Of a stretch of 30,143 nucleotides of DNA, positions 1-30,143 are shown one piece after another (the stretch's first letter is position 1; each line of letters opens with the position of its first letter). Both the position numbers and the translations under genes were made by a program. The notes under the pieces were generated by a model. That model worked only from the letters and a program-made list of their open reading frames with translations, made no database searches and was not told where the DNA came from. The stretch is taken from IMG/VR virus record IMGVR_UViG_3300025086_000147, positions 1 to 30,143 of that record; one strand, 5' to 3'. The stretch comes from a virus.

Positions 1-85
1 TACTATCAATAGTTATAGCAGTTGCATTAGACCCATCAACAATTCCGGGAGTGCTTGAGAGTTCTACTGGTATTTTTGTTGTCAT
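1..85 (-). CDS. Start of a tail-fiber-like protein (partial)
   Basis: Only the first 28 codons are in the window, running off the left edge. The start ATG (83-85, complement) is preceded by an AGGA-type ribosome-binding site and lies just downstream of the fiber gene stop, so it belongs to the same leftward operon. The peptide begins MTTKIPVELSSTPGIV and continues with a Ser/Thr/Ala-rich stretch, like the N-termini of fiber or receptor-binding proteins in marine phages. Its position after the main fiber gene supports a host-recognition role, but that is inferred from context. Confidence 0.55.
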   Translation of the reverse strand, partial: MTTKIPVELSSTPGIVDGSNATAITIDS

Positions 86-89
86 GTCT

Positions 90-3000
90 TTATCCTTCTA
101 AGGTTGTGATTCTTGCTTCTAGCTCTTGTATTGTTTTGACTAACAAGGGTACTAATTTGCTTTGGTCTATGCCTTGGTACTTAGGTTGTCCTTGTGTTCC
201 TTCTCTATTTTTTTCATCTGCTTCAGTATAAACGTCATCTTTTTCACCTGAAACAGCTTCAGGAACTATGCTTGCCACTTCGTGTGCTAAGAAACCTTGT
301 ACTGTTATATTTGCATCAGCTATAAAATTAAATTTGCATGGCTTTAACTGTTTAAGTAAAGTTGTTCCATCCCAATCTGTAACTACGTTTTCTTTTAATC
401 TGTAATCTGATGAAGTGTTAAATTGTGTTGTTGTTCCTGTTGTCTTTATTGTTCCAACTGTTCCGTTTGGATTCTGGAAAAACATTTGTGTTTGAAGGTT
501 AGTTGCTGCTCTTGAAACGCTTGTAGTTCCTCCTGCTGCTGCACCAAAAGCGCTATTATTTCCATTAGGAAAATCAGTATCACCTACAATAAAATCACCA
601 TCTTTGTTTAATCGCATGCCTTCTGTAGTAGAAGTAGAACCCTGATTTGTTTTAAATATCATATCACCATGCGTATCACCGCCTGTGCTGTTATTTTTTA
701 ATCCGTGTATTTCCGCAAATATTCTACTTCCATCAGTTGCACCAGCATGATGACCCATAAACTCAATTTTTCCACCATTACCAGATGCACCACCTGCTGT
801 GCTGTCTCTTAATCTTATTCTTGGGTCAGCACTTACTAACTCTAAGAGTTCACCAGGACTCGTAGTTCCTATGCCTACGTTTCCTGATGAATCAATACGC
901 ATTCTTTCTGAACCTGCTGTAGAAATATAAATATAATCAGACGCATGAGCGTATCCAAAAACTCCTCTTGCTCTTGCGCTTGCATCAGAAAATAAAATCA
1001 ATCCTTGATTAGCGTCTGGGCATCTAATATCTAAAGCTACTGAATCATTGTTTTCTATTGCTAATACATCAGCACCATCAGCAGACCATGCTCTACCACT
1101 TGCAGCTTTATATATATGAGCTTTATTAGTAGGACTCGAAGTTCCTATGCCTACTCCAGTACTATCAATAATCATACGTTCAGTACCACCAGTATCAAAA
1201 CGTATCTTATCTTCGTCAGTACTTTCTTCTACCTGAATCTTAGTATCACCATCTGAATCTTTTAGTTCAATAGTAGCTACAGTAGTATTAGTAAATGTTG
1301 TACATTCTACTTTAGTTCCTGTTGGAGGAGCTTCACTAAATGTTAGTGTGCTTCCTGAAACTGCATATGTATCTTTGTGTTGGAATACACCATCAATAGT
1401 TACAAAGGTTGCATTTTCATTTGAAGGTGAAACACTTAAAGCTAGTGTAGTATCTGAACCATCACCAGTCATAGTATCAACTGATGGTGCAGTACCTACA
1501 ACTCCAACTTCCATAATGTACGCAACTACTTTGTTACCATTAGCAGGAGCAGTATCAAAAGTTAATGTTGTACCTGATAAAGTATATGAATCTTGTCTTT
1601 GGAATACACCTTCATTAAAGATAATTAATCTATCTTCATTGTTTGCAGAAATAGCTTTAGATAGTGTAAATGCAGTTGTACTACCATTACCTGTAAACTC
1701 ATCTCTTACAAATGATGATGAGCTTCCACCACTACCACCTGAACCTGCAATAGCACCCCACTCACTTGTGTAACCTTCAAACTGTGATGTAGTTGTATTG
1801 TATCTAAATAGACCTTCTGCAGCAGTTGGTCGTTGTGCTGTTGTACCTTTAGGTATTAATATAGCATCTGTATTAGACCCTGCATCTATAGAAACTGTTG
1901 GTGTCGTTTGATTAATACCAATTCTATTTGTGCTTACGTCTGCAAATAGTACTCCACTATCTACGTTTAAGTCTCCAGAGAATGTACCTGTTGTTCCTGT
2001 TATACCTGCAGCTATTAAGTCAGCAGCAGCATATCCTGTTGCTCCTGTGTTGACTGTAGTTCCGGGAACTGTCTGTGTATCCGTAAATAATCTAAATGTA
2101 TTGTCAGTAGAAGCATCAAAGAATAAACCTGCATACTTAGTAGTACTTGATTCTACATACTTACCATAAAAACCAAAGTCACTTGAGTTGCCTGTGTTCT
2201 CGTCTAATAAACCTGTGAAGTTAGAATCACTAACTACTGAACCTGTTTGTGTTGTTGTACCTGTAACTGCTAAGTTACCTGCTACTGTCAAGTTATTTGC
2301 TATTGTAATATCATTAGCTAACTTATCACCTGTAACTTGGTCATTCGCAATATGTACTGTATCAATAGCTCCATCTGCAATCTGAGCTGAATCAATAGCA
2401 TCATCTGCTATCATAGAGTTTACTATGACATCATTACCTATAACTAAATCAATTGTACCATCACCATCTTCATATGTAGCTGCAATACCTGTTTCAGTAT
2501 TACTTGAGAACATAGCACCAACAGTATCTTGTACTACTTCAGATAAATCTATGTTTGCTGTTCCATCAAAGCTAACACCATGTATTGTTCTTGCTGTAGC
2601 TAGTGCTGTAGCTGTAGCTGATAAAGCAACTGCAATATTAGCAGAGCCATCAAAAGATGTACCACCAATAGTACGAGCTGTTGCTAGTGTTGTTGCTGAT
2701 GCTACATTATCAGATGTTAAAGCAAGTGTACCTGTAGTAGCAGGTAAAGTTACAGTAACATTTCCAGAATAAGCTGAGTGTGCTGCAGCTTGTAATCTAC
2801 TATAGTGAGCATTTGAAGACTCACAATAAAAATCTACATAAGATTGTGTACCACCATTTTTAATCTTAATTCCACCTTGCTCAAGAACTATACCATTTGT
2901 AGAGCCACCACCGACTCCTACAGATGTAGTAATTTCTAAAGCAGCAGGTAAAGCAAAGTCTAATGTATTATCTGAATCTTCATACGTAACTGATATATTA

Positions 3001-4343
3001 GATTCTGTATTAGAACTAACCATAGCTCCAACAGTATCACTAATTGTTTCTGCTAGTGTAACACCACCTATAGTAATTGCATCAGCTTCTAGTGTACCAT
3101 CTATGTCTGCATCACCTGAGATATCAAGTGTAGCTGCATCTAACTCACCACTAATAGTTATGTTTCTACCACCACTAATATCTTTATTAGCATCTGTTAT
3201 GATAGCTTTACTAGCTATAACAGTACCATTCGTAATACCATCTATAAGGTTAATGTCTGTAGCACTAGCTGTAACACCATCAAGGATGTTTAGTTCTGTT
3301 GCAGTTGAAGTAACTCCATCAAGAATATTAAGTTCTGCTGCTGTACTTGTAACTCCATCAAGGATATTAAGTTCTGCTGCAGTTGAAGTAACTGCTGTAC
3401 CATTAATAGATAGTGCATCTGTTTCAAGTGTACCATCTACATCTACATCACCACTTACATCTAATGAACCTGCATCAAGTTCTCCAGTAAGTGTAATGTT
3501 TCTAGCACCTGTAAAGTCTTTATTGCTATCTACTACAATAGCCTTAGAAGCTGCAACAGTTCCTGCTGTAACTCCATCAATTGTTTCTAGTTCTGCTTCG
3601 TTTATATCTGCTGAACCTATTACAAAGCTAGTACCAGTAATCGCAGTACCTGTAATAGTTGTACCAGTTATAGCTGCTGCACTTGACCCACCAATAATTG
3701 CACCATCAACTGTACCACCATTTATATCTGCTGTGTCTGCTACAAGACTATCGATGTTGGCTGTTCCATCGATGTATAAATCTTTCCATTGTTGTGAAGA
3801 ACTTCCTAAGTCATATGAATCATCATCGTCAGGTATAATGTTTGAGTCTATGTCAGCTCCAAAAACTACATTGTCTGTAGCTGCATCACCCATTGTAATT
3901 GTACCACCATTAAAGGTAGTTGTTCCTGTTACTGTTAAGTTACCACCTACAGCTACATTGCCTGTAGTAGTTACTGTGTCTATGTAAGCATCTTTAAATC
4001 TTACACCAGTTGTTCCTAAGTCTATGTCACTATCTGTAACAGGTACGATAGCTCCATCTTGTATTCTAATTTGTTCTACTGCTGCTGAAGAAACTTCTAC
4101 GAAGACTCCCCATCTATTGTTTGAATCGTCTACGACAATCTTGTTTAAAAAGTCTAAGTCACCGATAGTGTGTATGTTTCCACCCTGTCCTGCTGTACCA
4201 TCGTGTCTGTGTCCTGTAGAACTAGCACTACTTGAACTGTATGCAAATGCATTTACTAATTGATTGTATTCATTATTAAACAATGCAGCAGTAACTGTAT
4301 CTCCATCTGCAAACGAACTTTGTCGTGTATATGTTTGTGCCAT
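90..4343 (-). CDS. Long tail fiber with C-terminal S74 intramolecular chaperone
   Basis: A 1417-aa fiber probably used for host recognition. The N-terminus (about 1-80) would attach to the tail. It is followed by a long low-complexity beta-rich shaft with many NLTVTGTTT/DLGTTGVRFKD-type repeats, three near-identical 13-residue ELNILDGVTST units, two consecutive related modules of about 65 aa sharing a GDGS/GNGST...GVFQxxDxYxxSGxTLTF pattern, and GxGTSSP motifs. The last 106 residues begin SDYRLKENV, the signature of the peptidase S74 chaperone. Ser1312 and Lys1317 keep the S-x4-K spacing of the autoproteolytic dyad, and the domain ends in a short coiled coil (LVKTIQELEARITTLEG). In this family the chaperone trimerises the fiber and then cleaves itself off. 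Fiber identity is firm; the receptor is unknown. Confidence 0.9.
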   Translation of the reverse strand: MAQTYTRQSSFADGDTVTAALFNNEYNQLVNAFAYSSSSASSTGHRHDGTAGQGGNIHTIGDLDFLNKIVVDDSNNRWGVFVEVSSAAVEQIRIQDGAIVPVTDSDIDLGTTGVRFKDAYIDTVTTTGNVAVGGNLTVTGTTTFNGGTITMGDAATDNVVFGADIDSNIIPDDDDSYDLGSSSQQWKDLYIDGTANIDSLVADTADINGGTVDGAIIGGSSAAAITGTTITGTAITGTSFVIGSADINEAELETIDGVTAGTVAASKAIVVDSNKDFTGARNITLTGELDAGSLDVSGDVDVDGTLETDALSINGTAVTSTAAELNILDGVTSTAAELNILDGVTSTATELNILDGVTASATDINLIDGITNGTVIASKAIITDANKDISGGRNITISGELDAATLDISGDADIDGTLEADAITIGGVTLAETISDTVGAMVSSNTESNISVTYEDSDNTLDFALPAALEITTSVGVGGGSTNGIVLEQGGIKIKNGGTQSYVDFYCESSNAHYSRLQAAAHSAYSGNVTVTLPATTGTLALTSDNVASATTLATARTIGGTSFDGSANIAVALSATATALATARTIHGVSFDGTANIDLSEVVQDTVGAMFSSNTETGIAATYEDGDGTIDLVIGNDVIVNSMIADDAIDSAQIADGAIDTVHIANDQVTGDKLANDITIANNLTVAGNLAVTGTTTQTGSVVSDSNFTGLLDENTGNSSDFGFYGKYVESSTTKYAGLFFDASTDNTFRLFTDTQTVPGTTVNTGATGYAAADLIAAGITGTTGTFSGDLNVDSGVLFADVSTNRIGINQTTPTVSIDAGSNTDAILIPKGTTAQRPTAAEGLFRYNTTTSQFEGYTSEWGAIAGSGGSGGSSSSFVRDEFTGNGSTTAFTLSKAISANNEDRLIIFNEGVFQRQDSYTLSGTTLTFDTAPANGNKVVAYIMEVGVVGTAPSVDTMTGDGSDTTLALSVSPSNENATFVTIDGVFQHKDTYAVSGSTLTFSEAPPTGTKVECTTFTNTTVATIELKDSDGDTKIQVEESTDEDKIRFDTGGTERMIIDSTGVGIGTSSPTNKAHIYKAASGRAWSADGADVLAIENNDSVALDIRCPDANQGLILFSDASARARGVFGYAHASDYIYISTAGSERMRIDSSGNVGIGTTSPGELLELVSADPRIRLRDSTAGGASGNGGKIEFMGHHAGATDGSRIFAEIHGLKNNSTGGDTHGDMIFKTNQGSTSTTEGMRLNKDGDFIVGDTDFPNGNNSAFGAAAGGTTSVSRAATNLQTQMFFQNPNGTVGTIKTTGTTTQFNTSSDYRLKENVVTDWDGTTLLKQLKPCKFNFIADANITVQGFLAHEVASIVPEAVSGEKDDVYTEADEKNREGTQGQPKYQGIDQSKLVPLLVKTIQELEARITTLEG
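3271..3387 (-). repeat. Three 39-bp tandem repeats in the fiber gene
   Basis: Three consecutive 39-bp units (13 codons each) encode ELNILDGVTSTA-type repeats in the shaft, with a diverged fourth unit on the C-terminal side (DINLIDGITNG). Units are near-identical at protein level and differ by several silent bases. Such repeats can expand or contract by slippage or recombination and so change shaft length. Confidence 0.85.
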
Positions 4344-4346
4344 TTA

Positions 4347-5954
4347 TTATCTCCTGCCTGAGGGTATGTAGTCTACGTAAAAACCATTTATAGTATATGG
4401 TGCTTTCGTATCATCACTTATAATGGTAAAATTATTACTTGTTCCACTCCCTTGTAATGGAACTCTTATTAAAGGGTTATCTCCACCACCAAATACATTT
4501 GTATTAAATAGTGCATCACCAAACTTTGAAGGAGGATTTATAACTCCTATGTCAAATAAATCTGGTGGTTGTGGTAAATCTGTATTACCATAATCAAATC
4601 TAACTTGTATATCTGGTTCTGTTATACCTTCGGAACTTGCAGAAACTCTAACATAATGTAAAGTTTTTAATGTTCCTAAATCTCCGTAATCATAGTTAGG
4701 AGTTTCGTATCGTGCAAGTATGTTTGTTCCATCAAAACTATTTCCTGTATCATGTTGATATATATATCCTTCTGTATCCCCATGATAATATTGTTCAACA
4801 TTATTGCTATCAAATCCTGAACCAATTGCAGTTACTTCTAAACTTCTTGTTTCAGACCATTGAAACCCATCAGGTCTTAATGTTCCTATTATTCCTTTTT
4901 GTTGTGTTTGTTCTAAACTAGAATCAGTATAAAATAATCTATACTGAGACTTTTCACGTAATACTAAACTAGTTATTATAAAGCTATTAATGCTTTCTGT
5001 CAAGCCAGTAATAAGAGGTTGTATAGCTTTACTAACTGTACCTAACTCAACGTCACCAATTCTTGCTGTACCGGCTACTGTTCTTAAACCATCAGGTGCT
5101 AAAAATATTAAGTCACCACCAATCTCTTGAATACTATATCCACTTAAACAACCTACGTTCTTTGTAACTGGTACAATTGCAATGTTACTTGAATCGTTTA
5201 TATTTATAAGTTTAAATATACTGTTAGTACAGAATATAAATAACTCATTACGGAAACCTTTGATGCCTTCTATTTGGTCTTCAACGACTATAGAACCTGC
5301 ACCACTTCCACTAAAGCTTGTAGGGTCTAATAACGAACTATAAAATATTGTACTTAAATTATCTTCAACACCTGCAACAATTAAATGTTTATTGTGTGTT
5401 GTAACATATTTAGCATGTTTAGTTCCTGTTATAGTAATTTCTTCTGCAAAAAAAGTTCTACTAGCTAAAGCACCAGTACCTTCCATTCTAAAGATGTAAG
5501 GCTTGTTTGCTCCATCTGCAATAATAACTTGACCATAATCAAATGTTGCACCATCAAATAAAGTAAACTGACATTGTCCTTGTCCAGTTCTAGTAAGCGT
5601 ACTACGTCCTGTAAATGCTGTATGGTCATCTCCGCTTCCTGATACAGAAGCTCTTCCTATGTTTAACCAATTTTGTCCATCATTACTAAAAAAGATTCCA
5701 GTACTTGCAGTAACAATTACACCATCAGCATATGGAAACGTGCCTAATATATTAGTTGCACTACCTGTAGGTCTTGTGGCATTAGTCGTACCAAACTTCT
5801 GATAACCATTTATACGTCTATATCCACCCTCTGTAGATACTTCAAAGTTTCTTAAATCTTTTGCAACCCCGGGAGTCTTAAGTAAATCTATAACATTAGA
5901 TGATTTTACTAGTCCTCCGTTGACTGCAACTGTATAAGGTTGTGATGTTGCCAT
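4347..5954 (-). CDS. Tail nozzle protein (T7 gp12 / P22 gp10-like)
   Basis: A 535-aa protein between the probable adaptor and the fiber, where T7-like phages encode tubular protein B. The N-terminus (QPYTVAVNGGLVKSSNVIDL) is followed by LKTPGVAKDLRNFEVSTEGG and then repeated beta-rich blade-like segments ending in aromatic or acidic turns, compatible with the beta-propeller of tail nozzle proteins. It is shorter than T7 gp12 (about 790 aa) and nearer P22 gp10. No membrane segment or signal peptide is visible. The assignment rests on gene order plus this N-terminal pattern, common in marine podoviruses; a fold search is needed to prove the propeller. Confidence 0.6.
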   Translation of the reverse strand: MATSQPYTVAVNGGLVKSSNVIDLLKTPGVAKDLRNFEVSTEGGYRRINGYQKFGTTNATRPTGSATNILGTFPYADGVIVTASTGIFFSNDGQNWLNIGRASVSGSGDDHTAFTGRSTLTRTGQGQCQFTLFDGATFDYGQVIIADGANKPYIFRMEGTGALASRTFFAEEITITGTKHAKYVTTHNKHLIVAGVEDNLSTIFYSSLLDPTSFSGSGAGSIVVEDQIEGIKGFRNELFIFCTNSIFKLININDSSNIAIVPVTKNVGCLSGYSIQEIGGDLIFLAPDGLRTVAGTARIGDVELGTVSKAIQPLITGLTESINSFIITSLVLREKSQYRLFYTDSSLEQTQQKGIIGTLRPDGFQWSETRSLEVTAIGSGFDSNNVEQYYHGDTEGYIYQHDTGNSFDGTNILARYETPNYDYGDLGTLKTLHYVRVSASSEGITEPDIQVRFDYGNTDLPQPPDLFDIGVINPPSKFGDALFNTNVFGGGDNPLIRVPLQGSGTSNNFTIISDDTKAPYTINGFYVDYIPSGRR

Positions 5955-5956
5955 AT

Positions 5957-6724
5957 TTAGAAGTAAAGCCTATCATCCCCAATATATGAAGGAGATGGAT
6001 TAATTAAATTAGATTTCATATGCCTCATACCTTTTTTATAATCATCCATAGCAAAGGCAGCTTGTTGTGGACTCTCTTTAAATTGCCACACGTAATATCT
6101 AGCTCTCGCAGTTATTACATTAGAATACTGATCTGGTAATGCCATTTCATCACTATAAGCTGATAAAGCTGTGGGTGCAGCATATGCATAAAAATGCACA
6201 TTATAAACTTTGTCAGGTATAGGACTTAATCCAAACTTACGATGGTCTGGACTACGAATAACATATTTAGGTTGTCCATACTGTTGAGTATCTGCATCAT
6301 CATTATTTTCTGCATCTCTTAAGTATCTAGTCCAATCGTCTAATGTAATAAATTTTAAACCTTGTGAAACGTAAGGAGCTGTTTCTCCGCTTACGTTTAT
6401 AGTTGTTAAATAGAAATCATCCCAATCAATAGATGAATAGTCGGTAGTAATATTAGAACTACCAGATTTTAACAAGTACCATCTAGTACCTGCTACACTT
6501 GGTACAGTTACATTACCATAAAAAGGGTCTGTTCCTCCACTAGCTGCAACTGCAAAGAAAGGAAGTTGTGGTTCTTCATTTGCAATATCATTAATAGATT
6601 TATTAATAGAATTTTTAACAAAGTTTTGAATACCTTTCGCACTTGCAAAAGTTGCAGAAGTTAATTCAATCTCGTTAAGTTCTCTAAGAATATCGTTAGT
6701 TAGTGTTAGAAATGTTGTTGCCAT
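5957..6724 (-). CDS. Head-tail adaptor (T7 gp11-like tail tubular protein A)
   Basis: A 255-aa protein whose first 60 residues (TNDILRELNEIELTSATF, then a helix ending near NEEPQLPFF) match the helical start of tubular-A adaptors, which form a ring under the portal and carry the nozzle. The C-terminal part (AITARARYYVWQFKESPQQA, then DDYKKGMRHM) resembles the amphipathic helices of that family. It lies directly upstream of the nozzle gene with a 2-nt gap, and its ATG overlaps the stop of the preceding 57-aa gene. It is somewhat longer than T7 gp11 (196 aa). The role comes from pattern and gene order together. Confidence 0.65.
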   Translation of the reverse strand: MATTFLTLTNDILRELNEIELTSATFASAKGIQNFVKNSINKSINDIANEEPQLPFFAVAASGGTDPFYGNVTVPSVAGTRWYLLKSGSSNITTDYSSIDWDDFYLTTINVSGETAPYVSQGLKFITLDDWTRYLRDAENNDDADTQQYGQPKYVIRSPDHRKFGLSPIPDKVYNVHFYAYAAPTALSAYSDEMALPDQYSNVITARARYYVWQFKESPQQAAFAMDDYKKGMRHMKSNLINPSPSYIGDDRLYF

Positions 6725-6897
6725 TATTTTTTACTTTTAGCTTTTTTCTTTGCTGTTTTACTAAGTTCATTTATATGAAATAATCTGACACTTGTTTTAG
6801 TGTGAGATTTATTTGTATGTAATTGACCATTAGGCATCTTATGTGTATTGCCTTTAAATTCTTTACCATCTTTGGTATAATGTTTTACACCTTTCAT
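6724..6897 (-). CDS. Small basic conserved phage protein (57 aa)
   Basis: The product starts MKGVKHYTKDGKEFKGNTHK and ends in a Lys-rich tail (TAKKKAKSKK). I chose the ATG at 6895-6897 rather than the one 11 codons upstream because it follows the stop of the 42-aa gene by a single base, whereas the longer form would overlap that gene. The KHYTKDGxxFKGxTHKMPNGQLH pattern recurs in small virion-region proteins of marine phages, but no function is known to me. It could be a minor virion or DNA-contacting protein. Translation is probably coupled to the gene before it. Confidence 0.65.
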   Translation of the reverse strand: MKGVKHYTKDGKEFKGNTHKMPNGQLHTNKSHTKTSVRLFHINELSKTAKKKAKSKK

Positions 6898-6898
6898 C

Positions 6899-7027
6899 TT
6901 AACAAGGCTTGCCTTTAGGCATACCACCATCTTTGTACATCATACGTGGTTTACCACCACCCATTTTCTTTTGTCTTTTTTTAGGTCTTCCAACTTCAGA
7001 CCCGTATGTTCCTTTTCCCATTGGCAT
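6899..7027 (-). CDS. Very small Gly/Lys-rich phage protein (42 aa)
   Basis: The start MPMGKGTYGSEVGRPKK has a clear GGAGAA site 5-6 bases upstream, and the ORF ends KGKPC. It contains a GRPKK motif resembling the core of an AT-hook and a Met/Gly-rich tail (GGGKPRMMYKDGG). It is the first gene after the capsid terminator hairpin and is coupled to the 57-aa gene (TAAGATG junction). The good ribosome site, tight junction and recognisable composition argue that it is real. Function unknown; a minor virion or DNA-binding role is only a guess. Confidence 0.65.
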   Translation of the reverse strand: MPMGKGTYGSEVGRPKKRQKKMGGGKPRMMYKDGGMPKGKPC

Positions 7028-7060
7028 AATAATTCTCCAGTTAATATATTAGTTAAAAGT

Positions 7061-7099
7061 GTAAGGGGGAAGCGAACACATGATTCCTTCCCCACTTAC
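7061..7099 (-). terminator. Rho-independent terminator after the capsid gene
   Basis: Positions 7061-7072 pair with 7087-7099 (12 bp, one bulged base, core GGGGAAG/CTTCCCC) around a 14-nt loop. On the leftward strand the stem is followed by ACTTTTAAC. It lies 9 bp past the capsid stop and would boost capsid mRNA relative to downstream tail genes. The U-tract is short, so partial read-through is likely. Confidence 0.7.
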
Positions 7100-7107
7100 G
7101 GGGTTGC

Positions 7108-8097
7108 TTAGTCTATTACATAGAAAGCACCTGCAAGAGCTTCAGGTCTAAGTACTTGCGCACCATAAACGTGAAGACCTCTTACTATATCACCAAATGA
7201 ATCAGGGTCACGAATGACTTCTGTTGATGTTATAGCTTGGGCAGTTGCTGTAGATGAGATGTGACCTGCCATAACTTTGCCGGTAGCATTAGATGTTGCT
7301 GCGACATTGTTAGACTTGTACATATCAAATCCACGTAATTTACCACTTGATACTAAACCATTTCTCAATGATCCTTGACCTGCGTTGAAGTCAACGGATA
7401 GTAACTTAGAATCTGATTGAGCAAGTTCCTCATAGAATGAAGGTGGTGCTAAGAACCATCTTCCTTCTTCAGGAATGTTTTGATCATCCAGTTTTCTAGC
7501 TAGTCTAGCCATAAGGTCTAGAGCATCGACACCAGTTCCATCAGAACCTAAAAGGTCTACAGAATTAGTAGCGTGAGCTAGTGTTGCATCAGCAGTCGCA
7601 CTGTCAGAACCGATCAAGTGATCAGGTGACGAAGTGGATATGCCTGCAAACATTTCAGCAATAACACCTGCATCAAATGCATCTTTCAATGCGTATGCAG
7701 CAGATGAACTAGCTACTTCTTTGAAGTTCACGTGAGACATTGAAGTTTCAATATCATCAACGATGAATTTAAAAGCGTTAGCTATATCAACGACCATAGT
7801 TAGTTCTTGGTCAGTTAATGCTGTTTTAGTTACGTTAGCACCTCTTTCATATTGATAGACAGTGATTTCCGGTTCTTTAATGATTCTTACAGTATCTCCG
7901 AAAGCAGATATTTCTCCTGAGTAATCAGTGTTAGTGATTGCTTCTGCTACCGAAGCTTTTCTGAAAAAGTTTAAAACCTTTTTAGAATAGACTTTCGGTA
8001 AGAAAAAGGAGTTAGTCTGACCACTTACGGAATTACCAAAGTTACCATTAGTATCAGTTGATTGCTCAAATAGAGCGTCAGATTGATTAAATGCCAT
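7108..8097 (-). CDS. Major capsid protein (HK97-fold, T7-like)
   Basis: A 329-aa protein with the layout of podoviral coat proteins: a flexible Ser/Asn/Gly-rich N-arm (1-30), a LPKVYSKKVLNFFRKASVA segment preceding the E-loop/P-domain, a central TDQELTMVVDIANAFKFIVD strand-helix region, and a C-terminal A-domain (RGLHVYGAQVLRPEALAG). Length is close to T7 gp10A (345 aa). It follows the scaffold gene and has a GGAGAAT-type ribosome site. A strong terminator directly downstream fits a highly expressed product. I see no frameshift signal for a gp10B-like extension, though this was judged by eye only. Confidence 0.85.
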   Translation of the reverse strand: MAFNQSDALFEQSTDTNGNFGNSVSGQTNSFFLPKVYSKKVLNFFRKASVAEAITNTDYSGEISAFGDTVRIIKEPEITVYQYERGANVTKTALTDQELTMVVDIANAFKFIVDDIETSMSHVNFKEVASSSAAYALKDAFDAGVIAEMFAGISTSSPDHLIGSDSATADATLAHATNSVDLLGSDGTGVDALDLMARLARKLDDQNIPEEGRWFLAPPSFYEELAQSDSKLLSVDFNAGQGSLRNGLVSSGKLRGFDMYKSNNVAATSNATGKVMAGHISSTATAQAITSTEVIRDPDSFGDIVRGLHVYGAQVLRPEALAGAFYVID

Positions 8098-8130
8098 AAT
8101 TATTCTCCTTGAATATTATTAACTTTGTTA

Positions 8131-9000
8131 TTATATAATTCTACCTTCTTCTAAAGCTTTGTCGATTTCTGTTTCCAGTCTATCATACTCGTCCATAGAT
8201 AAGGCAGCAATTTCCTGTTGTGTCCAAATCTTAGGTTCAGTTACATCTGCAGGTTTGGTAGTCTTAGTAGATACTAAATCTGCTGCATCTGTCCTTGATT
8301 TGGTAGGAGTTGATTTCGCAGGTACGATTCCATTTTCAGCTTTAAAAAGATCGATAGCTTTACTAGCAAGAGTTGCATTGTTTGGATTATTATAAATCCA
8401 ATCTTTGATCTCTTCAGGTTGGTCTTCTGCCCAATCATGAAATTCATTGCTACTTCTAAGTTCATCAAAGTCAGGATGTTTATTCAACAAATCTTTCTCT
8501 GCTTCTCTTTTTAGTATTTCTGATTCACGATCTTGCATTGCGTCTAATCTTTCTTGCAGGGTTGCAAGTTTATCTTCACTTTGCAAGTGGGCTACAGATT
8601 CAACCACTTCATAAACATCAGGATATTGAGCTTTAAATTGTTCTAGTTCTTCGGGAGTTTTAGGAGCTACATAATCAGGTTGCGTTTCCGTAACCTTTTG
8701 TAGTAACTCTTGCTCTCTAGTTCTAAAATTATTTAAACTATTATCATAATGCTTTTTCAAGTCATCATATCTTTTTTTGTAATCTGGACGTTTGTGAGTT
8801 TGTTGTTTAGTTGGAGCAGGCTCTGCATTCACAGGTTCTACTTCTTCTTCCGAACTTACTTGTGGACGTTCAAAAAACAATCCTTCTGCCGTATCTCCAT
8901 GTTTAGGCATTACATTATCTGTGTGCCATGTTTTTTTCTGGTTATACGGATTTGGTGTTGCTTCTACGGATTCCTCCTGTATTTGTTCAACTTCTGTCAT
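8131..9000 (-). CDS. Capsid scaffolding protein
   Basis: A 289-aa, very acidic, Glu/Asp/Lys-rich, mostly helical protein with a strong central coiled coil (about 75-175) and a disordered, Pro/Thr-containing N-terminal third. This composition and its place immediately upstream of the capsid gene are typical of podoviral scaffolds such as T7 gp9, which guide procapsid assembly and then leave. It has a GGAGAA ribosome site 6-7 bases before ATG. There is no protease signature. Scaffolds diverge in sequence, so the call rests on composition and order. Confidence 0.8.
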   Translation of the reverse strand: MTEVEQIQEESVEATPNPYNQKKTWHTDNVMPKHGDTAEGLFFERPQVSSEEEVEPVNAEPAPTKQQTHKRPDYKKRYDDLKKHYDNSLNNFRTREQELLQKVTETQPDYVAPKTPEELEQFKAQYPDVYEVVESVAHLQSEDKLATLQERLDAMQDRESEILKREAEKDLLNKHPDFDELRSSNEFHDWAEDQPEEIKDWIYNNPNNATLASKAIDLFKAENGIVPAKSTPTKSRTDAADLVSTKTTKPADVTEPKIWTQQEIAALSMDEYDRLETEIDKALEEGRII

Positions 9001-9139
9001 TTTGGTTCTCCTTAAGGGCTTGTGCTATTTCCAAGGTAGCCTATTCTAAAAACGTCTTTTTTATTAGGGGCTTGTCTTACAAGGTAGCTAAAGGTTATAA
9101 ATTTGGTAGGGGTTACTGACGTAAGTAGCCTACCGGTTG
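9001..9139 (-). promoter_or_regulatory. Intergenic block with three hairpin-bearing repeats
   Basis: In leftward orientation this 139-bp gap holds three related units, each starting TAG(G)CTAC, containing a small inverted repeat, and closing with a C-rich CCC(C)TA/CCCTTA: TTAC-GTCA-GTAA, CTTGT-AAG-ACAAG and CTTG...CAAG. An outer GGTAGG/CCTACC pair encloses the first. Between units two and three is AAAAA-GACG-TTTTT. The block directly precedes the scaffold ribosome site, so it could be a late promoter/operator, an mRNA-processing region or a weak terminator after the 424-aa gene. Its function is not determined. Confidence 0.5.
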
Positions 9140-10414
9140 TTAGCTTCTGACGTGTCTTTGATAAGGGTCAAGCATCATGTTTTCTTTAACTGCTTTACCA
9201 ACTAAATCTTCTTCTTGACGAAGTAGACCTCCTTGATTATCAATCGTAGTCTTAGTTACATTGATGTTTTGTTGTTGTGGTTCTTGTGGAGCAACCATAA
9301 CTTCTTTCTCTTCTCTTATCATTCCACCTTCATAAGCCATCTGTCTTTGGTCTGCAGCAGCTTCTGCTTCTTTCATCATAGACATTAAATTGTCTTCTCC
9401 GATTTCTGCGGTTGCTTTTGTAGTAAAAACAAATTCTCCATCCGATAACCTTGCGGGTATCGAATCGGACCTACTAGTTCCCGGACCTTCTACAGTCCCT
9501 GAACCAGTAAATTCTGTTGCACTCTCGACTACTTGATCGAATATCTCACTTAGTTTTGCGTCTTTCTCGAGAGCTGCATTTAAATACATTTTATCTTCTG
9601 TAGCTAATGTTTCTTCTACAACATAGTCTACGTAATCTTCTTCCATCTCTTCATCAGGAAGCATTTCTTGTTCTTGTTCCATTGGCATTTCTTTAGCTTC
9701 AACTTTAGCAGGTGCTACAGATATTGCAAGTGCATTCATCTGGTCGTCCATTGCTCCACCTTCTGCTTTTTGTCTTCTAATTCCTTCATCTGGGTCTTTG
9801 ACTTTCCCTTCCCTTAATAAACTTCTCATCCTTGCTCTTTTAATATCTGGACTTATATCAGTTTCTCCTTCTGCTCTTAATTGTTTTAGAGCTAATGTTT
9901 CGGCTGCCATTTCTTGTGATCTTGATATATCCATTCCGACATCTTGACCTCCCCTACTCATTCTATATGTTTCTAACTCAGCTAGTTCTTCTTCTAACAT
10001 ATATTTTAAATTATTTAATTCTTGTTCATCAGCAGTCGTAGTATAGCCTTGTTTATTTAATTGATTTTCTTTTTGTTCTATTGCTGAAAGACTATCTTTT
10101 ATTTTTTCATTATCTCCAAAACGATTTAGTAAACGCTTTGCTAACTTACTAGCAAGACCACCTAACATAAACATTTGTCTATCTATATCAACTTGATTAG
10201 GATAACTAGGGAGAGGATTTAAAAATGCTTGAGCATCTGTTGAACTTCCATGACTTTTAGCTTGTCCAAATTTTTCTCTTATCGCTTTTGCTATACCGCC
10301 TAAAAATTTAGGATTACGTTTTTCTAAATCTTGAAGAAGTTTAAAGTCTTCACTACTAATTTTACCATCTTTATTAGCATCTAGTTTTTTTTGTTTACCT
10401 TTTAAGTTTGCCAT
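9140..10414 (-). CDS. Acidic virion-type protein with N-terminal EF-hand
   Basis: A 424-aa protein between portal and scaffold. Residues 12-23 (DANKDGKISSED) form a canonical EF-hand loop with Asp/Asn/Asp at positions 1, 3 and 5, Gly at 6, Ile at 8 and an acidic residue at 12, so Ca2+ binding is likely. The middle is helical and coiled, then a Met/Glu-rich acidic segment near 240-275. A motif around 315-350 (GPGTSRSDSIPARLSDGEFV) is often seen in phage internal or tape-measure-like proteins. The ATG overlaps the stop of the 76-aa gene (TAATG). In T7-like order this place holds internal-core or head-assembly proteins; an internal virion protein is my best guess. Confidence 0.6.
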   Translation of the reverse strand: MANLKGKQKKLDANKDGKISSEDFKLLQDLEKRNPKFLGGIAKAIREKFGQAKSHGSSTDAQAFLNPLPSYPNQVDIDRQMFMLGGLASKLAKRLLNRFGDNEKIKDSLSAIEQKENQLNKQGYTTTADEQELNNLKYMLEEELAELETYRMSRGGQDVGMDISRSQEMAAETLALKQLRAEGETDISPDIKRARMRSLLREGKVKDPDEGIRRQKAEGGAMDDQMNALAISVAPAKVEAKEMPMEQEQEMLPDEEMEEDYVDYVVEETLATEDKMYLNAALEKDAKLSEIFDQVVESATEFTGSGTVEGPGTSRSDSIPARLSDGEFVFTTKATAEIGEDNLMSMMKEAEAAADQRQMAYEGGMIREEKEVMVAPQEPQQQNINVTKTTIDNQGGLLRQEEDLVGKAVKENMMLDPYQRHVRS

Positions 10415-10644
10415 TAGTCTTCCTTTCTATCTAGTGTGACTTTTACTTCTTCTTTAAGTTTACTCAATGTTTCCACTAAAGCCCATTTCCCCCGGTTGAG
10501 GAACAATTCCTGTTCCGATGTTGCCACCACCAGACCCTGTACGATCAAGTTCTTCTGGTGATTGAGGTGGTCCTGTAGGGCTTCCCATGCCTGCGGGCTG
10601 TTGACCAGTGGGAGGAGTTTCTTCGCCTGTTGTTTGCTGAGCAT
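10414..10644 (-). CDS. Small helical protein nested out of frame in the portal 3' end
   Basis: A 76-aa product starting MLSKQQAKKLLPLVNS. It shares 185 bp with the portal gene in a different frame, then extends 46 bp beyond it. Support for coding: an AGGA site 7 bases before ATG; TAATG coupling to the next gene; and an amphipathic helix pattern (NSPQAWEALQDHLNHQKN, then LNRGKWALVETLSKLKEEV) resembling short 70-90-aa proteins found downstream of portals in other phages. In the shared region the portal product is Pro/Gly-rich and low complexity, suggesting the 76-aa frame is the constrained one. Function unknown. Confidence 0.7.
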   Translation of the reverse strand: MLSKQQAKKLLPLVNSPQAWEALQDHLNHQKNLIVQGLVVATSEQELFLNRGKWALVETLSKLKEEVKVTLDRKED

Positions 10645-12655
10645 TTTGCATTCCTATTATTTGGGCAGCTATTGCAGCTTCTTCCGGACTGTTCAGAATT
10701 TCTTCTGGGTCTAGGTCGAGACTGAAAGCTAGTTCACTAATTAACTTAGACATCTTAACAAATGGTGCAACTGCAGGATTCTGTGCAGTTTGCAAGAACA
10801 TAGTAAGTCTTTGTGATCTAACTTCTTTCTGCATGAGACTTGCTGTACCCATTGCTTGTATTTCTAGATCACCAACGATATCTAAATCTTCTTCTATAAA
10901 TTGCATATTCCAATGGAAGAAAGCTTCTCCTAAAGGTTTAAGCAAAAAATCGTCAATGTTTTTTATAACTGTTTTAATATTTAAACTTGATGCACCGAGT
11001 AGCATTGACATACCTGATGCAGTCCTAGTCATGCTCTGTACTCCTGTCTGCCCATGAGAGTAACTAGGTATTCCAGTTTGTTCGTCTGCAAGTTGTCTAA
11101 ACTTGTCAAACATCATCATATTTTCTTGTGCTGTATTTGGAAACTTAATTCCATGTATAGACTGTCCCGGCATTCCTGCTTGTCTTCTAAATATCTTTCC
11201 GGGATATATATCCATAGACTGTCCACCTACTAAGGCAGACTCATCTACATCAAATACTAATGAACCTGATAGGGCTAAGTTATCAATAGCCATCCTAGCA
11301 TGTCCATTCATTATTTGTTGAGAGTCCAACATGTTTTCAGGAACTCCAATACCAAAGAAACTATATGGATTCTTTTCGTAAGGGAACGCATGATATGGTA
11401 GTGTTGGAGGTGTAAACGGATTTACAACAGCTCTTAATAAATTATGTCCACAAACCCATGCATTAATCTGTACTTCATCTAAATCATCTACTGTGTCTGG
11501 TAAATCAATACCAACTTCACGAGCATAGTCTGCATCCATGACTCCCCAGTATTCTAAGATTTCATATCTATCTGAATAGTCTGTTTCACTTCTATCTTCG
11601 TCTGCAGTTATCTGATCTTCAAAGTCACGAGCTTCATAGTTCGGACCCATCTGTAAACAGTTTCTAATAGCATCCTTATCAAAGTAAGGCATGTGTCTAA
11701 GATTACGAACTTGACTTCTATTAAACTTATGTCTGTGAACAATGTAATCACACTCTTCCATTGTAGTAGCATTAGGGTCAGGATAAAAATCCCAACAACT
11801 TACAAACTCTACTCTAGGAACTCGTACATGTGTAGGTGTATAGTTTCTACCTTCTTCTCCAGTTGTCCAACGATGTAATGTTTTATTAAAACTAAATGGT
11901 CCTTTAAGGATTCCAGTACCAAGCATAGCTGATTCAAACAATGCATTACGTAATTCAGATACACCATTTGATTCTTCTAGTTGATCATGGATTAGTTTTT
12001 CCATATTCCTAGCAGCGATCTGTGCAGGGTTTACACTAGGTACAGGCATAGGAGAACGACCTGCTGTTAAAACTATTTCTCCATCTACTCCTGTGTAATT
12101 ATCTTCTAATGAAGATAGAAAACTTTCACCACTTGTTAAAGTAGCTCCCGGTTTTAAAACATTACCATCACCTTCAAAACCTACATCAAAAGGATTCATA
12201 GTTGTTTCAACTTGTGAAACATCAATACCACTTTCTATTTGTGGTCCTTCAATACTTACTGGTGCTTGATTTAATTCTATGTGAGCTTCTTTGGCTATAC
12301 CTTCAGGCAGCCTTGTTTCTTTTACTGATATTGGAAACTCACCTGTTCCAAACAGTACGTCAATAAGTTGACCATAGGCAGCTACTGTTTTAGTTTTAGT
12401 AACTTTAATGAATACTCTTGACTTTTCAGATTCTCTAAACCTAACTCGTTTACCATATAAACCTCTAAAGTTTTGATATGATTGTAACCATCGTTCTTCA
12501 TCACCCTGCCTAGCTCTTTCTGCTTCAGCAAAACGACTTTTAATAATCCCTACAAGATTTCTACTTTGTCCTTCTTCAAGTTGTAGACTTTTTCCATCTT
12601 CACCTTCTACGTCTACGTAAAGGTTATCTGCATTTAGAAATGTATTTTCTTCCAT
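10460..12655 (-). CDS. Portal protein (head-tail connector)
   Basis: A 731-aa protein after TerL. It should form the dodecameric ring at the DNA-entry vertex. The N-terminal half (SRNLVGIIKSRFAEAERARQ, then ERWLQSYQNFRGLYG) and the central segment (NGHARMAIDNLALSGSLVFD) are typical of large podoviral portals. A helical crown-like part follows, and the last 60 residues are Pro/Gly/Thr-rich and probably disordered. I start at ATG 12653-12655, one base after the TerL stop, because an upstream ATG 11 codons earlier would overlap TerL. Its 3' end is shared out of frame with a 76-aa gene, which explains the unusual tail. Confidence 0.85.
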   Translation of the reverse strand: MEENTFLNADNLYVDVEGEDGKSLQLEEGQSRNLVGIIKSRFAEAERARQGDEERWLQSYQNFRGLYGKRVRFRESEKSRVFIKVTKTKTVAAYGQLIDVLFGTGEFPISVKETRLPEGIAKEAHIELNQAPVSIEGPQIESGIDVSQVETTMNPFDVGFEGDGNVLKPGATLTSGESFLSSLEDNYTGVDGEIVLTAGRSPMPVPSVNPAQIAARNMEKLIHDQLEESNGVSELRNALFESAMLGTGILKGPFSFNKTLHRWTTGEEGRNYTPTHVRVPRVEFVSCWDFYPDPNATTMEECDYIVHRHKFNRSQVRNLRHMPYFDKDAIRNCLQMGPNYEARDFEDQITADEDRSETDYSDRYEILEYWGVMDADYAREVGIDLPDTVDDLDEVQINAWVCGHNLLRAVVNPFTPPTLPYHAFPYEKNPYSFFGIGVPENMLDSQQIMNGHARMAIDNLALSGSLVFDVDESALVGGQSMDIYPGKIFRRQAGMPGQSIHGIKFPNTAQENMMMFDKFRQLADEQTGIPSYSHGQTGVQSMTRTASGMSMLLGASSLNIKTVIKNIDDFLLKPLGEAFFHWNMQFIEEDLDIVGDLEIQAMGTASLMQKEVRSQRLTMFLQTAQNPAVAPFVKMSKLISELAFSLDLDPEEILNSPEEAAIAAQIIGMQNAQQTTGEETPPTGQQPAGMGSPTGPPQSPEELDRTGSGGGNIGTGIVPQPGEMGFSGNIE

Positions 12656-12656
12656 A

Positions 12657-14378
12657 TTAATATCCAAAAGTAGAATCAGAAGCTTCAAATGTACGTTGCT
12701 TTAAACGTATCATATCTGAAATAGGGTCTGACATTCTAGGTCTACTCATTATTAAATACCTTAACGCATCATAAGCGTGATCCTGTGCATGCGTATCTAC
12801 ATCCTCAGGATTCGTTTTAGACAAAGGTATACTTTGTAATTCTTTTATTAAGTCAGGACAAGTATTAAATATCTGCAAGCGTGGTCTACTTTCTGGAGTT
12901 GCTTGTTTTAAATATTCGTGTATTTGCACTTTTCCTGCTATTCTATTTTTATCTGCTCGTCTAAGTTTATGTCCTGCTTTAATCAAGACTTCACCAATGG
13001 TAGGACCTGTGTAACCTGTCCTAGCCCATGCAGCAGTATCTAGTACTCCTGCAATAGAACGATACTCTTCTTTTTCTCGTTCGGTAATCTGTGCTCCGAG
13101 TGCTTCACCTGTAAGACCTTTTTGATAAAGTTCTCTATATATAATGAGGGTCTTATCTTGTGGATCAACAGCAGCCCAAAGACAACAGCTTTCCGAAGCG
13201 TAACCATAGTCGATCCCCTTGACTCTTTCCCAATGTAAGGGTATGTCAAATGGTGGTACTACGTGTACAGATGGATCAAACTCTACAAAAGCTGCTCCTT
13301 CATTTACTTCCCAGTTACCTTCTAATAATTGTTTTCTTTGGATTGGAGGTAGTGAAAGGAGCATGCGTTCATACTCACCATCTTTTGCTAAGTAAGGATT
13401 ATCCATTAACTTAGCCGGAATAAACTTTCTTGTTAAACCATCCGAACCTATAAAAGATTTATTAGGTTCATCTGATTCCAAATATCTTTTCTTTACCCAA
13501 TGTGCTCCAACACCTCCCGGGTTTGCAGTACAACGTAAATAAGTTTTTATAGCAGGGTCTGTTGTTCTTAAACGTGAAGCTAAATAGTTCCACCCGAACT
13601 CAGTTGGTAAGTGAGTTATCTCATCAAACCCTATCCAACTGTATGCTTGACCTTGGTATCTATATACGTCTGCATCTTTTTCCAAGAAACCAAATTCTAT
13701 TTTAGCTCCACTTGGAAAGTTCCAAATCTTTTCTACTTCTCTAAACTTTGCACCGGGAAAAGCTTTTGGATATAATTCTCTACTTTTATCTATCAGTTCT
13801 CGTAACTCTGGCATAGACCTTCTAAGTATTAAAGCTCTATGTCCTTTAATGTGACAAGACCTCAATGGGTCTATCAACATTGCAAAACTTTTACCACCAC
13901 CGGCTGCACCACCATAAAGAACATCTTTTTCGTCTGCTGCTAAGAAGTCTGTCTGTGGTCCTTCATTCGGCATAAACGCAACAAAAGAATTAGTCTCATT
14001 TAAATGAGCCTGTACAGAATCTGCAAGTTGGCTAACTTCGTTCTTAGTTACTACCTTCCCTTCTTTTGATACTGTCCCTTCATCCGATGCGTTCTCAAAC
14101 TTACGGATGGTTGTTTCCTGTTGTCTGAGTGTTTGCTTTTTGGATCGTAATTTCTTTTCGAGTTTTTCAACTGCTTTCCTCTTTGAAGTTAATGATCTAC
14201 GAGCTGCTTGTTTCTTCTGAACTGCAGAAGAATATGCATAATTAGATTTCGACCCTTTAGGTCTTCCTCCCTTCTTTCGAGGTGTTCCATCTTTCTTAAG
14301 TATAAGGTTACCTTCAGAATCTGTCAAGTATTGAGTTGAATTTATTTCTGTCGGATTCTTCTTGTCGTTGTCTGTCAT
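12657..14378 (-). CDS. terL: Terminase large subunit (DNA-packaging ATPase/nuclease)
   Basis: A 573-aa packaging motor. The ATPase has Walker A GGAAGGGKS near 155-163 and Walker B WIGFDE near 250-256; the RNase H-like nuclease has its first acidic residue in KGIDYGY near 389 and a late DTHAQDHAYDALRY near 525-540. The first 100 residues are unusual: an AT-hook-like KKGGRPKGSK (about 35-44) followed by a strongly basic coiled coil (KRKAVEKLEKKLRSKKQ). This extension may help hold DNA or TerS. The gene starts 64 bp inside the preceding 99-aa gene, and I see no later plausible ATG before the ATPase, so the overlap appears real. Confidence 0.92.
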   Translation of the reverse strand: MTDNDKKNPTEINSTQYLTDSEGNLILKKDGTPRKKGGRPKGSKSNYAYSSAVQKKQAARRSLTSKRKAVEKLEKKLRSKKQTLRQQETTIRKFENASDEGTVSKEGKVVTKNEVSQLADSVQAHLNETNSFVAFMPNEGPQTDFLAADEKDVLYGGAAGGGKSFAMLIDPLRSCHIKGHRALILRRSMPELRELIDKSRELYPKAFPGAKFREVEKIWNFPSGAKIEFGFLEKDADVYRYQGQAYSWIGFDEITHLPTEFGWNYLASRLRTTDPAIKTYLRCTANPGGVGAHWVKKRYLESDEPNKSFIGSDGLTRKFIPAKLMDNPYLAKDGEYERMLLSLPPIQRKQLLEGNWEVNEGAAFVEFDPSVHVVPPFDIPLHWERVKGIDYGYASESCCLWAAVDPQDKTLIIYRELYQKGLTGEALGAQITEREKEEYRSIAGVLDTAAWARTGYTGPTIGEVLIKAGHKLRRADKNRIAGKVQIHEYLKQATPESRPRLQIFNTCPDLIKELQSIPLSKTNPEDVDTHAQDHAYDALRYLIMSRPRMSDPISDMIRLKQRTFEASDSTFGY

Positions 14379-14613
14379 ACTTCTTATCTATGTGTTTTTT
14401 TAATCCCATCCTTGAGAGTTTACGATTTGTACTTGCTTCTAACCAGTCTACTGCAACAGCTAAACTGATCTCATCATTCTTAACCATTTGTGATACAACA
14501 TCTAATGCATGTATCTGTTCAGTAATAGGTTTAAGATAACCATCTACTTCTATATCAACTTCATATCCAAAAGGTATGGTTGATGTTTTTCTTTTTATAT
14601 ATCCTTCTTTCAT
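14314..14613 (-). CDS. Small HTH-like conserved phage protein (99 aa)
   Basis: Between iscU and terL, with its ATG overlapping the iscU stop and its last 64 bp overlapping terL. The core has IPFGYEVD, then YLKPITEQIHALD, then a predicted helix-turn-helix (SLAVAVDWLEASTNRKLSRMGLKKHI) similar in layout to the DNA-binding tail of resolvases and to small proteins beside terminases. It may assist packaging-site recognition or act as a regulator. It has no catalytic serine domain, so it is not itself a recombinase. Confidence 0.6.
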   Translation of the reverse strand: MKEGYIKRKTSTIPFGYEVDIEVDGYLKPITEQIHALDVVSQMVKNDEISLAVAVDWLEASTNRKLSRMGLKKHIDKKYDRQRQEESDRNKFNSILDRF

Positions 14614-15026
14614 AACTGATTGTGCTTTCTATAAGCTGTCTTTGTTTCCCAATCTTCTATTGCTTTTGCAATACTATCTTCTGCAAGAACAGAACAATGT
14701 AACTTTATTGGTGGTAACTCTAATGCTTCTGCAATATCTTTATCTTTAATAAGCTTTGCTTCTTGTATTGTTTTACCCTTAAGCATATCTACAAACAATG
14801 TAGAGGATGCGATAGCACTACCACAACCATAGGTTTTAAACTTAACATCTTCTATTAAGTCCCCATCTAGTTTAAGTTGTAGTCTCATTACATCACCACA
14901 AGCCGGTGCACCTGTCATACCTGTAGCTACGTTAGGGTCTGTAGAATCAAACCTACCTACTGCATGTTTCTCAGGTTCGTTGAGTACACTATCAAACCTG
15001 TCAAGTACTTGTTGTGAATATGCCAT
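14610..15026 (-). CDS. iscU: IscU-type Fe-S cluster scaffold protein
   Basis: A 138-aa protein that reads as full-length IscU. All cluster-assembly residues are present: Cys43 and Asp45 (GAPACGDVM), Cys68 (YGCGSAIAS), His110 and Cys111 (LHCSVLAED), matching E. coli Cys37/Asp39/Cys63/His105/Cys106. The HscA-recognition loop is conserved as LPPIK (104-108). In bacteria IscU accepts sulfur from IscS, builds [2Fe-2S] and passes it on via HscA/HscB. Compared with E. coli, about six residues are inserted near 15-20, replacing the ENPRN region, and one residue is missing before Cys68. The start overlaps the stop of the 49-aa gene (TAATG), so it is embedded in the leftward packaging operon. No iscS, iscA or hscA is in the window, so it would use the host machinery. 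Confidence 0.95.
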   Translation of the reverse strand: MAYSQQVLDRFDSVLNEPEKHAVGRFDSTDPNVATGMTGAPACGDVMRLQLKLDGDLIEDVKFKTYGCGSAIASSTLFVDMLKGKTIQEAKLIKDKDIAEALELPPIKLHCSVLAEDSIAKAIEDWETKTAYRKHNQL

Positions 15027-15175
15027 TACTTATTAAATATCCGATCCCAGTTGTTATCAAATTCTTCTTTAGATATAGTCAAAGGTCTTGATCTAGAACC
15101 TTTACCTATACGTCCACCATTCTTTTTATTTGTCATAAGAACTGGTTTTTCATTACTTCCTATTTGATTACTCAT
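15026..15175 (-). CDS. Small basic protein (49 aa)
   Basis: A 49-aa ORF beginning MSNQIGSNEKPVLM with a basic Gly/Arg centre (KKNGGRIGKGSRSRPL) and an acidic-aromatic tail (EEFDNNWDRIF). It is linked on both sides by TAATG overlaps, to the membrane-protein gene upstream and iscU downstream, which makes translation likely. It may be a nucleic-acid-contacting protein or peptide adaptor. I do not recognise a named family. Confidence 0.6.
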   Translation of the reverse strand: MSNQIGSNEKPVLMTNKKNGGRIGKGSRSRPLTISKEEFDNNWDRIFNK

Positions 15176-15321
15176 TAAAATATCCTTGAATTTATATACA
15201 TTAGTAACATCATAAGTGCTAACATACTAACTTGAATAACTGACATAATAGCTACAAGACTTAATTGTTTCTTTGCCAACCAACTTAATTCTTTCTCTTG
15301 CCATTCTTCTGGTGTTACCAT
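15175..15321 (-). CDS. One-helix membrane protein (48 aa), possible holin
   Basis: The product starts MVTPEEWQEKELSWLAKK and then has one long hydrophobic segment (about residues 20-43: LSLVAIMSVIQVSMLALMML) with a short polar tail. A charged amphipathic N-terminus, single transmembrane helix and location beside packaging genes fit a small class II/III-type holin, as T7 gp17.5 lies near its small terminase. No endolysin is visible nearby, so the lysis role is only plausible. The ORF overlaps the preceding gene by 7 bp and the next by one base. Confidence 0.6.
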   Translation of the reverse strand: MVTPEEWQEKELSWLAKKQLSLVAIMSVIQVSMLALMMLLMYINSRIF

Positions 15322-15626
15322 TTTACTTTATCAGCCCAATAAGCTGCTGACATCTTGCCTTTAGCTATGTTCTTTCCATGCCTAGCCTTAAAAGACTTAC
15401 GCTTTGCTTTCATTCTAGCAGACTCACCTGCTTTAGGTTTACCTGCAGTCTTTGCACCTTTCTGTCCAAACCTTATGGTTTTAATCTTATCCCCTTCTTT
15501 TGCCACAACTATGTGTGACTTCTTAGGATGATTAGGAGTTCTTTTAGGTTTGTTAAAACCACTAACACCTGCTCTTTTTAAACGTGAGTCTTTAGCTTTC
15601 CCACCTTTTTTATATTCTTCTCTCAT
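15315..15626 (-). CDS. DUF6321-like Lys-rich protein (103 aa)
   Basis: The sequence follows the DUF6321 pattern: RAGVSGFNKPKRTPNHPKKS, then VVAKEGDKIKTIRFGQKGAK, and a C-terminal KARHGKNIAKGKMSAAYWAD ending in KVKW. It is very rich in Lys with few acidic residues, suggesting nucleic-acid binding. The family is widespread in marine phages and also occurs in large DNA viruses, without an established function. Here it is one of three adjacent basic genes between TerS and iscU, with start/stop overlap to its neighbours, so the three are probably co-translated and may act together on DNA or in the virion. Confidence 0.8.
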   Translation of the reverse strand: MREEYKKGGKAKDSRLKRAGVSGFNKPKRTPNHPKKSHIVVAKEGDKIKTIRFGQKGAKTAGKPKAGESARMKAKRKSFKARHGKNIAKGKMSAAYWADKVKW

Positions 15627-15865
15627 CGTTTCTTTCCTTTATGTAGTCCATGCTTAGCATGTTGTTTACCTTTCTTAGTTGCTTCTCTTTTCTTTTTATT
15701 AGCTGCTGCAAGTTTACTCTTACCCTTTGCAGTTGATTTAAGTTTCTTTATTGTAGCTGCAGGTGCATAAACCTCTCCAGTTTCTGAAGACTTCTTTCCA
15801 CTAGCAGTTCTCCACTTCTGTTTAGTCCAACGCTTTAAAGACTTCTGAGACTTCTTAAGTGCCAT
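15623..15865 (-). CDS. DUF5872-like Lys-rich protein (80 aa)
   Basis: The core QKSLKRWTKQKWRTASGKKS, then TGEVYAPAATIKKLKS, and a tail KKREATKKGKQHAKHG matches the DUF5872 pattern known from phages and nucleocytoplasmic large DNA viruses. About a third of residues are Lys or Arg. No membrane segment or enzyme motif is present. The ATG overlaps the stop of the 61-aa gene, and its own stop overlaps the DUF6321 gene. A structural or DNA-binding role is likely from composition; the molecular function is unknown. Confidence 0.8.
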   Translation of the reverse strand: MALKKSQKSLKRWTKQKWRTASGKKSSETGEVYAPAATIKKLKSTAKGKSKLAAANKKKREATKKGKQHAKHGLHKGKKR

Positions 15866-16050
15866 TACTTATAACCTCCACCTTTAGCTTTGTATTCTTT
15901 AGCAAGCATCTGAGCCTTCCTAGCACTCCATTGTCCGGGTCTACCACCTTTACCCCCTGCTTTAATCTTATTGAAAAGATTCTTTCTCATCGTAGGTTTG
16001 GTATAGTTACCTGCTTTATTTACTGTCGATTTCTTTTTCTTTGCTGCCAT
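15865..16050 (-). CDS. Small Lys/Gly-rich protein (61 aa)
   Basis: A 61-aa basic protein with MAAKKKKSTVNKAGNYTKPT at the N-terminus and a conserved-looking AGGKGGRPGQWSARKAQMLA ending in KAKGGGYK. The central GKGGRPGQW element recurs in small marine-phage proteins that accompany DUF5872 and DUF6321 genes. Its start overlaps the TerS stop by one base, so it is the second gene of the leftward operon. Likely nucleic-acid binding by charge; not characterised. Confidence 0.72.
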   Translation of the reverse strand: MAAKKKKSTVNKAGNYTKPTMRKNLFNKIKAGGKGGRPGQWSARKAQMLAKEYKAKGGGYK

Positions 16051-16547
16051 TACTCTTCCTCTTCATCATTAGTTTCTCCAACATCATATTGTTGGAATCC
16101 AGTTTCTGTTTCATAGTCAATGTCTTCTTCTTCATATTCTATTTCCTCTGCTTCTGCATCTATAGGAGCTTTGTCTGGTAATATAAAGATACCACTAGAT
16201 GCTTGCATATTAATGTCTAACTTCTCAGACTTAGAAACTCCTACACGATCTAATAAAGACTGTGCAGCTACAAGTTTATTACTAGCCTGAGGTATTGGTT
16301 TATCTGAATCCATAATCTCTAAAAGCTTAAAAGCTGCTTTAGGGGCATTGTGTGCTAGTACATCCTTAGTTAGTTCTAATACTTCATTCTTTAAAGCCTT
16401 CAAGACTTGATAGTGTCCACCAGAGTAACCGGCTAATTCTGCTGCTATCTTAGCATTACCTTCTGTTTCTATCAGATTATCTAAGAATAGTTGTTGTTTT
16501 TCTGTAAGCTGCCTAGCTTGTTGTGTGGTTGGTATAATACTGCTCAT
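16050..16547 (-). CDS. terS: Terminase small subunit
   Basis: A 165-aa first gene of the leftward operon. Residues 15-60 (LTEKQQLFLDNLIETEGNAK, then IAAELAGYSGG) form a helix-turn-helix of the kind TerS proteins use to recognise pac or concatemer DNA. A helical middle (KAAFKLLEIMDSDKPIPQAS, then AAQSLLDRVGVSKSEK) should oligomerise, and the C-terminus is extremely acidic (EEDIDYETETG...EEEE), which could contact TerL or the basic neighbours. TerL is about 1.7 kb downstream in the same operon. A leftward terminator-like hairpin lies 24-47 bp upstream of the start codon. Confidence 0.8.
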   Translation of the reverse strand: MSSIIPTTQQARQLTEKQQLFLDNLIETEGNAKIAAELAGYSGGHYQVLKALKNEVLELTKDVLAHNAPKAAFKLLEIMDSDKPIPQASNKLVAAQSLLDRVGVSKSEKLDINMQASSGIFILPDKAPIDAEAEEIEYEEEDIDYETETGFQQYDVGETNDEEEE

Positions 16548-16570
16548 GTAAACCAGTATAGGGTTATATT

Positions 16571-16594
16571 AAAAAAAGTCAAGAAGGACTTGAC
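16571..16594 (-). terminator. Leftward intrinsic terminator immediately upstream of terS
   Basis: On the leftward strand GTCAAG-TCCTT-CTTGAC (six perfect base pairs, 5-nt loop) is followed by seven T. It ends only 24 bp before the terS start, so leftward RNA begun further right would be stopped here unless antiterminated. Its outer bases overlap the -35 box of the rightward promoter, so the two signals are physically linked. Confidence 0.65.
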
Positions 16595-16618
16595 AAAAAG
16601 CTCTCTGGACTGTAGAAT
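16590..16618 (+). promoter_or_regulatory. Near-consensus sigma70 promoter, rightward
   Basis: TTGACA (16590-16595), a 17-base spacer and TAGAAT (16613-16618): 11 of 12 consensus bases at ideal spacing. Initiation would be near 16625, pointing into the rightward genes. This implies the phage starts infection with host RNA polymerase. It is the strongest promoter I see in the window. Confidence 0.8.
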
Positions 16619-16754
16619 GAGGCTTGTCCGGTAGGCAGGTTAGTACCTATAGGATACACCCTCCACTAATAGTCTATTAAGCCCGACCTAACTGGTTGAC
16701 ACCCTAAACCCCATAAAACATTTAACCATGCCATAGATATATACGGAGGGTGGT

Positions 16755-16862
16755 ATGGTCTCCTGCGTACCCCTAAAGAACCTGACGTATGAGCAGGCAC
16801 TAGACCTACTATTGATCTTTTATCACAAACTAGCAAGACTAAATAAACTTCAAGACTACTGA
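16755..16862 (+). CDS. Probable 35-aa leader-region protein
   Basis: The ORF starts MVSCVPLKNLTYEQALDLLL and ends in a basic amphipathic helix (FYHKLARLNKLQDY). A strong GGAGGG ribosome site lies upstream of ATG, and the ORF is the first behind the 16590 promoter, so it could be made very early, like small host-takeover peptides of T7-like phages. The start-codon region (16751-16766) is perfectly complementary to 16 bases at 18135-18150, which may matter for control. No family recognised; being short, it could be chance. Confidence 0.5.
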   Translation: MVSCVPLKNLTYEQALDLLLIFYHKLARLNKLQDY

Positions 16863-16956
16863 GTCCTACTGGATATACTTTAGGAAACCCCTTATAGTTT
16901 TGTAAAGCTTAGAAGCTTTTAAAAGTTTATATAGTCTTCATCAGTAAGCAAACATA

Positions 16957-17045
16957 GCAAGCTCTGAGTACATTGAGTTGGCTCTCCCCTCATCTAACTA
17001 CCATATGATAAGCTTTGCAAGCTACACAGGGGTTACTGAGCTTGC
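16957..17045 (+). repeat. Nested stem-loop
   Basis: Outer arms GCAAGCTC (16957-16964) and GAGCTTGC (17038-17045) are perfectly complementary. Inside, CCCCT (16986-16990) pairs with AGGGG (17028-17032), and within that lies a small hairpin AGCTT-TGC-AAGCT (17011-17023). Three consistent nested stems suggest a real fold rather than chance. Confidence 0.55.
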
Positions 17046-17070
17046 CAGACTACTATAAGTGTAGGCTTCA

Positions 17071-17180
17071 ACTCCAAAAACTATCTAGTTTACAAAGTTT
17101 ACTAAGTTTGTAAGCATTAATATTATTATGTTTAAATTAAGAACTTCATAAACTTCAAAGGGTTAGATAGTTTTTGTAGT
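17071..17180 (+). repeat. Long inverted repeat with inner hairpin
   Basis: Arms 17071-17087 and 17164-17180 pair over 17 bases with one mismatch, containing a 13-bp uninterrupted core CAAAAACTATCTA/TAGATAGTTTTTG. Inside the left half, TTACAAA (17090-17096) pairs with TTTGTAA (17107-17113), and the next pair on RNA would be a U-G wobble, allowed only in the rightward transcript. The remaining loop is very AT-rich (17115-17140). Confidence 0.6.
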
Positions 17181-17237
17181 ATTTCATATCCATTCCATAT
17201 CCATATTATAAGTATCCATAGTTTGATATAGTCTATG

Positions 17238-17306
17238 AGTGTAAGAGCAAGCTAGATAGTCCCGATCTTATGTAATCTTCTTGTGTATCACACTAGCTTT
17301 TACACT
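17238..17306 (+). repeat. Bulged 14-bp stem-loop
   Basis: AGTGTAA (17238-17244), a 4-nt bulge GAGC, then AAGCTAG (17249-17255) pair exactly with CTAGCTT-TTACACT (17293-17306). The 37-nt loop contains TGTGTATCACA, a small palindrome-like element. The contiguous opposite strand and perfect two-part pairing make an RNA element or a protein-binding site plausible. Confidence 0.55.
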
Positions 17307-17456
17307 TAGAAGACTTGAGAAGCTTGCTATCCTTGAAGCACTAATCCCATATCCCTGTCCTGAAACTGTGTGTTTCTAAGACCTTGTAACGTCATAAGTG
17401 ATCATTAATATCTCCTTGTACTTTTAATTACATATTACATGAAAACTTTATAGCTC

Positions 17457-17514
17457 ACAAGAGTCAAGACCCTGTAACAGCTAAAGCTTAACAGGCTCTA
17501 ACCTCTGCTCTTGT
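17457..17514 (+). repeat. Two-part stem-loop upstream of the 60-aa gene
   Basis: ACAAGAG (17457-17463) pairs with CTCTTGT (17508-17514), enclosing CCTGT (17471-17475) paired with ACAGG (17491-17495). It sits 49 bp before the start codon of the 60-aa gene and has no T-run after it, so it is not a standard terminator. It may stabilise the mRNA 5' end or bind a regulator. Confidence 0.45.
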
Positions 17515-17562
17515 AATCTAAAAGATTTCCATGTCTAATGTATGTAATACAAGGAGAATATT

Positions 17563-17745
17563 ATGATACTAATAACCTTTCAAGATCAAGAAACTCATCA
17601 GTTTCAAAACAGTTTTATGGCAAAGTGCTTCATTGGATACCAATCCACTCAAGACCTCTTTGTTGTAAAAGTTAGATGTGATAAGGCATCTGATTACATT
17701 GCAATCGAAGACTACCTTAGATTGCTTAACACTAATATCCAATAA
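17563..17745 (+). CDS. Unknown early protein (60 aa)
   Basis: Starts MILITFQDQETHQFQNSF after an AAGGAG site. It has an alternating hydrophobic/polar pattern suggesting a small beta-alpha fold (FMAKCFIGYQSTQDLFVVKV, then DYIAIEDYLRLLNTN). No signal peptide, membrane segment or catalytic motif is visible. It is the first well-supported gene beyond the structured control region and is followed 17 bp later by the 91-aa gene, so the two form a short operon ended by a strong terminator. Early placement suggests host takeover or regulation, but that is inference only. Confidence 0.65.
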   Translation: MILITFQDQETHQFQNSFMAKCFIGYQSTQDLFVVKVRCDKASDYIAIEDYLRLLNTNIQ

Positions 17746-17762
17746 AACTAAGGAGTTATAAT

Positions 17763-18038
17763 ATGGATACTACATTTGATATGAAAAAAGTGAAGCCTGA
17801 AACACTTAAAGGTCAGGCAACCTATAACCAATGTGTAGGACTTGCAAAGAAGTTCTCATATGGTTTGAAAGGAAAAGAGTGGGGAGAGTCTTACTCTAGA
17901 ATCAGAGCTTGTTTGCTTGCTGCTTCTAAAGAAGGAACTCTTTCTTTTGAAAAAGCTTCTGATCTTTTCAAGAAGAAGAAGCTTCCTAAAGTATATCAAG
18001 ATAGAATAGCTGCATATCTTGATATTCATTCCGGCTAG
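17763..18038 (+). CDS. Unknown early protein (91 aa)
   Basis: Starts MDTTFDMKKVKPETLKGQAT with a strong AAGGAG site. It is basic and mostly helical, with a Cys pair (Cys24 and one in RIRACLLAAS) and a C-terminal half (GTLSFEKASDLFKKKKLPKV) that could form a small DNA-binding helical domain. No named family recognised. It shares an mRNA with the 60-aa gene, and transcription ends right after it at the 18054-18086 hairpin. Its position between two control regions is consistent with a regulator, though nothing in the sequence proves it. Confidence 0.65.
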   Translation: MDTTFDMKKVKPETLKGQATYNQCVGLAKKFSYGLKGKEWGESYSRIRACLLAASKEGTLSFEKASDLFKKKKLPKVYQDRIAAYLDIHSG

Positions 18039-18053
18039 TTTGTAGCTTTAAAA

Positions 18054-18086
18054 GGGAGTAGGTCTTATCACCTGCTCCTTTTTTTT
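18054..18086 (+). terminator. Strong rho-independent terminator
   Basis: GGAGTAGGT (18055-18063) pairs with ACCTGCTCC (18070-18078) over nine positions including one G-U wobble, with a 6-nt loop, followed by eight T. It lies 16 bp after the 91-aa gene stop and ends the first rightward operon. Confidence 0.9.
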
Positions 18087-18105
18087 GTTCTTGGGGTATT
18101 AAGTA

Positions 18106-18130
18106 GGCTTGGCAGTAGCCAAGTCTTTTT
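18106..18130 (+). terminator. Second terminator in tandem
   Basis: GGCTTGGC-AGTA-GCCAAGTC forms an 8-bp stem (one G-U) with a 4-nt loop, followed by TTTTT. It comes about 20 bp after the first terminator. Double terminators usually insulate adjacent units tightly; here they shield the origin-like region. Confidence 0.75.
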
Positions 18131-18134
18131 ATTT

Positions 18135-18150
18135 GCAGGAGACCATACCA
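18135..18150 (+). repeat. 16-nt inverted copy of 16751-16766
   Basis: GCAGGAGACCATACCA here is the exact reverse complement of TGGTATGGTCTCCTGC at 16751-16766, which contains the start codon of the 35-aa ORF. The copy begins five bases after the second terminator. A match this long is unlikely by chance within about 1.4 kb. It may be a paired protein-binding site or allow RNA-RNA pairing. Confidence 0.6.
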
Positions 18151-18192
18151 TATTAAATATAAATCTAAAGTACTTCGTTATCGGATGTTAAA

Positions 18193-18385
18193 ATAGGCGG
18201 CGGTGGGTGGAGGGCATATTGTAAATAAATTGTATATAACTTGTATATATCCTGTATATAACTTGTATATATCCTGTGGATAACTTTAGTATTATATTAA
18301 GTAGGGGGCAAGCGGTGGAGGGAGTTAAAACATGTACCTTTGCCTACTGTACCTTACTAAACTATGTACCTATATCTGTACCTTT
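18193..18385. other. Candidate replication origin: iterons, DnaA box, TGTACCT repeats
   Basis: Two exact 22-bp units (TGTATATAAC plus TTGTATATATCC, 18231-18274) are followed by a third partial unit whose variant TGTGGATAA (18275-18283) is a perfect DnaA box on the opposite strand (TTATCCACA). Similar GC-rich purine elements flank the array: GCGGTGGGTGGAGGG near 18199 and GCGGTGGAGGG near 18311. Four direct copies of TGTACCT follow at 18333, 18348, 18365 and 18377. AT-rich iterons next to a DnaA box are classic for replication origins. T7-type phages normally prime from transcription and lack DnaA boxes, so this would be unusual. Function is not proven. Confidence 0.55.
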
Positions 18386-18420
18386 TAGACTACAATACGT
18401 TAAAAACTATTAAGATAATA

Positions 18421-18525
18421 GATATAATAGACTTGACAAGATCATGCCGGTTGGGATAAACTTTAAAGGGTCAGGGCAACGACCCAGACGTTTGTTTAAA
18501 ATATAATAACCTGAGGAGGTTTAAT
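18421..18525 (+). promoter_or_regulatory. Promoter/leader cassette 1
   Basis: TTGACA (18433-18438) and TAAACT (18457-18462) are 18 bases apart. They are followed by a hairpin GGGTC-AGGGCAAC-GACCC (18468-18485) and a ribosome-site block ATAATAACCTGAGGAGG before the 99-aa gene. An exact TATAAT (18423-18428) just upstream could also act as -10, but no good -35 precedes it. The whole layout recurs at 19113-19228. Confidence 0.6.
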
Positions 18526-18825
18526 ATGTCAAAAATAAGTATTGGTGCTCATAAAGTAAACGATGTGGTGGTTTCTAATCATGTACACAGAGATACTAAG
18601 GGAGATGGTTGGTTTGTTACTAAAGATATCTTAGTTGTTAATACAGAAGGCGAAGAAATATTACAGATTACTTTGTTTGCTGAACACTTAAGTGAATTAA
18701 AATTTAAAACTGTTGAGTCTTATGAGGGCAGGGAGGATGATATAGTTACTAAACGCTTTGGTGAAACTTTAGTAGATGATTTAACTAAAAATGATATTGA
18801 TAAACGAGCTGTGGAGAATTCATAA
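18526..18825 (+). CDS. Unknown protein (99 aa)
   Basis: First gene after promoter cassette 1, with a strong GAGGAGG ribosome site. It begins MSKISIGAHKVNDVVVSN, followed by a beta-rich core (HVHRDTKGDGWFVTKDILVV, then GEEILQITLFAE) and an acidic helical tail. No known motif, signal or membrane segment. Its stop overlaps the ATG of the 31-aa gene by one base. The core looks like a small beta-barrel or sandwich fold, but I cannot name a family. Confidence 0.65.
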   Translation: MSKISIGAHKVNDVVVSNHVHRDTKGDGWFVTKDILVVNTEGEEILQITLFAEHLSELKFKTVESYEGREDDIVTKRFGETLVDDLTKNDIDKRAVENS

Positions 18826-18920
18826 TGGAAAAGATTATTCAAGATTGGGAGCTAGTTAAACAGCTCATTAAAGATATTGAAGATACTAGTGATGATGAAC
18901 TTAATTTCGAGGAGGATTAA
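18825..18920 (+). CDS. Tiny acidic protein (31 aa)
   Basis: A 31-aa ORF (starts MEKIIQDWELVKQLIKDIED) linked by one-base overlaps (TAATG) to both neighbours, which strongly suggests coupled translation. It is one amphipathic helix with a very acidic end (TSDDELNFEED). A GAGGAGG sequence near its end acts as the ribosome site of the next gene. Such short acidic peptides sometimes inhibit host enzymes or mimic DNA, but nothing here shows that. Confidence 0.55.
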   Translation: MEKIIQDWELVKQLIKDIEDTSDDELNFEED

Positions 18921-19105
18921 TGAGTTTTAGAACTAAAGATTTAGCGTTGTACCATTATCGTAACAAAGGTTACTACTTTGATAACTCTATGAGTATCAGA
19001 GAAGATAAATGGTACATGTTGAAAAAGGGCAAAAGCTATGTAGTTATAACTCCCAAGTATGATAATATACTGGGAACTAGTTGGATAGCGAGAAGCTTTG
19101 TTTAA
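18920..19105 (+). CDS. Unknown protein (61 aa)
   Basis: Starts MSFRTKDLALYHYRNKGYYF with a GAGGAGG site inside the preceding ORF. It is basic and aromatic-rich, probably a small beta-rich fold (KWYMLKKGKSYVVITPKYDN). It ends the cassette-1 operon of three genes; a fresh promoter follows at 19125. No family recognised. Confidence 0.6.
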   Translation: MSFRTKDLALYHYRNKGYYFDNSMSIREDKWYMLKKGKSYVVITPKYDNILGTSWIARSFV

Positions 19106-19112
19106 AATAAAA

Positions 19113-19228
19113 GATATAATAGACTTGACAAGGATTGTCGGGTCGGGTTATACTTTTAGGGCTTCGGCAACGGAGGTATCTCTTAGATACTTTTTTAATA
19201 ATAATAATACCTGAGGAGGTAACAAGAT
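19113..19228 (+). promoter_or_regulatory. Promoter/leader cassette 2
   Basis: The 21-base element AGATATAATAGACTTGACAAG (split here as AGATATAATAG + ACTTGACAAG) also occurs in cassette 1. TTGACA (19125-19130) and TATACT (19149-19154) are 18 bases apart, giving 11 of 12 consensus bases. A GGGCTTCGGCAACGG element, then the attenuator-like hairpin, then AATAATACCTGAGGAGG precede the 133-aa gene. It is stronger than cassette 1 at -10. Confidence 0.7.
19176..19196 (+). terminator. Attenuator-like terminator inside cassette 2
   Basis: GTATCT-CTT-AGATAC (six perfect pairs, 3-nt loop) is followed by six T, between the 19125 promoter and the ribosome site of the 133-aa gene. Some transcripts from this promoter should stop here, so the gene downstream may be under attenuation or translation-linked control. 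Confidence 0.7.
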
Positions 19229-19630
19229 ATGAGTAAAACTACTTATACTGTAAAAGGGAGTGCGACTTCCACATCAATCGCAAATGCACCATTATCAATC
19301 CAAAAGATTTGGAATAGAGGAACTGAGTTAGGAGTAAATATCCTAAGAGTCAGAGCTGTTCAAGATCGTAATGAGATATCTACTGGTGCTACATTCGATG
19401 GCTATCACAAAGATAAAGTTTCTATCTATAGTCAGAAAGACAATCCTGCTAGAGAGTTATGGTTCAGAAGGTTTGTTAAACTAAATGAAGCTAACAAGAG
19501 TATGCAAGTTCTTGAAGTTGCAGATAACTTAGATGTTCAAGATACATTTGAAGTTATGGACTCTTACAATACATTTGCCAATGGTAATGTATTTACTAGG
19601 TTCTTTAGAAAAGCCTTTAGCTTAGTCTAA
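19229..19630 (+). CDS. Unknown protein (133 aa)
   Basis: Starts MSKTTYTVKGSATSTSIANA after CTGAGGAGG. It is a soluble, basic, beta-rich-looking protein with NRGTELGVNILRVRAVQDRN in the centre and a C-terminal aromatic segment (GNVFTRFFRKAFSLV). No catalytic motif recognised. Its own promoter with an attenuator before it and a strong terminator after it make it a self-contained transcription unit, which suggests high or tightly timed expression. Its function is not known to me. Confidence 0.65.
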   Translation: MSKTTYTVKGSATSTSIANAPLSIQKIWNRGTELGVNILRVRAVQDRNEISTGATFDGYHKDKVSIYSQKDNPARELWFRRFVKLNEANKSMQVLEVADNLDVQDTFEVMDSYNTFANGNVFTRFFRKAFSLV

Positions 19631-19640
19631 AGCAATCTTA

Positions 19641-19682
19641 GTGTAGCTAGGTGGGAGTGAACTATCTAGCTACACACTTTTT
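19641..19682 (+). terminator. Terminator after the 133-aa gene
   Basis: GTGTAGCTAG (19641-19650) pairs perfectly over ten bases with CTAGCTACAC (19666-19675), with a 15-nt loop, followed by ACTTTTTATTT. An in-frame ATG-less GTG in the loop is an unlikely start for the next gene, which has a better ATG at 19699. Confidence 0.85.
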
Positions 19683-19698
19683 ATTTGAGGAGATAAAT

Positions 19699-20427
19699 AT
19701 GCCAAGTTATAAATTACTATCACAGGGTAGTATGAAGATTGACAAGAGCAACAAGATACAAGATAAATACTTCAGTAGAATATTATATCTTGCACCACAC
19801 AACTTAGCTGATGGCAAGCGTACTGTATGTCCATATGCTACAGTTGCTAAATGCCATGAGCCCTGTTTAAATACTGCCGGTATGGGTAAGTTTTCCAATG
19901 TACAACAATCTAGAATACGTAAGACTTTGCTGTTCTTAGATGAGTATGATACCTTTATGGAGTATTTAGTACAAGACATCAACAAGTTTATTGGAGAGTG
20001 TTACAAGCTTAACAAGATACCATGTGTCAGGCTCAATGGTACTTCGGATATACAATGGGAACATCAATTGATTGATGGTAGGAATGTATTTGAGATATTC
20101 CCTGATGTATTGTTTTATGATTACACCAAGATACCTACACGAAAAGTTTCACATATCAAAAACTATCATTTGACTTGGAGTTACTCACAAGCTAACGACA
20201 AGTATGCTGAGTTATTTGATGATGTACAATGCAACAAAGCTGTTGTATTTAGAAAAGAATTACCTGATACCTTCCGAGGTTTCAAAGTAATAGATGGTGA
20301 CAAACACGATATGAGATTTCTTGACAAGTCTAATGTAGTAGTCGGGCTGACTGCTAAAGGACCTGCTAAAAAAGATTATTCAGGGTTTGTTGTTGATAAT
20401 ATAATAGAAGCGAGGGCAGTAGTATGA
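19699..20427 (+). CDS. GP88-family phage protein with three-cysteine motif
   Basis: A 242-aa protein; I start at ATG 19699 (GAGGAGAT site) rather than 16 codons upstream, inside the terminator loop. Cys44, Cys52 and Cys56 form C-x7-C-x3-C in TVCPYATVAKCHEPCLNTAG, followed by GMG. This is the hallmark of the phage gene-product-88 family, whose function is unsettled. Three spaced cysteines before a Gly-rich turn would suit a metal or Fe-S site. The C-terminal part contains a conserved-looking DKSNVVVGLTAKGPAK. It ends with an ATGA overlap to the 70-aa gene. Family fairly sure; cluster binding is inferred. Confidence 0.75.
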   Translation: MPSYKLLSQGSMKIDKSNKIQDKYFSRILYLAPHNLADGKRTVCPYATVAKCHEPCLNTAGMGKFSNVQQSRIRKTLLFLDEYDTFMEYLVQDINKFIGECYKLNKIPCVRLNGTSDIQWEHQLIDGRNVFEIFPDVLFYDYTKIPTRKVSHIKNYHLTWSYSQANDKYAELFDDVQCNKAVVFRKELPDTFRGFKVIDGDKHDMRFLDKSNVVVGLTAKGPAKKDYSGFVVDNIIEARAVV

Positions 20428-20636
20428 TAATATTAAATTACGAAAGTAAAAAAGAGTTGAAAGAAAACATTGGTAAACCATTAAGGTATACTGAAACTTC
20501 TTTCTTTGGTGAGGAGTATAAAAGCAATGGTAGATTTTCAGGTTGTAATAGACCACACGACCCAAGAGGTACTGGAACTAGAGAGTTCTTTGCCGGTGTT
20601 ACAATGGTAGATGATTTAATTAGTGAGGTAGAGTAA
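20424..20636 (+). CDS. Unknown protein (70 aa)
   Basis: Starts MIILNYESKKELKENIGKPL with an ATGA overlap to the GP88-like gene. It has a FSGCNRPHDPRGTGTREFFA segment rich in Gly, Pro and Arg. The overlap and similar length to relatives beside GP88-like genes suggest a working partner, but no motif gives a function. It overlaps the next gene by one base. Confidence 0.6.
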   Translation: MIILNYESKKELKENIGKPLRYTETSFFGEEYKSNGRFSGCNRPHDPRGTGTREFFAGVTMVDDLISEVE

Positions 20637-20893
20637 TGATAGACTGGTCAGCAAGTGTAATAAAAAATTTAAAAGGATATATCGAAGAAGTTATTGAATA
20701 TTCGGAGGAGATAGATGGAATTAAAGACGAACTTTATCGTAACCATCAAGCATCAGAAGACAATCACAGATATACAATGGACCATATTCAAGATGAATAT
20801 GATAGAATAGAGAGTGATCTACAAGATGATTTAGATTCATTTCAAAATCAAATTGATGAACTAAAACAAATGATTGAGGACTTACAAAAATGA
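20636..20893 (+). CDS. Coiled-coil protein (85 aa)
   Basis: Nearly all helix with heptad-like spacing and high charge (LKGYIEEVIEYSEEIDGIKD, then DRIESDLQDDLDSFQNQIDE). It probably self-associates or bridges other proteins. Its start overlaps the previous stop by one base and its end overlaps the next ATG by four bases. There is no transmembrane segment. Family unknown. Confidence 0.6.
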   Translation: MIDWSASVIKNLKGYIEEVIEYSEEIDGIKDELYRNHQASEDNHRYTMDHIQDEYDRIESDLQDDLDSFQNQIDELKQMIEDLQK

Positions 20894-21150
20894 GTAATGA
20901 ATTCAGAGAACAAGTATTAGAATATGTAAGTGATACAGTAGGTGAGATGTGGCAGTTAGAAACACGACCTGACTTAGAAAAAGACTGTATTGATTTTATA
21001 GTAGACGAGTATGTTGATGAAGGGTTTTCAAAAGATGATTTGTATATAAACTTTTTAATGATAAAGTTTCTATCTAATCATTGTAGAGATGCAGTATCAT
21101 CACAAGATTTAGAATATATGGCACAACAACAACAAGGAAATAATACATGA
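20890..21150 (+). CDS. Unknown acidic helical protein (86 aa)
   Basis: Starts MSNEFREQVLEYVSDTVGEM with an ATGA overlap to the coiled-coil gene. Very acidic with a Gln-rich tail (MAQQQQGNN). Conserved-looking aromatic and acidic spacing (DLEKDCIDFIVDEYVDEGFS) suggests a small helical bundle. It ends in an ATGA overlap with the DUF3846-like gene. Function unknown. Confidence 0.6.
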   Translation: MSNEFREQVLEYVSDTVGEMWQLETRPDLEKDCIDFIVDEYVDEGFSKDDLYINFLMIKFLSNHCRDAVSSQDLEYMAQQQQGNNT

Positions 21151-21476
21151 AAGCAATATTAATAAACGTAAAAGACCAATCAATAACTGAGGTAGAACAT
21201 GATGATACTTTAGATAATATTTATGATCTTTTAAACTGCAGAACTTTTACTGTAGTTAGGATTGATGAAACAGATAGTATCTATGTAGATGATGAAGGTT
21301 TGTATGTAGACGATCAGTTATTCTTTGAGTATGGTGGGGATGAACAAGCTGCTAGATTAGCAGGTAATGGATTGATATTAGGTGTAGATGATGAAGGTAA
21401 TTCTACTAGTCCTAATATAACTGTTGAAGAAGTCCAAGGTAGAGTAGGCTTTTTACCACCACAATACAGATGGTAG
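21147..21476 (+). CDS. DUF3846-like protein (109 aa)
   Basis: The sequence follows the DUF3846 pattern: MKAILINVKDQSITEVEHDD, then DNIYDLLNCRTFTVVRID, a YVDDEGLY element and GNGLILGVDDEGN near the end. The family is small, acidic and common in phages and mobile elements; its function is not established. The ATG overlaps the previous stop, and its last bases overlap the next gene's start. No metal or catalytic motif stands out. Confidence 0.75.
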   Translation: MKAILINVKDQSITEVEHDDTLDNIYDLLNCRTFTVVRIDETDSIYVDDEGLYVDDQLFFEYGGDEQAARLAGNGLILGVDDEGNSTSPNITVEEVQGRVGFLPPQYRW

Positions 21477-21709
21477 ACGTTGAAGTTTATGAGTATGACT
21501 ACAATGATACCATGGTTAAATGGTATTGGAGTGATCAAGTAAAGAAAAACTGGAAGACTTGGAAACCTAAAGTTGAAGATGTATTATTAGTAGACTTGAC
21601 AGGCAAGAAGGAAAAAGGTATAATTGCCTTAGAAATTTTTGAAGGGGTAATGGATAGAGAACATCCTAAGAAAGTTAAACCAAAAGGAATATATAAAGTA
21701 AGGAGATAG
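21470..21709 (+). CDS. Unknown protein (79 aa)
   Basis: Starts MVDVEVYEYDYNDTMVKWYW, overlapping the DUF3846-like gene by 7 bp. It is Trp/Lys-rich (SDQVKKNWKTWKPKVEDVLL) with a basic C-terminal tail (KKVKPKGIYKVRR). It could be a small nucleic-acid- or protein-binding domain. No family recognised. The next ORF begins one base after its stop. Confidence 0.6.
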   Translation: MVDVEVYEYDYNDTMVKWYWSDQVKKNWKTWKPKVEDVLLVDLTGKKEKGIIALEIFEGVMDREHPKKVKPKGIYKVRR

Positions 21710-21988
21710 ATGGAAAGTTATTTAGTAGAAGTTATAGATGAAGAACATGAGTCTTGTGTTATAATAAATTTTGCAGAAAGTATACAAGAACTAGTAGATA
21801 ATATAGTTTGTATGGATCAATTTGTATTTATAAAAAGAATCAAAAGAGTATCTGACAATGAAGAAATTAAACTAACAAAAGATGTAATAGACTTAGAAGA
21901 CTTAAGAATGTACAGGTTATTAATTGAAGATGAAGTATCACTAAGACAAACATTAACAGACACAGAAGAGGAACAAAGTATACAATGA
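21710..21988 (+). CDS. Unknown acidic protein (92 aa)
   Basis: Starts MESYLVEVIDEEHESCVIIN directly after the previous stop, with GGAGATAG as ribosome site. It is acidic and predicted to be alpha/beta, with a Glu-rich tail (TDTEEEQSIQ). It ends in ATGA overlapping the 49-aa gene. Function unknown. Confidence 0.6.
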   Translation: MESYLVEVIDEEHESCVIINFAESIQELVDNIVCMDQFVFIKRIKRVSDNEEIKLTKDVIDLEDLRMYRLLIEDEVSLRQTLTDTEEEQSIQ

Positions 21989-22134
21989 GAACAGCTAATA
22001 AACAGATAGATCATAAATCTAAGACTGGTTCTAGAGGTAAGAAGACTTCGATTGGTAGAGGGAATGTAGGTTACTCTACTATGCCGAAACGTAAACGACA
22101 AACCTACAAAGCTTATAGAGGGCAAGGCAAATGA
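21985..22134 (+). CDS. Small basic protein (49 aa)
   Basis: Starts MRTANKQIDHKSKTGSRGKK and ends TMPKRKRQTYKAYRGQGK. Highly basic, mostly disordered, with ATGA overlaps at both ends. Similar short proteins ending in YRGQGK occur in other T7-like phages. It is likely to bind nucleic acid, perhaps during replication, but no function is established. Confidence 0.6.
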   Translation: MRTANKQIDHKSKTGSRGKKTSIGRGNVGYSTMPKRKRQTYKAYRGQGK

Positions 22135-22256
22135 AAACTAAAGAACTAGAAAAATTATTTAAAGATAGATTAGCTAAAGATGGCATAGATAAGAAATGGA
22201 TGGATGAAAAACTTATCTTTGTTGGTTTGGATGACGAAGATACCAAAGATGATTGA
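22131..22256 (+). CDS. Small acidic protein (41 aa)
   Basis: Starts MKTKELEKLFKDRLAKDGID with an ATGA overlap to the basic 49-aa gene, and ends in an acidic tail (VGLDDEDTKDD). One or two amphipathic helices are predicted. It overlaps the next start by 8 bases. Its pairing with a basic neighbour is suggestive but proves nothing. Function unknown. Confidence 0.55.
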   Translation: MKTKELEKLFKDRLAKDGIDKKWMDEKLIFVGLDDEDTKDD

Positions 22257-22452
22257 CATATCAAATGCAACACTAGATGTTATACAAGCTATCAAAACAA
22301 ATAAAGAAATACAGTTTGTTCATAGTGGCAATGTTCTTTGTACTGTTAAGCCTACTGCTTTTCATGGAGACTTTGATGGTATTGTAACAGACAACGAACA
22401 AATAGATTTTAGTTATATAGATAAATGGTTAGGAATTGTGGAGGAACGATGA
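22249..22452 (+). CDS. Unknown protein (67 aa)
   Basis: I start at ATG 22249 (MIDISNATLDVIQAIKTNKE) because it sits in the usual stop-start overlap; an upstream ATG at 22204 would lie deep in the previous gene. The second half (HSGNVLCTVKPTAFHGDFDG) is beta-rich. Its stop overlaps the ATG of the 164-aa gene (ATGA). No named family. Confidence 0.55.
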   Translation: MIDISNATLDVIQAIKTNKEIQFVHSGNVLCTVKPTAFHGDFDGIVTDNEQIDFSYIDKWLGIVEER

Positions 22453-22943
22453 ACATATTTTATTTTAACAAATGTCCAATCAAAGCAGCAGAAGATCAAC
22501 CCGATAAGATGCTAGTCAAGATGCCATTAGAAACAGCACAGATGTTATGCACAGCTCATAGAGAGCTTGATGGTGATGAGTATGCTGATGCTAATGGTTT
22601 ATACAAACGAGCATACTGGAATCACCCATGTACTATATGGGCTAGAGAAGCTAGTGGTAACTACGAATGGTTATATCAACACTTCCTTGCTCTATCTTTT
22701 GAGTACACATATAGGTATGGTAAGCAACATGCAAGCTATGTTAAGTTACACAAAGCATTAGCTAAATGCCCTGACAATATAACACAAAGTAAAATGACTA
22801 AGCTTGCACAAGCTATGCCTGATGAATACAAACATCCAGACCCTATCGTTGCTTACAGAACATACGTAGTCAATGAAAAGCATTATGCTAAATGGGAGAA
22901 GGGCAGAGAGCAACCTAAGTGGTGGTCACATGACAGAGTATGA
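22449..22943 (+). CDS. Conserved phage protein (164 aa)
   Basis: I chose ATG 22449, which follows TGGAGGAACG and overlaps the previous stop; an earlier ATG lacks a ribosome site. The N-terminus MNIFYFNKCPIKAAED, then DKMLVKMPLETAQMLCTAHR, matches a pattern (...DKHxVKMxLETAQxLCTAH) seen in many phage proteins of unknown function. Multiple Trp, His and Cys residues suggest an enzyme-like fold (NHPCTIWAREASGNYEWLYQ). The gene ends overlapping the 57-aa ORF by 14 bp. A catalytic role is possible, but I do not know the activity. Confidence 0.65.
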   Translation: MNIFYFNKCPIKAAEDQPDKMLVKMPLETAQMLCTAHRELDGDEYADANGLYKRAYWNHPCTIWAREASGNYEWLYQHFLALSFEYTYRYGKQHASYVKLHKALAKCPDNITQSKMTKLAQAMPDEYKHPDPIVAYRTYVVNEKHYAKWEKGREQPKWWSHDRV

Positions 22944-23103
22944 TGTACATAAAATGTATGAAGAGCAAGTTGAAAAGAATAGAATCACTTCTCTGCATGC
23001 AAATCATGGAGTGCTTGAAGTTAGATATGCTGATGGTACAATGGAAGTCTACAAAAAAAGTAGATGGAGAAGTAAATTAAAAAAAATAAGGAGAAGACAA
23101 TGA
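22930..23103 (+). CDS. Unknown basic protein (57 aa)
   Basis: I start at ATG 22930 (MTEYDVHKMYEEQVEKNRIT) rather than 19 codons upstream, keeping the short overlap usual in this region. The C-terminal tail is strongly basic (KKSRWRSKLKKIRRRQ), suggesting RNA or DNA binding or membrane contact. The stop overlaps the start of the TonB-like gene (ATGA). No family recognised. Confidence 0.55.
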   Translation: MTEYDVHKMYEEQVEKNRITSLHANHGVLEVRYADGTMEVYKKSRWRSKLKKIRRRQ

Positions 23104-23729
23104 AAATTGTAACAACACTAATAGCACTATTAACACTAGTGGTTGGAACAAATATCTTTATCAGAGTACAAGAACAAGACAGATTAGATACTGCTTTGCT
23201 TTTGTTAGATGAAAGAATTAATTCTAATCAAACAACTATTACAAACATTGAAGACTATATGGTAGACACAGCATTAGACTTTGAGAAGATGCAGTATATT
23301 ATGATGGACAATATTAAAGATGTAGCTACATCATTAGAAAAGCATGAACATGCACCAGTATACATTGAGAAACCGGAAGTTCCTGTTGTTAAAATTACAA
23401 CTGAACCTGAACCTGTAATTAAAGACGATGTATTAGAAAGAACATACAATCCTGAAACACAATTACATGTACCTAATCTTCCTCGTCCTGTTGTTTCGTG
23501 TCCTCAAACAAACAATAGACTAGGTAAATTTATTGAAGATGTTCCGTTACGTAGAGACTATAAGTTTTTGGTTACGTATGATATCTTTAATGATACTGTA
23601 AGTAATGTAAGGTTTGACAAGAAATTACCTAGCAAATTAAAAACAGCTATGATAAAATATATTAACTCGTTTACAATTAAAGGTGATGTAAAAAATTGTA
23701 AGCTATCAATTAAAGTATTGGAGAATTAA
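23100..23729 (+). CDS. Membrane-anchored protein with TonB-like layout
   Basis: A 209-aa protein. Residues 5-21 (TTLIALLTLVVGTNIF) form an N-terminal membrane anchor or uncleaved signal, followed by a helical stretch (about 25-80), a Pro/Glu/Lys-rich linker (PVYIEKPEVPVVKITTEPEP), and a C-terminal domain (about 150-209) with alternating strands and a YDIFNDTVSNVRFDKKLPSK element reminiscent of the TonB C-terminal domain. Cys134 and Cys200 could pair in the periplasm. If right, it would sit in the inner membrane and reach the outer membrane, as in TonB. A spanin-like protein is an alternative. No ExbB or ExbD is present. Confidence 0.5.
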   Translation: MKIVTTLIALLTLVVGTNIFIRVQEQDRLDTALLLLDERINSNQTTITNIEDYMVDTALDFEKMQYIMMDNIKDVATSLEKHEHAPVYIEKPEVPVVKITTEPEPVIKDDVLERTYNPETQLHVPNLPRPVVSCPQTNNRLGKFIEDVPLRRDYKFLVTYDIFNDTVSNVRFDKKLPSKLKTAMIKYINSFTIKGDVKNCKLSIKVLEN

Positions 23730-23939
23730 ATGCAACAAGAATTTTATAGATTAACAAGAGATGAGTTCAGGCAATGGGATGTGTTTTGTACAGATAATGG
23801 AAAAGAAATGTATGAGAACAAAGATAGTTATGCTGTTATATACATGCCTAAGTCTGACAGTTATCACTTGTATGTAGATCAAAAAGAACAATCAGGTATG
23901 CAAAACTTTTTACAAAAAATGCTTGCATATGATTTGTAG
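23730..23939 (+). CDS. Unknown protein (69 aa)
   Basis: Starts MQQEFYRLTRDEFRQWDVFC directly after the preceding stop. Aromatic-rich, with an alpha/beta pattern (DSYAVIYMPKSDSYHLYV) and a helical end (MQNFLQKMLAYDL). It is the last gene before the promoter-leader block of the replication operon. Function unknown. Confidence 0.6.
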   Translation: MQQEFYRLTRDEFRQWDVFCTDNGKEMYENKDSYAVIYMPKSDSYHLYVDQKEQSGMQNFLQKMLAYDL

Positions 23940-23951
23940 AGGTGGTATAAT
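23923..23951 (+). promoter_or_regulatory. Extended -10 promoter of the replication operon
   Basis: TATAAT (23946-23951) is preceded by TGG, an extended -10 that compensates for the weak -35 (TTGCAT, 23923-23928, 17 bases upstream). Initiation would be near 23958, giving an RNA leader of about 190 nt before ssb. Confidence 0.65.
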
Positions 23952-23957
23952 GCACTT

Positions 23958-24150
23958 ACTCAAAGACATGACCTTGATATTAAAGGCTTTCCTTGAGTCA
24001 TTAAGTAGCATTAGCCCTCTAAACTCCATCCTCCTCAAGGAGCTACTTAATTCAGTTATCTGAGGTGATGGGGCAACTGACTCATAGCCCCAACTTGAAA
24101 AAGTTAGCTATGGTTTTTATAATACTGTTAAATAATAAAGGAGAAAAGAT
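23958..24150 (+). promoter_or_regulatory. Structured leader of ssb with competing hairpins
   Basis: ATTAAGTAGC (24000-24009) pairs perfectly over ten bases with GCTACTTAAT (24042-24051). Next, TGGGGC (24069-24074) pairs with GCCCCA (24087-24092). This second stem cannot form together with the terminator-like stem CATAGC/GCTATG (24083-24088 with 24107-24112), because both use bases 24087-24088. The layout resembles an attenuator with an antiterminator. A short ORF overlaps the promoter but is not convincing as a gene. Confidence 0.55.
24083..24118 (+). terminator. Intrinsic terminator in the ssb leader
   Basis: CATAGC, a 3-nt bulge, then AACTT-GAAA-AAGTT, then GCTATG form an 11-bp stem with a stable GAAA tetraloop, followed by GTTTTTATAA. 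It precedes the ssb start by 33 bp, so it would stop leader RNA unless the upstream stem wins. Confidence 0.65.
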
Positions 24151-24564
24151 ATGGCAGTAGTAAATGGAACTGCGTATTGGGCAAGTATTAAAACACCTAA
24201 TACCAAATTTGAGCCGGTGTACACAGTCAACCTAGTGGTTGATGATGATACCGCAAATGATTTTGCGTCACGAGGACACAAGATCAAACAGATGGATGAA
24301 GGTCCATCTATTGTTATCAAAAGAAAAGTTAACGGACCTAATGGAATGGTTCGCACAGCACCTAGATTGTTAGATGCTGAGAAGAATGAAGTTAATTATT
24401 CAGTTGGTAATGGTTCTAAAGTAAGAGTACAATACAATGAGTACGAAGGAGAAAATAAGTATGGACCTTATTCAGGTTTAGATTTACAAGCTATCCAAGT
24501 ACTTGATCTTGTAGAGTACAGATCAGAAGATGGTGCAGAACTGTTGGATGGGGAGGAATTCTAA
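24151..24564 (+). CDS. Single-stranded DNA-binding protein (T7 gp2.5-like)
   Basis: A 137-aa protein with an OB-fold-like beta layout (GTAYWASIKTPNTKFEPVYT, then KVRVQYNEYEGENKYGPYSG) and a C-terminal acidic tail ending LLDGEEF. The final Phe after acidic residues is the hallmark of gp2.5-type SSBs, whose tail contacts the polymerase and helicase. It is first in the replication operon, with an AAGGAGA site, and overlaps the next gene by one base. It would coat single-stranded DNA and organise the replisome. Confident from tail, length and context together. Confidence 0.85.
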   Translation: MAVVNGTAYWASIKTPNTKFEPVYTVNLVVDDDTANDFASRGHKIKQMDEGPSIVIKRKVNGPNGMVRTAPRLLDAEKNEVNYSVGNGSKVRVQYNEYEGENKYGPYSGLDLQAIQVLDLVEYRSEDGAELLDGEEF

Positions 24565-24842
24565 TGGTAGATACTCCACAACTACAAGGTGCACCAATCA
24601 CAATAAACCAAGAAGATGGTTCTTCTAAGGTTTATGACACAGGGTTGTTATCACCTGAAGCACAGCAGGCTGTAGATATGATTGCCTTTATCGGAAGATT
24701 AAGACAAGTATTAGATTCGTCTGGACAAGTATTCAGTAATGTAGTCACAAGTAACCTAACCGAAGAAGCTATGGTCGAAGAACTAGCTACGGAAGCAGAG
24801 GTTGTTGAAGAAGACAATACTGATGAAGAAGACACTAAGTAA
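24564..24842 (+). CDS. DUF6447-like acidic protein (92 aa)
   Basis: Starts MVDTPQLQGAPITINQEDGS, overlapping the ssb stop. The middle (LLSPEAQQAVDMIAFIGRLR) resembles the pattern ITINxxxYDxxxLSxEAxxQ of DUF6447-type phage proteins; the C-terminal third is nearly all acidic (EEATEAEVVEEDNTDEE-like). Co-expression with ssb suggests a replication accessory role, but the function is unknown. A strong terminator follows immediately. Confidence 0.55.
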   Translation: MVDTPQLQGAPITINQEDGSSKVYDTGLLSPEAQQAVDMIAFIGRLRQVLDSSGQVFSNVVTSNLTEEAMVEELATEAEVVEEDNTDEEDTK

Positions 24843-24857
24843 TAGTGTTGATAACTC

Positions 24858-24892
24858 GAGGGCAGGTTCTCATGGCTTGCCCTCATTTTTTT
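24858..24892 (+). terminator. Terminator between ssb operon and primase
   Basis: GAGGGCAGG (24858-24866) pairs with CTTGCCCTC (24876-24884), nine pairs including one G-U, with a 9-nt loop, followed by ATTTTTTT. It separates the two-gene ssb unit from the primase gene 14 bp further on, so SSB should be made in excess over the replisome enzymes. Confidence 0.9.
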
Positions 24893-24905
24893 ATGAGGAG
24901 ATTAA

Positions 24906-26558
24906 ATGGAGAAAAGCAATTGGGAAAAACACAAACTACCCTGCCCTAAGTGTGGAGGTAGTGACCCAGTATCTACAAATACAGATGGCTCAGGTTATTG
25001 CTTTAGTTGTACCCACTATTTTAAAGACTATCAACAAGAAGTTGATGGAAATATTGTAGACATGGCTACACATAAAGAACCTAGTACATTTTTAAATTCA
25101 TACACAGGAGTCTTTGGTGACTTAACTGATCGTAAGATTAGTGAGAATGTCGCAAAGAAATATGCTGTGCGTGTAGTTTATGACAACGAAGGTAAAGTAG
25201 CTAAGCATATCTATCCTTACTATAATAGTAATGAGATTGTTTCTACTAAGACACGTACTGTAAGCACAAAAGGTTTTACAGTTGAAGGTGGGTATGAAGG
25301 CACAGGTTTATTTGGAGAACAACTCTTTGGTAAAGGAGGTAAGTACCTCACGATTACAGAAGGTGAGTGTGATGCAATGGCTGTGTATGAAATATTTGAT
25401 AAGAAGTGGGCATCAGTTTCTATAAAGCGTGGTGCTCAAGGTGCAGTACGAGATATAAGAGACAGCATAGAGTTTGTTGAATCGTTTGATAATGTTATCC
25501 TTTGTTTTGATAATGACAAACATGGTAGAGAAGCAGCACGTAAGGTTGCCCGTATTATAAAACCGGGAAAGACTAAGATTGTTACTTTGCCTGAAGGATT
25601 TAAAGATGCTAATGCTATGCTTGAGCAAGGGCAGTATGCACAGTTTACGAAAGCTTGGTGGGATGCTAAGACATATACACCATCAGGTATCATGGAACTA
25701 TCAAGTGCCAAAGACAAATGGTTGTACCGAGAGCAGAAAGAAAGCATTGCTTATCCTTGGGAAGGATTAAACAAAAAGCTTTATGGTATGCGTAAAGGAG
25801 AGTTAGTTACATTGACTGGTGGTACAGGACTTGGTAAGTCAAGCATCACACGAGAACTTTCTCACTACTTAATCAAGCATACTACAGACAATGTAGGTAT
25901 CATAGCCCTTGAAGAAAATTGGTTAAAGACTGCTGATGGTTTAGTTTCTATTGAAGCTAATGATCGTTTGTATCTTGAAGAGAAACGTAAGAAGTATACA
26001 GACGAGCAACTCACAGAATTATTTGATAGAGTTATTCAGAAAGATAAAGTATTTATTCATGCTCATCTTGGAGCTACAGATATCGATGAGATATTTTCTA
26101 AACTACGATATATGATTGTCGGTTGTGAATGTCAATGGGTTGTAGTAGATCACTTACATATGTTAGTTAATCAACTTACCGAAACAGATGAACGTAGAGG
26201 TATAGATAATCTTATGAATCGTTTGCGTTCTTTAGTTGAAGAAACTGGTGTCGGTATGTTTTTAGTATCACACTTACGTAGAGCAGCAGGTGATCGAGGA
26301 CATGAGCAAGGTATAGAAGTATCTCTTTCTCATCTCAAGGGATCTCAAGGTATATCTCAACTGTCTGACTGTGTGATTGCACTAGAACGTAACCAACAAG
26401 CAGAAGATGAAGTTGAATCTAATACAACAAAAGTTCGTGTACTTAAATCTAGATACACAGGAGATACCGGATTAGCTTGTAGCTTACTTTATAATTCTGA
26501 TACTGGTAGAATGAATGAAGTCACAGATGAAATGACGTTAGAAAACTCACCCTTTTAG
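24906..26558 (+). CDS. Primase-helicase (T7 gp4-like)
   Basis: A 550-aa bifunctional replicative enzyme. The zinc-binding primase site has Cys13, Cys16, Cys32 and Cys35 (CPKCGGSD...CFSC). The TOPRIM domain has EGECDA near 152-157 and a DND metal site near 202. The RecA-like helicase has Walker A GGTGLGKSS near 305-313, a Walker B-like VVVDHLH near 412-418, and a LVSHLRR motif that fits helicase motif H3/H4. It would unwind DNA 5'-3' and make RNA primers for the DNA polymerase that follows. Length matches T7 gp4 (566 aa). It has a GAGGAGAT site and its own unit after a terminator. Confidence 0.95.
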   Translation: MEKSNWEKHKLPCPKCGGSDPVSTNTDGSGYCFSCTHYFKDYQQEVDGNIVDMATHKEPSTFLNSYTGVFGDLTDRKISENVAKKYAVRVVYDNEGKVAKHIYPYYNSNEIVSTKTRTVSTKGFTVEGGYEGTGLFGEQLFGKGGKYLTITEGECDAMAVYEIFDKKWASVSIKRGAQGAVRDIRDSIEFVESFDNVILCFDNDKHGREAARKVARIIKPGKTKIVTLPEGFKDANAMLEQGQYAQFTKAWWDAKTYTPSGIMELSSAKDKWLYREQKESIAYPWEGLNKKLYGMRKGELVTLTGGTGLGKSSITRELSHYLIKHTTDNVGIIALEENWLKTADGLVSIEANDRLYLEEKRKKYTDEQLTELFDRVIQKDKVFIHAHLGATDIDEIFSKLRYMIVGCECQWVVVDHLHMLVNQLTETDERRGIDNLMNRLRSLVEETGVGMFLVSHLRRAAGDRGHEQGIEVSLSHLKGSQGISQLSDCVIALERNQQAEDEVESNTTKVRVLKSRYTGDTGLACSLLYNSDTGRMNEVTDEMTLENSPF

Positions 26559-26566
26559 GAGACGAT

Positions 26567-28300
26567 ATGAAAGAAATTGTATTTGATATAGAAGCTAATG
26601 GTTTAAAACCTGATAAGATTTGGTGTATTGTAGCCAAGCCTTTAGGTCAACCTGTTGTTTCGTTTGGTCCGAACAAGATCAAAGAAGGTATAGAGTATTT
26701 AAAATCTGCTGATTCATTAATTGGTCATAACATTTTAGGATTTGATTTACCTGTGATTAAAAAGTTATACAACGAAGACTTAACTAACTTAGTAATAAAA
26801 GATACATTAGTAATGTCTCGATTGTTTAATCCAGTACGAGAGAATGGTCATAGTTTAAAAACATGGGGATACATTATCGGGTTTACTAAAGATGAACAAC
26901 CGGAAGACTGGGATCAGTTTTCACAAGACATGCTTAAGTATTGTCAGAAGGATGTAATCTTAAATGAAAAAGTATACAACAAACTTTTACAAGAAGGTGA
27001 ACAGTTCGATGAAGAATCTATCAAGTTAGAACATGGTGTTGCTACAGTCCTGAAAGATCAGGAAGATTTTGGTTTTGAATTTAATCAAGAGTATGCCATG
27101 ATGTTAGTAGCTCAACTCAAAGAACGTATGTTTAAAGTTGAGAAAGAAGTACAACAAGTATTCAAACCTAAGATGGTAGATGTTAAACAAGTGATACCTA
27201 AACTCAAGAAAGATGGTACGTTATCTAAGTCAGGCTTGACTGTTGAAGAATATGACAGACTTATTGTTGAAGGAGATTACTTACCTTTTATGAGACAGAA
27301 GTTACAACCTTTTAACTTAGGTTCTCGTAAACAAATTGGTGAGTATCTAACAGACTTTGGTTGGAAACCTAATAGGTTTACTCCAACTGGTCTTCCGATC
27401 GTAGATGAATCTTCGTTGGCTAAAGTAAAAAACATACCGGAAGCTAGGTTGATAGCAGAGTTTTTATTATTACAAAAACGCATAGCCCAAATTGATTCGT
27501 GGATATTAGCTGTACAAGAAGACAATAGAGTACATGGTTTTGTTATTCCTAATGGAACAATTACTGGTCGTATGTCTCATCGTGCTCCTAATGTTGCACA
27601 AGTTCCTAGTGTTGCTAGTGAGTATGGTACAGAATGTAGATCATGTTGGACAGTACGTGATGGTTATAAATTAGTAGGTATAGATGCAAGTGGTTTAGAA
27701 TTAAGAATGCTTGCACACTACATGGACGATGAGGAATACACAAATGAAGTTACAGAAGGAGATATACACACAGCTAATCAAAAAGCTGCAGGACTTAAAT
27801 CAAGAGATCAGGCAAAGACATTCATCTATGCATTTATATACGGAGCAGGAGATGCTAAGATTGGGAGTGTGGTTGGAGGAGGTAAAAAACTTGGAGCAGA
27901 ACTTAAGCAACGCTTCCTCGATAATAACCCATCACTTAAAGTCCTTCGAGACAGAGTATCTAGAGCAGCTAAACGAGGATACCTCAAAGGATTAGATGGT
28001 CGTAAGATATTTATTCGCAACGAACATGCAGCACTTAATAGTTTATTACAAGGTGGTGGTGCAATAGTTATGAAGAGAGCTTTACTTATGCTACAGGATA
28101 TGATAAAGTTACAAACTTTAGATGCTAAGTTTGTTGCTAACATTCACGATGAATGGCAGATGGAAGTACGTCAAGATTTATCTGACCATGTAGGTGAGTT
28201 AGCTATTGAATGTATTATTAAAGCGGGAGAATATTATAATCTTCGCTGTCCGATGGATGGTGAATACAAAGTAGGAGATAATTGGAGTGAAACCCATTAA
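26567..28300 (+). CDS. DNA polymerase, family A, T7-like
   Basis: A 577-aa polymerase with 3'-5' exonuclease. Exo I DIEANG (Asp7, Glu9), Exo II HNILGFD (Asp59) and Exo III YCQKD (Asp129) are intact. Motif A is LVGIDASGLELRM near 368-380, motif B RDQAKTFIYAFIYG near 412-425, and motif C NIHDEW near 525. The motif-B residue matching E. coli Phe762 is Tyr, as in T7, a mark of fast, lytic phage replication. It is shorter than T7 gp5 (704 aa) because of trimmed inter-motif segments. It lies 8 bp after the primase stop. Whether it uses host thioredoxin cannot be told by eye. Confidence 0.95.
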   Translation: MKEIVFDIEANGLKPDKIWCIVAKPLGQPVVSFGPNKIKEGIEYLKSADSLIGHNILGFDLPVIKKLYNEDLTNLVIKDTLVMSRLFNPVRENGHSLKTWGYIIGFTKDEQPEDWDQFSQDMLKYCQKDVILNEKVYNKLLQEGEQFDEESIKLEHGVATVLKDQEDFGFEFNQEYAMMLVAQLKERMFKVEKEVQQVFKPKMVDVKQVIPKLKKDGTLSKSGLTVEEYDRLIVEGDYLPFMRQKLQPFNLGSRKQIGEYLTDFGWKPNRFTPTGLPIVDESSLAKVKNIPEARLIAEFLLLQKRIAQIDSWILAVQEDNRVHGFVIPNGTITGRMSHRAPNVAQVPSVASEYGTECRSCWTVRDGYKLVGIDASGLELRMLAHYMDDEEYTNEVTEGDIHTANQKAAGLKSRDQAKTFIYAFIYGAGDAKIGSVVGGGKKLGAELKQRFLDNNPSLKVLRDRVSRAAKRGYLKGLDGRKIFIRNEHAALNSLLQGGGAIVMKRALLMLQDMIKLQTLDAKFVANIHDEWQMEVRQDLSDHVGELAIECIIKAGEYYNLRCPMDGEYKVGDNWSETH

Positions 28301-28625
28301 CAATATAAATAGAAAAGGAGACTTAGCTGAGTACTATGCAGTTACATGGCTATGGGATAATGGTTATGAAGTTTTTCAAAACTCAGGATGTACTGGTCCA
28401 ATAGATATGATTGCAATGAAAGATGGTGCTACTACTTTCGTTGATGTTAAGACTATGTCTAAAGATAAAAAGCAACCTCAGTACCGAGGTAAGATGAGTC
28501 GTACAGCAGAACAAAAAGAATTAAATGTAAAGTTATTATTATTTCATCCTGACACAAGAAAATTAAGATGGGCACGACACGGAATAAAAGGGAGAATACC
28601 TAATGCAGAAAAAACAATTAGATAA
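28287..28625 (+). CDS. PD-(D/E)XK nuclease, Holliday-junction-resolvase-like
   Basis: A 112-aa protein starting MKPINNINRKGDLAEYYAVT. Glu15 (KGDLAEYYA), Asp40 (GPIDMIA) and Asp53-Val-Lys55 (VDVKT) make up the E...D...(D/E)xK active site of small archaeal-type resolvase and VRR-like nucleases. It overlaps the polymerase 3' end by 14 bp and the next nuclease by 23 bp, so it is part of the replication-recombination set. Such enzymes clear branched DNA before packaging, standing in for T7 gp3. Substrate is inferred from family and position. Confidence 0.8.
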   Translation: MKPINNINRKGDLAEYYAVTWLWDNGYEVFQNSGCTGPIDMIAMKDGATTFVDVKTMSKDKKQPQYRGKMSRTAEQKELNVKLLLFHPDTRKLRWARHGIKGRIPNAEKTIR

Positions 28626-29481
28626 TTTAGTACAAGATATTTACAAAGCACTCTCACCTCTATCCAAAGGTGAAGGACTCACATTATCAGACGAACTTAT
28701 AGATTCGTTTGGTGAGGATATGAAAGATGCGTTACGAGGTTGGGCAAAGAAACAACCAAAGACTAAAGATTCTTTACGTATGTCTAATGTAGGTAAGCCT
28801 GCTCGTCAACTTTGGTATAACAAACATTCAAAGATTAAAGCTAAAGACTTTCAATCTACATTGCTTATTAAATTTTTGTATGGTCATTTACTAGAAGCTC
28901 TTGTAGTTTTCTTTGTAAAACTATCCGGTCATGAGATTACTGATCAACAAAAAGAAGTTAATGTAAGTGGTATCAAAGGTCACATGGATTGTAAAATAGA
29001 TGGAGAAGTAGTAGATATTAAATCTACCTCCGGCTTTGCCTTTAATAAATTTAAGAATGGGACTTTACCTGAGAATGATAGCTTTGGATACATGGCACAG
29101 CTTGCCGGATACGAAGAAGCCGAGGGTACAGATCAAGGAGGTTTCTTAGCAATCAATAAAGAAACTGGAGAACTTTGGTTTTTTAGACCTGATGAGCTTG
29201 ACAAACCTGATATAAAGTCTAAAATTAAAAGGTTGAAGGCAACTTTAAAAAAGCCTGAACCCCCTGAGTTATGTTATCAACCGATAGCAGATGGCACTCA
29301 GGGGAATTTCAAACTTCCAAAAGAATGTACATGGTGTCCCCACAAAATAGAATGTCATTCGGAATCTAATAACGGACAAGGATTGCGTATCTTTGATTAC
29401 GCAAGAGGTCCTGTGTTTTTCACAGATGTAGTTACTCAACCACGAGTACAGGAGATCACCAATGAATGGCAAGAAAAGTAA
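28603..29481 (+). CDS. PD-(D/E)XK exonuclease (Cas4/AddB/RecB-like), possible Fe-S site
   Basis: A 292-aa nuclease with a GGGAGAA ribosome site. It shows GHLLEALV (near 90), GHMDCKIDG (126-134), VDIKSTS, and QLAGY, i.e. the RecB-type H...E, D...EXK and QxxxY motifs with IK instead of ExK. Cys242, Cys245 and Cys251 form C-x2-C-x5-C (CTWCPHKIEC), exactly the spacing of Fe-S ligands in AddB and Cas4-like nucleases. The usual N-terminal fourth Cys is not at GKPARQLW; Cys224 is the closest substitute, so cluster binding is unproven. It likely degrades host DNA or processes recombination ends. Confidence 0.75.
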   Translation: MQKKQLDNLVQDIYKALSPLSKGEGLTLSDELIDSFGEDMKDALRGWAKKQPKTKDSLRMSNVGKPARQLWYNKHSKIKAKDFQSTLLIKFLYGHLLEALVVFFVKLSGHEITDQQKEVNVSGIKGHMDCKIDGEVVDIKSTSGFAFNKFKNGTLPENDSFGYMAQLAGYEEAEGTDQGGFLAINKETGELWFFRPDELDKPDIKSKIKRLKATLKKPEPPELCYQPIADGTQGNFKLPKECTWCPHKIECHSESNNGQGLRIFDYARGPVFFTDVVTQPRVQEITNEWQEK

Positions 29482-29713
29482 ATTAATACGTAGACAAGCA
29501 GAGAAACTTCAGGTACAATGGATCAATAGTTTATTGACAGAGGATGCTGATAAAGTAACACCTCAAAGTTTAGACAAAGCTCTACCCGATCAAGAATATT
29601 ATTACAAAGGTTATACAATACATCATTCATTCATGAATCATAAATGGGTTGAGAAAAAATTAAAGAAAAATATAAACATAAGTTTAGATGAATTAACTGG
29701 AAGTCATGGCTGA
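29462..29713 (+). CDS. Unknown basic protein (83 aa)
   Basis: Starts MNGKKSKLIRRQAEKLQVQW, overlapping the nuclease gene by 20 bp. Basic at both ends (VEKKLKKNINISLDE near the end), with a Tyr-rich middle (DQEYYYKGYTIHHSFMNHKW). It may be an accessory nucleic-acid-binding protein. It overlaps the next gene by 8 bp. No family recognised. Confidence 0.6.
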   Translation: MNGKKSKLIRRQAEKLQVQWINSLLTEDADKVTPQSLDKALPDQEYYYKGYTIHHSFMNHKWVEKKLKKNINISLDELTGSHG

Positions 29714-29891
29714 GGTAAATCTAGATGATTTAAAATTAGAAGACTTATTATTTATAGTAGGTGGTTCAATCTTTCAAGGAAGTACTGCTGATGATATAGA
29801 GTTAGAAGTATTATTAAAACTAGAAGAATTACTTAATATTAAAATTGATGAAAGATTAAATGGTGTACCAGTAAATGCTGTTATACATTAA
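29706..29891 (+). CDS. Unknown acidic protein (61 aa)
   Basis: Starts MAEVNLDDLKLEDLLFIVGG. Acidic, leucine-rich and helical, with regular hydrophobic spacing (DIELEVLLKLEELLNIKIDE) suggesting an oligomerising helical bundle. It overlaps the 83-aa gene and is followed 9 bp later by the partial DUF3310-like gene. Function unknown. Confidence 0.6.
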   Translation: MAEVNLDDLKLEDLLFIVGGSIFQGSTADDIELEVLLKLEELLNIKIDERLNGVPVNAVIH

Positions 29892-29900
29892 GGAGATAAG

Positions 29901-30143
29901 ATGGAATATAAATTTGATGAGAATATAAATTTAAGAGGAGTACAACAGTACATTGATAGTACCTACACACAACACTATGCTCACTCTAAGTATCAAGCAA
30001 CCGATATGATTATTGATGCAGGACATGGTGAAGGTTTCTGTATAGGTAACATCATGAAGTATGCTATGAGGTATGGTAAGAAGAATGGTAAGTCTGATGC
30101 AGACCTACTTAAAATTATTCATTATACTTTAATCGCTTTATAC
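29901..30143 (+). CDS. DUF3310-like protein (partial)
   Basis: 81 codons to the right edge, with an AAGGAGAT site. The core IGNIMKYAMRYGKKNGKSDA, then DLLKIIHYTLIAL, matches the DUF3310 pattern (NxIKYxxRxGKKxxxxxDLxKxxHY) of small phage proteins, some annotated as nucleotide kinases although no kinase motif is seen. The N-terminal half contains YAHSKYQATDMIIDAGHGEG. The domain appears complete or nearly so at the edge, so this is probably the protein's main part. Confidence 0.75.
   Translation, partial: MEYKFDENINLRGVQQYIDSTYTQHYAHSKYQATDMIIDAGHGEGFCIGNIMKYAMRYGKKNGKSDADLLKIIHYTLIALY

Follow-up and report, generated by a model that had tools for sequence, protein, structure and literature searches.

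A phased array of DnaA-box-like units as a candidate host-DnaA-dependent replication origin in a marine phage related to SAR11 viruses

INTRODUCTION

At the Escherichia coli origin oriC, arrays of low-affinity sites for the initiator DnaA, separated by 2-bp gaps, are located beside or between strong DnaA boxes (PMC6727663). As that article relays from Rozgaja et al. 2011, low-affinity nine-mers lie 2 bp apart, high-affinity boxes bound them, and an AT-rich melting region is near. The basal unwinding system consists of a DnaA box, a spacer, and DnaA-trios, with at least three trios within 16 bp of the box. Direct repeats and DnaA boxes also occur together at the origins of iteron plasmids such as RK2 and P1, where the iterons are Rep sites of 17-22 bp. 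In phages, DnaA boxes are one of the listed features of the T5 injection stop signal (PMC13250531), and HTVC103P, HTVC104P, and HTVC115P have been described as a group with HMO-2011-type packaging genes, with mention of uncultured relatives whose hosts are unknown (PMC8528129).

Here, we describe a locus in the genome of a marine phage related to SAR11 viruses (IMG/VR record IMGVR_UViG_3300025086_000147; the whole analyzed stretch of 30,143 nucleotides is called the window) that resembles each of these systems in part. Like the oriC arrays, it carries weak nine-base sites 2 bp apart, a strong box at their boundary, and AT-rich DNA close by. It differs from oriC in being phage-borne, in consisting of a single one-directional putative array of six, in its G-rich flanks, and in that no IHF or Fis sites were identified. 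With the RK2 and P1 origins it shares direct repeats and DnaA boxes at what is here a candidate origin, whereas its 11-bp units are themselves DnaA-box-like and no Rep initiator gene was recognized. As in the T5 injection stop signal, DnaA boxes cluster in a noncoding phage region, but in T5-like phages the boxes are part of a long terminal repeat, while the window has no such repeat known and has a regular array with weak units. The closest named phages by DNA polymerase (51-52% identity), HTVC103P, HTVC104P, and HTVC115P, share with the window the gene order, TerS (48-49%), and a G-rich element between terS and the early genes. Unlike the window, HTVC103P and HTVC115P lack the DnaA-box array (in HTVC104P, 16 kb was scanned), and a DNA search of the array region against named phages gave no match.

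RESULTS

Six phased units end in a perfect DnaA box

The array (Table 1) consists of nine-base DnaA-box-like sites with 2-bp gaps, all facing the same way and, by sequence, one helical turn apart. A preliminary description had read this stretch as two 22-bp iterons that merge into a third unit, a perfect DnaA box. The two identical copies exist (18231-18252 and 18253-18274), and the perfect box does follow them, yet the real unit is shorter: The repeat finder returned an 11-bp period with five overlapping copies, so that each 22-bp iteron is two 11-bp units. Relatives retain the 11-bp period only, and not the 22-bp copies. The box at the end of the array is the sole perfect DnaA box in the window, with both strands scanned; the four inner units are weaker, AT-rich boxes, the middle ones missing the DnaA consensus.

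Table 1. Features in and around the array (window coordinates).
Feature	Position	Strand	Details
60-aa gene	17563..17745	+	no family match; diverges along with the array
91-aa gene	17763..18038	+	all-helical predicted model, good confidence; diverges along with the array
Two intrinsic terminator-like hairpins	18050-18083, 18105-18126	+	
Left G-rich direct repeat	18191..18214	+	GGCGGCGGTGGGTGGAGGG; 24 bp; repeat finder
DnaA-box-like array	18220..18285	+	six head-to-tail 11-bp units: TGTAAATAAAT TGTATATAACT TGTATATATCC TGTATATAACT TGTATATATCC TGTGGATAACT
Perfect DnaA box	18275..18283	+	TGTGGATAA (TTATCCACA on the minus strand); last unit of the array
AT-rich spacer	18286..18301		from the last unit to the right G-rich repeat; length about equal in relatives
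Right G-rich direct repeat	18299..18322	+	24 bp; on the minus strand CCCCCTACTT, 15 nt from TTATCCACA
Four TGTACCT repeats	18333..18383	+	starts 18333, 18348, 18365, 18377
Sigma-70-like promoter	18433..18462	+	TTGACA-18-TAAACT

In simulated 30-kb sequences of the same dinucleotide content, a tandem double or triple unit never appeared (0 of 300). The expected number of TGTGGATAA on its own is 0.39 per window, and a single perfect box by itself is therefore weak evidence. Chance does not account for a box that closes the array in register. The triple 11-bp pattern was found in none of 147 Pelagibacteraceae genomes.

The locus also displays what an oriC-type origin would carry, namely, a high-affinity box (TTATCCACA) that is invariant across eight distinct arrays, five further phased candidate DnaA sites with an exact 11-bp period and conserved cores, and an adjacent duplex of predicted lowest stability: By computed duplex stability, the least stable 50 bp of the entire window fall within the array (18222-18271). 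The AT-rich spacer next to the perfect box is a possible unwinding stretch; the NAN pattern of DnaA-trios is too permissive in AT-rich DNA to assign trios there.

The array lies between early genes and beside G-rich repeats

The surroundings were much as the preliminary description had given them, with similar GC-rich elements on both sides of the array (the two G-rich direct repeats, 108 bp apart), four TGTACCT repeats, two terminators on one side, and a promoter on the other. A second, similar promoter-like site is present at 19125-19154. Each of these two promoter units is followed by a leader and CCTGAGGAGG, and an equivalent promoter pair occurs in relatives without the array, but with different -35 and -10 elements.

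Packaging and head genes occupy the minus strand up to the small terminase gene terS (16050-16547). The plus strand carries early and replication genes from 17563 onward, and the noncoding stretch with the array sits between the two small genes and the next operon. The ~1 kb from terS to the first early gene (16548-17562) is noncoding and AT-rich, contains inverted repeats, and diverges between the array-bearing and array-less clades; a NifU-like Fe-S cluster assembly gene (14613-15026) lies inside the packaging region. GC skew, proposed earlier as a check on the origin, does turn (minimum) at 17.66 kb, but the genes switch strand at the same place, and we set the skew aside as undecisive and confounded by gene orientation.

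The 91-aa protein was considered as an initiator and rejected, its predicted model having no fold match and the protein no family match. Among the early proteins scanned, none matched a Rep-type initiator, and several small proteins belonged to no family.

T7-like replication enzymes without a candidate RNA polymerase

The phage had been called T7-type, which holds for its primase-helicase and PolA-type DNA polymerase, both T7-like, but not for its SU10-like portal, its packaging genes of the HTVC103P/HMO-2011 lineage, or its transcription: In a near-complete 54-kb relative (G1), an ORF census revealed no candidate for a T7-like RNA polymerase. We relied on this census since the controls of a family search for single-subunit RNA polymerases gave no match. 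Because G1 contains no ORF fit for such an enzyme, a T7-style start from phage-RNA-polymerase promoters is unlikely. The ends of G1 fall within one tail gene, and G1 showed no end repeat. G1 also encodes a CHASE2-guanylate cyclase fusion beside genes with FecR and CsgG domains (29421-33741; L195:9421-13741), an unusual set for a phage; ORFs similar to this set occur in G2, the best record of the sister clade described below.

Unit cores are invariant in one clade, and the array is absent from its sister clade

The array is present in all 12 IMG/VR contigs that share the window's version of the 91-aa gene, and a 13th stops short of the array site. Across the eight distinct arrays, the first eight positions of units 2-5 (32 columns) showed zero changes, while variation occurs at positions 9-11; all 11 nt of unit 6, TGTGGATAACT, are invariant. 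Most arrays have TGTAGATAA as unit 1, one variant has TGTGGATAA, and the window has TGTAAATAA; unit 1 is a box with one mismatch in most relatives and a perfect box in one variant. The conserved stretch matches the DnaA nine-mer in extent and register, and such a pattern would be expected for nine-base binding sites joined by free 2-bp linkers.

Close relatives with shared replication machinery did not all conserve the array. A sister clade of three (L005, L006, and L009) has no array and retains the gene order, the terminators, one G-rich block (the left repeat, as sole copy), the TGTACCT repeats (which are missing from some array-bearing relatives), and a promoter. The polymerase and primase of G2 have 88 and 92% identity with their counterparts in the window, and the 34 kb of this record contain no perfect DnaA box. 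The preliminary description had named lack of conservation in related phages as a refutation, and this is partly what we found: The array is conserved in one clade but absent from the sister clade, HTVC103P, and HTVC115P. The entire interval of ~16.7-18.5 kb differs between the clades, and because of this, the array and the two upstream genes seem to have been exchanged as one block. The products of the 60- and 91-aa genes are 78-97% identical in array-bearing and 43-47% in array-less relatives; this codivergence with the array is real, yet it is no proof of joint function.

DnaA boxes recur, and can be inverted, beside terS in wider relatives

A TerS profile search yielded 80 loci including more distant relatives, of which we counted the 47 distinct ones. 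In 40 of the 47, a block of 25 bases, at least 13 of them G or C on one strand, was present at most 500 nt from terS. Within the 2 kb beyond terS, noncoding DNA contained 12 strict DnaA boxes versus 0.45 expected from composition, a ~27-fold enrichment in the intergenic region between terS and the early genes of these HTVC103P-type relatives that stems from only 9 of the 47; the packaging side had 4 strict boxes in 170 kb. The arrangements vary, with two box runs facing each other in L480, L481, and L490 and 11-bp units around one perfect box in L477.

A composite of the G-rich element and the box recurred in relatives. The minus strand of the window reads CCCCCTACTT, 15 nt, and TTATCCACA-GG-ATATATACA, and three relatives whose TerS is 61-63% identical to that of the window (L483, L486, and L491) read CCCCCTACTT, 16 nt, and TTATCCACA-GG-ATATCAACA. 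Among 547 loci, the composite CCCCTACTT-N-AAGTTATCCACAGGATAT occurred only in the window's own genotype and in these three. The shared block (CCCCTACTT, 15-16 nt, TTATCCACA-GG-ATAT) has opposite orientations relative to terS in the window and in the three relatives. An element that works both ways round would suit an origin more than it would an operator and, to a lesser degree, more than it would a packaging site.

Further arrangements were seen near terS. In HTVC103P-type relatives (L480, L483, L491, L493, L506, L508, L513, and others), TATATATA, a C-rich block, a TCCTGC-like sequence, and CCCCTACTT occur in this order ~210-400 nt from terS; the block after TATATATA is C-rich in some phages and G-rich in others, on opposite strands, as if inverted. 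L513, at 1650-1800 nt upstream of terS in the orientation of the window, has an 11-bp DnaA-like array and then GTACCT repeats, the same pair of features as in the window, in inverted orientation.

Phased DnaA boxes in viral contigs and in SAR11 genomes

Clusters of TGTGGATAA in IMG/VR displayed, among the matches listed, spacing peaks at 11-12, 21-23, and 33 bp. A complete IMG/VR scan with a reversed-box control gave 19 matches, versus at least 120 for the real box; for a permissive scan of IMG/VR with the 11-bp pattern, we used proportions among the matches listed and not totals. Phased DnaA-box clusters thus appear to be common in viral contigs, with the present array as one case that has unusually weak, AT-rich inner units. 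Two loci not recognized as relatives (L032 and L047) contain eight tandem 11-bp units, three TGTGTATAACC followed by five TGTATATAAC[CT], which mix consensus and weak DnaA-type boxes.

In SAR11 bacteria, we observed no paired close perfect boxes genome-wide in 10 Pelagibacteraceae genomes (which may not include the host) and, in six genomes, no clusters of perfect boxes within the ~10-15 kb that surround dnaA, where oriC might lie. The one SAR11 DnaA examined has a canonical-looking domain IV (RPRQIAMYLAKK...NRDHTTVIHA).

DISCUSSION

We consider it likely that host DnaA binds this array. That the array serves as such a binding site and in addition acts as, or within, the phage replication origin is the reading that we favor by a slight balance of probability, and replication start from the array, taken on its own, is the best single explanation, if an evenly balanced one and not established. 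Host DnaA would bind the perfect box, and a DnaA oligomer would spread from there over the weaker sites and melt the array or the adjacent AT-rich spacer, after which the phage primase-helicase, single-strand-binding protein, and PolA-type polymerase could take over. The origin-like character first proposed for the array is supported by core conservation, phasing, low duplex stability, and recurrence, but not by the sister clade. That clade, with the same replication genes and no array, argues against an essential origin, as do HTVC103P and HTVC115P. Also weighing against the favored reading are the middle units that miss the DnaA consensus, the small share of distinct relatives with a strict box near terS (9 of 47), and the lack of a matching arrangement in the Pelagibacteraceae genomes covered.

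The main rival is a genome-end element, where bound DnaA or another protein would serve packaging, stepwise DNA entry, or end processing, and to which we assign a clearly smaller probability. The array could bind DnaA and also lie close to a genome end; the two readings would differ in purpose only. Use of DnaA had initially been thought unusual for such a phage, but DnaA boxes are known from T5-like terminal repeats, some T7-like phages, and others, and these cases are precedents for an end function: a T5-like phage has tandem boxes in its terminal repeat, the T7-like phages phiEap-1 and P483 have them close to their genome ends, Siara has them in its PhageTerm repeat, and Seahorse has them in its final 90 bp, and an end function of this kind has been proposed for the DnaA boxes of the T5 injection stop signal. 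Consistent with an end function, the array sits between terS and the early genes, and five contigs of relatives (L479, L489, L492, L505, and L544) stop right at, or a few bases from, the boundary between TATATATA and the G-C block, yet contig ends at G-rich blocks may be assembly breaks, in relatives the composite is turned around with respect to terS, and G1 ends inside a tail gene with no end repeat. An operator array, through which a phage protein or DnaA itself would control the early promoter at 18433, appears improbable. The conserved promoter ~150 bp downstream, the terminators upstream, and the divergence of the array together with the 60- and 91-aa genes would suit it, but array-less relatives retain the promoter and the early operon, unit 6 is exactly a DnaA box, and the 91-aa model has no DNA-binding fold match.

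In E. coli, datA titrates DnaA, and clustered DnaA sites including a strong box could likewise form a sink that halts host initiation; with one perfect box only per genome copy, and with a low duplex stability and G-rich flanks that titration would not need, we regard such a sink as quite improbable. Least probable is a relic or neutral tandem repeat of no present function: The array is absent from the sister clade and the window repeats one 22-bp stretch exactly in tandem, but the cores stayed unchanged while the linkers vary, and arrays recurred independently in relatives. A LexA-type site, considered for TGTATATA, was rejected as the units are direct repeats without the needed inverted half-site.

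Returning to a host-DnaA origin, a broader reading that we offer tentatively, and deem rather doubtful as a whole, is that small DnaA-box arrays beside a G-rich element were gained, lost, inverted, and rebuilt time and again in HTVC103P-type marine phages that have no RNA polymerase of their own, which would combine a movable host-DnaA-dependent origin with T7-like replication enzymes.

How replication starts in abundant marine phages with T7-like enzymes and no phage RNA polymerase is apparently unstudied. The array offers a set of natural variants of weak DnaA sites, with invariant cores, free linkers, and one strong anchor, which is useful for tests of DnaA spreading. Phased clusters in viral contigs suggest that host DnaA may contact phage DNA more often than is usually assumed. 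A host-DnaA origin, if true, would tie phage replication to the cell-cycle state of the host, through a short and testable sequence.
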